A stretch of DNA of 64,000 bases from Hemileia vastatrix (Eukaryota > Basidiomycota > Pucciniomycetes > Pucciniales > Zaghouaniaceae), in the NCBI GenBank assembly GCA_030280995.1, contig JASXTE010000004.1, positions 18,925,185 to 18,989,184 on the forward strand, given 5' to 3'. A program made the translations under genes and the position numbers. Every line of letters begins with the position of its first letter. The first letter of the stretch is position 1. Below, one piece after another: positions 1 to 64,000 of the stretch. Below the pieces are notes generated by a model. The model had not been told where the DNA came from. It ran no database searches and worked only from the letters and a program-made list of their open reading frames with translations.

Positions 1-987
1 TCATTTTTAGCAAAGTTAGTATTTTTCACGCTAAAATTACCCCACATACATGCACTATATGTGGAAACACACTAAAATAGGCGAGGGACGCTTATTTAGT
101 GTCTTAATTTGGTTTCAATGTGAATTAACCTTATTAAATGCACTAATTACATTAGTTACATCAGTCTTGGCGCCCAATTATACTACCATGCTTAAAAATC
201 GCCTATTTAGTCAATGATTTACCTGTGGTTACGCCTGCCAAGAGTCTGCATACAGGGATCAGCCCTTACACGCATTAAATTGGGTTTTTCAGTGGCTTCT
301 CAGTCAATAATGCTTATTTTTGGACAGGGATTTCACATATAAATTTGTAATAATTAACTCTAACATTTCTACTGTTAATCCCCCTTAATACTGTGTTATA
401 TTTAGTACCTTTTCTTTATTTTTAGTCTATTAAAAATAGATATTACACGCATATACACTCTTTTTTGGGTTATTCTTTATTTGTGATGGATTATCCCTAT
501 TATTTCAGGATTTTGGCGTGTGATATTATTCTTTGGTTGTCATTGGTCATTCCTTATGTTGTTGGACAGGTCTATTAGTTAGTTTGAGGCGCATTTGGCC
601 ATGTAGAGGATTGGAATAATCAAGGGGCATCATTGGGGAATTATTGGGTATAAAAGGAGGGGGTTTTTGGTCATATTTTCTACATTCAATTTATCATTTA
701 TACAATTACAATTACAATATAACCAATACAATTTATCTTACATTTCATTAGTACTTTAGAGAGTCTTTGAATAGTATTTTAAATATATTAAATCTATTTT
801 TCTGCACAACAATAAGCCTTGTAATAACAATTATAATAAGTGAGAGTAAATTACTGAGCCTTATAATTGATTTTATTCTACTACTTGCTTGTTTTACACC
901 ATTGTATTCATTTGGGACCTTTTGTAAATCTTCTAGACACTAGACCAGCAAGCTATTCACGTCTCTGGACTTCGACTAAGCCTGACA
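1..987 (+). mobile_element. E1 5' LTR (left part outside window)
   Basis: This stretch matches 8051-9037 with 13 substitutions counted by eye (about 98.7% identical), so it is the 5' copy of the E1 LTR. By comparison with the complete 3' copy, about 503 bases lie before the window. It ends in CCTGACA. A TATAAAAG box at 649-656 marks the likely promoter and start of R. The direct repeat flanks a Ty3/gypsy gag-pol region, which makes it an LTR and not a simple duplication. Confidence 0.93.
649..656 (+). promoter_or_regulatory. LTR TATA box (TATAAAAG)
   Basis: TATAAAAG lies in a G-rich stretch about 340 bases before the LTR end. The same box is at 8699-8706 in the 3' LTR, and equivalent boxes occur in the other LTR families on their own strands (near 9327-9337, 19724-19733, 20309-20316, 28435-28443 and 46588-46598). 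It is the likely RNA polymerase II core promoter of E1. Confidence 0.6.
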
Positions 988-989
988 AC

Positions 990-1002
990 TGGAGGCCTTT
1001 CC
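990..1002 (+). promoter_or_regulatory. E1 candidate primer-binding site
   Basis: TGGAGGCCTTTCC begins two bases after the LTR end. E3 has TGGGAACCTTTCC and E5 TGAGGGCCTCTCC at the same offset. TGG would pair with the CCA end of a tRNA primer. The tRNA cannot be named from the window alone. Confidence 0.5.
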
Positions 1003-1191
1003 TCAAGAATTCAAGTGGTTATTCAAGTAAGTAAAAATAAAAATTAATTGAGGCTTGAGTGATTAGAAATCCTTATATATAATATCTGGATTATAATTAC
1101 AAAGGGTTGGGTCACTAATAATTTAGTGATTTCAGAAAAAGAAGCCCAGTTATATATATAATAAAATTGTGATATTGAATCAACAATTTTA

Positions 1192-1223
1192 CCACTAATT
1201 GAACAAAAAAGTGTTCTTAGTGG
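1192..1223 (+). other. E1 leader hairpin with UU bulge
   Basis: In the transcript, a 7-bp outer stem (CCACTAA with TTAGTGG) is followed on the 5' side only by an unpaired UU, then a 5-bp inner stem (GAACA with TGTTC) and a 6-nt loop. This is the same plan as the repeated hairpins in the leaders of E2-E5, with entirely different stem sequences. Confidence 0.6.
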
Positions 1224-1514
1224 GAGTCTGTCAATAGACCAATTAAAATTTTGTTCTTTGCAGATAATAATAAACCAATTAATAGAAACTGATTAATTGA
1301 TTCTCTGTTTACAGGACTTTTAATCCCTTTCTCTGACCACTCCAATTAAGTGACCACATAAAAGCATATTTGACTTTTGGCACTTATTTTATCCACTTAA
1401 AACCTACTAGTAAGCAATTTAATTGCCTTAAGTAGAGTTATAAAATACTGATAAAACTCTTTTGTAGTTTGAATCATATTTCTCAATCCTTTGGTCTAAC
1501 TTTCACTGATAAAA

Positions 1515-2049
1515 ATGAGTGAAAACGTTGACATTGTAAGAAATAAGGCAAAACCTTATGACTTGAGACCAAGAACTAATAAATTTTTTGCAGGACATCA
1601 CCATGAAGGAAACCTCACCCAGCAACACTCCTCATATGAGTCTGGAGGAGAAAGAAAGGCTTCTCAACCTTGTAAAGATCAAAAAATCAAAAAATACCCT
1701 TCAAGAACAAATTCACTCCCTATCTCAATTACAAAACAGCTTGAAAGTAAAGGTCAACAAAATGGAAGAGAAGCTTATGAATTTAGAGAAAAGGGCAGGC
1801 CAAACTTTCATGGAGGTCAACCAACAAATAACAGACCTAAGGGCACAGGTGAAACCAGTAACAACTCCCTCAAACAATCAACCAGCTCCTTCTCAAGCTC
1901 CAGGAGAAGAGCAGATGATAACTGTAAGCAAATGGAAATGGGACTGGTATGCCCAGAACTACAACAGCAACCCTCATCAAGAGTCCAGCCATCACCCTTA
2001 CAGGGGAAAGGGAAAAAGGGGAAGAGGAAGTGGAATAAGACCTTGGTAA
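1515..2049 (+). CDS. E1 spliced alternative-frame protein (overprints gag)
   Basis: Predicted from splicing. Exon 1 is 1515-1535 (7 codons), intron 1536-1593, exon 2 1594-2049, giving about 158 aa. Exon 2 is read in a different frame from Gag-Pol, which is also open throughout. The product has a lysine-rich start, a heptad-like coiled coil (about residues 30-75), a proline/glutamine linker, the motif VSKWKWDWY, and a basic glycine/arginine tail starting HPYRGKGKRGRG and ending in Pro-Trp then TAA. Homologues in the same position exist in E2, E3, E4 and E5. The function is unknown. A coiled coil plus basic tail would suit an RNA-binding or Gag-partner role, but this is inference. Splicing itself is predicted, not shown. 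Confidence 0.7.
1536..1593 (+). other. Frame-switching intron in E1 gag (58 nt)
   Basis: Donor GTAAGA, branch-like ACTAATA 14-20 bases before the end, and acceptor TTTTTTGCAG. The length is 58 nt (1 modulo 3), so retention reads Gag-Pol and removal reads the overlapping frame. The identical length and position recur in E2 and E3. Confidence 0.7.
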
Positions 2050-5000
2050 GTCATCCACCTTCTAATGTTCAACAATATAATACTGACGATGAATTACTTA
2101 TAGGTGATAATGAGGTATTAAGGTTGATTGATAATGATATTCAGGATTATTCATTTGATAATAATGATTTGAATTTATCTTTAAAGGATGACATTGTACA
2201 TAGCTTTATTGATAATGGTGATAATAAAAATATAAAAATTGAAACAAATGAATCAAATCTTGACCCATATAATCTTGATAGCACTTCTGAGTTAGAAATT
2301 AATGGTTTTATGAAAGAAAACCCTATGATATCTTCTATAATAAATAAATTGTTATTGAGAATTGAAAAGTTAGAAGAATATTCCAAGGAGTCTTCAACTG
2401 AAATGGAGGAGGTAATACTAAACCTCACTAAATCTTTGACTCACACAGCCAATAAAGTTAAGTTCATTGAAAAGTCAAATGATGATTTGTTAAATGAAAA
2501 TATCAAATTAAAATCTGATATTGAGCAGTTACACAGTAAGCTGGATCAATCTCAGAGTACTATGGCTATTATTGAGGGATGGGTAAAATTGTCTTTTTCC
2601 AATTTAAATGATACTCTTTCACATGTACCTGCTTTGCAAAATAGATTTCAGATACTAGAAATAGAAGTAGCTAACATATTGAAAAATAATGACAGTAAGC
2701 ACGTAAACACCTCTTATAAAAACCATACACCAGTAAATAAGAGAGAATCATTTGATAAATCATTGATTGAGAAAGAACATAGTGGTATAAGTTCTGAGAG
2801 TCACAAATCAGTAAAGGATGAGATAAATGATCATCTGTCAAAATTAAGTGAATTACTTAATATTCCTCAGGTTAAGGAAGTAAAAACTAACCAGAAAAAC
2901 TGGCCTAAGTTAGATCAGTACCCTACCTTTGATGGGGATTCAAAATCTGATTGGCAACAATTCATACAAAGAACTGATAACTTAAAATTTTCATACAAGT
3001 TACCTGATGAAGAAATTACATCAAAACTTATATCTTTATTTACAGATGTGGCCTTATTATGGTTTGAATCTGTATTGAGTGAGGGGATAAATTACTCTTG
3101 GAATGAATGGAAGGCACGAATTGAAAGACAATTTGGTGGTCCAAAATTCAGAATCACTCAACAAAGATTGTATGAAAAATCAAGATATACTCCAATTAGT
3201 GGAGAAAAACCAATGGTCTTTTTAATGAGTTTGATAAAAATCATGAAAGCCATGGATCCAAAAATGGATTTTGATGTGTGGAAAGAAAAAATAATATATG
3301 AATTGCCTATATCAGTCAGAGACATTATTGTAGCTAGAACTGAAACCATTAGAGATACTTCTGGTTTTATCAATATATGCAATGAAATATTATTAAACCA
3401 CAGATATGAGACAAGGTACAACACTTATAAGCAAAATGTTGAGGTAGTAAAACCTACTACAAGTAAGTTACCAGTAGAAAGGAAAAAACCTATTGCTCCT
3501 CTTGTTCCAAAGAAACAAGAAAGTAACACTTGCTATAAATGTAATGAACCTTGGGTTAAAGGTCATTCCTGTAAGAAAAGAATAAATGTTATTGAAAACT
3601 CACAAGATTCTGAACCCAGTAATCATGAAGATGAAAAGGATGAGTCTAGTGAGGATTGTAAAAGTAACATTTCTTACAGTGATGAAGAGAATGAAGTATT
3701 GGTATTAGAACAGGATATTATGTTCCTGAATGATACAATATCTTCCAATGATACATCTTTAACTTCCATTGAGGAAGCTGAGATAATTAAAGATGTAGAT
3801 CATGATACTTACAAAATCAAGCCTATTAGAGCACCTGTTATAATATGTGGAAAAGAAATGAATGTCATTCTTGACACTGGGGCTGCTGGTAGTGTAGTTT
3901 CTGTTAATACATTAATGAAACTGGATAGTAAGTACAAAGAAAAACTAGAACCTGTACAGACAAAGAACTGGAGAGGTTTTGGTTCAGTATTAAGTCCAAT
4001 TGGCAAATACAAAACTGCTGTTTTCTTCAAATATCATAATGGATTTGTAAGAGCAGTATGTGATTTTGTAGTCATGGATAATATTAATTGTAGTGATTGG
4101 TTTATCATTGGCAATGACTTATTGACCAAATTTGGTTTTAAAATAGATCCTGCAAATAGTTGCTTCACCATTGGAGTAAATGGGAAGAGAAAATTCAAGA
4201 TTTGCTCTGAAAATTCTGTTTATACCATTGCTCCAAAGGAAGAACAACAAAGTGGAAGACCCACTTCTGAGATGCTTGAGTTGGAAAATAAAATCCAAAA
4301 ATCCTCATTTAGTCCTCAACTCTCAAATATTGAAGTAGACAATATATTGAGATTGATAAAATCTTATCCTAGGGCATTTGCACACAGTTCAAATGAGCTA
4401 GGATTGGTCAAAGACCATGAAATGAAAATATCTTTAAGTTGTGACCTGGATAATATTCCTGGCAGCTTAAAAAAGAAACCTTACCCAGCTTCTCCTGCAA
4501 AAAGGAAAGACATTGAAGACAACATAAAAATGTTGTTGGAAATGGGTATTGTTGAGAAAGTAGACACAACTCCTAAATATTGTGTAATATCACCAGTTTT
4601 AATCTCTTATGAAAAAGATAAGGCAAGGTTATGTGGTGATTATAGAGCTCTAAATACATTCACAGTGGATGATATTTACCCTCTTCCCAGGATAGCTTCT
4701 ATCCATGCTACCTTACAAGGAGCTAAATATATTTCATGTCTGGATGGAAACAAAGGTTACCACCAGATTCCAGTAGAAAAGAGTTCTCAGAATTACTTAC
4801 TGATCAGCACACATATGGGGATATATAAGTATGTGAGAATGCCTTTTGGACCTAAAAATGCCCCTTCAGTCTTCCAAAAATTGATGGATAGTGTTTTTCA
4901 TCAGGAAATGGTTGAAGGATGGCTCTTAGTATATATTGATGACATCATAGTGTTTTCAAAAACATATGATGAGCATTTAAATCACCTGTAAAGAGTATTT

Positions 5001-7366
5001 CAAAAAATGGATGAAATTAACATGACAATAGCATTGAAAAAATGTAAGTTTGGATTTCATTCCTTGAAAGTACTTGGACATGTTGTATCTGGCTTACAAA
5101 TTTGTGTGGATCAGAACAAGGTGGCAGCAATAAAAAATATTGATATACCTAAAAATGTGAAAGATATACAAAGCTTTCTGGGTATGTGCGGATATTATAG
5201 GCAGTATATCAAGAACTACCAAACAATTGCAGCCCCTTTAACAACATTAATCAGGAAGAATGAAGCTTTCATTTGGAATAATGAAAGACAACAGGCCTTT
5301 GATAAATTAAAGGAATGTTTAATGTCAGCTCCAATCTTGGGACTGCCAGATTTTAGCCTCCCTTTTATCTTGTATACTGATGCAAGCTTTACAGGGTTAG
5401 GTGCTGCTTTACAGCAGAAGCAGATAATTAGTGGTAAATTATCTGAAGTAGTTATCTGTTATATATCCAGAACCTTAAGGATAACTGAATTAAGGTATGG
5501 TGCTACACAACTGGAATGTTTAGCCGTTGTGTGGGCCTTGGAAAAACTTCATTACTATCTGTAAGACCAGAAGTTTGAGTTAATAACAGATTGCAGTGCA
5601 GTGAAATCATTATTAAACATGAAAACACCTAATAGACACATGTTTAGATGGCAACTAGCTGTACAAGAGTACAGAGGAAGAATGACAATCACTCATAGAG
5701 AAGGTACATTGCATTCTAATGTGGATTTGTTATCTAGAAGCCCTTTGCCAAATGATACTGACAACCCAGCTTATGTGCCTGAGAATGAGGTAATACATAT
5801 ATATGGGATTTATATAGTGGATTTAGAAGATGAGTTTATGCAAACAATATTAGATAATTATTCATCTGATAAAGACTTGTCTAAACTTTCAACCATCTTA
5901 AATGATCCAACAAATGCCTCAATGAGTGCATTAATAAAAACTTTACCTCCAAAGTATAAGAATGCGTTGGAAAAAGGTAAATTTTCAATTGAAGATGGAT
6001 ACATATATTACAGGAAAAAGCTAAGTAATGTAATAGTTATACCTCCATCTATGAAAGAGTTAATGTTAAGTACTTGTCATGATGATATCTTAGCTGGTCA
6101 TTTTGATTACAATAAAACATTAACTAGAGTTAAAAACACAGCCTGGTGGATAAACATGAAGGATGATGTACAAAAATACATTGACACATGTGACTCTTGC
6201 CGAAAATCTAAAAGATTGACAGGTAAGAGAGCTGGGTTGTTACAACAAATAGAGCAACCAAAAGCTCCATGGGAAATTATAAACATGGACTTTGTTACTG
6301 GTTTGCCGTTAGCAGGAAAAGAAAGTTTCAATTCTTGCTGGGTAATAGTGGATAGACTTACAAAAATGTGTAAATTTATTCCAATCCATAAAGAGGTATC
6401 TGCAAAAGACTTGGCCTTAATTTGGTGGACTCAAATGATGAACACTGCTGGGTTCCCCAAAGCCATTATATCTGACAGAGACCCTAAATTTACTTCAGAA
6501 TTCTGGACATCCTTAATGGAGGTTTCAGGGTGTCAGTTGAAATTGTCTACAGCACACCATCCACAAACTGATGGACTGTCTGAGAGAATGATACAGACTC
6601 TGGAGGACATGATCAGAAGATATTGTGCCTTTGGTTTAGAATACAAAGACAATGAGAAATTCACACATGACTGGGTAACTTTAATTCCTGGCTTAGAATT
6701 TGCTTATAATAGCACAACTCATTCTGTAACAGAGAGAAAACCTTTTGAGCTCTGGCTGGGGTATGTTCCAAATACACCAGTGAATCTTTTAAATAAATTG
6801 CCAAGGTTGGACATACACCCTGGTACCAAATCCTTTATTCATATGCAACAAATTTGTAGAAAGCATGCAGAAAATGTATACAAAAAGCATTTGAATATGA
6901 AAAGAAAAGGTGGGACAAATCTCATAAAGAAATTGGATTCAAAAAAGGAGATGAAGTCCTCATATCAACACTACATTTTAACTTACAAGGTAATGTTAAA
7001 TTAAAGGATCCCTTTGTAGGACCTTTTGTAGTAAATAAAATGGTTGGTAATAATGAAGTGGAAGTCATATTATATGCTCCATATGATAGGAAAAATCCAG
7101 TTTTCCCTATCTCATTAATGAAACCTTACCATACAAATGATCCTGACTTATTTCCAAAAAGAAGGGGAAGGCCTAAAAAGCAACCTGAAGAAATTGTGGA
7201 AAAAGCAGAGATTAAAAAAATACTCAAGAAAAGAATCCTTACTAAAGAAAAAGGAACTGAGTATTTACTGAGATTTAAAGGGAAATCAAATGAATTTGAT
7301 AAATGGATACCTGAAAAAGAAATTTCTAATTTATCCACCCTTCTTAAAAAATTTAAACAGAAATAA

Positions 7367-7547
7367 ATTTCTGTCCAACCAGCTGAGGGGTTAAAAAACC
7401 AGTACTCATAATATTTTATTATGTTTTATTTCTTTAAAGTATAATCTTTAATGCTACAGAATTAATCTGAATACCTGAAAATTACAAATAAATAAATAAA
7501 AATGTATAACTTATCATTTTTTTATTGTTTTTTTTTGGGTGGGCGAG
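7367..7547 (+). promoter_or_regulatory. E1 3' untranslated spacer and polypurine tract
   Basis: Short A/T-rich spacer with a T-run, then GGGTGGGCGAG at 7537-7547 directly before the 3' LTR. This is the position of the plus-strand primer (polypurine tract). The corresponding tract in E2, E4 and E5 is AGAGTGAGGGAG. Confidence 0.7.
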
Positions 7548-9037
7548 TGTCAGCCTGAATATTCTCAGGACTGAGTAAAATTACTAACAAATTATGTTAA
7601 ACATATGTAGCATACATGGGAACAATAAATAATTGTATAAAAAATTAATTTAATACAAATATATGCCATTATAAAGCATTATATACACGCATATATCCAC
7701 CTTATTTAAGTCTTATGTACTTAATATTAGGGTAGAATATGTTAGGTTAACCTTAAGAACCTTAGCCATAAGCCTACATAATTTTTAAGTACACATAAAG
7801 CTAATTTTTCTATTATTTTATTGAAATAATTGATAAATGCGCTTATTATCACTAAAAGCTGGATATATGCGCTATAAATGTTAAGATAATAAAAATGCGC
7901 CTTGGCAGATCAATTTGCCTTATTTGGAACAATTGATCTGGCTATTTAAAAGTGTAAAAATAACACTTTTCAAATCTGGTGTTTTTTATGCCAGAAATGG
8001 CCTCTGTGCAGTGGCTACATACTGCCTGCATTTTTCCCGTGTGAATAGCTTCATTTTTAGCAAAGTTAGTATTTTTCACGCTAAAATTACCCCACATACA
8101 TGCACTATATGTGGAAACACACTAAAATAGGCGAGGGACGCTTATTTAGTGTCTTAATTTGGTTTCAATGTGAATTAACCTTATTAAATGCACTAATTAC
8201 ATTAGTTACATCAGTCTTGGCGCCCAATTATACTACAACGCTTAAAAATCGCCTATTTAGTCAATGATTTACCTGTGGTTACGCCTGTCAAGAGTCTGCA
8301 TACAGGGATCAGCCCTAACACGCATTAAATTGGGTTTTTCAGTGGCTTCTCAGTCAATAATGCTTATTTTTGGACAGGGATTTCACGTATAAATTTGTAA
8401 TAATTAACTCTAACATTTCTACTGTTAATCCCCCTTAATACTGTGTTATATTTAGTACCTTTTCTTTATTTTTAGTCTATTAAAAATAGATATTACACGC
8501 ATATACACTCTTTTTTGGGTTATTCTTTATTTGTGATGGATTATCCCTATTATTTCAGGATTTTGGCGTGTGATATTATTCTTTGGTTGTCATTGGTCAT
8601 TCCTTATGTTGTTGGACAGGTCTATTAGTTAGTTTGAGGCGCATTTGGCCGTGTAGAGGATTGGAATAATCAAGGGGCATCATTGGGGAATTATTGGGTA
8701 TAAAAGGAGGGGGTTTTTGGTCATATTTTCTACATTCAATTTATCATTTATACAATTACAATTACAATATAACCAATACAATTTATCTTACATTTCATTA
8801 GTACTTTAGAGAGTCTTTGAATAGTATTTTAAATATATTACATCTATTTTTCTGCACAACAATAAGCCTTGTAATGCCAATTATAATAAGTGAGAGTAAA
8901 TTACTGAGCCTTATAATTGATTTTATTCTACTACTTGCTTGTTTTACACAATTGTATTCATTTGGGACCTTTTGTAAATCTTCTAGACACTAGACAAGTA
9001 AGCTATTCACGTCTCTGGACTTGGACTAAGCCTGACA
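7548..9037 (+). mobile_element. E1 3' LTR (complete, 1490 bp)
   Basis: Begins TGTCAGCCTG after the polypurine tract and ends AGCCTGACA, with the 6-bp terminal inverted repeat TGTCAG/CTGACA. Bases 8051-9037 match 1-987. It is followed at once by GATAT and LTR A of the composite element. TATA box at 8699-8706. The small open frame at 7915-8130 lies inside the LTR and shows no sign of being a gene. Confidence 0.95.
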
Positions 9038-9042
9038 GATAT
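9038..9042. repeat. Target-site duplication GATAT (left)
   Basis: GATAT lies between the end of the E1 LTR and LTR A. The same five bases follow LTR C at 20253-20257. This shows that LTR A and LTR C bound one integration event. Confidence 0.85.
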
Positions 9043-9857
9043 TGTCAAGGTCCCCTTTTGGTCTAGAAGATTTGGTACGGGGTTTTTACGAGGATTTTAG
9101 GGATTAAAATGGCTTCTCAACAAATTGGTACAAATTTCTCAATCAAGGATGATTATTTACTCAATGATAAGAGGTAGGATTTAAATATTAATATTTTTTA
9201 TAGATTAGAACTATGTGAATGTAACTACTAATGTTATAAAAGTATAAAAATAATTTGTTTTTATTGTAAATAAGTAAAAATAAGTAAGTAATTGAAGGAA
9301 TGATCAAAAAGCACAAAATGGAAGGGCCTTTTATAGGCAAAAGGTGAGAGAACAAAATACGGGATTAATGTCTCCTGATACAAGAGTATGAGAGGGAAAA
9401 CTTAAATAAAGGAGAGTATGTGAAATAATAGAATCTACAATAAATGGAGTGTCAAGAAAGATATCAGCATTATTTGAAATAAAACTAAAGTTTCTCTTGA
9501 TTGTTAAATTTAATACTAAACATTTGATTTTAAAATGTAGATTCAACGGTATTTACAATTCTTAATAAAAGAATTTGAATTTTTTAGAATTTTAAATTAT
9601 TTTTTAATACTAATTTTATTCCTACTCCCTTGTATGATTGATCACCGGTGTTAGGGAATAAAATATGTATGGGACAGGTACTTATTATCTTTTATTAATT
9701 ATTTACCCTTCTTAATGTACTTAACTAGTTATTTTTAAGTAATACATAAGTAGTTTAAATAATTAATTATTTTATTAATAAGTATTAAAAAGGCATGGCT
9801 TCACTTCAGTAAGATAATCAATTATTTTACTGGGTGAGTCTAGTAGCCTGGCTGACA
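9043..9857 (-). mobile_element. LTR A (3' LTR of composite)
   Basis: On the minus strand it begins TGTCAGCCAGGC after the polypurine tract and ends CCTTGACA (plus strand TGTCAAGG at 9043). It is 815 bp, the same as LTR C. A TATAAAAGG box lies on the minus strand near 9327-9337. Confidence 0.92.
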
Positions 9858-9892
9858 CTCCCTCACTCTAAAAAAAACAATAAAAAAAAATG
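9858..9892 (-). promoter_or_regulatory. E2 polypurine tract
   Basis: On the minus strand, TAGAGTGAGGGAG directly precedes LTR A, after a T-run downstream of the pol stop codon. The same tract precedes the 3' LTRs of E4 and E5. Confidence 0.7.
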
Positions 9893-12800
9893 CTATGATT
9901 TTTTCTTTTTATACTTTTTTAGTAGAGTAGGAAGATTAGATATCTCCTTCCCAGGTATCCAAGAATCATATTCAGATGATTTATTCTTGAATCTCAATAA
10001 GTATTCTGTAACTTTTTCAGCAGTGACTATTCTTTCATTTAGAATTTTTCCAATTTCTACTGTTTCAGTGATTTCATTTGGGGTTTTCTTTGGTCTTTCC
10101 CTCCTTTTTGGAAATAAATCACTATTGGATGTTTAAGGTTTCAGAAGAGATATTGGAAAAACATGATGTTTTCTGTCATATGGAGAATACAAAATAACCT
10201 CAACTGAATTATCTCCAATCATTCTTATGACAAAAAATGGACCAACAAATGGATCTTTCAATTTGTTATTACCTTGTAAGTTAAAGTGGACTGTAGAAAT
10301 CAACACTTCATCACCCTTTTTAAAAGTGTATTCTTTATGGGATTTGTCCCATATCTTCTTCTCATATTCAAATGATTTTTCAATATATTGTTGAGCATGA
10401 TTTCTGAAAAGTTGTTACATTTGAAGAAAAGACTTTACACCAGGATGTATATCCAATTTAGGTATTTTGTTATTGAGAATTTGGGCAGGAGTGTTTGGAA
10501 CATATCCAAGCCAGAGCTCAAAAGGCTTTCTTTGAGTAACAGAATGAACAGTGCTGTTATAAGCAAATTCCAACCCAGGAAGTAAAGTAACCCAATCATG
10601 AGTGAATATTTCATTATCTTTATACTGAAGGCCAAAGGCACAATACCTTCTTATCATGTCCTCTAAAGTCTGAATCATTCTTTCAGCTAAGCCATCAGTT
10701 TGTGGATGATGGGCAGTAGAAAGTTTCAGATCACAACCACAAACATCCATCAGAGACATCCAAAATTCAGAAGTAAATTTTGGGTCTCTGTCAGAGATTA
10801 TGGCTTTAGGAAAAGCAGAAGTATTAAACATATGAGAACACCATAAGAAAGCTAACTCTTTAGTGGAAACATCCTTGTGGGTAGGGATAAATTTACACAT
10901 TTTTGTGAATCTGTCCACAATAACCCAACAAGAGTTATAACTGTCTTTACCAACAATAGGCAATCCTGTTACAAAATCCATGTTTATTATTTGCCATGGT
11001 GCATCAGGAGGTTCAATATGTTGCATTAATCCAGCTCTCTTACCAGTTAATCTTCTTGATTTTTGGCAAGAATCACAAGATTAAACATATAATTTGGTGT
11101 CCTCAGACATATTAACCCACCAAGCAGTGTTTATAATTCTGATCATTGTTTTTTCAAGATCAAAATGTCCAGCTAATATGTCATCATGACAAATTTTCAA
11201 GATAATTTCTCTCATAGAAGGAGGAATAACAATAAAATTACTCAACTTTCTTCTATAATATAGATATCCTTCATCAATTGAAAATTTACCTTTTTCCAAA
11301 GCTTTTTGGTACTTTGATGGAAGGGTTTTAATTAATGCTTGTATTGAAGCATTCTTTGGATCATTTAATATGGTGCATAACTTTTTCAAGTCATTGTCCT
11401 TATCATATGAATACAGAATAAGCTGTAATAGCTCTTCCTCCATATCAACCACATATATCCCATGTATATGAATAATTTCATCCTCAGGGTCATAAGCAGG
11501 ATTAGAGTCATTATTTGGTAAAGGTAACCTAGATAACATATCCACATTTGAGTGAACAATACCAGCCCTATGAATAATTGTCATTCTCCCTCTGTATTCT
11601 TGAACAGCCAACTGCCATCTGAACATATGTCTGTTTGGTGTTTTCAAGTTCAAAAGGGATTTAACTGCACTGCAGTCAGTGACAAGTTCAAATTTCTGGT
11701 CATCTAGGTAATAATGAAGCTTTTCTAGAGCCCACACTACAGCTAAACACTCTAATTGAGTAGCACCATATTTCAATTCACTATTTCTCAAGGTTCTTGA
11801 AATATGACAAATTACTACTTCTGATACTTTATCATTCATCACTTGTTTTTGATGGAGGGAAGCACCAAGACCAATGAAACTGGCATTAGTGTACAAAACA
11901 AATGGTTGATTAAAGTCAGGTAAAGCAAGAATTGGTGCTGACATCAAACAGTGTTTCATAGTGTCAAAGGCTCTTTGTCTTTCACTATTCCAGACAAAAG
12001 CAACATCCTTTCTGGTTAATTGGGTAAGGGGTAAAGCTATGACTTGGTAATTTTTAATATACTGTCTATAGTATCCACACATTCCCAAAAAACTTTGGAG
12101 CTCTCTCACTGTTGTAGGAGCCTTCACCTGTTGTATGGCTTCCACTTTGTTCTGGTCAACACATATCTGTAAGCCTGAAACAACATGACCAAGAACTTTT
12201 AAAGAATGGAAACCAAATTTACATTTCTTCAAAGCAAGTGTCATATTTATTTCATCCATTTTCTGGAATAATTTACACAGGTGTTTAAGATGGTCCTCAA
12301 ATGTTTTTGAGAATATAATGATATTATCAATATAAACCATCAGCCATCCTTCAATTATCTCTTGATGGAATGTGTTATCCATTACCTTTTGGAAAACTGA
12401 AGGGGCATTTTTAGGGCCAAATGGCATCCTAATATACTTATAAATACCAATATGAGTAGCAATCATCAGAAAATTCTGAGAATTTTTCTCAACAGGTACC
12501 TGGTGATATCCCTTGTTACCATCTAAGCAGCTGATATATTTAGCTCCTTGTAAAGTAGCATGTATAGAGCTAATTCTAGGTAAAGGGTAGATATCATCAA
12601 CAGTATAAGTATTTAGTGCTCTATAATCACCACATAACCTGGCTTTATCTTTCTCATAAGAAATTAGGACAGGTGAGATAACACAATATTTAGGTGTTTC
12701 AATTACCTTTTCAATAATATTCATTTTCAAAAGGGTAGAGATATTGTCTTCAATATCTTTTCTCTTTGTGGGAGAAGCAGGATAAGGCTTCTTCTTTAAT

Positions 12801-15216
12801 CTAGGTGGTATATCAGTTAATGGACAAGACAACAAAAGTTTCATTTCCTCTTTAACTAATCCCAGTTCATGTGACCTATGAGCAAAGGCCATAGGAAAAG
12901 ACTTTATCAAGTTAATGATGGAATCTTTATCCTCACCAGAAAGTTGTTCTCCAAAAGAGGCATTGTCAATTTCAGACATAAGGGCATGCATTTCTTTTGT
13001 AGATCTTCCTTTATATTCAACCACAGAATTACATGTGTTCAATTCTGGTTTTAATAATTTTTTAGGGGAGGAAATTTTAAATTTTCTCTTCCCATTCATC
13101 CCCATTGTGAAACATTGGTTTGAAGGATCCAATTTTATGACATACTTGGTTAAAATATCCTTCCCTACAATAAACCAATTGCTCAAGTTATCATTTTTCA
13201 TGACAACAAAATCACAAATAGCTCTTACAAAACCATGGTTATATTTAAAAAACACTGTGGCTTTGTATTTACCAATGGGGGACAAAACAGAGTCATACCC
13301 TCTCCAATTTTCAGAAATGATAGGCATCAGTTTAGATTTATAGTCTTGATCCACTGAAGCAAGTGCTCTTCCAGAAACTACACTTCCTCCAGCTCCAGAA
13401 TCCAGAACAACTTCAATGCTGGATCCATTAATCAAGACTGGTGCCTTAAGAGGGGCAATAACAATTGAGCTATCCTCAATGTTCTTTATGATTTAAGCAT
13501 CTTCAACTGTAGATAAAGAATTATTATCAATATCAATAGTATTTAAATAATGAATATCCTCTTCCAGCATCAAGATTTCTTGTTGAGATTCATATGAAAT
13601 ATTGCTGGCACAATCACTTGATGTATCATCCAGTGCTACTGTGTCATCAGCATGCTCCTCTGTTTGTTCTACAAGATTTATCTTCTTGTCACAAACATGG
13701 CCCTTCTTCCAAGGCTCGTTGCACTTGAAACAAGTGTTGGTTGCATACTTTTTAGGTGCAACAGGGGCAGAAGGCTTCCCAACCTTTTCCAGAGGTTTCT
13801 GTTGAAAAGTTGAGGGTTTTTCCCAAGTGGTTCTAGGAATGAATCTTCTGGCATCATACTTGTTGTTTAGAAGAATCTCATTACAAGTATTGATGAAAGA
13901 AGAAGGTTCTCTGGTGAACTCAGTCCTAGCCACTATCAAGTCTCTCAAAGACATTGGTAATTTATAGAGGATCCTGTCCTTCCATAGCTCAAACTCCATC
14001 TTTGGGTCGATATCTCTTAATACTTTAACAAGTTTCATTAAGAACTCAATAGATTTATCAGTAGAAGAACTATATTTAGTTTCCTCATACTACCTTTGTT
14101 GAGCCATTCTAAACTTGGAGCCCCCAAATTGTGCTCCAATTAATTTCTTCCAATCTTCCCATGAGTAATCATTCCCATCTAATAGGACAGATTAATACCA
14201 CATAAGGGCTACATTGGTAAATAAAAAAATTAACTTAGACACAACTTCATCATCTGGGAGTTTGTAAGAGTTTTTCAAGTTATCAATTCTGCAAATAAAT
14301 TGTTGCCAATCAGAAGAAGAATCACCATCAAATGTTGGATATTGGTCAAGTTTTGGCCAATTCTTTTGATTTGAAGGAGTTTCCTTAGTACTAGCTTGTT
14401 TCTGAGTAAGAAGCAGCTATAACTTCTCCAATTGGGCTGTAATCTCATTGTTTAATCCTTCTGTTGCAGATCCTGGTGCATCATCAGTTTTTGATGGAAA
14501 CTCAGTGTTTTCAACAGGTATTTCTGGATCTATTTTTATTTTAGATGAACTAGCCACAGGTACTATTTGAGCATCCTGCACTATATGTTCCTTCACAGAA
14601 ATGTCAGGATATTTTTGGTCATTTAACAATGAGTTCAATTTTTCTTCAATGGTTGTTAGTCTTGTTTTCATTCTTGGAAGAGTAGATAAACTCTCATTGA
14701 TAGTTGCAAAAGATAATTGATTTTTATGTTGAAAAGATGACAAATGGTCATTCAATCTTTTCAGATTTATCTTATCTATCTCTACCTCCTGGCAACAGGC
14801 AGATACAGTATCTTTTAGTTTAGACAAATCATTTTTTATATTTTTCCATAAAGCAACTTTCTTTTCATGGGTTGCTTTGTAATGAGACAATTCATCAGAG
14901 ACTCTCTGTGCTTCACTTCTTAATGCTTGATAACCCTGATCAGTTAACAAACTATTATATCTCTGAGTCAATTGCATATTGTTCATTATATGATTTTGCT
15001 TGGCAATAATATCTCTCAAGTGCTCATCATTAATTCTTGCTACATCTGGAGTGTTTCTCAATAAGGAAACTGAGTAACTTTCCAGACTCTCATAGAACTC
15101 AGGGTCAAGAGTTTCATCAATCACAGCCATATCAGGATTAATCAATGAGGTAGCAATTAAAAGTAATGGATTAGATACATGAGATATCTGTCTACTATTC
15201 CCAGCCTCTATAGGTC

Positions 15217-15916
15217 TCAAGGTTTCATCCTGCCTTCCAGATTTACCTGAAGGAACAGAGTCAGCCACAAGAAAAGGCACTTGAGAATCAATAGAGGGAT
15301 GTACCAGGGTTTTCTGGGTATCACCATATTGGGCTTCCTTCTTCTTTTGCCTCCTTGATAAGGGTGGGGAGGAGTGGGGTTGACCTGGGTGGGCCTTGAT
15401 GGACCTACCTGAGGTAACTGATGCTGGTTTTGAGCCAAGTAGTCCCACTGAGTGTTGAGCCAGTCCCACTGCCACTTGGACACTTCCACCATCTCTTGGG
15501 ACTGGGGAGCCAATTGTTGTTGATCCCTGGGAGGAAGAGGTTTCTTCTTCTCTTGGAGAAAAGTATCTGTTCTTTTTACCTTTTCTTCCAAGGCATCTAC
15601 CCTTACCTTTAGTCTCAAGCTGTCTGTCATTAACTCCTTTATGTGGGTAGACAGATTCTTTACCTGCTGAGACAACGGCATCTTTTTTATCCTGAAGCCT
15701 TTCGGAAGCTCTTCTGGTGGGTTTGTAATGGGCTTCTGATCGTGAGTATTGTCCACTAGAATTTCTACTTCTTCCATCTCTACATCCTGTTTGGGGCAAG
15801 GATTTATTAGTTTGAGAAATTCTTCTTGTTAAAGGAGAACTTACAGAAGTAGGCTCATCATAATCAATTAAGTCTAGTTCTTCTTCACGTGCAGCAAAAC
15901 CACTTTGGTCAGTCAT
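15217..15916 (-). CDS. E2 spliced alternative-frame protein
   Basis: Exon 1 is 15916-15845 (24 codons, acidic, REEELDLIDYDEPTS), the intron is 15844-15787 (58 nt), and exon 2 runs from 15786 to a stop at 15217. Exon 2 encodes an acidic start, RIKKMPLSQQVKNLS followed by a coiled coil, a KKPLPP linker, the motif VSKWQWDWLNTQWDYL, and the basic tail HPYQGGKRRRKPN ending RKPW. Here the Trp-stop of the other copies reads TGG TAC, so the frame runs 28 residues further. The Gag-Pol frame is open across the same DNA. Orthologous to the E1, E3, E4 and E5 alternative frames. Function unknown. Confidence 0.68.
15787..15844 (-). other. Frame-switching intron in E2 gag (58 nt)
   Basis: On the minus strand: donor TCT/GTAAGTTCTCC, branch-like ACTAATAAAT, acceptor CCCAAACAG/GATG. 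It is 58 nt long, 1 modulo 3. The intron of E3 has the same donor, length and acceptor. Confidence 0.72.
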
Positions 15917-16024
15917 TTTAAGATTCTGCTGAAATGAAGGAAAGAGACAATAAGATTAATTAGTCTTTATTTTTAATTTTTATTTAACAGAAATAAAATA
16001 AAAATAATAAAAAAAAATTTTTTT

Positions 16025-16726
16025 AGGATAAAAATCAACTTAAATAAAATTTTATTATTAATTAAAAAAAATTTAAAACCAGGATTATAATACAATCAAC
16101 TGTAGAAATAAATTAGAATTTTTAATAATAATTTTTTATTTTCAGGATTTAAATCAACTAATTTATTACCAGGATTTATTGTCAACTGAAGTAATCAAAT
16201 ATGAATCTTTATTAATTAAAAAAAATTTTTATTTTAACTGATCACTTAACTGCCAGGACTTAATGTCAACTGAAGTAATTAAATATGAAGTTTTATTTTA
16301 AAATTTTATTACTGATCACTTAACTACCCGGACTTAATGTCAACTGAAGTAATTAAATATGAGTTTTATTAATTAAAAAGATTTATTGGATTACCAGGAC
16401 TCAAAGTCAACTGAAGTAATTAAATGTGAATTATTTATTAATAAAAAAGAATATTATTGTCAGGACAATTTGTCAACTGGAACAATTAAAATTTAAATTA
16501 ATCAGGACAAATGTCAACTGAAAATTATAATAATTAATATTAAAATATAATTATTTTATTAATAAAAAAATATTATTGTCAGGACAATTTGTCAACTGGA
16601 AAAATTAAACTTTAAATTAATCAGGACAAATGTCAACTGAAAAATTATAATAATTAATATTAAAATATAATTATTTTATTACTTCTGGGACTAAGAACAC
16701 TTATTGCTCTATTATGGTCAACCAGG
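16025..16726 (-). repeat. E2 array of UU-bulged hairpins
   Basis: Twelve short inverted repeats, each CAGGAC...GTCAACTG on the plus strand. On the RNA strand this folds as outer stem, two-U bulge on the 5' side, inner GAC/GUC stem and variable loop. Compensating changes are visible: GAC/GTC becomes GAT/ATC in the first three units, and the outer CAG/CTG becomes CTGG/CCAG in the last. Confidence 0.72.
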
Positions 16727-16917
16727 AAAAATAAAAAATAAATAAATTCCAAATTACCAGACACCTCCCCCTGTAAAATGAGCAAATTAATTCCACTTAC
16801 AGAGTGCTGAGTAAAAGGAAATACGTAGTAAATGAAGAGTGAAGAGTAACCCACAAATAGTAATAAAAATAATTACCACAATATATATGATGCTTAGTCA
16901 GTATATGAACTTAAGTT

Positions 16918-16947
16918 TTGGAGCGCGGTTTGATTCCCGTTCGCAGC
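16918..16947 (+). repeat. tRNA-like 3' half in E2 leader (antisense to element)
   Basis: GGTTTGATTCCCG followed by TTCGCAGC and then A-run looks like the T-arm and acceptor strand of a tRNA gene without CCA. An A-box-like TGCTTAGTCAG lies about 35 bases upstream. Homologous motifs occur at 19272-19299, 27950-27976 and 38367-38394 (the last on the minus strand, because E5 is reversed). Confidence 0.45.
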
Positions 16948-17087
16948 AAAAACTTTTATCACGTGACGTATGACGTTCGTCGTTTTCTCGCCTTCTCTCA
17001 TCCTGTACAGGTACTTGTACACCAATGGTCCCCTCGATTACGCCTGAAGTAACTTTGCGCCGTCAATATTTCAGAAAGGATCCCAAT

Positions 17088-17898
17088 TTTCAAGGTACAC
17101 TTTTGGTCTAGAAGCTTTGGTACGGAGTTTGTATGAAGATTTTAAGGATTAATTGGACTCTCAATAATTTAGTACATATTTCTCAATCAAAGATGATGTT
17201 TACTCAATAATAAGAGGTAGATTTAAAATATTTATATAAGTTATAGATTAGAATTACGTCCTTGTAAATACTAAAGATATAAAATATAAGAAATAAGTGT
17301 TATATTGTAGTTGTGGTAATAAGTAAGTTGGTAAAAAGAATGATTAAAAGACAACGAAAAGAGAGGCCTTTTATAGGCAAAGGAGAGACAAAGCACGGCA
17401 ATCAAATTCTAAAAACAGGAGTATGAGAGAGAGAAAAGAATATTCCAGAAGGAGTATTTCAAATAATAAAGTTATTCTAAAAAGAAGGCGCCAAAAAGAT
17501 GTATTTACAGAGTATGTCAGAAATACATCAATTTATTTAATATTTACTGTAGAAGTCAATTCTAAATAAGAAATTTGAATTTTTTTGTATATATTTAATA
17601 TTATTTGAATATTAAAATCTTATTTTATCTTAATATCTATTTTTTAATATAAAATTTTATTTTTTCCAACCTGTCAAATGAGCACGGTGTTAGAGAAAAT
17701 ATAAGGGACAATTTTATATTTTTAATTTTAATTATTTATTTAATTTTTTAATTTTATCATTCTGTAATTATTTAATTTATTATAACTAATTTTAATGTAA
17801 CTAAATTATAATTAAATAATAATTAAAATGATAAGGTGCGGCTTCATCCAGTAAATAATTAATTATTTCACTGGGTAAGTCTAGTAGCCTGGCTGACA
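17088..17898 (-). mobile_element. LTR B (internal, diverged)
   Basis: An 811-bp LTR related to A and C but clearly diverged. On the minus strand it starts TGTCAGCCAGGC and ends CCTTGAAA (normally CCTTGACA). It abuts gag sequence at 17899 with no polypurine tract, so it is a 5' LTR inserted in, or joined to, E3 gag. A TATAAAAGG box lies on the minus strand near 17370. Confidence 0.88.
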
Positions 17899-17929
17899 AG
17901 AAAAGTCACTTGAGAATCAATAGAGGGGC

Positions 17930-18548
17930 TTACCAAGGCTTGCTGGGTATGACCATATTTGGCTTCCTTCTTCTTTTGCCTCCTTGATAGGGATGAGGAG
18001 GTGTGGGGTTTACCTGAGTGGGTCTTGAGGGACCTGCCTGATTCAACTGATGCTGGTTTTGAGACAGGTTGTCCCACTGGGTGTTTAACCAGTCCCACTG
18101 CCACTTTGCCACTTCCACCTTCTCCTCCTGGGACTGGGGAGCCAATTGTTTTTGATTCTTGGGAGGAAGAGGTTTCTTCTTCTCTTGAAGGAGGGTATCT
18201 ATTTTTCTCACCTTCTCTTCCAGAGCATTTACCTTTGCCTTTAGTTTCAATTCTTCTGCCTTTAACTCCTTTATGTGAGATGATAGGTTCTTTACTTGTT
18301 GGGGCAGTGGCATCTTTTTTATTTTGAAGCCTTTTGGAAGTTCTTCTTGTGAGTTTACCACAGGCTTCTGATCCTGAGGTTTGTCTACTAGGACCTCCAC
18401 TTCTTCCATCTCCACATCCTGCTTGGGGTAAGGATTTATTAAAATGAGAAATTCATTTTGTTAAAGGAGAACTTACAGAAGTAGGCTCATCATAGTCAAT
18501 CAAGTCAAGTTCCTCTTCCCGTGCAGCAGAGCTACTTTGGTCATTCAT
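17930..18548 (-). CDS. E3 spliced alternative-frame protein
   Basis: Exon 1 18548-18477 plus exon 2 18418-17930 give about 186 aa. It is collinear with the E2 product: acidic start, KIKKMPLPQQVKNLS and coiled coil, KKPLPP linker, VAKWQWDWLNTQWDNL, then HPYQGGKRRRKPN and PSKPW followed by TAA. The stop overlaps a splice-donor-like GTAAG. This is the most complete copy of the small protein in the window, even though its host gag is truncated just downstream. Function unknown. Confidence 0.68.
18419..18476 (-). other. Frame-switching intron in E3 gag (58 nt)
   Basis: On the minus strand: donor TCT/GTAAGTTCTCC and acceptor CCCAAGCAG/GATG. It is 58 nt. An in-frame TGA lies inside, so in this copy only the spliced form could be translated past it. 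Confidence 0.7.
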
Positions 18549-19437
18549 TTTAAGCTTTAACTGAAATGAAGAAAAGAGACAATAGATGAATTAGTTTTTT
18601 ATTTTTAATTTTTATTTAACAGAAATAAAAATAAAAATAATAAATTTTTTAGGATAAAAATCAACTAAATAAAATTAATTTATTAATTCAAAAATAATAT
18701 TAAAACCAGGATTATAATATAATCAACTGAAGAATTAAATTAAAATTAATTAATAATAATTATTTTCAGGATTTAAATCAACTAAATAATTACCAGGACT
18801 TATGTCAACTGAAGGAATAAAATATGAGTTTTATTAATTAAAAAAATTTATTGAACTACCAGGACTCAAGGTCAACTGAAGCAATTAAATATGAATTATT
18901 TATTAATTAAAAAAATATTATTGTCAGGACAATTTATCAACTGGAACAATTAAAATTTAAATTAAGCAGGACAAATGTCAACTGAAAAATTATAATAATT
19001 GATATTAAAGTATAATTATTTTATTACTTCTGGGACTAAGAACACTTATTGCTCTATTATGGTCAAGCAGGAAAAATAAAAAAAAATATAATAATAAATT
19101 CCAAATTACCAGACACCTCCCCATGTAAAATGAGCAAATTAATGCCACTTACAGAGTGCTGAGTAAAAGGAAATATGTAGCAGATGAAGAGTGAAGAGTA
19201 ACCCACAAATAGTAATATAAATAATTACCACGATATATACAATGTTTAGTCAGTATATGAACCTAAGTTTTGGAGCGCGTTTCGATTCCCGTTTGCAGCA
19301 AAACTTTTGTCATGTGACATATGACGTTTGTCATTTTCTCGCCTCTCTCGTCCTTTACAGGTACTCGTACACCGATGGTCCCTTCAATTACGCCTCAATT
19401 AATGCTGCGCCGTCAATATTTCGGAAAGGTTCCCAAT
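18549..19437 (-). other. E3 leader with 8-unit bulged-hairpin array
   Basis: Leader between LTR C and gag. The primer site TGGGAACCTTTCC lies two bases after the LTR, a tRNA-like motif is at 19272-19299, the donor GTAAGT starts at 19152, and the acceptor TTCATTTCAG ends at 18561 (putative 592-nt intron). Eight hairpin units of the CAG-TT-GAC/GTC-CTG type lie between 18651 and 19072, in the same order as in E2 but without its 120-bp duplication. The small plus-strand frame at 19242-19502 is not supported as a gene. Confidence 0.7.
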
Positions 19438-20252
19438 TGTCAAGGTCCCCTTTTGGTCTAGAAGATTTGGTACAGGGTTTTCACGAGGATTTTAAGGATT
19501 AAAATGGCTTCTCAAAAAATTGGTACGTATTTCTCAATCAAGGATGATTATTTACTCAATGATAAGAGGTAGGATTTAAATATCAATATTTTTTATAGAT
19601 TAGAACTACGTGAATGTAACTACTAATGTTATAAAAGTATAAAAATAATTTGTTTTTATTGTAAATAAGTAAAAATAAGTAAGTAATTGAAGGAATGATC
19701 AAAAAGCACAAAAAGGAAGGGCCTTTTATAGGCAAAAGGTGAGAGAACAAAATACAGGATTAATGTCTCCTGATACAAGAGTATGAGAGGGAAAACTTAA
19801 ATAAAGGAGAGTATTTGAAATAATAGAATCTACACTAAATGGAGCGTCAAGGAAGATATCAGCATTATTTAAAAAGAAACTAAAGTTTCTCTTGATTGTC
19901 ACATTTAATACTAAACATTTGATTTTAAAATTTAGATTCAACGGTATTTATAATTCTTAATAAAAGAATTTGAATTTTTTAGAATTTTTAATTATTTTTT
20001 AATACTAATTTTATTCCTACTCCCCTGTATGATTGATCACCAGTGTTAGGGAATAAAATATGTATGGGACAGGTTCTTATTATCTTTTATTAATTATCTA
20101 CCTTTCTTAATGTACTTAACTAGTTATTTTTAAGTAATACATAAGTAGTTTAAATAATTAATTATTTTATTAGTAAGTATTAAAAAGGCATGGCTTCACT
20201 TCAGTAAGATAATCAATTATTTTACTGGGTGAGTCTAGTAGCCTGGCTGACA
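19438..20252 (-). mobile_element. LTR C (5' LTR of composite)
   Basis: 815 bp, collinear with LTR A without gaps seen. It starts TGTCAGCCAGGC and ends CCTTGACA on the minus strand. GATAT follows at 20253-20257. Confidence 0.92.
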
Positions 20253-21207
20253 GATATGTTCAAGTTGAGTGTATAATAAGTTATGGTCTAAAGGGGATTA
20301 CCCAAGGCACTTTTATAGACGAGGGGACCTCTGAAGCGCCACAAATCAGTATATACAAAATAGTAATAAGCTAAAACATGAATATAAAAAAATAGAAATG
20401 AAACATAGATATTAAGAGAAAAACATGAAACAATTAACTAAACCCATGAATAAGTAATTATTTTCTTACCATAAGTTCCCAAACCAGTTAATTAAAATAC
20501 TAGTAACTAAGTAAGCCTGAAACATAAGAATTGTGAGAAAAGGAATCCAAAACAGACATTACAGTAGGATGTAAAGGGTTTAATTAAAACAATTAGAATT
20601 ATTTTCACGCAAAAATCCATGTAATCAATTCAATCCAGTATAAAGCAATTTTAATTAATTGTTTTAACTATGTAATTAATTCAATAATTAGTTTAAATGA
20701 AACATATAATTAATTTAATGATATTTCTACTTTAAAGTGAGAATTTTAATACCATATTAATAAATAAGTGTTATAATTTATTTAATAATTTTAATGACAC
20801 AATTAAGGGTCAAAAAAGCGCCCAATATTATTGTTTAAAAATTTATGAAAAGTTTTATTTAATATATAAATTTAATTAATTAATTTAATTACATTATAAG
20901 TCAATTTTTACACTTATAGTTGTAATATATGTTTATAATTAATTAATTATAAATTTTTATATATTAAATACATAAAAAATGAGCCATAATATATAGAATA
21001 TATATCATGCTTAATTTAAATGTATAAATAATTTATATAATAATAAAATTAATATAATATTTATATATATTTAATAAAATAATTATATCATTTCATTATG
21101 CAATATAAGATTAATTTATATACATAATAAGAAAATTTTTACGCCCTCTTTTAGTTACAGTAAATTAAAATAAAATTTACTGGGATCCTGGTATAGCCTG
21201 GCTGACA
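20253..21207 (-). mobile_element. E4 3' LTR, broken at its outer part
   Basis: Matches 28379-29334 of the complete E4 5' LTR. On the minus strand it starts TGTCAGCCAGGC after the polypurine tract. The last ~310 bases present in the 5' copy (28070-28378) are missing here because the LTR is interrupted at GATAT, where the composite and E1 lie. The missing part should lie to the left of E1, outside the window. Confidence 0.85.
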
Positions 21208-24200
21208 CTCCCTCACTCTAAAAAAACAATAAAAAAAATGCTATGATTTTTTCTTTTTGTACTTGTTTAGCAGAGTAGGAATATTTGAAATTTCCTTTCC
21301 AGGTATCCATGCATCATGTTGAGATAATTTGTTCTTATATCTCAATAAATATTCAGTACCTCTTTCAGAAGTGATAATTCTATCATTGAGAATTTTATCA
21401 ATTTCTGCAGTTTCTGTGACTTCCTGAGGGTTTTTCTTAGGTCTTCCCCTTCTTTTGGGAAAGAAGTCACTGTTGGAAGTATAAGGCTTAAGTAAAGAAA
21501 TGGCAAAAACAGGATGTTTCCTATCATATGGAGAATACAATACAACTTCTACTGCATTATCTCCAACCATTCTTTTAACAACAAATGGTCCTACAAAAGG
21601 ATCTTTTAATTTTTTGTTACCTTGTAGATTGAAATGGACAGTAGATATCAACACTTCACCACCCTTGTTAAATGTGTATTCTTTATGGGATTTATCCCAT
21701 CTCTTCTTTTCATATTCAAATGCTTTATCAATATAGCTTTGAGCATGTTTTCTGCATAGCTGTTGCATTTGCACAAATTATTTTACACCAGGGTGTAGTT
21801 CCAACTTAGGTAATTTATTATTGAGAATTTGAGCAGGAGTATTTGGGAAAAAATCTAACCAAAGCTAAAAAGGCTTTTTCTCAGTGACAGAATGAACAGT
21901 GCTATTATATGCAAATTCAAGACCAGGAAATAGAGTGACCCAGTCATGAGTAAATTTGTCATTGTCTTTATATTCTAATCCAAAGGCACAATACCTTCTA
22001 ATTATATCTTCCAGAGTTTGAATCATTCTTTCAGCTAGAACATCAGTCTGAGGGTGGTGAGCTGTAGACAGCTTTAACTCACAGTCACAAATATCCATCA
22101 AAGAGGTCCAAAACTCAGAAGTAAATTTTGGATCTCTATCAGAGATAATGGCTTTTGGAAATCCAATAATATTGAATATGTAAGTCCACCATAAGAAAGC
22201 CAATTCCTTTGTGGATACATCTTTGTGGGTGGAAATAAACTTGCACATTTTTGTGATTCTATCCACTATTACACAACAAGAGTTATAACTGTCTTTACCT
22301 GCTACAAGAAAACCAGTGACAAAATCCATGTTAATGATTTTCCAAGGAGCATCAGGTGCTTCAATATGTTGTAATAACCCTGCTCTTTTACCTGTCAACC
22401 TTTTTGATTTCTGGCAGGAATCACAAGATTCAACATATAATTTTGTATCTTCAGACATATTAGCCCACCAAGCAGTGTTTTTGATCCTAATGAATGTCTT
22501 TTCAAAGTCAAAATGACCAGCTAATATGTCATCATGACAAAGCTTTAGGATAGTTTCTTTCATAGAAGGAGGAATTACAATTACATTATTAAGATTTCTT
22601 CTATAATAAATATAACCATCTTCAATAGAAAACTTTCCTTTCATCAAAGCACTTTGATATTTAGCAGGAAGAGTTTTAATCAATGCTTGAATTGAAGCAT
22701 TCTTAGGATCATTTAAGATAGCAACTAATTTTTTTAAATCAGAATCCTTATCATATGAATCCAGTATTAATTGTAATAACTCTTCTTCCATATCAACTAT
22801 AAATATACCATGGATATGAACAGTATCATCTTCAGGTACATAAGCAGGATTGGAGTCATTATTTGGCAGAGGCATTCTGGACAACATGTCAACATTGGAG
22901 TGAAAATTTCCAGCTCTATGGATAATTGTCATCCGTCCTCTATACTCTTGAACAGCAAGTTTCTACCTGAACATATGTCTATTAGGTGTTTTCAGGTTTA
23001 AGAGGGGCTTCACAGCACTACAGTCAGTTACCAATTCAAACTTTTGGTCATCTAGATAGTAATGAAGTTTCTCAAGAGCCCAAACAACTGCTAAGCACTC
23101 TAATTGAGTGGCACCATATTTCAATTCACTATTTCTCAAGGTTCTTGAAATATGAAAAATTACAACTTCTGAGGATTTATCATTAATAATTTGTTTCTGG
23201 TGTAGGGAAGCACCCAGACCAACAAAACTAGCATCTGTATACAGGAAAAATGGTTTTTTAAAGTCTGGAAGAGCTAAGATAGGGGCTGTCATTAAGCAAC
23301 TTTTTAAAGTATCAAATGCTTTTTGACAGTCACTATTCCAGATGAATGCAACATCTTTCCTAGTGAGTTTGGTAAGAGGTAAGGCTATGACCTGATAATT
23401 TTTAATATATTGCCTGTAATAGCCACACATACCCAAAAAACTTTGGATTTCTCTTACAGAAGTTGGTGCTTTCACATTTTGAATTGCAGCAACTTTGTTT
23501 TGGTCTACACAAATTTGTATGCCTGACACAACATGGCCAAGGACTTTCAAAGATTGAAAACCAAATTTAAACTTTTTCAAGGACAAGTTCATATTGATTT
23601 CATCCATTTTTTGAAAAACTCTATTCAAGTGAACCATATGTTCATCAAAAGTTTTAGAAAAAACTATGATATCATCAATATACACCATAAGCCATCCTTC
23701 AATTATTTCCTGATGGAAAGTGTTATCCATGACTTTTTGGAAAACTGAAGGTGCATTTTTAGGGCCAAATGGCATTCTAAAATACTTATATATTCCCATA
23801 TGAGTAGCAATAAGCAAAATTTTTTGAGAATTTTTCTCAACTGGAACTTGATGATACCATTTATTACCATCCAGACAACTAATAAATTTTGCACCTTTCA
23901 AGGTAGCATGTATTGAATTAATTCTGGGTAAAGGATAAATATCATCAACAGTATAAGTGTTTCATGCTCTGTAATCTCCACATAATCTAGCCTTATCTTT
24001 TTCATAAGAAATCAAGACTGGAGAGATGACATAATATTTGGTGGTGACATCCACTTTCTCAATGATATTCATTTTCAATAATGTGGAAATATTATCTTCA
24101 ATATCCTTTCTTTTTGTTGGAGAAGCAGGATAAGGTTTTTTCTTAAGACTAGGAGGAATATCACTCAAGTTACAGGATAAGGTAATTTTAATTTCTTCCT

Positions 24201-26726
24201 GAACACTTCCTAAGACATGAGAACCATGAGCAAAAGCCATAGGGAAGGATGTAATTGAGGCAATTATAGAATCCTTTTGTTCACTAGTTAACTTATCACC
24301 AAAAAAGAAGTATTTATTTCATTTAATAAATCATTCATTTCGATTGTTGGTCTGCCTTTACACTGGATAAGTGAGTTACAAGACTTTAACAGATGCCCAG
24401 AAGGTTTTCTAGATGAAAAAATTTTGAATTTTCTTTTGCCATTCAATCCCAAGGTGAAGCAATTATTTTCTGGGTCCAATTTCACACCAAACATGGCTAA
24501 AATATCATTACCCATAATAAACACATTTCTTAAATTATCATTTTTCATGACAACAAATTCACAAATAGCTCTGACAAAACCACCATTATATTTGAAGAAT
24601 ACAGAGGTTTTGTATTTGCCAATGGGACACAAGGTAGAACCATACCCTCTCCATTTTTCAGAAGTCATAGGTAACAATTTAATCAAAAAATCCTTATTAA
24701 TAAAGCTAAGGCTCTTTCAGACACTACACTTCCTCCAGCACCAGAGTCAAGAGCTACATCAACATTTTTACCATTAATGATAACAGGTGCCTTCAAAGGA
24801 GATATGGCTATAGAATTGTTAGTAATATCTTTAATTATTTCAGCATTTTCCACTGAATATAAATCCAATACACATTCTTTAGATATATTATCTAAATAAT
24901 GGACATCCTGTTCCAACATTAAAACATCTTTAACAGATTCATTGTCATAGGAGATATTACTTTCACAGTCACTAGAAGAATTATTGATATCAATTTCAGC
25001 TTCATCAGTGTCTTCATTTTGTTCAACAAGATAAATTTTCTTGTCACAAACATGACCCTTTTTCCATTATTTGTTACATTTATAACAAGTATTTGTTGCA
25101 TATTTTTTAGGTGCAACTGGGGCAGAGGGTTTACCAGGTTTTTCTGGGGGCTTTGTAGAGGTTTTATTTTGATCATGATAAGTTCTTCCAGGGTAATTCT
25201 TAGGTTCATATCTATGGTTGAGTAGAACCTCATTATAAATGTTAATGAAAGAAGAATGTTCCCTCACATGCTCAGTTCTAGCTACAATCAAATCTCTAAG
25301 AGAATTTGGCAATTTATACAAGATTTTATCTCTCCAAATATCATAATCCATCTTTGGATCAGTTGCTCTCAGGATTTTTTTTACTTTCATAAGAAAAACA
25401 ATGGGTTTTTCAACAGATGAGGATAAATATCTAGTATTCTCATACAGTCTTTGCTGAGCCAACCTGAACTTTGAACCACCAAACTGATTCTCAATCAAGG
25501 ATTTCCAATCATTCCATGTATAATGATTTTTATCTAAAAGAACAGATTCATACCACATAAAGGCTACATTGGAAAATAAAGAAATTAACTTAGAAACAAT
25601 TTCATCATCAGGTAGTTTATAAGATCTCTTTAAATTATCAATTCTTTGGATAAAGTGTTGCCAATCAGATGAAGAATCACCATCAAAGGTAGGATATTGG
25701 TCCAATTTAGGCCAATTTTTCTGACTACTGGGATGGTCCATCCTTTGGTTTGAATTATTTATCATTCATAATTCCTGAAGTTTTGCCAGGTGTTCAGAAA
25801 TTTCATTATTTACAGAAAAAGCTGGCACATGACCCTCACAAGATTTTTTGCTAGTAGCAAAAGATTTTACAGATTCATTGTCAGTTTGTTTAATGGCTGA
25901 AATATGAGGAAGAAAATAGGAACTCTTTTCAGGTTATTTTCTTTTATTTTTATGCAGATTATGGGCAGCATTCTCATTTATACCATAATTATTGATGGTA
26001 AAGGTTGAATATTTTTCCTGCAGGTCAGCCACATATTTTCTTATCCTTGGAATCTCAGACATCTGGTCATTTACTTTTTCAAGAGATAAAACATTTCTGT
26101 CCTCAGAAACTGTGTGTTTGGCACTCAGTCATGAAAATCACTTTTTAGCTTTTTAAACTCATTTTGTAGAGATTTAATTTCACTTTTTAATGAATAAGTT
26201 TCCTAAATAAGGGGTTTCAATTCACTCAAGGTTTTATGTAGATTGATATTCCTATCTGGGATAGATCTATGGTCCCTCCTTATTTGTTTTTGTTGGCTAA
26301 GAACAATATTCAAGGTTTCTTTAATTTTAAAATAAGCTGTATCTTGTACAGAATAACTTACTTTACAATGCAAGTTCAAATTATTTAATCTATCACTCTC
26401 ATGTATTAACACACTTCTCAAATGTTTGTCTTTTACAACATTAAAATCAAGGTTACCTTTCAATATTTCTTCAGAAGTTTTCGCAATTAAAGTATAGACT
26501 TCAGGGGAAACAGAATCATTGCTAATTGCAAGAGAAGGATTAATTAAAGAAGTAGAAGTCAAATGTAAAGGTTCATCAAATGATAATTTACTAATTACAT
26601 AATTGGGGCTACTCATTAAAGGAAGTTGTCTTTTTAAGGGTTTAACTGTTCTTTCACCAGGATCCACAATATTACCTGAAGAAGATTTTTTATTATACAT
26701 ACCAGCATGTTTATCAAACAAATTAC

Positions 26727-27372
26727 TCACCATGGCAAGGGAGGAAACTTCCCCTGTTCCTTCTTTCTTCTGCCTCCCTGATAAGGATGGGGCTGAGGAG
26801 ATGGATGGTAGGTTGGTGTCCTGGATGGGCCAGGGTGTTGAGCTGTTGGTTGCTGAACATTCTGTTGGTAATGGCTCATCAAGTAATCCCATTTCCACTG
26901 CTCCACCAACAGAGTGCTTTGATTTTGTGTGAAGGAGCTGGGTACCTGATTGGGCTGAGGTTGAGGCTGAGGCTGGGAGGCTGGGAAATGAGGAGTTTGA
27001 GCCTGTTTGGGATTTAATAATTCCTGCATCTGCTTCCAGAGTGTGTCTACTCTTTCATTGTACTTCATACTTTCTGCTCTCAGTTCTTTGATGTGACTGG
27101 ACAGGTTGTTTACTTGTTGAGTCAGTGGTATCTTTTTTATTTTTATACCTTTGAGTTAATTTTACTGATTTATTAGAGGTTTTAATTCATTCAGAGGTGT
27201 TTGGTGAGGGGGGTTTGCCACTTCTCCTGCCATTTCCACGTCCTGAAGGTTTTTTGTCAGCTGAATAATTTTTGTAAGTTAATTTAAAAGAACCTACAGA
27301 TTCAGTGTCACCATCCACTTCAATCTCATCCACATGCAAGTTATCGATGCTGTTAGCCAAACTACTGAACAT
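26727..27372 (-). pseudogene. E4 alternative-frame protein, broken
   Basis: Exon 1 is 27372-27298 (25 codons, MFSSLANSIDNLHVDE), the intron 27297-27243 (55 nt), and exon 2 starts GACGTGGAAATG as in the other copies. A stop and small deletions interrupt it after about 25 codons. From 27068 the frame resumes with the glutamine/proline linker, VEQWKWDYLMSHYQQN, HPYQGGRRKKEQGKF and PPLPW followed by TGA (26727). It is a decayed version of the E5 protein. Confidence 0.62.
27243..27297 (-). other. Frame-switching intron in E4 gag (55 nt)
   Basis: On the minus strand: donor TCT/GTAGGTTC, branch-like CAGCTGAC, acceptor ACCTTCAG/GACG. It is 55 nt long, again 1 modulo 3, and identical in length to the E5 intron. 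Confidence 0.65.
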
Positions 27373-28069
27373 TGAAACTGTGAAGAAAATATCAAAATTA
27401 ATTTAATGATTCAAATTGTTATTTTCAAAATAAAAGATACATAATTGAATTTTTAACAAAACAAAAATTTTAAATTTTTATTCAAAATTAATTAATTGAC
27501 AAAAAATGTAATACAAATATATGTAAATACAATTGTTTATTAAGAAATAACAATAATTATAATGGGACCAACCAACAAAGGTTTTATAAGTCAACCAAAA
27601 TAATAATACCAAAAATAATAAATTGGCAAATTGGGACTAAGTACTGAGTACTATTATGGTCAACCAATAAATCAAAAATATTTTAATAAAATTAATTTCA
27701 TAATTTATTAAAAATTAATGATCCTCTAGAACTAAGAGTATTACTCTATTATGTTCAACTAGGAATAATAAAAAAAATTAAAAAAATTGAACACTTACAC
27801 TCAGTAAATCAGCAATTAAGCCACAATCACTGTTATTGCAATAAAAATTTAATAATATAAGTGAGAGGTGCAAAGGTTAACATACTTTAGTGATTGAGAA
27901 ATCACTTCAAAATTATATATCATTTAATCTAATATAAACCTAAAATGTTGAACCCAAGTTCGAAACACGGTCGCGGAAAAAAATTTCCTTTTTGGCTTGG
28001 GTGGTCTGTGCACAATTTTGTTTGTCGCAAGGTGGTGTATTGTTGTTGTCATTTTGAAAGGCCTCAAAG
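27373..28069 (-). other. E4 leader with three bulged hairpins
   Basis: Leader between the 5' LTR and gag. A primer-site-like TTTGAGGCCTTTC lies next to the LTR, a tRNA-like motif at 27950-27976, the donor GTAAGT at 27798 and the acceptor TTCTTCACAG ending at 27378 (putative 421-nt intron). Three hairpin units (27563-27598, 27631-27668, 27727-27760) share the GTT-GAC...GTC core. The second and third have an additional inner hairpin in the loop. The open frames at 27924-28226 are not supported as genes. Confidence 0.65.
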
Positions 28070-29334
28070 TGTAAGCCGGTTGTCTAGAAGAAGGAGGAAA
28101 AGGATAAAAGGAATAGAGAAATGCTAAAGAGAATTTTATAATAAATAATAGTTTAAGAAAATAAGAGAGAAAAATAAAGAAAATGCTACAACAAGATTTG
28201 AGCAGTGACACAGCAGTGAGGTTCAATTTATAATATTAAAATCTTGTAAGTTATTTAGCAGTGCGCGGTTCACAATTACAATTATTAATAGACTTAGAGA
28301 ACCTTTAATTATTTATATAATATTTAGAATAGAAATTTTATACTAATAAAAATAGAAATAAACATATTATATTTAAAAGGTATGTTCAAGTTGAGTGTAT
28401 AATAAGTGATGGGCTAAAGGGGATTACCCAAGGCCCTTTTATAGACCAGGGGACCTCTGAAGCTCCACAAATCAGTATAAACAAAATAGTAATAAGCTAA
28501 AACATGAATATTAAAAAAATAGAAATGAAACATAGATATTAAGACAAAAACATGAAACAATTAACTAAACCCATGAATAAGTAACTAATTTTCCCACCAT
28601 AAGTTCCCAAACCAGTTGATTAAAATAGTAGTAACTAAGTAAGCCTGAAACATAAGAACTGTGAGAAAAGGAATCCAAAACAGACATTACAGTAGGATGT
28701 AAAGGGTTTAATTAAAACAATTAGAATTATTTTCACGCAAAAATCCATGTAATCAATTCAAAACAGTATAAAGCAATTTTAATTAATTTTTTTAACTATG
28801 TAATTAATTCAATAATTAGTTTAAATGAAACATATAATTAATTTAATGATATTTCCAATTTAAAGTGAATATTTTAATACCATATTATTAAATAAGTGCT
28901 ATGATTTATTTAATAATTTTAATGACACAATTAAGGGTCAAAAAAGCGCCCAATATTATTGTTTAAAAATGTATGAAAAGTTTTATTTAATATATAAATT
29001 TAATTAATTAATTTAATTACATTATAAGTCAATTTTTACACTTATAGTTGTAATATATGTTTATAATTAATAATTATAAATTTTTATATATTAAATACAT
29101 AAAAAATGAGCCATAATTTATAGAATATATATCATGCTTAATTTAAATGTATAAATAATTTATATAAAAATAAAATTAATATAATATTTATATATATTTA
29201 ATAAAATAATTATATCATTTCATTATGCAATATAAGATTAATTTATATACATAATAAGCAAATTTTCACGCCCTCTTTTAGTTACAGTAAATTAACATAA
29301 AATTTACTGGGCTCCTAGTATAGCCTGGCTGACA
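28070..29334 (-). mobile_element. E4 5' LTR (complete, ~1265 bp)
   Basis: Related to the E5 LTR over its whole length. On the minus strand it starts TGTCAGCCAGGC at 29334 and ends ...CCGGCTTACA at 28070. TATAAAAGG lies on the minus strand near 28435-28443. Bases 28379-29334 match the 3' copy at 20253-21207. Confidence 0.85.
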
Positions 29335-29445
29335 CCATTTATCTTCCACAATTTATTTTGAAAATTGTTGGGTTCTTAGACATTTACATGTCAATGTTCC
29401 CCTCTCATCTGTCATTTTTATCCTAGATTTTTTATAGCCACATTG
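29335..29445. other. Short unassigned spacer
   Basis: About 110 bases of AT-rich sequence between E4 and the solo LTR. The last five, CACAT (29441-29445), are the left copy of that LTR's target duplication. Confidence 0.5.
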
Positions 29446-31191
29446 TCAGCCTGGATATCCCCAGGACTGAATAAAAAGTACTTATAAGTTATGCTAAACA
29501 CAATGACTAAACATGGTAGCAATAAATTAGAGTACACAAATAGTATGCATAAGTAAAATTATGATAATATGCAAAATATGCCATTATAACACCTTATATA
29601 TGTGCATATATCCACTTTTTATAAGTATTATGTACTTAATATTAAGTTGGAATATGTTAGGGTAATCTTAAGAACCTTAAATATAAGGCTACATAATTTT
29701 TAAGTACACTTGAAGCTGTTGTTTTCATTGTTTTATGTAAAAAACAAGAAATGTGCTTTAAATCACTTAAAAGGTGATTATATGCACTATAAATTTAATA
29801 ATATTAAAAATGCGCTTTGACAGATCAATTTTTCTTTATTAGGACTATTGATTTGGCTACTCAAATGCATAAAAATAAAACTTTTCAAATTTGGTGTTTT
29901 TTATGCCAGAAATGGCTTCTGTGTACTGGCCACATACTGCCTGCATTTTCCCCATGTGAATAGCTTCATTTTTAGCAAAGTTAGCTTTTTCAAACTATAA
30001 TTACCCCACATTCTACGCCCACTGTGGAGAAACACACCAAAATAGGTGACAGGCACTTATTTAGTGTCCTAGCTTAATTATAAATGCATTGACCCTTTTT
30101 CATATGCACTAATTTCATTAATAACCTCATTCTTGGCACTTTAATTTACTACCACACTTAAATTTGCTTAAATTAGTCAAGGATTTACATTTGCAAGCAC
30201 CTTCTAAGGACTGCATGTAGTTACCCCACATCTCATTCCCTTTTTTGGGTTTTTTTGGTGGTTTCTTAGTCAATTTTGGTTGTTTTTGAATGGGGATTTC
30301 ATGTAGTATAGTGTCATGATTAGCCACAACATTTCTACTGATAATCCCCCTTATTATTAAGTAATAATTTGTCTTAATTTTCCCTTTTTAATCTTTTATT
30401 TTAATGTATAATACACATACACTACGCAATGTAGGGGGTGGACTTGCTAGCAAGTCCTCAACCTGAGCTCAGATGGAACTCAGACTGAACTCAGACTGAA
30501 CCCATACTGAACTCTACTTGAACACCCACCTAAAACTGTTCTGCTGAGTGGTTTTCATCCCTGATTTTATGTTTCCTTTATCAATAGCTCAATGTGTGTT
30601 CAATCTGTGGTGAGTTTGGGTCCAAGGTTGCGGACTGGCTAGCAAGTCCGCCCCCCATATTGTGTGGTGATATTCTCTCTTTTTTGCTTATTCTTTAATT
30701 TTGATGGATTATCCCTATTACTGCAGGATTTTGGTGGGTGATTTCATTCTAATTATGTTACTGGTCACTCTTTTTGTTTCTGGACATGTCTATTAGCTGG
30801 AATGAGGCGTCATCAACTGGGTATAGAGCTGGTAAATAAAGGGAGTCATTGGCGAAGTAACTGTGTATAAAAGGAGGGGGTTTTTGGTCTTATTTTCTAC
30901 ATTCTTTATCATTACAATTAAACATATAACCAATAAAATTACAATACATATCAATAGTACTCATAAAGACTTTGAATAGTATCTGAATTTATTAAATCTA
31001 TTTTTCTACTAACTATAAGATTGTAAGCCATATGTAATTAGTGAGATTAAAACTACTGAGACCCTTATATTGAGTTATATTTTAATACTTATTGGATTTT
31101 TACTACAGTATTCATATAGGACCATTAAAATCTTCTAGACAACTGACCATTCAAGCTAGTTCACATCTCTGTACTTGACCTCAGCCTGAAA
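29446..31191 (+). mobile_element. Solo LTR of the E1 family
   Basis: Starts TGTCAGCCTGGATAT and aligns with the E1 LTR throughout, including the TATAAAAGGAGGGGG promoter region near 30868. It ends CCTGAAA. CACAT flanks both ends (29441-29445 and 31192-31196), so it is a complete integration reduced to one LTR by LTR-LTR recombination. A 250-bp MITE sits inside it (30420-30669). The small minus-strand frame at 30127-30327 is not supported. Confidence 0.9.
30420..30669 (+). mobile_element. CACTA-like MITE, copy 1 (250 bp)
   Basis: Terminal inverted repeats of about 40 bp (CACTACGCAATGTAGGGGG at the left, complement of CCCCCCATATTGTGTGGTG at the right) including the palindromic GGACTTGCTAGCAAGTCC-type core. 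ATA is duplicated at both ends (30417-30419 and 30670-30672). Subterminal repeats of the CTCAGACTGAAC type occur. The start CACTA and 3-bp duplication fit the CACTA/EnSpm superfamily. No transposase. Copies 2 and 3 are at 48602 and 55535. Confidence 0.85.
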
Positions 31192-31196
31192 CACAT

Positions 31197-31447
31197 CTTG
31201 TACAACTTTCTGCATCTGTAAGCCTCCCTAACTTTCTATGCACTCCCATCCTGTCTATTTCTTCCATCCATTAACATAACTCTCCATCTCATCAGCTCAT
31301 TTCTGCTTCTTTTCATCATCAAATATCTTAACATGCCTCAGCATCACATATCTTCTTAAAGGCAGCCTTCCCCCACTTGTTCTTCAAATCCAACTACTCC
31401 CACTTTCCCCCAATCAGCTTAGAAATATAAAACCATTCAACCAAAAA
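31197..31447. other. Pyrimidine-rich spacer without a gene
   Basis: C/T-rich sequence between the solo LTR and the SANT-like pseudogene. I see no conserved feature. Confidence 0.4.
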
Positions 31448-32468
31448 AAAGATGATCACCTTATACTTATCAAATGGCTTAAAACTAAAACTAATTATGA
31501 TTCTTATTTTGGTACTGAGAATGCAACCAAAGTAGGATGGCACCCTGCATCAAAAGTCAATGGCTATCTTCTAATGGGCAACAAATTAAGAACTAAGACA
31601 AAGGGAAGGATTTATCTTTTGCCAAAATAGATGTCAGAATGCTTCAAGCACTATCAAGCTAAATACAAGAAAGCCAAGACTCTTTCATCTTCCATTGCTT
31701 TTGGGATTACTGAAATTGATATCAGTAAGGGCTTTAAATTTATAAATGATAAGCTTGATTCTTTATTTCCTTACTATAAAGAGATGGATTCTATATTTGG
31801 AGAGCCAGCTAATTTTAATCCCTCAAACATGTTGGATGGAAAAGATGCTATCTCCAAACATGATATCAAGAATAATCTTTTTGAATACTCTTACTCCACT
31901 CAAGCCTACCCTCTTTTTAATTCAACAAATCAAGATATCTTTTCTATAAATCTAAAAAGGCCAATGAACTTACTCAGGAGCCACAATCAAGCAAATATGA
32001 AGCTAGAAAAAATGATGATGATGACAAAAATATACCAAATTCCTCCAACAAAAAGAAAAGACCTTCAACTAATCTAAATTTCAGTAGTCAACAAGAGCAA
32101 AAAAGAGATAGTACTTATCAAACCCCTAATTCTTCTATTGAAGATTTTTTAGAGAAAAATGATGCTGGGAAGTGATAGGATACCTCTTGAGGGATTTGTC
32201 TGCTTTTGTTTTATTTTTTGATAATGTTTCATAAAACTTTAGGTAAAGTCAAAGTTGCATGAGAGACTTTTAAATTTTAAAATCAACAATATGAGCTCTT
32301 TTTATGGAGGGATGATAGGGAACAAGACTTGGAGGAGAGGAAATATGAGCTCTCTTTACAGAGGGATGATATAGAACAAGACTTGGGGGAGAAGAGACTC
32401 AAGCTAACTCTAAGTATTGAAAATCAAAGAAAGAGGAGAAAGGTCTTGAGTAAATTTTTCTATTGGAT
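31448..32468 (+). pseudogene. SANT/Myb-like domain and coiled-coil protein, broken
   Basis: The frame reads DDHLILIKWLKTKTNYDSYF, followed after about 60 residues by an in-frame TAG (31628) and then MSECFKHYQAKYKKAKTLSS and LDSLFPYYKEMDSIFGEPAN. This layout (Trp/aromatic-spaced helices, then a PYYKEMDSIFG-like motif) resembles multicopy SANT/Myb-like proteins I associate with rust genomes. After a frameshift near 31945 a polar, lysine/asparagine-rich segment runs to about 32177. Farther on, two copies of a YELxLxRDDxEQDLxE repeat (about 32289-32400) suggest the charged C-terminal coiled coil usual for such proteins. Whether it is a host gene family or part of a transposon is not clear from the sequence. 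Confidence 0.5.
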
Positions 32469-33446
32469 CAGATAGAACTCAAGTTCAACTTGAAGATGAT
32501 TCCAAAAATAAATTTTTCATGATAAAATGTGTTAAATCTAATAAATATATTGACAAAACTTAACACTTAATGAAAATGATTGATTGATTACTAGTTTTTT
32601 TGTTGTCTTTCCCACTTTTTTGTTAATAATTTTTTGGAAATGAAAGTATTTCATAACTTCCCATATTTTTTTACACTATACATCATCAGTTGAGTAATAT
32701 ATCAAGAAATGTAGAAAATTCATATTAAATAGTCCCATTATCAAAAATTGAGGCACTGTTTTTTATTTCTTTGTGTTTTCAAATAAAATTTTTCAACTTT
32801 AAATTCAATTCAATAAATTTTCTTTTCTAAATACAGCTAAGTCAACAAAATTCTATATCCTTTAAAAATTTGGAAATACCCCCCCTTCCATTTTATTGAA
32901 GCAAGGGGTGGGTATCACCAAAAAATTTTCAAGTCATCAATTTTGCATGTCAGATTTGAAAATTTGGAAATACCCTCCCCTGAATTTTATTGAAGTAAAG
33001 GGTTCAAGGAACCAGATTTTAATATAATTACATATATCAATAGATAAATAAAAAAGATATGTCAAATTTAATAGTTTTAAAGTAATGAAAATTCCTTATG
33101 CCAAAATGCAGATCAAGTCTAGAAAATAAGTTTGGAACTTTCCACAGGTATATGTTAGAGGAACCCCATAAAAAAATTAATGTTGTCATGATTACCTGTT
33201 ACACAACAAAAGGCCCTTAGCCTATTACTTTAGTTTAGTGAACTGAAATATCAGATTTATTTATTAAAAAATTATGAAAGAATAATAAATATTTTGTGAC
33301 TCTACAAATTTACATACTTTTTTGATCCACCTAAAGTTTTATTAAATTTATTACTTTGAACTTCTTTTTTTATGTTGTTTATTTTTTTTGATTAAATTTT
33401 GACTTATCTGAAAAGAGCACCCAAAATGTGTGAATTCTTGGCAATA
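32469..33446. other. AT-rich region with a direct repeat
   Basis: No gene seen. An imperfect ~50-bp unit (AAATTTGGAAATACCC, then a C-rich tract and TTTTATTGAAG) occurs at about 32867-32912 and again at about 32957-33004. Confidence 0.4.
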
Positions 33447-33696
33447 CTACAAACCTGGAGGTGCTTTTGTTGTTTGGTGATTACTTTCAGAAGAGTTCAA
33501 AACAGATTTTATGATTCCATTTCCTAAACCAAAATTAATTATACACTTATGATCCAAGAAATATAAACCATGATCTTTTATTTTAGCTGGCGAAGGAATA
33601 GGTTGTCCAGTAAAAGGATCAATATAAGAGAAAATACCCAAAGTAAGATAATTAAAATCATTCAAATTGGTGGGAATCTTTTTATAAAAAATAGCC
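33447..33696 (-). pseudogene. Unrecognised coding fragment
   Basis: About 83 residues open on the minus strand, with protein-like composition (GIFSYIDPFTGQPIPSPAK, then LYFLDHKCIINFGLGNGII) ending KAPPGL and TAG. There is no ATG at its start and a TAG precedes it, so it is at most a fragment. I cannot name the family. It abuts the foldback element at 33732. Confidence 0.3.
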
Positions 33697-33731
33697 TATG
33701 TTTCCTGAGATCCTTAATTATATAGTAAATA

Positions 33732-35075
33732 CTGTACCACCCACTGTACTTGCCATAGAATGTGAGCTTTTTGTAACAATCCATATTTTTTTGGATCCCC
33801 CAGTGCTTATTAAGAGCTCCTCCTTCATTTAGCATCTTACTTTTTCTCCATTGAGTTTGAGTGCTGCATGTACACTCAATTTTTTATCATCTTATTTTAG
33901 TTCTTTGCTTTGACCAACCATTGTGATTCTCTAAGTTAAAAGTAACAGGTGCCAGTGGAGAAACCTTGTGTGCTATTTCACTCAACTTAAGGTGAAACCT
34001 GTACCATCATTTGATGCTGCTCCCTAAACCTATACTCTGCTCATAGTGCTATTTGTGATAGTCACAAATAAATATCTTTCTTTTTTATTGTATAATCTTG
34101 TATGTACTTTCCTCTATCTTCAACTTTCCACAACATATATATCCATATCACACCAAAGAAACTGACCAAGGAGAGTCTACTTTTTCTGTGCTTTAGAAGG
34201 CCTCTTTGTTGTACTCTTGTAACCATCCTTCATAGAAGCCAATTTTTTGCACTTGCTCCTCTACTGAAAGATGTGTACCACAGTGTTCATGATGTTATTG
34301 TTTGGATTAATGATGAATAAAGAATATGATAAGAAGGAAAATAATGAAAAAGATAAAGGATAGAGACTATTATAAAGATGTGAAGTGAAACTATTGAGGA
34401 GCTAAAATGTAATGGAAAAGGAGAAAGAAGAATGAGGAAGAGGTGCAAGATATGCACCTAGTTTTATAGCGCCTAGGGACAGTTGCAAGTAGAGGGAGAC
34501 TGTGGTACACATCTTGAAAAAAGCACAGAACTTTTCTAGTTTTAAGCAGGTGCAAAAAAGGGGGTTCTACAAAGGATAGTTAAAAGATCACAACAAAGGG
34601 GGTTTTCAAAGATGCAAAAAAATTATACTTTCTGCACTCAGTTTTTAGTGCAATATGGATATATGCCAAAGAAGGTTAAAGATGGAGGGAAGTGCAAACA
34701 ATAATATATTTGTAAAAGTCAGGATGTATTTTTGACTATCACAACTAGCACTAATAGCATAGTATAGGCTTAGGAAGCAGCATCAAGTGATGTTGCATGT
34801 TTCACCTTAAGGGAAGTGTTACAGAACATAAGTCTTGTCCAATTGTACCTGTATCTGTTAACTAAGAGTTTCACAAAGGCTAGTTAAAGCACACTGCTAA
34901 AACAAAGAGGATTGAAAATCAAGCATGCATGCAGGAATCAAGGTCAAGGATAAGGAAAACAAAGAGTAAGACACTAAAAGAAAGAAGAGCTCTTACTAAG
35001 CACTGAGAGATCTTCAAAGGATAGTTGGTCTTTCAACAAGCACACATTCTATAGTAAGAAAAGAAGGTGGTACAG
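33732..35075. mobile_element. Foldback element with ~560-bp inverted repeats
   Basis: The left arm (33732-34284) is repeated in inverted orientation as 34499-35075, around a ~214-bp centre. Examples: CTGTACCACC at the left tip and GGTGGTACAG at the right tip; TTAAGGTGAAAC and TTTGATGCTGCT near 33990 against their complements near 34780. TA flanks both tips, so a TA duplication is possible. The arms are imperfect (many substitutions and small indels). No transposase is visible, so it is non-autonomous. The frame at 34102-34320 lies in the arm and is not supported. Confidence 0.72.
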
Positions 35076-36490
35076 TAACACTCTATCCTCTCACTCACAC
35101 CACTATACAAATTGTTACTCTTTCCTTAAATATTAGAGTGGTGGGTGCTTCTTTTTTATTATTATTAAAAATGAGAGCCAGCACATCTCATGCTGTGTCT
35201 ATATCTTAGTATTATAGAACTGTCTTTATCTACACTTTCAATGCCTTGAGATACTTGATATTGGTTTTAGTAGGATAAATAAATAAGGAGGAGTAGGATT
35301 TTCAGGGTGGATACACAACAAAAAAAATCCTGCACCTGTTAGCAGGTTCCAATCCCTCAATTCATCTTTTCTTGAAGAGAAACTCAGAGCTGATGCTGTG
35401 CAAGCTAGCATGCTCATTTTTTATTGAAAAGTCTTTCAATAAAAATTACAGCTAGGGTAAAGCTGAGTTGAATCAAAGATAGAGATTGTCACCTGCTATC
35501 AGGCACTCACATTTGTTTTCTGGTGGTCTTAAGAAAAAATGTCACAATAATATGTTTTAAGCTTCAGCAAGTGGGGTTTTACAAGTATTAATTGTTAGAG
35601 AGGGTGATCTTTCTGTGACATGTAACAGGGATGAGGTGAGAAAGGAAGGAATATTGTGGTTGAAATGTGGCAATGAAAAAAATTATGCAAAAAGTGCTAA
35701 ATTGAGGTCATAACTGACACCCATTTTTGAAATAAGTGACTTTTTTGCAAAATTAAAGCACTTATTTGGCTTGAAGTCTGCACTTAAGTTAAGTGCAGAT
35801 TTTCCAGAAATGAAACAACCTATATGGTGAATTGTACACATTTATTCATGAATAAATGTATACTCTTATGCCAAGTTTTCCAATTTGAGCCATCATTTTC
35901 CAATTTTGGTGTATGTTTTACTTAAGCCAGAATGTCATCTATTATGAAAACACAATATTTTAATTTATATTAAGTAAATTCAATTTATGGCTCAGGCGGA
36001 AATTCAATGTTAGATATTGGTGGGAGGGAGGAAAGAGTAGTGTATTGGGTGGGATGAGGATAATATGGCTGTTTTCCAGTAGGCTTGGGTTTGCATAATG
36101 ATGTCAGGAAGGGATAAGAAGTATTTTGGCTTGAGGAATGAGAGATAATATATGAGAGGCTAGGCAGAATAGAAATTGAGAAAGATCTTTATCTTTGACA
36201 ATAATGAGTAGATATGGAAGAGAAAGGCAAGGAGATACCAAGGTTTTTAAGTTCTCTTGTCAGAGATGGTCATTTACATTGAAGTTTTGGTCTAGACTGG
36301 AAAGTGTTGGTAGTTTTTTGGGTCAAAAGGTATGAATTAAATGCCATTGGGAGATTGAAAGTCAAGAGTTAATTGGATCCCCAGCAATTAGGCAAATTTA
36401 ACAAGGGAAAAACCTGGGGCACACAAAATGGTTCCAGGAAATTAAACATGTTTCATAAATCCTGGTGGTTTTTTTAATTATTTTGACCAT
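35076..36490. other. Non-coding region with small repeats
   Basis: No gene seen. It holds MITE family 2, copy 1 (about 35320-35525) and an 11-bp perfect palindrome (TCTGCACTTAA and complement) at 35777-35799. The remainder is AT-rich with short purine-rich stretches. Confidence 0.5.
35320..35525. mobile_element. MITE family 2, copy 1
   Basis: Inverted ends containing GCACCTGTTAGCAGGT and ACCTGCTATCAGGCACTC plus flanking A-rich CAACAAAAAA and TTTTCTGG. Each end has its own small palindrome (CACCTG...CAGGTG type). It is related to 47888-48105 by similar ends and the shared AAAGCTGAGTTGAATCAAAG-like interior in inverse order. About 200 bp, no coding. Exact borders are uncertain. Confidence 0.5.
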
Positions 36491-37064
36491 TGTGACACAC
36501 CAAATCTCAAACCGCAGAGAAAATAGGTACATTGTCATCCAGGCTGTACCAGGAGTACATTAAATGTTATAATATTTTATTTGACCTTAAAATGGGAAAA
36601 TATTTATTTATATTATGCGTATAAATTAAGATTATATTAAAAAATAAAATTACGTAACTAAAACTTGATAATAAAAGAATTAAAATAAGAGTTATATGAA
36701 TTTTACTACTATATAAATTGTATATACAATTAAATAAATAAATAATACATTGTATTCTATAAATTATGAGAGCTTTTTTATGTATTTAATAATTATAAAT
36801 TATTAATTAACTGATATTATATTATATTATCATTATAAGTTATAAATTAACATTGTAACTTTATTAAATAATTTTATACATATTATATAATCCATAAATA
36901 TTGGGAAATTTTTTGACCCTTAAATGTGTCAGAAAATTCTATTAAAGAACTTAAAACATTTTATTTAATAATTTAAAACTATTTCACTTTATAAATTAGT
37001 TATTTTTATTAAAATAAATACCTGTTCTGGTTAAAATAATTATTCCCTCATGTTTTATACTAAC

Positions 37065-38279
37065 TGTCAGCCAGGCTATCTCAGGAGTCCAGTAATTTAT
37101 ACAATAATTTACTGTAATCATATAGAGGAATAACTTTATGTAATTACAAAAGATTATTTAAATAAAATTATAAATATTTTATGAATAAATAAAATAATTA
37201 TTATACTTAATTTTATTATTAAATAAATTGTATTACATAAACAAATATAATATTCTATAATATCATGGCGTAATTTTTATGTATAAATAAATTATTTAAA
37301 ATTATATTATAAGTGTAAATTTAACCTACACTGTAATACCATTTTAATAATAACATTTATATAAACTAAGTACAACTCATCATATAATAATATCCATAAA
37401 TATTTGGAGCTTCCTTGACTCTTAATTGTATCACTGAAATTACTAACTCAATTAAAAGTTTTTATTTAATATTATTAAATTTAATTTCTCATGTTAAATA
37501 AGTTCCTTATTAAATTAATTAATTGTTTCAATTAATTTAATCATTAAATTACTTGGAATAGTAAAAATAATTAAATTACTTTTACCTATACTGATTTAAG
37601 ATTAGTTAAAAATGTAAAAATAATTCCTTTTATTTTAATTATACTTTTTTTTAGATATTTCTATTCTCTATTTAGAGTTCTTTCTCATAATTCTCATATT
37701 CCATGTTCACGTATTTATTTTCTATATTAGTTCTATTCTTTTTTAAAATTTCTGATGGTAAAGATACTTGTTTAATCACTGGTTTATTTTTTATTGTTTT
37801 TAATTAATTTCTTTTAATTATTTCTTTCACTTTACCTGTTTTGTAAATTACATTTAGAACGCTCTAGAATTACCTCCTTGCCTATATAATGGCTTTAGAA
37901 ATCTTTCTGGTAGATCATCACTTACTATACACTCACTTAACATATTTTAAATATATCTTTTTATTTATTATTTCTATTAGTTCAATATATCTAATTTAAA
38001 TACTACATAAATAACTATAGGTTGCTTTAAGATTTATAATACTATCACTGACTGTGGCGCATTGAACATTAACTATTTATTTTAATATATTATAATTTAA
38101 ATAAATTTTTACAACTTTATCTACTCTTTCAAACTCTCTTGTCATCCTCTCTTCTCAACTACAAATATCTTAATTTTATTACTCATAATTTTAATATATT
38201 ATAGTTTTCCTCTCCTCTTTTCCTTTTCCTTTTCCTTTTCCTCTTCATCTCCTCCATCCTTCTAGACACCCGGCCAATA
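37065..38279 (+). mobile_element. E5 5' LTR (1215 bp)
   Basis: Starts TGTCAGCCAGGC and ends CCCGGCCAATA. Collinear with 45105-46279 except for a ~30-bp segment near 37540 and part of a CT-rich TTTTCC run near 38220 that are missing from the 3' copy. TATATAA near 37882. Confidence 0.9.
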
Positions 38280-38960
38280 ATTGAGGGCCTCTCCGAACAA
38301 CGACAACAAAACCTTGCAACAAATGACAAAGCGCATGGACCACCCAAGCCAAAAAGTAAACTTTTTGCTGCGACCGTGTTTCAAACTTGGGTTCGATAGT
38401 TTAGGTTTATATTACATTAAATTATATATTATTTTGAAGTGATTTTATGATCACAATAGTAAGTTCACCTTTGCACCTCTCCCTCATAGTACTATATTTT
38501 TACTGCAATAACAGTGTTTGTGGCTTAATTGCTGACTCACTGAGTGTAAGTTTTCATTATATTAAAAAAATTTTTTTTTCCTAGTTGACCATAATAGAGT
38601 AAAACTCTTAGTCCTAGAAGACAATTAATATTTAATAAATTATTAAATTAATTTTATTATTATTTTTTGTATATTGGTTGACCATAATAGTACTCAGTAC
38701 TTAGTCCCAAGTTTACCATTATATTAATTTTGGTATTAATTATTTTGGTTGACTTCTTAAACCTTCTTGGTTAGTCCCATTTTAAAAATATTTTTATTTC
38801 TAAATAAACATTGTAATCTCATTCATTTGTATTACATTTTAATTTTATAATTAATTGATTTTTAATAAAAAAGTTTTAAAGAATCCAATTGATTATATTT
38901 TATTTTGAATTAACAATTTGAATCATTAATTAATTTTGATTCTCCTTTTCACAGTTTTAA
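38280..38960 (+). other. E5 leader with three bulged hairpins
   Basis: The primer-site-like TGAGGGCCTCTCC lies next to the LTR. An antisense tRNA-like motif is at 38367-38394. The donor GTAAGT at 38546 and the acceptor TCCTTTTCACAG ending at 38954 give a putative 409-nt leader intron, six bases before the ATG. Hairpins are at 38581-38617 (outer stem CTAG/CTAG, inner AGAGT/ACTCT), 38674-38710 (TTGG/CCAA, inner AGTAC/GTACT) and 38746-38779 (TGG/CCA). All have the UU bulge followed by GAC...GTC. Confidence 0.7.
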
Positions 38961-39603
38961 ATGTCCAGTAGTTTGGCTAAAAGCATGGATAACTTACATG
39001 TGGATGAGACTGAAGTGGATGTTGACACTGAATCTGTAGGTTCTTCTAAAGTAACTTACAAAAATAACTCAGCTGACAAAAAACCTTCAGGACATAGAAA
39101 TGTCAGGAGAAGTAACAAACCCCTCTCACCTAACAACTCTGAAGGAAGTAAAACCTCAGGTACATCAGGAAAATCCACTCAGAGGTATAAAAATAAAAAA
39201 GATTCCTCTAGCACAACAGGTAAACAATCTGTCAAGCCATATAAAGGAACTGAGAGCAGAAAGCATGAAGTACAAGGCAAAGGTAGACACACTCTGGCAG
39301 GAGATGCAGCAGCTTTTAAATCCCAAACAGGGTCAACCTCCTCATTTCCCAGCTTCCCAACCTCCGCCTCAACCTCAGGCCATTCAGGCATCCAGCTCCC
39401 TCAACCAAAATCAAGGCATTCTGCAAGTGGAACAATGGAAATGGGATTACTTGATGACCCACTACCAACAGAATGTACAACAACCAGCTCAACACCCTGG
39501 CCCATCCAGGACACCAAACTACAATCCATCTCTTCAGCACCATCCTTATCAGGGGGGCAGAAGAAAGAAGGCACAGGGGAAGTTTCCTCCCTTGCCATGG
39601 TAA
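38961..39603 (+). CDS. E5 spliced alternative-frame protein
   Basis: Exon 1 38961-39035 (25 codons, MSSSLAKSMDNLHVDETE), intron 39036-39090, exon 2 39091-39603, about 195 aa. Exon 2 encodes DIEMSGEV, then GIKIKKIPLAQQVNNLSSHI leading into a coiled coil, a long proline/glutamine linker, VEQWKWDYLMTHYQQN, HPYQGGRRKKAQGKF and PPLPW followed by TAA. It is unbroken although most of E5 gag-pol is broken. The Gag frame is open across the same bases. Function unknown; the homologues are in E1-E4. Confidence 0.7.
39036..39090 (+). other. Frame-switching intron in E5 gag (55 nt)
   Basis: Donor TCT/GTAGGTTC, branch-like CAGCTGAC, acceptor AACCTTCAG/GACA. It is 55 nt. A second GTAACT inside could be an alternative donor, but it would not give the same frame switch. 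Confidence 0.68.
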
Positions 39604-42600
39604 ATAATTTGTTTGATAAGCACGTTGGAATATACAATAACAAACCTTCTTCAGGTAATAATGTGGACCCTGAAAGAACAGTTAAGCCCTTGAAGAAACA
39701 ACTTCCTTTAATAAGTAGCACCATTGATGTAATTAGCAAATTATCATTTGATGAACCTTTACATTTGACTTCTACTTCTTTAATTAACCCTTCTCTTGCA
39801 ATCAAGAATGATTCTGTTTCCCCTGAAGTTTATACTTTACTTGAGAAAACTTCTGAAGAAATATTGAAAGATACCCTTGATTTTAATGTTGTGAAAGATA
39901 AACATTTAAGAGATTTGTTAATACATGAGAGTGATAGATTAAATAATTTGCATTTACATTGCAAAGTGAGTTCTTCTGTTCAAGACACTGCTTATTTCAA
40001 ATTGAAAGACACATTAAATAATGTCCTGGCTCAACAAAAGTATATTAAAAGCTGACCACAAATCACTTTCAGATAAATATAATCACCTACGCAAAACTAT
40101 TGATAATATAAAAGATGAAAATACTACTCTAAAGAATTAAATTATGCTTTTGCACAGTGAATTAAGAAAATTGAAAATCGATTCTCAGAATTTAAGTAAT
40201 AAATGCTCTGTATATGAGTACAGAAATTTTTTATCTATTTCTAGAATTAATGATCAACTATCTTACATTCCTGATTTGAGAATTAAATTATCTGAACTTG
40301 AGAAACTAGTTTCTGCATTACAAACTGTCCAGGCTACTCATTATCATGAATTAAAAAATATTGCTCATACTGCTGTTAATCACAATAATAAATAGCCTGA
40401 ACAGAGTAGTTCTTCTCTCCCTTGTAATGTACCAATATTACCAGCTGAACTTCATTCTGAAAAATCTATTGCATCAAACAGAAAGAAATTTAATACTCAC
40501 CATGAGCCAGCTGCCTCTGTGAATAATGAAATATCTGAACACCTTTCAAGGCTTCAAGAACTGATAACCATGAATAATTCAAACCATAGGATGGAGCATT
40601 CCAATAGCCAGAAAAATTGGACTAAGTTGGATCAATATCCTACCTTTGATGGTAATTCTTCATCTGATTGGCAACACTTTATACAAAGGATGGATAATTT
40701 AAAGAGATCTTATAAACTACCTGATGAGGAAATTGTTTCTAAGCTAATTTCTTTATTTTCTGATGTAGCCTTGTTGTGGTATGAATCTGTTCTATTAGAT
40801 AATAACCATTATACATGAAGTGAGTGGAAATCCTTGATTGAGAATCAATTTGGTGGTTCAAAATTTAGGTTGGCTCAGCAAAGACTGTATGAAAATACTA
40901 GATATTTATCCTCCTCTGTTGAAAAATCCATTGTTTTTCTGATGAAAGTAACAAAGATCCTGAGAGCAATTGATCCAAAGATGGATTATGATATTTGGAG
41001 AGATAAAATATTGTATAAATTGCCAAATTCTCTTAGAGATTTGATTGTAGCTAGAACTGAGCATGTGAGGGAAAATTCTTCTTTCATTAACATGTGTAAT
41101 GAGGCTCTACTCAACCATAGATATGAAACCCCAGAATTACCTTAGTAAACCTTATAATGATCAGAATAAACCCTCTACCAAGCCCACAGAAAAATCTGGT
41201 AGACTCTCTGCCCCAGTTGCACCTAAAAAATATGCAACAAATACTTGTTATAAATGTAACAAATAATGGAAAAAGGGTCATGCTTGTGACAAGAAAATTA
41301 ATCTTGTTGAACACAATGAGGACACTGATGAGGTTGAAATTAATGTCAATGATTCTTCTAGTGACTGTGAGAGTAATATCTCCTATGACAATGAATCCAG
41401 TAAAGATGTTTTAATGTTGGAACAGGATGTCCATTATTTAGATAATATATCTGAAGAATGTTTATTGGAATTATCTTCAGTAGAGAATGCTGAGATAATT
41501 AAAGATATTACTAACAATCCTATAGCCATATCCCCTTTGAAGGCACCTGTTATCATTAATGGTAAAAATGTTGATGTAGTTCTTGATTCTGGTGCTGGAG
41601 GAAGTGTGGTGTCTGAGAAAGCTTTAGCTTCAGTAGATAAGGATTATCTGAATAAATTATTACCTATAACTTCTGAAAAATGGAGAGGGTATGGTTCTAC
41701 CTTAATTCCTATTGGAAAATATAAAACCTCTGTATTCTTCAAATATAATGGTGGTTTTGTAAGAGCTATTCTTGAGTTTGTTGTCATGAAAAATGATAAT
41801 TTGAGCAATTGGTTTATCATGGGTAATGATATTTTGACCATGTTTGGTATAAAATTGGACCCAGAAAATAATTGCTTAACCTTGGGATTGAATGGCAAAA
41901 GAAAATTCAAAATTTCCTCCCCTAGAAAACCTTCTGGGGATTTGTTAAAGTCTTGTAACTCACTGATCCAGTGTAAAGGCAGACCAAAAATTGAAATGGA
42001 TGATTTATTAAATGAAATAAATACTGCTTCTTTTGGTGATCATTTAACTAGTGTAGAAAAGGATTCTATTATTGCCTCAATTAATTCTTTCCCTATGGCT
42101 TTTGCTCATGGTTCTCATGTCTTAGGAAGTGTTCAGGAAGAAATGAAATTTACCTTATCCTGTAACTTGAATGATATTCCTCCTAGTCTTAGGAAAAAAC
42201 CATATCCTGCTTTTCTAAAAAAAAGAAAGGATATTGAAGATAATATTGCCACATTATTAAAAATGAACATCATTGAAAAAGTGGATGTCACCCCCCAATA
42301 TTGTGTCATCTCCCCAGTCTTGATTTCCTATGAAAAAAACAAAGCTAGATTATGTGGAGATTACAGGGAATTAAAAACTTATACTGTTGATGATATTTAT
42401 CCTTTACCCAGAATTAAATAAATTCATGCTACCTTGCAAGGTGCAAAATTTATTAGTTGTCTGGATGGTAACAAAGGGTATCATCAAGTTCCAGTTGAGA
42501 AAAATTCTCAGAATTTTTTACTTATTGCTACTCATATGGGAATATATAAGTATGTTAGAATGCCATTTGGCCCAAAAAATGCCCCTTCAGTTTTTCAAAA

Positions 42601-45104
42601 AGTCATGGATAACAAATCCATCAGGAAATCATTGAAGGATGGCTCATGGTGTATATTGATGATATCATAATTTTTTCTAAAACCTTTGATGAACATATGG
42701 TTCACTTGAATAAAGTTTTTCAAAAAATGGATGAAATCAATATGAACTTGTCCTTGAAAAAGTGTAAATTTGGTTTTCAATCTTTGAAAGTCCTTGGCCA
42801 TGTTGTGTCAGGCCTACAAATTTGTGTAGACCATAAAAAAGTTGCTGCAATTCAAAATGTGAAAGCACCAACTTCTGTAAGAGAAATCCAAAGTTTTTTG
42901 GGTATGTGTGGCTATTACAGGCAATATATTAAAAATTATCAGGTCATAGCCTTACCTCTTACCAAACTCACTAGGAAAGATGTTGCATTCATCTGGAATA
43001 GTGACTGTCAAAAAGCTTTTGATACTTTAAAAAGTTTCTTAATGACAGCCCCTATCTTAGCTCTTCCAGACTTTAACAAACCATTTGTCCTGTATACAGA
43101 TGCTAGTTTTGTTGGTCTGGGTGCTTCCCTAAACCAGAAACAAATTATTAATGATAAATCCTCAGAAGTTGTAATTTTTCATATTTCAAGAACCTTGAGA
43201 AATAGTGAATTGAAATATGGTGCCACTCAATTAGAGTGCTTAGCAGTTGTTTGGGCTCTTGAGAAACTTCATTACTATCTAGATGACCAAAAGTTTGAAT
43301 TGGTAACTGACTGTAGTGCTGTGAAGCCCCTCTTAAACCTGAAAACACCCAATAGACATATGTTCAGGTAGAAACTTGCTGTTCAAGAGTATAGAGGACG
43401 GATGACAATTATCCATAGAGCTGGAAATGTTCACTCCAATGTTGACATGTTGTCCAGAATGCCTCTGCCAAATAATGACTCCAATCCTGCTTATGTACCT
43501 GAAGATGATACTGTTCATATCCATGGTATATTTATAGTTGATATGGAAGAAGAGTTATTACAATTAATACTGGATTCATATGATAAGGATTCTGATTTAA
43601 ATAAATTAGTTGTTATCTTAAATGATCCTAAGAATGCTTCAATTCAAGCATTGATTAAAACTCTTCCTGCTAAATATCAAAGTGCTTTGATGAAAGGAAA
43701 GTTTTCTATTGAAGATGGTTATATTTATTATAGAAGAAAGCTTACTAATGTAATTGTAATTGCCCCTTCTATGAAAGAAACTATCCTCAAACTTTGTCAT
43801 GATGACATATTAGCTGGTCATTTTGATCTAGAAAAAACATTGATTAGAATCAAAAACACTTCTTGGTGGGCTAATATGTCTGAAGATACAAAATTATATG
43901 TTGAATCTTGTGATTCTTGCCAAAAATCTAAAAAGTTGACAGGTAAGAGAGCAAGTTTACTACAACAAATTGAAGCACCTAATGCTCCTTGACAAATAAT
44001 TAACATGTATTTTGTCACTGGTCTTCCTGTAGCAGGTAAAGACAGTTATAACTCTTATTGGGTAATAGTAGATAGATTCTCAAAAATGTGCAAATTTATT
44101 CCAACCCACAAAGATGTATTCACAAAAGAATTAGCTTTCTTATGGTGGTCTTCCATGTTTAATATTATTGGATCTCCAAAAGCCATTATCTCTGATAGAG
44201 ATCCAAAATTTACTTCTGAGTTTTGGACCTCTTTAATGGATATTTGTGGCTGTGAGTTAAAGTTATTTACAGCTCATCATCCTCAGACGGATGGTCTAGC
44301 TGAAAGATATGATTAGAAGGTATTGTGCCTTTGGTTTAGAATATAAAGACAATGACAAATTTACTCACGACTAGGTCACTCTATTGTCTGGTCTTGAATT
44401 TGCATATAATAGCACTGTTCATTCTGTCACTGAGAAAAAGCCTTTTGAGCTTTGGTTAGGTTATGTCCCAAATACTCCAGCTCAGATTCTCAATAATAAA
44501 TTGCCTAAGTTGGAACTACATCCTGGTGTAAAATATTTTATGCAAATGCAACAGCTATGCCAAAAACATGCTCAACGCTGTATTGATAAAGCATTTGAAT
44601 ATGAAAAGAAAAGATGGGATAAATCCCATAAAGAATACACATTTAAAAAGGGTGATGAAGTGTTGATATCCACTGTCCATTTCAATTTACAAGGTAACAA
44701 AAAATTAAAAGATCCTTTTGTAGGACCATTTGTTGTTAAAGGAATAATTGGTGATAATGAAGTAGAAGTTGTATTGTATTCTCCATATGATAGAAAACAT
44801 CCTGTTTTTCCCATTTCTTTGCTTAAACCTTATACTTCTTACAGTGACTTATTTCCCAAAAGAAGGGGAAGACATAAGAAAACCCTCAGGAAGTCACAGA
44901 AACTGCAGAAATTGATAAAATTCTCAATGATAGAATTATCACTTCTGAAAGAGGTATTGAATATTTATTGAGATATAAGAACAAGTCATCTGAAAATGAT
45001 GCATGGATACCTGGAAAATAAATTTCAAATCTCTCTACTCTGTTAAAAAAGTACAAAAAGAAAAAATTATAGCATTTTTTTATTGTTTTTTTAGAGTGAG
45101 GGAG

Positions 45105-46279
45105 TGTCAGCCAGGCTATCTCAGGAGTCCAGTAATTTATACAATAATTTACTGTAATCATATAGAGGAATAACTTTATGTAATTACAAAAGATTATTTA
45201 AATAAAATTATAAATATTTTATGAATAAATAAAATAATTATTACACTTAATTTTATTATTAAATAAATTGTATTATATAAACAAATATAATATTCTATAA
45301 TATCATGGCGTAATTTGTATGTATAAATAAATTATTTAAAATTATATTATAAGTGTAAATTTAACCTACACTGTAATACCATTTTAATAATAACATTTAT
45401 ATAAACTAAGTACAACTCATCATATAATAATATCCATAAATATTTGGCGCTTCCTTGACTCTTAATTGTATCACTGAAATTACTAACTCAATTAAAAGTT
45501 TTTATTTAATATTATTAAATTTAATTTCTCATGTTAAATAAGTTCCTTATTAAATTAATTAATTGTTTCAATTAATTAATCATTAAATTTCTTTTACCTA
45601 TACTGATTTAAGATTAGTTAAAAATGTAAAAATAATTCCTTTTATTTTAATTATACTTTTTTTTAGATATTTCTATTCTCTATTTAGAGTTCTTTCTCAT
45701 AATTCTCATATTCCATGTTCACGTATTTATTTTCTATATTAGTTCTATTCTTTTTTAGAATTTCGGATGGGAAAGATACTTGTTTAATCATGGGTTTATT
45801 TTTTATTGTTTTTAATTAATTTCTTTTAATTATTTCTTTCACTTTACCTGTTTTTTAAATTACATTTAGAACGCTCTAGAATTACCTCCTTGCCTATATA
45901 ATGGCTTTAGAAATCTTTCTGGTAGATCATCACTGACTATACACTCACTTAACATATTTTTAATATATCTTTTTATTTATTATTTCTATTTGTTCAATAT
46001 ATCTAATTTAAATACTACATAAATAACTCTAGGTTGCTTTAAGATTTATAATACTATCACTGACTGTGGCGCATTGAACATTAACTATTTATTTTAATAT
46101 ATTTTAATTTAAATAAATTTTTACAACTTTGTCTACTCTCTCAAACTTTCTTGTTGTCCTCTCTTCTCAACTACAAATATCTTAATTTTATTACTCATAA
46201 TTTTAATATATTATAGTTTTCCTCTCCTCTTGTCCTTTTCCTCTTCATCTCCTCCATCCTTCTAGACACCCGGCCAATA
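45105..46279 (+). mobile_element. E5 3' LTR (1175 bp)
   Basis: Starts TGTCAGCCAGGC directly after the polypurine tract and ends CCCGGCCAATA before the right CTAAC. Collinear with the 5' LTR. Confidence 0.92.
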
Positions 46280-47189
46280 CTAACTTAATTACTAATACTT
46301 CTAAAATAGTATATTTTTTGATGTTTCACATAAATTTTTTACTTTTTTAAATATATTATAAGATATGTCTTGTCTTGAATGGTTTAATCCTGTGTTTCAG
46401 ACCACTTTAATCTTTCAATTAATTTTAATAAAATGTTTGGGTTTAAATTGGTGGATAAATGGGCTCTTACTCATGTTTGTTACTTGTTTTATATTTTTCC
46501 CATAAATTTTTGTTACACTTATTTCATTGCTGTTTTATTTTATTTTCACAATATAAATTTTTTTGTGGTGCTTCAAAGTGCCCCTTACCTATATAAAGGC
46601 CCTGGTAAACCCCCTGTAGCTCCATCACTTATTTTATTAACTATTACCTTACACTTTATTCTCATTATAAATAAATACAAACTTATATTACAATAAATAA
46701 CTTTATTGCAGTGATTACCTCATTAATAATTAAAAGAAGTATACAGTTAACAGGTTGCATTAATAGAGTTTTAATATTATCTAATTGTTTTGTTTAAGCA
46801 GAGAGAACAAAGTACTTACTAAAATCATAATAATACCATAACCTGTTACTAGTCCTTTAAAACCTTATTGTTGTCCTTTTCTTTATTCCCCCTTTTAATT
46901 TCTCTTCTTCTTCCTCCTCTTCTCCTTCTTTTCTTTTTTCTTCTTCCTCTTTTCCTGTTTCTTCTAGATGACCAGCCAATATACATAGAGCCAAATTATG
47001 CTCAAATAAGCCTACCAACATCCCATAACTACACTTCTAACTGAAACTCACTAGCTGTGGTGCAGCACCCTATCTCCACTGATTAATTTACACCTACTCC
47101 TCTTCCTGCTGTCTCACTCTGGATAACAGATAAGCCTTTTCTTTTTCATCTCTTTTTTTTCTGAATCTCCTTTCTTTAACTCACAAACA

Positions 47190-48601
47190 AAATTTGGCAG
47201 TGGGATTCTTCATTTTTTTCTCTATTTTCTCTGTAACACTAATATTATACATATTTTTTATTCTTTTGTAGATTTTCATGATTAACTTACCTAAAATCAA
47301 AAGAAGACAAATAATGAGAATAGATTCAATTTAATTTTGTAAAATACACTTTTTTACACTTGTGATGAATAAAAATTAAAAAGAAATGGATTTAATTGCA
47401 CTTTATATGAACTTTGTGTGTCACAGAGAAACAGATGACTATTAGAAATAGCACTTATGTGCTTATTTTTCTTTGAATTTTTAGTCTAAATCTCACTATA
47501 TTCTGACTCAATTTTTTCTTTTTCATGAAAAAAATTTATTTGTTTCAATTTTGAATTTTTTTATATTATCAAATTTAAATATGGTACCAAAAAAATTTAA
47601 TAAAATTAAGCTAAGTATTCAGAATATTTAAAAAGCTTCTTCACTAATTATTTTTTAAAACAACCCTTACAAAACCCTCAATTATTTTGTAATAATCAGG
47701 TCAAATCCTCATTTTTGCAAATTGCCTTAGATGAATTTGGAGAATGCTGAACCCTTTTCAGAGAGCTATAAAAATTAAAGTTATTTTAATTAAACATTCT
47801 TTTAATTTCAAAAAAATATCAATTTAGCTAGTGTCAAACATTTCATAAAAAATGAAACACTTACCATTGAACAAAAAGTGAAGCAGATGCACCAGAAAAA
47901 AAACATGGGCACCTGATAGCAGGTGCCAATCCCTATCTTTGTTTTAACTCAATTTAAGCTCAGCTTTAATTCTTCTGGAAAGATTTCTCACTGAAAAAAA
48001 AGTACAATAGCTTGTGAAACATAAAATCAAATTTATTTTTAAATCCTTACTGAATATAGGGATAGGCACCTGCTAACAGATTCCACTTGATTTTTTGTGG
48101 CAATCAGGCTATAAAAGAAAAAAAGAGAAATAAAAAATTATCATTTTTTCAGAGAAATTAGTGAAAAAAATAAAGAAACCCACAGCTGTTGTGTGATAAC
48201 TCTTTGTAAGGGTAAAAAGGAGTGTCTGGTAGATACAGTTCTCTATGGGTTTTTATTCAGGTATATGGTTTCTTCCAGTAAAATTGGGAGTTTTGGGGCT
48301 CAAAATGGAAAGAAAATAGCTCAAAATTGATTCAGTAAGATTAGTTGCTCTTCAAATGCTAATTAATATCTTTATTTAATCAAATTATGACAAGAAATGG
48401 GGTATTTTGATGGTGTTTGGCAAAGATATGCTTTTGCAGAGATTAAAAGAGCTCCTTTGATATCAAGGTAGATACAAGGTGATAGAGAATGCTCTCTGGA
48501 TTCATTCTGAAGTTTAAAACTCTCAAAATTGGTTATATTTTGTTTTTAAAAGATTTATTTTAGCTATAAAGCTAATATAGTTGCAAATTTGGAGGTTCAA
48601 A
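47190..48601. other. Non-coding AT-rich region with a MITE
   Basis: No gene. It starts with the primer-site-like TGGCAGTGGG after LTR7 and holds MITE family 2, copy 2 (about 47888-48105). The remainder is AT-rich with no clear structure. Confidence 0.45.
47888..48105. mobile_element. MITE family 2, copy 2
   Basis: Inverted ends GCACCTGATAGCAGGTGCC and GGCACCTGCTAACAG, each with a small palindrome, flanked by A-run/T-run (CCAGAAAAAAAA and TTTTTTGTGG). About 200 bp, no coding. A lone half-motif (TAGCAGGTGCCAA) also occurs near 60340. Confidence 0.5.
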
Positions 48602-48851
48602 CACTACACAATATAGGGGGTGGACTTGCTAGCTAGTCTCCAACCTGAACTCAGATGGAGCTCAGAATGAATTCATATTGAACTCATACTGAAATCTACT
48701 TGAATGCCCACCTAAAACTTTTCATTTTAGTGGTTTTCATCCCTTATTGAATGGTTCCTTTGTCAATAGCTCAATGTTTGTTCAATCTGTGGTGATTTTG
48801 GGTCCAAGGTTGCAGACTTGCTAGCAATTCCGCCCCCCATATTGTGTGTTG
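48602..48851 (+). mobile_element. CACTA-like MITE, copy 2 (250 bp)
   Basis: Starts CACTACACAATATAGGGGG, ends CCCCCCATATTGTGTGTTG, with AAA at both sides (48599-48601 and 48852-48854). Same length as and collinear with copy 1 at 30420. Confidence 0.85.
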
Positions 48852-50689
48852 AAAGGATATTTATGTTAAATATGGACTCATCAAAGGCTCTGGAATTTCT
48901 AAAGATAATCAAAAATGGATTATTCTTACTAAAATTATTTTAATAAGGTTATGATATTTTTGATTTTAATTTATTTATGAAGAAACATAGGAAAAAATGG
49001 TGTTTTTGGGCTGAACGTTCACCTGTGGCAGTCAATATTAGGTCAAATGAAAAGAGAAATGACTAAAGTTGTGGGAGAAACTCTTTGGATGCACTTTTTC
49101 ATGAAGTTTCTTCATATCTTGCATGTTTACATTTAATAATTTTTATTAGGTATTTAAATTTGTATAATTTGGTTTATTTGGTGACAATGACTACCAAATA
49201 GGTAATTTGAAATAGGATGAAGTTAAATAATTCTTTAAAGAATTTAATCACTGTTTTCTATGCATGGAAAGATTTATGGAACAATTTTATAGGTCATTAT
49301 GGCTCCATTGAAGGTCTTTAAAAGTAAATATCTCATGGTTTTTTGAGAAAAATGGTATTATTTGGGTACAAATATGTATCTGTGGCAGTCAATAATGGAA
49401 AAAATGACTAGAAACAAGTCTCAGAAAGTATCTCAATAGCTCTTCTATTGAAAAGAGGTTTTAATTTTTTTATATAAGCAGTTTATAAATTAAGAATATC
49501 TTTTAAGTTAATTGAAGTTTTAGTGAAGTGGGCAGTGACAGGCCACTATACAGATTTATATGAATAAATCTTTGTGATATGTCATAATGAATTTTTTCAT
49601 CCAATTATATAATAGGAGATTTATGGTATTCTACAGACTTTGAGCAATCACTTTCTACCAATAATTGGTCAAAAATGGCATATTTACCTTGAATTTGGCT
49701 GAATCATGAGAGAAGGACTTAAAATGGGTAATGAGATGGCTTATATATGATCTACAATACTTTATAGCTGATAATAAGGCTTTGATTGTCAAGGAGAAAT
49801 GCACTTGAGGAATCTATTAAGGTGTATGTGACACTATCTTAAAGTTTCATTTAGAAATGGAGTATATGGTGATTAACTAATTAATTAATTAATTAATTAA
49901 TTAATTAAGGAAGTTAAGAAGTCCAGAGGGATCTTGGTTGACAAGGAGTTAAACTTATATCATTTATAGAGTTGTGGAAACCCTTGTGATTATTATCTTG
50001 TAATTGAAATGGAGAATTAGAAGAGTAAACTTCTGCTGTCTAGTTTGCTTGGTCATAATTTGCTCGCACACAAAGTGTACAGGAAAATGTGTATAGCTCA
50101 TCAGTGACTGAAGCTATAGAGTATTTAGGGAAATATTTTACATCTTTTAGTCTTTAAAAAATAACATGAGAAATTCAGGAGTCTCAGGTACTTTTAAATG
50201 GGTATAAACTACTAACTAAATTGGATTTTTTTTCAAAATTAAATGATAACTCACTTGAATGTAGAGGTCCCAGGGTACAATAAATATGTGAAACTAGAAT
50301 GGAGCCTAAGTGAGAAATATTATGGAACTTCAGAAATAATGGTTATCATTTTACCATGGGATTGGTTATAAAAGCCAGGTGAAAATGAAGACATAATGAG
50401 GATTACTGGATAGTCACCTCTCATTATTAAACACATTGAAATTATCCCTAATTATTAACATCTCATATCACCTCATCTCATCTTAATAAAAATAATATTT
50501 ATTAGCTTTGTTAATTTTTCTTTATCTGAATTATATTATTATAAGGGTCTGGTAGTGTTATTTTTCTCTATTTTTCAATATTATTTTAAAATTATTAAAA
50601 ATAATTAGAAGATGATAATTTACCAGGGTAAACCAAGTATTAAGGTATATTTTATTATTATTTTATTAATCATTAGATACTCCTTATAT
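48852..50689. other. Non-coding region with microsatellite and promoter-like TATA
   Basis: No gene. It holds a (TTAA)n tetranucleotide run at about 49874-49908 and a TATAAAAG at about 50370 followed by leader-like sequence, which may be a relic LTR promoter. Confidence 0.4.
49874..49908. repeat. TTAA/AATT microsatellite
   Basis: About eight uninterrupted copies of a TTAA-type tetranucleotide. Confidence 0.85.
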
Positions 50690-51055
50690 ATTTAATCCTG
50701 GTGAAGTCTGGCTACAAAGTGGTATTGACTCAGTGATTTTATAGAATTGTTGACTAATATTATATAAGTGCTTATCCAGCTGACTTCTGGTGAATATCAA
50801 TTACTTCAGAGTATTGATTATTATTATTATTGGCTATTCGGATTGTTTTTTATCTAATTTATACTTTTTAGAAGCCTCCTACACTATTATTTAGAGTAAT
50901 TACTTATCAAGTTTTATTCTGGTGAAAACCTGCTACATTATTATTATTAGTTAGTAAGACTTTTAATATATATTTTATACATTTTAGAAAACTCATACAC
51001 TATTATATAGGGTAAGTCCTTCTCCAGTTCAGTTCTGGTGAAGACCTGCTACAGT
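50690..51055 (+). repeat. Leader-like array of CTGGTGAA repeats
   Basis: Four imperfect copies of a unit ending CTGGTGAAGACCTGCTAC (50694, 50780, 50916 and 51021), about 85-135 bp apart. Two form short hairpins CCAG/CTGG with a 7-nt loop. With the TATA box upstream this looks like the leader of a lost retroelement. Confidence 0.45.
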
Positions 51056-51440
51056 GAAAACACTTATTATTTCTTTTTAATTACCCTATCACTTGTATGT
51101 TTCATTAAGTATCTTTTTTTATATAATACTCTATTACAGAAAATTATTATATAGAGGGATTTTTATTTCTGGTTTATTTCTATTAATTCTTTCTCATTAT
51201 TATTACCACAAATTCTTTATTATTTTTTTTCCATATTATTATTTTTCTTTTGACTTAAAGAACACATATCAAAACTTCTTCAGAATATCATCCATCTACT
51301 TTCCACCCCTTTTTCTCTTAGAAAGGAAAGTAAATTACTTGTACTCTACTCACCCAGAATTATCTTTATGTTTTTTTCTGTCCCTTTCAACCTGTGTGTT
51401 AGAGCCATGGAATCTAGAGACATTTGACACCACCAAATTT

Positions 51441-51689
51441 TGTTTGTGAGTTAAAGAAAAGAGATCTAGCAAAAAAAAAAAAAAAGAAATATAAAATAAA
51501 CAGGTTACCTGTTATCCAGAGTGAGTCTGAAGGCAGAGGGAGTATGTGGAATTCAATCAGAGGAGATGGGGTGCTGTACCACAGCTAGTGAGGTTCAGTT
51601 GGGTGGGTAGTAGTGGGATTATGTTATGATTATCTGAGCTTAACCAGGCTGTATGTACCTAGTTTTTCTGCTCTTTATGAGTATGTACA
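51441..51689 (-). mobile_element. Inverted copy of LTR7 (~249 bp)
   Basis: Complement of 36491-36532 joined to 46987-47189, uninterrupted. On the minus strand it starts TGTACATACTC and ends CACAAACA, followed by TGGTGGTGTC. It contains the empty target GGTACATACAGCC that LTR6 occupies in the other copy. The plus-strand frame ending at 51449 is not supported. Confidence 0.55.
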
Positions 51690-54603
51690 ATTTTCCATCA
51701 AATTAGCTCAATTATGCAATCTTTTTGAAATAATTTTCCCTTTTTTCTCCAATCATCACTTTTGCTGATGTCCATCAAAAAATTATCCTTATAAATACAA
51801 ATTACATAATTGAAAGTAATGGAGGATATTTGAGATCTTGAAACCACAGGAAATAAGGTACTTATGTGTTTTTATCCCTTTTTGGTTTTCAATTTATGTC
51901 ATTTATGTTACTTTCTGTATTTATCTGACTCTCCATTATTTCAACTCAAATTAATCTCAACTTCTTTTGTTTTAAATTCCATGCCTGCAACAAAATAATC
52001 AGGTACAAAATTATGTCTCAAAATGTTTTATGACTCATTCAAGAATCAATCAAATCATTCAGATTTTAAGCAATTAGATTGCTTCAAACTTTACTGAAAG
52101 TATCTCAAGACTTTAGAAAGTATAAAAATCATTATTCTAAATTCATAGAGCTATTCAGATTCAAAATTGGAGCAAAATTGAGCAAGATATGATCATTAGT
52201 GATAGAAAATCTCATGTGGCACTGATATAGCCATATCTCAGTCAATATCAAGTCAATGTTGAATAAGATTAGTTTATAGTTCAACTTAACAGAATATTTA
52301 ATCAGTAAAAATGAATATGTGATGAAAAATGCATAAAATATAATGTGGAGTCCTGTATCCTGTTAAATTTAGTTGGATTGATGTTATATGGAATGAAAAA
52401 AGCTAATTTCCATTAGATATTTTACTGATTTCATGTGAGAAAGGATTAATTGAATATCTTTTGCATAATTATGTGTTGAAGTATAATATAATTCAATATG
52501 CTTTAATTAAAACTCCATTTTCAGACATAACAAGAGAAAAGACCAGTAAACTAGATGTCTAGCTGTTTTTCTGGTTTCTGGTTGTGACCCTTTGTGTGAT
52601 TATGGAAGAAAACCTGTCTGGGTCTTGTTAAATTCATTTTCCCCTTGACACTTCACTATATTTTTAGTTCCATTCAGTACTCCAGCCCCCCCTACATGCA
52701 GAACAGGTGATTTTCTCTTCTCCTACCCATCCTTTAGAATCAATCAGCATTATCTTTCATCCAAGGTGATAAATTTTTTTCTTTATTCAAGTTAATTTTT
52801 CCCATTATCCTGATCCCTGATTTTTTCTCTTCCATTTTAAACCATATCTTGACACCCTTTTCTTTTTTCATCATTAAACATCCTATTCTACCCCACCCCT
52901 CTTCCATTTCATAGAATTCCTTTTCACATCTGGACTTTCAAATTTTTAATCATCACACCTCACATCTTCCCTTTTACATTATTTGCAATAAATATATATG
53001 AAATAAATTATTATCATTTGTATCATTTTTAATTATAATTATTTCATTTTTTATTCCAGAAAAGGAAGTTAAGGGAATTAAGGATTTTTTTCTTTTTTTA
53101 AACATTTTTTGGAGGGATTCAGAATGAAAAAAGACATATACAGATTTTGAAGCCTATAAGACCAACCCTAGACACAGGAAAATATAGTGTTCAACAGCCC
53201 ACAAGGCAACACAGCAGACAAAGGAGGTGATATTTTGTGCATCAATGAAATTTTAATCTAGAGATTTTTTTAAATTATTATCAAGACACTGGGGAAGAAA
53301 TTTATTAACACCTAATACTTTTTCTCATCATTTACCTAGTTTTATTTATCATATATTATTTTCAAATTTTCATCCCTACAAGGAAAGTAATCCTATGAAA
53401 TTTAATTAAAAAAATAAAAATGGGGGAGAAATCAGAAGAGGTCAGGAGAGGAGGAGGGAAGAAGAGGGATGGGATTGACAGAAAGGGTTCAGGATGGACA
53501 GTGAGTACATGTGTGGTGGAGAAAGTTTCTGGGTTCTAAAAATGACTGGGGGTGAAATTTTGTTTGAGAGGCCATGTGCTGACAGAGAATCAGTCAAAGA
53601 AGGTGTTTGGAAGAAAGGGCAGCACATTTGTCACAGAAGAAGTAATAATGAAAGCTAAAAAAAATATAAATATGAAAAAAATATAAACAAAAAAACAACA
53701 TCAATTATAACAATATCAAAATTAATATTAATCTCAATAGTATCAACAACAATAAAAATATCAACATCAACACCAAAAAGTGATTTCAAACCCAAATACT
53801 CTCATTTCAACCTCCTCTATCCATATTGCTCCTTTCCTGTGATTATTTCCTCTCCTTCTTTCTCTCTTTTTTACCCTCTTCCATCCATAAACTTTCCATG
53901 CCAAATCTCACATCTTCCCTTCCAATTTTACCCAAAATTCCTTCTGTTCCCCTCCCTTATCTTCAGCCAGCCCTCTACTCTCCACACTCCCCTCCCAGTT
54001 ATCCACCTAATTTCTCCCCTTCCCCCACCCATTCTTCCACCACTTTCCTGTATACACCTCCATGCTTCCAGCCAGTCTGCTTCCACTCCTGCCCTTAGCC
54101 ATTCTCCTGAGCTCAAAAACTCATCAAATCTTGAAATAAACTTGAAAAAATAAATTTTCAAGTATGGAAACCAATCAGAAAATCTAAAGCTTAATGAAGG
54201 TAGATATGGACAGAAAAAAAGACTTAAAGACAAGGATCATGGTCCTTGAGGCTAGAATTGGCTTTCTGTTAGGGTTTGAGTTGAGAGGCAAAGAGGAGAA
54301 GTGCTATGGGTGCTATGAATTGTAATAGGCAGGAGAGAGGGAAATTGCATAAGGGGGTCTTATGAGGCAAGTACTGTGGGGTGTTCCTCATTGGACAACG
54401 TATCTAGTAGCCCATTTAATTCTTAGTTTCCCATAATTTTTTAACCTTAACTGTTGGAAGCACCAAAATAGTCAGTCTAGTTAGTCTCATTTCTTTATCA
54501 GCATAGTCAGTCCCATCTTAGGCTAGTTTTAGGGTTAGTAGTATTCTGACTTCTTATGTTCTAAAATTTTTTCTAATCTATAAATGGCATACTAAAAAAT
54601 AAT
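51690..54603. other. Non-coding region before E7
   Basis: No gene recognised. It is AT-rich, with pyrimidine-rich stretches (about 52680-52980 and 53800-54110), a purine-rich stretch (about 53420-53600), and repetitive ATCAACA-type sequence near 53690-53780. The small frames at 53442-54233 are products of base bias. The E7 leader, and possibly its 5' LTR, should lie in the last few hundred bases, but I could not define the borders. Confidence 0.4.
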
Positions 54604-55531
54604 ATGAACCCCTTAGGTCAATCTGACACTGTGCTCCTTGCTGCAATGAAATATCAGATGGCATGCTTGCAAGAATGAAATTCCAGAACCATGGAACGTC
54701 TTTCACAGGAAAATCCCTCATATTGTGGCCCCACTGAAGCAGAGTTGAATTATGCTGAAGCCAAAGTGCAGGTACTACCTGAAACATCAGCACCACTTTT
54801 CAAAGGCCCAAAGTATGCAGTCCCAGAAATCTTTTATGAAAAATAAGGCCCCCAAGCAGATCAGTATGCATCACAGGTAGACTTTTATGACCTGCTGAAT
54901 GGTCACCAATTCCCAGATAAGTGATCAAAAATTTAATTCACAATATCTTACCTCACAGACAAGGAGGAACACCGGACAAGGCCATATACAAAAGAAATCC
55001 TTGAGAATTTCAAGTCAGAAAAAACCTTTCTCCAGCTCATGGCCACATTCAAGCTAGCTTTTGGTGATCCTGATGTGGACACAACCTTGGGAAATGTGTT
55101 AGATAAGTTATGCACAAAGCATTCAGTGGCTGAGTAAATTTCAGAATTCCTGGGCCATTCCAGCTATGTCACAATATGGGGAGAAGGAGTGCTCATGTTT
55201 CACTTCAGGAATGGACTATCACCAAATACCAGGAATGCCTTGATCAGTCTCCCATATTCAACCTCCCTCAAAGCTCTCATGGAGCTGGCTATTAGAATTG
55301 ATAACAAGTTCACATATAAGCACATGGATGTTTGGAGTGGCATTTTCTCCTGGCACAACTATGCCTCACTGAGTGGCTCCAGTATTTGGGACCCAAATTC
55401 CATGGATATTGATTCAGAAAATTCACAGGGTGCTGGTGGGAGGAGAAGGATTTCAGATGAAGAATACCAAAGGAACATGAGAAAATTTTGGCTTCTAAGG
55501 TGTGGAAGAAGTCATCACTTTAAAAGGGAGT
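54604..55531 (+). pseudogene. E7 gag, broken
   Basis: Gag of a second Ty3/gypsy lineage, in one frame from ATG at 54604. Recognisable parts are FKGPKYAVPEIFYEK, then FKSEKTFLQLMATFKLAFGD and LMFHFRNGLSPNTRNAL of the capsid-like domain, MELAIRIDNKF, and the end of a zinc knuckle RCGRSHHFKREC (the first cysteine is changed). At least five in-frame stops. The zinc knuckle's last cysteine codon is immediately followed by the CACTA-like insertion. Confidence 0.82.
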
Positions 55532-55534
55532 GTA

Positions 55535-56421
55535 CACCACGCAATATGGGGGGCGGACTTGCTAGCAAGTCCGCAACCTTGAACCCTAATTCATATCTTT
55601 TTGAGCACACATTGAGGAAGTGATGAAACCATCATGAAGAAGTATTGAATTTACTTTGAACACACCTTGAAGCTCATGTGAACACAAATGGGGCTACAAG
55701 GGCTGGAAAGGCTGGAGAGAGGGGTGAGGAAGGGTGTATGGGGTAGCGAAAAGGTTGGGAAAGAGTTGGAAGGGAAGATTAAGGGTTCCGAGGCATTTTA
55801 AATGAAGAAAAGGGTCTGGGAGAGGTTGAGAGGGGTGAAATGGGCATCAAAAGAGGATGGCATACAATGGGGCTGGGAGGATAGCGAGAGGCATGGGAAG
55901 GGAAGACAAGCATGTGTTGATAGAATTGAAAGGGATGGAGATTGGTGCAAACAGAGTGTGAAAATAGGAGGATGAACTCTGTTCTTCGGGCGAAGAACAG
56001 AGTTCACTTCCATAAAATATTAGCTGAAACATAGTTTTCAATTCTGTAAAAACAGTTGTAAGTAATAGAAAAAGTCACTGATTTTTTTTATATGTAATCT
56101 GAAATTTTTTAATAAAATTATTGTATTTAAGAATTGCAATATTGTCAATCAATTTTTATTGATCAAATTAATTTAATAAAGTATTATTTTAATAAGCTGT
56201 TTCAAAAAATACTTTGCATTGAGTAGACTCATGGAATGATTTTTTCTGGCTTCCATTCAGTTATCCTCACACTTTCACTATGTTTTCAATATAGATCCAT
56301 TGTTATTTGTGTGATACTTCAAGTGAAAGTTCAGTATTACTTCAGTCTGAGTTCCATCTGATTTCCATCTGACTTCAAGTTGCTGACTTGCTAGCAAGTC
56401 CTCCCCCTATATTGCGTGGTG
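55535..56421 (+). mobile_element. CACTA-like element, copy 3 (887 bp)
   Basis: Ends CACCACGCAATATGGGGGG and its complement CCCCCTATATTGCGTGGTG, flanked by GTA (55532-55534 and 56422-56424). The terminal repeats extend through GGACTTGCTAGCAAGTCC. Subterminal repeats (CAGATGGAACTCAGACTGAA type) match copies 1 and 2, but the middle is longer and G-rich, with a perfect 15-bp palindrome at 55974-56005. No transposase. It disrupts E7 gag. Confidence 0.85.
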
Positions 56422-56424
56422 GTA

Positions 56425-59285
56425 GAAGGAAAATCAGGGTCAGTGAATTGGAGGATAGCACAGGAAAGGAGGAGAAAAAAGACAGCTCTTGGGAGTAAAG
56501 ATTTTGCTCTCCTTGAGGAGATTAGAGGGGAAGGATAAGGTAGACTTAGTAGAAGAATTATCAGTGTTTAATCATTTGAAGTAAATGATAATTGTGTTAC
56601 ACTAAACTTGCCTTTAATGACCCTTGACACTGAAAAAATATATAAGCCCGGCTGGACTTTCAGGCCACAGACTGTTTTATTTACAATAAGTTTTTACAGA
56701 GAAATCAAATGAAAAAAGAAAAATTGGAGAACCACATGCATCTAATTATATTTTATGGATTTTCTGGTGGGGGAAGAGAAGTAAGAGAAAAGGTTTTTTT
56801 TGAAGATTCTGGTGCAATGAAAGGGAGTCTAAGTGAAAATAATTTATAAAAAACCTGAAAGACCAGTATGACATGGTACTGGGAATAACATGGCTGGACC
56901 AGTAAAGCCTGCACATTGACTGGAAGGAAAAGACAGCTCAAAGTGGAAGAAAAGGGGACACTGGTGCTAAAGTATTGGCCACCTGGCCCCTTCAGGGGTC
57001 AGGGGCTCATCCTGGTGCATCTTTTGATGTTTTGTTATCATCAGTTGACTTTCCACATGAGATGAAGCTTTATCTTGACTATAAGCAGCAGGCTGGGGAT
57101 GGATCACCAACAGGGAGTGCCAGAGAGGGCCAGAGAAGGGATGTAGCAGGCTAAGAGGAGAAGAAGTTGTAATAAAGAGGGGGTAAGGCAGAAGATGGAA
57201 AGGTGGATGGCACAGATAAAAAATTGGACCCCTGTATCCTCCTGGTGAGTCTTCTGGTGTTTTATTATCATCTGTAGAATTTCTGTAAGAACTGACACTT
57301 TCTCCTGATGCTAAGTTTGAGGACTTGGAGTGAGAGCCAGAGGAAGAGGAGTAGCTGTAATGCAACACAACAGAATGTGACATATCTGCCAATATTTCAG
57401 CCAAGGTCCAGTCCTCAAAGTTAACAAAAAGACTCCAGAAAATGGTCACTGAAGCCTATTGGGAACTCTTACTGCTGTTTTGAGATGGAAGAGTCAAGAT
57501 CCTTCCACCTCGCCAAATGTACAGGTTTACCATTGATAAGATGACAGGATAAAATCCTCAATTAAGCAACATAATCCCATTCTCAACCGTGAAGTAAACT
57601 GTGCTAAAAGAGATGATTGATGAAAATTTGAAAGATGGTTTCATCAGAGAATCAAAATCTCTGAGGGCAGCCCCTGTGAGTTGTTCAGGTAAAAAGGATG
57701 TGTCACTGTGACTGTGCATGGATTTTCAAAGTTTAAATGTGCTGAAAGTTAAAAAAATATACCCCCTTCTTCTGAATAGTGAGCTGATAATCAGTCTTCA
57801 GGGTGTAGAAATTTTCACATTCTTAGATCTCATGGAAGTTTACCACAAAATATGTGTGAAAGACAGAGATGATCACAAACTGGAATTCTTCACTAAATTT
57901 AGCCATTTCATATTGTTGGTAATTCCATTTGTTCCATTTAACATTACATCCACTTTCAAACACTTCACCAATAGTATTTTCAGAGATAGAATAGGGATAG
58001 ATGTGGAAGTGTATCTAGACAACACATTAACTTACTCCTGATCTGTGGATGAACACCAAATACATGTGAAAGAGTATTTGAAGCACTTGAGAGAGGCCCA
58101 AGTATGATTAAAACCAGAAAAATGTGTCTTCTCACTAAGTGAAATCCCCTACCTGAGGATTATCTTTTCAAAGGATAGGACACAAATGAGCTAGGATAAT
58201 GTTAAAGGCAGTAACAGAGTGCCCAATACCACAGTGAAAAATAGAGCTCCAGTCCTTTTTAGGCTTTTTACATTTTTAACACTTCTTTATTTAAAATTAC
58301 TCTTATATCTCTAGACACTGCACAACCTCAAAAAGAAAGAAGCCAAATTCACATGGAAAATTATCAAACAAGATTCTTTTGACTACCTGGAGAGGAGATT
58401 TATGATGTTCCCTATTCTTGCAATCCCAGACTTACTAAATCCGTTTGTTCTGGAATCTGAATACTCAGATTTTGTGCTAGGCACAGTATTGCAATTTTTT
58501 ACTACCACTTTATTGATAATTACTCCCACATTTGACAACCACTTCACAGCTTTATGTAGAAAGAAGCCAAACTCTTTTGGAAAAGTATCCAACAAGATGT
58601 GTTTGACTACCTGAAAAGAAAATTTGTGACATTCCCTATTTTTGAGATCCCAGACTTACCAATTCCATTTTCTCTAAAATGCGACTTCTCAGACTTTGTG
58701 CTAGGTGCAGTATTATCCTAAAATTATACCAAAAATTTCTTACACCCAGTAGCATATTTTTAATGTACACTTCTAGGCTCCAAATTAAACTATGAAATAA
58801 ATTATTAGGAGATATTGGCACTAGTAGAGGCTGTAAGCACCTGGCTACACTATTTAAAAGGAGGACCACACTTTTTACAAGCTATTATCTACATGGATTG
58901 AAAAAACTTGGAAACCATACTGACCACTAAAAAGTTGACTTTCTGGAAAGTACCCTGAGCATAACTGCTAAGCAAAATTAATTTTTTTTGTTTCATTCAA
59001 ACAAGGGAAGAGAAGTGTCAATCCTGATGCACTATCACTACATCCTGACTTGAGCCCAGCACCAAACCAGCTGCATGCTTTTGGTGCATCCTTGTTGAAG
59101 GGGTATCTTAAAGAGGGAGTAATTCTAGATGAATATTTGCTGTAATGGGTAAGGAAGGGGCAGAAAAAGGATGTGGTAGTGCAGGAGTTAGTAAAGGTGC
59201 TCTTATCTAAGGAGGAATAGGTAAAGAAAGGATTGGAGGATTATCACCTGGAAGTGGAAGTGCTCACAGGGTGAAATAAAATATG
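56425..59285 (+). pseudogene. E7 pol: protease remnant, RT, RNase H
   Basis: Continuation of E7. Near 56867-56930 a remnant YDMVLGITWLDQ...LHIDWK marks the end of the protease domain. From about 57440 the RT is recognisable: MIDENLKDGFIRESKS, LCMDFQSLN, IFTFLDLMEVYHKI, FKHFTNSIFRD and VYLDNTLTYS (the YLDD active site reads YLDN). RNase H follows (LNPFVLESEYSDFVLGTVLQ) with an internal tandem duplication, then the linker FKQGKRSVNPDALSLHPDL near 59010. Many stops and frameshifts. The coding trace stops at the AT-rich insertion near 59290. Confidence 0.82.
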
Positions 59286-59289
59286 ACTG

Positions 59290-62200
59290 GTAGGCAAGTT
59301 TTTTTTGAGAAATCATAGAGTAATCTATAAAGTAACCTTCAAGGAAACCTATTTTTAGTATTTGAGCTTTGTACAGATAAAATTTGCAAAAGTGAATTTG
59401 AATAATTTGCAAATCTGATTAAACAGTGACTCTTTCAACAGAGATTTCAAATGGTAAGCACATTTCAATACTCAAATACCTCATTTAAACCAAAAACCTT
59501 GGAAAATTTTAAATAGTATTTTTGCTTAACTCCAAAGGTAAAACTAATTGCTTGTTTGAATGGATAATCTTATTTGGAAGACAAATTTACATTTAATAAT
59601 CCTCCTCACTCATATCATTTTCCATCATAAGCTACTCTGCATTTAATCTTTGAATATTGATAGATACTTATTGGAAGAATTAATTTGAATAAAAATATCA
59701 AAATGGTAAAGCATCATTTATGCATATAGATTTATGAGTAGAAATGTTCTTAATTTTCTTGAAGAATAAGAACAGATTTGATTAAAAGTCAGGTTGATTT
59801 TTGAAACCCTATGCAGCCAAAAATCAGTGCTGCAATTTGTGAGGAATATGAAATTTACCAAATAATTATAGGAATATATTTTATAATTTTAATAAACCCT
59901 TAAAACATCAAAATTTGGTCTAGGTTCTATAATTTTTATATTATTGAAGCTAGTAGAAATGTGCATAGAGACATGTGTTTTCACTAATCCATGAAATTTT
60001 TTAATATTTTGAACTAATTTATTTAATATTCCATAAAAAATATGTCTATAAGTTGTGAATCCATTGAAATTAAAAAAGTTATTCAAATTTGAAATTTCAA
60101 AGGAAAGAAACCCCCCCATATTTATAAAACCAACCAAATTTACATTACTGAAGAACAAAGTCAGGTAAATTTTTTGGAAGTATTTTTCACATACATGAAT
60201 TTTTTTTTAGTGAATAACATAATTGGGATGGAATTTTCTGTATATATAACAATATTCATCTAAAATAATTTATCTGAGATGCTAGAAGGTGTCTCCCCCC
60301 AACTGAACTTCTATACTTCAGGAAATAATATGGAACTTCTAGCAGGTGCCAATTTTTTTTCTCATAAAAAAAAAACTAAGTGTAAATAATATATCAAAAG
60401 CAAATAATATTTAAAAATTTGAATACATTTTCATATCTGAAATTTATATGTCAATGTATTTTGTCAGGATGGAAAAAAATTTTCATCCACAATTAACATC
60501 AAAAAATGTTCTTCCAGTGGTGAAATTGAAGGTTCTACTTCATTCAGCCTGAGTAATTACAAACACTTATTCAAAAATATTTTCAATAAAATTTTGTTTT
60601 CCTTTTAGCACCAAAGTATTAAAATTTTACATTATCTAATGAAATCCATTTATCCCATGTAAATTGGAAAGATTTTTATCCATGATGTACCAGAAGTTGA
60701 AGACATAAAATTGATATGATTGAATGAAATAATTTAAATACTAATAGATTTAAATCAAATTATCAATTTTTTTAAATTCTCAAATTTATTTTTTCCATTC
60801 TTTTGAAATCCCAGAAATATTTTTTTATGAAATATATCATGTTGCCCTATTAAAAAGTCACCATGAATGATCAAACACATTTTTAGTTTATGAAATTTTG
60901 ATTTTAAACAATGTAGATTAAAATTTTACAAAAGCCTTTCTTTTAAATAAAAATGAAATAAAATAAAAATAATAACAGAAAAAAAAAGGAAAATTTTTGT
61001 CTAGCTCCATAAACACTTACATTTTGACCCTTTTTTATCCTTTGTAAACATTTTATTAGCCCTTTTTTTTCACCCCTGGGGCCCCCACCAGGCCCAACTT
61101 GGGGCTAAGAAAGGGCTGAAAATGTGTCAACTTAGTCTTATTAAAAATGTCTAAGTTTTATCAAAAGAAACTCAAATCCTTCCTACAGTTTTGAATATCT
61201 TAATTTGTTTATGAAATAAATTTTTTTGTCATTCTTAGCACTCATTGTTGCTTTTTTCCTTCCCATGATACCCCATAATCACATTTTTTTCATTTTTAAT
61301 TTGTGGAGCACATACTTGCTCATTATTCAATAAGAATTATATAAAGAAGTAATTTTGGAGAAAAATTTACTATAACGTATAGTTTTCATAAATTTTTTAT
61401 CATTCTTAAAAATTTCATGTCTTAAAAAAATTAATGCTGTGTGCCTTCTTTTGATGTAACTTTTTTTTAAAAAAAATTATTATTAATGTTTAGACACTTT
61501 TTATAAATTTTATAATTTAGTTAAATTTTTTGGAATTTTTTTCTAAAAAAATAAGATTTTTGATGTCTTTTAAAGGATTTTGTGAACTTGTGAATTTTTT
61601 TGAATTTTTTGTGAATTTTTTCAATTTTTTGGGGAATTTTTGGACCTAATATTTTTTTTTCAGCATTGATTTGATTTTTTTTATTGTTTTAATGCTTGAA
61701 TAGGAATCAAGTCATGTGCCAAAAAGACACAGGGTCTTTTCAAGCACATGACTTGATTCCAATTCCTCTAGTGAAAGTTTTCAGATGCACCACAAATTTT
61801 CACAGAATTATATTTCTTGTGGTCCATCTAACAACTTGCACTGAGGAATTGGGCTCCAGCCTTGTGCTTGAAAAGATGCAGCATCTTTTTGGCAGGTGAT
61901 CTCAATCACAATTCAAGTCATATGCTTGAAAAGACACTGCGTCTTTTTGGCATGTGACTTCAACTTCAATTCAACCATTAAAGAAGTGAGAAAAAATTCA
62001 AAAAAATGCAAAAAAACCAAAAAAATCAAAGGAAACATAAATTAAAAAAATGTGAAAAAAATCAAAAAACACCAAAAAAAATCAAAAAAATTAAAAAAAG
62101 TTCAAAAAAATTCAAAAAATACAAAAAAAATCTAAAAAATTCAGAAAACTTCAAAAAAATCTATAAAAAATGCAATTTGTTCAAAAAAAATTCCTGAGCA

Positions 62201-62697
62201 AATTTTTTTTTAAAAAATATGAATGAAGTTCTATTAAATTCAAAAAAACTCATAAAAAATATTTAAAGGCCTAAAAAAATCTAAAAAAATCTAACAATGC
62301 TAAAAATTCTAAAAATTCTGAATATCAATTGAAAATTAAGAAATGATTTTAATAATTGGCAGAAATTAAAATAAAAGCTTAATAATTTTTAAAATTGAAT
62401 AAAAAATTTGATAAAAGTGAAAAAATTGAGGAAATTATTCCAAAAATATAAAAAATAAAAAATAAGATAAATATGTCTTTCTTTAAAGAGATTTGGTATT
62501 CATATATTTTTTTACTGGAAAATTCTTGACTCATAGCAACTCCTGCTTTATTTTTTTCAAGGAAAGTTGATGCATAGATTATAAAAATTTTGATCCTTGA
62601 TTCATGAGGCAACCATTCTTCCAAAAAAAAGGGAAACTGGAGTTACTACTGAGGTTACTCTTGGGGTAGTCTGAGGGACAAAAAATGACTTGCCTAC
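59290..62697. mobile_element. AT-rich palindromic insertion in E7 pol (~3.4 kb)
   Basis: Separates the RNase H part from the integrase part of E7. GTAGGCAAGT at 59290-59299 and its complement ACTTGCCTAC at 62688-62697 mark the likely ends, with further weak similarity inside (T-run, AGAGTAA, AGTAACC). The centre (61703-61975) is a cluster of hairpins, flanked by a T-rich arm (about 61390-61700) and an A-rich arm (about 61990-62320). No coding region is recognised; the listed small frames are low-complexity. Probably a non-autonomous foldback or TIR element. Confidence 0.55.
61703..61975. repeat. Cluster of hairpins
   Basis: A 17-bp perfect inverted repeat (GGAATCAAGTCATGTGC at 61703-61719 and complement at 61744-61760), an imperfect larger hairpin (AATTCCTC at 61761 with GAGGAATT at 61843, inner ACCACAA/TTGTGGT), a 9-bp hairpin AAAAGATGC/GCATCTTTT (about 61871), and another similar to the first (61915-61975). 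The hairpins share a GAAAAGAC...GTCTTTTTGGCA motif. Confidence 0.75.
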
Positions 62698-62721
62698 AAG
62701 TTATCTGTTATTTTACCCTGT

Positions 62722-64000
62722 GTGCTGTATTGGAATGGGAAGATAGTTATTCCAAGTGATAAAGAGCTTAAGAGGCAGGTGATCAAGTCAAGGAAAAACT
62801 CCCCAATTCCTGGAAACCCAGGACTGCTGAAGATTGTAGAGCTGGTAAATCACAAATTTTATTTGAAGTCCATGAAAGCGTATGTTCAGCACTATTTAGC
62901 ATCATGTGACTTTTTCCAAAGGAACAAAGTCAGCCCAACAGTTACACCACTAACCCTGTTAATCATACCTATACAGCCATGGAAGGAGCTCTCTTATGAT
63001 CTTATAATAGAACTAATCAAGTCACAAGAAAGAATTTCATCCTCACAGTAGTTGACCTCTGGATCAAGATAGCACACTTTGTACCCACCACTACTAAATT
63101 TAAATCAGAGGGCATTGCAGAATTTATGGTGATGCATGTCTGGAAGTTACATAGTTTTCCTGAAAGTATAGTATCAGATAGGGGAGGTACTTTTAACTCG
63201 AAGTTGTTAAAAGAAATGTATGAGAAACTAAACATTAAGCCCAGTTTTTCAACAGAATGGCATCCACAAACTGATGGGAAATCTGAGATAGCTAATAATT
63301 CAATTGTAAAATACTTGCACTGCTTCATTAACCATCATCAAGATGATTGGGTGAAGCTGCTAATACTGGCTGAATTCTCATACAGTAACCAGAAACATGC
63401 TGAAACAGGCATGTAACATTTCTACACAAAATATGGATACAACCCAAGATTCTCAATTTGAACCCCATCCATGTTGAAATTTCCAGAAGCTGAAGAATGG
63501 ATTTGGAAAAAACTGAGTATATTTCAAGAGCTAGAAGCAGTGCTCAGATTATCTCAAAATTCAATGAAGCACAATCATGATCAAGGGAAAACCTAAAGTT
63601 GGGTGCTACATGTAGGTGACAAGGTTTGGCTAAGCTCATGATTCCTTTCCACACTATGCCTAAGTGACAAGTTACATCACAAGAAGGAGGGTCCATTTAA
63701 GATCAAGTGCAAGATATCTAACTCAGCATGCAAATTGGAGCTACCAATTACCATGAAACAAGTTCACCCAGTGTTCAATATTTCATTACTCAAAAATTTC
63801 CAAGAAGATAAAATAACAGGTCATCCATAAGAGCCACCTTCTACAGTTTATGTAAGAAACTTAGAGGAGTTTGAAGTAGAAAAGATTAATTCTAAGCAGC
63901 TTTAAAGGGGGAAGGTTCAGTATTTGGTACACTGGAAAGGTTATGGTGTAGAAGATAGTTCTTGGGAGCCAGTAGAAAGCTTAGATAACACTAAGGAAAA
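62722..64000 (+). pseudogene. E7 integrase and chromodomain (to window end)
   Basis: Integrase zinc region (LKIVELVNHKFYLKSMKAYV, then ASCDFFQRNK), catalytic core with VVDLWIKIAHFVP, IVSDRGGTFNSKL and WHPQTDGKSEIANNS (D, D and E present), C-terminal domain with HKKEGPFKIK and MKQVHPVFNISLLKNF, and a chromodomain [20 protein letters not shown] at 63920-63985. Several stops (63048, 63414, 63595, 63829, 63904). It is the downstream part of the E7 polyprotein; the 3' LTR must be beyond the window. Confidence 0.88.

Follow-up and report, generated by a model that had tools for sequence, protein, structure and literature searches.

What is encoded by the second open frame that runs across the start of gag in the LTR elements of this locus, and how could one gag ATG serve two frames? 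Five LTR elements or element parts (E1–E5) lie within the 64,000-nt window (the whole stretch of DNA analysed, positions 18925185–18989184), and we grouped them by similarity, a grouping of our own, into family A (E1), family B (E2 and E3) and family C (E4 and E5); a further family, D, was found outside the window, elsewhere in the assembly that was searched (747.6 Mb, 791 contigs). LTR-like terminal repeat pairs, which were taken as LTRs, showed identities of 98.7% (E1), 96.4% (E4) and 94.8% (E5). Reverse transcriptase (RT), RNase H and an integrase zinc finger were all found in a single E2 ORF, and a chromodomain (PF00385) was read at the Pol end of E4 only (21241–21774). This order of RT, RNase H and integrase, together with the C-terminal chromodomain, identifies the elements as Ty3/Gypsy chromoviruses; the integrase core of E1 scored just below the cut-off. 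Among the 120 Pol relatives listed, 12 bore an organism name, and six of these 12 were rust fungi (Austropuccinia psidii and Puccinia coronata).

A second open frame with the series of motifs that a first-pass annotation of this DNA had described was recovered at the places named there in E1, E2, E3 and E5 (Table 1). The frame is +1 relative to the Gag frame and encodes a protein of ~160–195 aa with an IKK motif, a long helix, WxWD(W/Y), HPY(Q/R)G, a basic tail and Pro-Trp, and alignment of the E1, E2, E3 and E5 proteins gave 27 invariant columns, including IKK, W-x-W-D, HPY and the final Pro-Trp. The earlier description of E4 as a decayed copy was right as to the decay but wrong by one base as to the place: the position named reads the Gag frame, and the small frame begins at 27242. 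A stop codon directly follows Pro-Trp in E1, E3, E4 and E5, in 10/10 A copies, 10/10 D copies and 17/20 C copies, so that the terminal position claimed for this motif holds in these families but not throughout family B, where the stop has been lost in 13 of 40 copies. By our own count, 18 of these first 40 B copies end at Pro-Trp (one of them at Thr-Trp), 13 read on and nine stop earlier; those reading on stop soon after Pro-Trp, except L042. E2 is likewise without a stop after Pro-Trp, and its small frame continues for 28 residues, to 15217. Relatives of the small frame were found at at least 150 places for each of three queries (at least 450 scored) in the assembly, and the layout was read in fetched copies comprising 79 intron-bearing B, 20 C, 10 A and 10 D.

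Table 1. Gag frames, first exons, alternative introns and small frames of E1–E5, with positions in the window
Feature	Position	Strand	Basis or remark
E1 Gag-Pol ORF, 1158 aa, gag to reverse transcriptase	1515..4991	+	open across intron and overlap
E1 exon 1 (MSENVDI)	1515..1535	+	exon shared by the A and D copies
E1 alternative intron, 58 nt, GTAAGA...CTAAT...GCAG	1536..1593	+	
E1 small frame, DITMKE...RPW stop	1594..2049	+	translation
E2 Gag frame ORF, 499 aa	14417..15916	-	open across intron and overlap
E2 exon 1, gag ATG and 24 shared codons (MTDQSGFAAREEELDLIDYDEPTS)	15845..15916	-	spliced copies align to edge 15845
E2 alternative intron, 58 nt, GTAAGT...CTAAT...CAG	15787..15844	-	Gag-frame when kept; homologous stretch missing in 29 fetched B copies
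E2 small frame (exon 2), DVEMEEVE...KPW	15304..15786	-	translation
E3 exon 1	18477..18548	-	
E3 alternative intron, 58 nt	18419..18476	-	Gag-frame stop in this copy
E3 small frame, DVEMEEVE...KPW stop	17930..18418	-	translation
E4 exon 1	27298..27372	-	
E4 alternative intron, 55 nt, GTAGGT...CTGAC...TTCAG	27243..27297	-	
E4 small frame, decayed (stops at codons 27 and 29)	26727..27242	-	Gag frame there also with 2 stops
E5 Gag frame ORF, 364 aa	38961..40055	+	open across intron and overlap
E5 exon 1 (25 codons)	38961..39035	+	
E5 alternative intron, 55 nt, GTAGGT...CTGAC...TTCAG	39036..39090	+	spliced counterparts L139 and L140 in family C
E5 small frame, DIEMSGE...PLPW stop	39091..39603	+	translation

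In all four families the gag ATG opens an exon of 7–25 codons that is followed by an intron of 55–58 nt (1 mod 3): if it is retained, translation from the ATG runs on into the Gag-Pol frame, whereas its excision brings that ATG into register with the +1 small frame. A donor, GTAAGA, GTAAGT or GTAGGT, follows the gag ATG after 21, 72 or 75 nt in E1–E5, the interval to the small frame is 58 nt in E1, E2 and E3 and 55 nt in E4 and E5, CTAAT or CTGAC stands ahead of the acceptor in E1, E2, E4 and E5, and CAG/GA lies upstream of the small frame in every copy of the window. The intron is free of Gag-frame stops in these same four elements. Among 39 intron-bearing B copies, TTCTGTAAG was present in 34 and AG in 37, and the intron measured 58 nt in 31, 55 nt in three and was unmeasured in five; the donor pattern was also found in 37 of 40 further B copies. 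The donor string was present in 19 of the 20 C copies, 16 of which have an intron of 55 nt (53, 54, 56 nt or unmeasured in the rest), and the same arrangement was seen in the ten A and ten D copies, the exceptions being a lost ATG (L149), a stop in the intron (L146) and a weaker donor (L152).

With the E1 protein as query, 80 A-type matches (87–100% identity) and 70 family D matches (63–67% identity) were obtained among at least 150 places. Among the D matches listed, 49 of 70 share one score and 69 of 70 are stop-free in the matched stretch; judging by the sequences, family D is probably a very young burst. Four of its copies (L157–L160) differ from one another at 4–36 of 1012 positions in a gap-free comparison. 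The small frame was intact in all of the ten D and ten A copies, and the Gag frame ran uninterrupted from the ATG through the piece in eight of the former and was open over the overlap in seven of the latter. In one D copy the Gag-frame ORF extends for 1231 aa into RT, with one in-frame stop before RNase H, and the small frame is open. Gene finders may call one of the two frames and miss the other.

One ATG, a short exon 1, an intron of 55–58 nt and a two-frame overlap would together make up a dual-coding switch, and the sequences make it highly probable that splicing and double coding are combined in this way at the 5' end of gag. For the whole explanation, in which the switch produces a Rev/CERV-like regulator, we estimate a probability of roughly 45%; a Rev/CERV-like role of the small protein, considered by itself and by analogy, is a real possibility at somewhat less than even odds. 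A spliceable intron has to survive in the RNA used both as genome and as Gag-Pol mRNA. The host would splice so short an intron by default, so that the small protein would be made first; it would be nuclear and would self-associate via its helix, taken here as a coiled coil, its basic tail would bind the RNA of the element, and it would favour export or use of the unspliced RNA, which is genome and Gag-Pol mRNA. The outcome would be a feedback resembling that of Rev/Rex or CERV. That the small protein is an accessory factor, as had been proposed, we infer from the analogy with known systems, in which an RNA-binding regulator appears the most likely identity and a particle cofactor a close second; the regulator is favoured because the retrotransposon Cer1 meets the problem of a retained intron through CERV. 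Both products could also arise from inefficient splicing without any regulator.

Rev and Rex are small, basic, self-associating proteins made from spliced RNA, the unspliced RNA being genome and Gag-Pol mRNA, and their genes are found mostly near the env end, with several splices required. The elements described here resemble them, as read from sequence alone, in having a spliced small basic product and an unspliced RNA that is genome and Gag-Pol mRNA, but differ in that the switch is placed at the 5' end of gag and uses one intron. Complex control of genes by alternative splicing is usually credited to vertebrate retroviruses; if a fungal chromovirus does so with one intron of 55–58 nt, the trick is older or has evolved more than once. 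It is a tentative proposal that such a chromovirus regulates itself in a Rev-like manner through a new RNA-binding family that was overprinted on gag, is gated by one intron, would choose between spliced RNA early and unspliced RNA late, and originated independently of Rev and CERV.

The first-pass annotation had held that no such layout was described in Ty3/Gypsy elements, which stands for this product and layout, both new to us, but not for a spliced, partly alternative-frame regulator as such: the paper on Cer1, a Ty3/Gypsy LTR retrotransposon of C. elegans, mentions Rev and describes CERV as a regulator from a spliced mRNA that has its N-terminus in common with Gag (PMC10309623). According to the same paper CERV has 517 aa and five exons, with its last half from an ORF after pol, a Cys-rich loop and a G domain (PMC10309623). 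It shares with the small protein the Ty3/Gypsy setting, the spliced mRNA, the Gag-shared N-terminus and one exon off the gag frame, and, as described there, Cer1 likewise has no gag/pol stop and CERV a potential leucine zipper and a candidate basic nuclear signal (PMC10309623). Unlike CERV as so described, the small protein would depend on a single intron of 55–58 nt, has only ~160–195 aa and lies wholly inside gag.

Doubtful, yet to be given serious weight, is the reading that the same switch produces not an RNA regulator but a cofactor of structure or assembly, which would resemble matrix or nucleocapsid and be made in excess of Gag-Pol. Gag and Pol come from one frame, an extra RNA-binding or scaffold protein may be needed, and the long helix and basic tail would suit such a role. 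A comparable case is BARE1, a Ty1/Copia element of barley, in which, as described, a small alternative intron at the end of gag shifts the reading frame within a single gag-pol frame and serves the supply of Gag (PMC3735527). Splicing in BARE1 yields Gag alone (PMC3735527), whereas here it would yield a different protein and no Gag: visual inspection of the E1 translation places the capsid- and zinc-knuckle-like part further downstream, in the Gag frame, and the spliced product is therefore not a Gag. A further point against a cofactor is that no homology of the small protein to any known family was found. A search among 5.8 billion proteins with a single sequence and then with a four-member profile, in which shared 5-residue words were required, gave no relative; neither did viral contigs scanned with the small protein and with Pol, nor bacterial and archaeal genome contigs scanned with Pol. 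All 39 matches listed in Pfam for four small proteins were below Pfam's cut-offs, and a profile search of the PDB gave weak coiled-coil matches only. Since none of the protein, Pfam and PDB sequence searches returned a significant match, the small protein was not filed as a Rev/CERV-like member. The predicted structure contains a helix at residues 38–79 (pLDDT 72–92 by block) and a low-confidence helix at 98–121 within an overall weak model (mean pLDDT 62.4, pTM 0.27), and in one copy the last 28 residues have a pI of 11.7 and the first 30 a pI of 4.1. In the open-access literature no gene of this kind was found described for retrotransposons of fungi or of rusts, which is weak evidence, and a word search of a rust TE paper revealed none either (PMC12210899).

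It is unlikely that Gag in truth begins with the small frame, a second splice or a frameshift linking that frame to the Gag body, and that the Gag frame of the overlap is incidental. Such a join would be in line with donor-like sequences at the Pro-Trp stop (GTAAGT, GTAAGC or GTGAGT in E1, E3 and E4, and the weaker GTAAAT in E5 and GTACAT in E2), with the absence of the 58 nt after this stop in L027, with the 13 of 40 B copies that read on, with two of 70 B copies (L042 and L052) in which the small frame is fused to the Gag body through indels, and with seven places where, by letters, exon 1 leads straight to the Gag body (one of these, L077, was read). In L027, however, neither frame enters the Gag body, as the small frame stops at PW and the Gag frame soon after; moreover, the Pro-Trp-stop ending is kept in every A and D copy and in 17/20 C copies, and stops are avoided in the Gag frame over the overlap. 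Apart from the two indel fusions, the small protein was not found joined to capsid in one polypeptide, as a Gag N-terminal domain would be. At the L042 locus the fused frame is open for 993 aa, and L052 is also intron-less. The second intron-like stretch at the Pro-Trp stop has 55/58 nt (15247–15304 on the minus strand in E2) and the acceptor TTCAG/GT, and it starts with a GTAAGT-like sequence in some copies; L027 is without exactly this stretch, which gives Pro-Trp-stop again, and the GGTAA present at both ends would allow a slip deletion.

The Gag-Pol frame had been reported as open across the overlap in E1, E2, E3 (after the intron) and E5, and this was confirmed with 0 stops in each. In a stop test in which the small protein and its own codons were fixed and synonymous codons were shuffled, 5.4–7.1 Gag-frame stops were expected in these four copies and none was found (P ≤ 2 × 10−4 each). 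For five A and D copies 4.6–7.5 stops were expected and none was seen, except for one in L155, which makes eight of nine copies with no stop and a ninth with one; as the copies are related and A and D are sister-like, these tests amount to three to four independent points. The third frame matched the shuffle expectation, and ten pieces of ordinary coding sequence from E1 and E2, each of 160 codons, showed no depletion (13–41 stops in the equivalent frame, as the shuffles predict). The co-existence of the two open frames is thus beyond chance.

On the internal branches of family B (79 copies plus E2 and E3), substitutions at small-frame positions 1/2/3 numbered 48/35/99 in the overlap, 4/16/3 in exon 1 and, in a smaller sample, 64/155/68 in the gag body, the excess in the latter two falling on Gag-frame third positions; protein-level constraint therefore passes from the Gag frame in exon 1 to the small frame in the overlap and back to the Gag frame in the body. 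Family C, with few changes on its internal branches, gave 10/10/27 at small-frame positions 1/2/3. With a transition weight of 3 assumed in the codon-class expectation, observed/expected ratios on the B internal branches were 0.70 (nonsynonymous) and 2.03 (synonymous) for the small frame and 1.23 and 0.61, respectively, for the Gag frame. No stop arose on these branches in either frame of the overlap (10.1 expected in the small frame, 7.9 in the Gag frame). On terminal branches there were 32 stops in the Gag frame versus 23.1 expected and 11 in the small frame versus 30.0, the latter number being biased by ascertainment because most copies had been picked as best small-frame matches. Gag-frame stops in the gag body occurred at the neutral rate on internal branches (13 versus 12.2 expected), a poor fit to openness, so the sample may include non-autonomous lineages. 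Identity was 58% in the Gag frame versus 81% in the small frame between L153 and L159, and 24% versus 42% between E2 and E5. Selection was thus detected on both frames, as is expected of overlapping genes, on the protein in the small frame and on the absence of stops only in the Gag frame, whose product shows no constraint on its residues there; stop avoidance is what speaks for this frame having to be open. The claim of double coding is upheld by the protein-level constraint of the small frame and the stop-free Gag frame, but it does not extend to the Gag-frame amino acids of the overlap, which are not conserved. If only the small frame coded in the overlap, and the Gag frame were open by purine-rich composition with Gag-Pol starting further down, the lower conservation of Gag-frame amino acids in both pairs and the concentration of substitutions on small-frame third positions would find an explanation; this is nevertheless very improbable given the 4.6–7.5 stops in shuffles against none in eight of nine copies, the expected behaviour of the third frame and of the ten ordinary pieces, the lack of Gag-frame stops on internal branches (0 versus 7.9), and an intron that itself lacks Gag-frame stops in E1, E2, E4 and E5.

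The proposal that the small protein depends on splicing is borne out by exact intron-less copies in families B and C and by splice signals in all four families. Among the first 40 B copies, L036 was found to be without exactly the intron. A search of the assembly with the junction pattern, which matched the exact junction only, so that near-miss breaks lie outside the survey, yielded 45 places (0 in the reversed-pattern control), of which, by letters, 38 are the exact B intron-1 junction and seven a different join. Thirty of the 45 were fetched, and in 29 of them exon 1 continues in frame into the small frame, the exception being L077; the upstream part aligned to element sequence of the window at all 30 loci. 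The C junction search gave two places (L139 and L140; control 0), both of which were fetched and confirmed and both of which are decayed elsewhere, bringing the intron-less places fetched and read to 31 (29 B and 2 C). Of the 29 B copies recruited through the junction and not through the small frame, 18 have, by our count, a small frame without interruption up to Pro-Trp, and 21 a Gag frame that stays open throughout the overlap. These natural spliced copies would be a record that spliced RNA, too, was reverse transcribed, and they point to a product of a spliced mRNA in elements whose unspliced RNA encodes Gag-Pol. Together with the at least 450 small-frame places they make it testable by comparison how intron-bearing genomic RNA escapes the spliceosome. 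The A/D junction pattern search gave three places, none of them a junction, and no spliced A or D copy was found in it. Its 3-mismatch matches L161 and L162 look, by eye, like Copia gag and were rejected; they are a nearly identical pair of Copia-like gag ORFs, preceded by a repeat.

In the tree of 79 intron-bearing and 29 intron-less B copies, 14 changes of intron state were counted by Fitch parsimony on single trees without support values, versus a mean of 26 and a minimum of 21 with shuffled labels, and the nearest neighbour of an intron-less copy was intron-bearing in 14 cases and intron-less in 15. The intron has therefore been lost repeatedly, and some intron-less copies multiplied afterwards. 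Although one base (G) is common to both break points, which makes slippage possible, and one B clade of six (L057, L058, L059, L061, L069 and L072) seems to have multiplied from a single loss, it is scarcely credible that the intron-less copies are chance deletions rather than reverse-transcribed spliced RNA, given that the same exact break recurs in the 14 changes and in a second family (C), that the break points coincide with splice signals and that the upstream part of all 30 fetched B loci matches element sequence of the window.

In L077, exon 1 is joined in the Gag frame to the Gag body (at about 14788 of the window in E2) and the small frame is skipped; six other junction-pattern places share this join by letters, L077 being the one fetched. 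It is perhaps another splice form, or one deletion that spread. Elsewhere in the window, a more distant Ty3-like Pol relative (26–31% identity to the E2 Pol) was noted at 57604–58856. An LTR-like stretch at 29538–31193 is 73–78% identical to the E1 terminal repeat and is broken near 30416–30670 by a repeat that recurs at 48598–48852.
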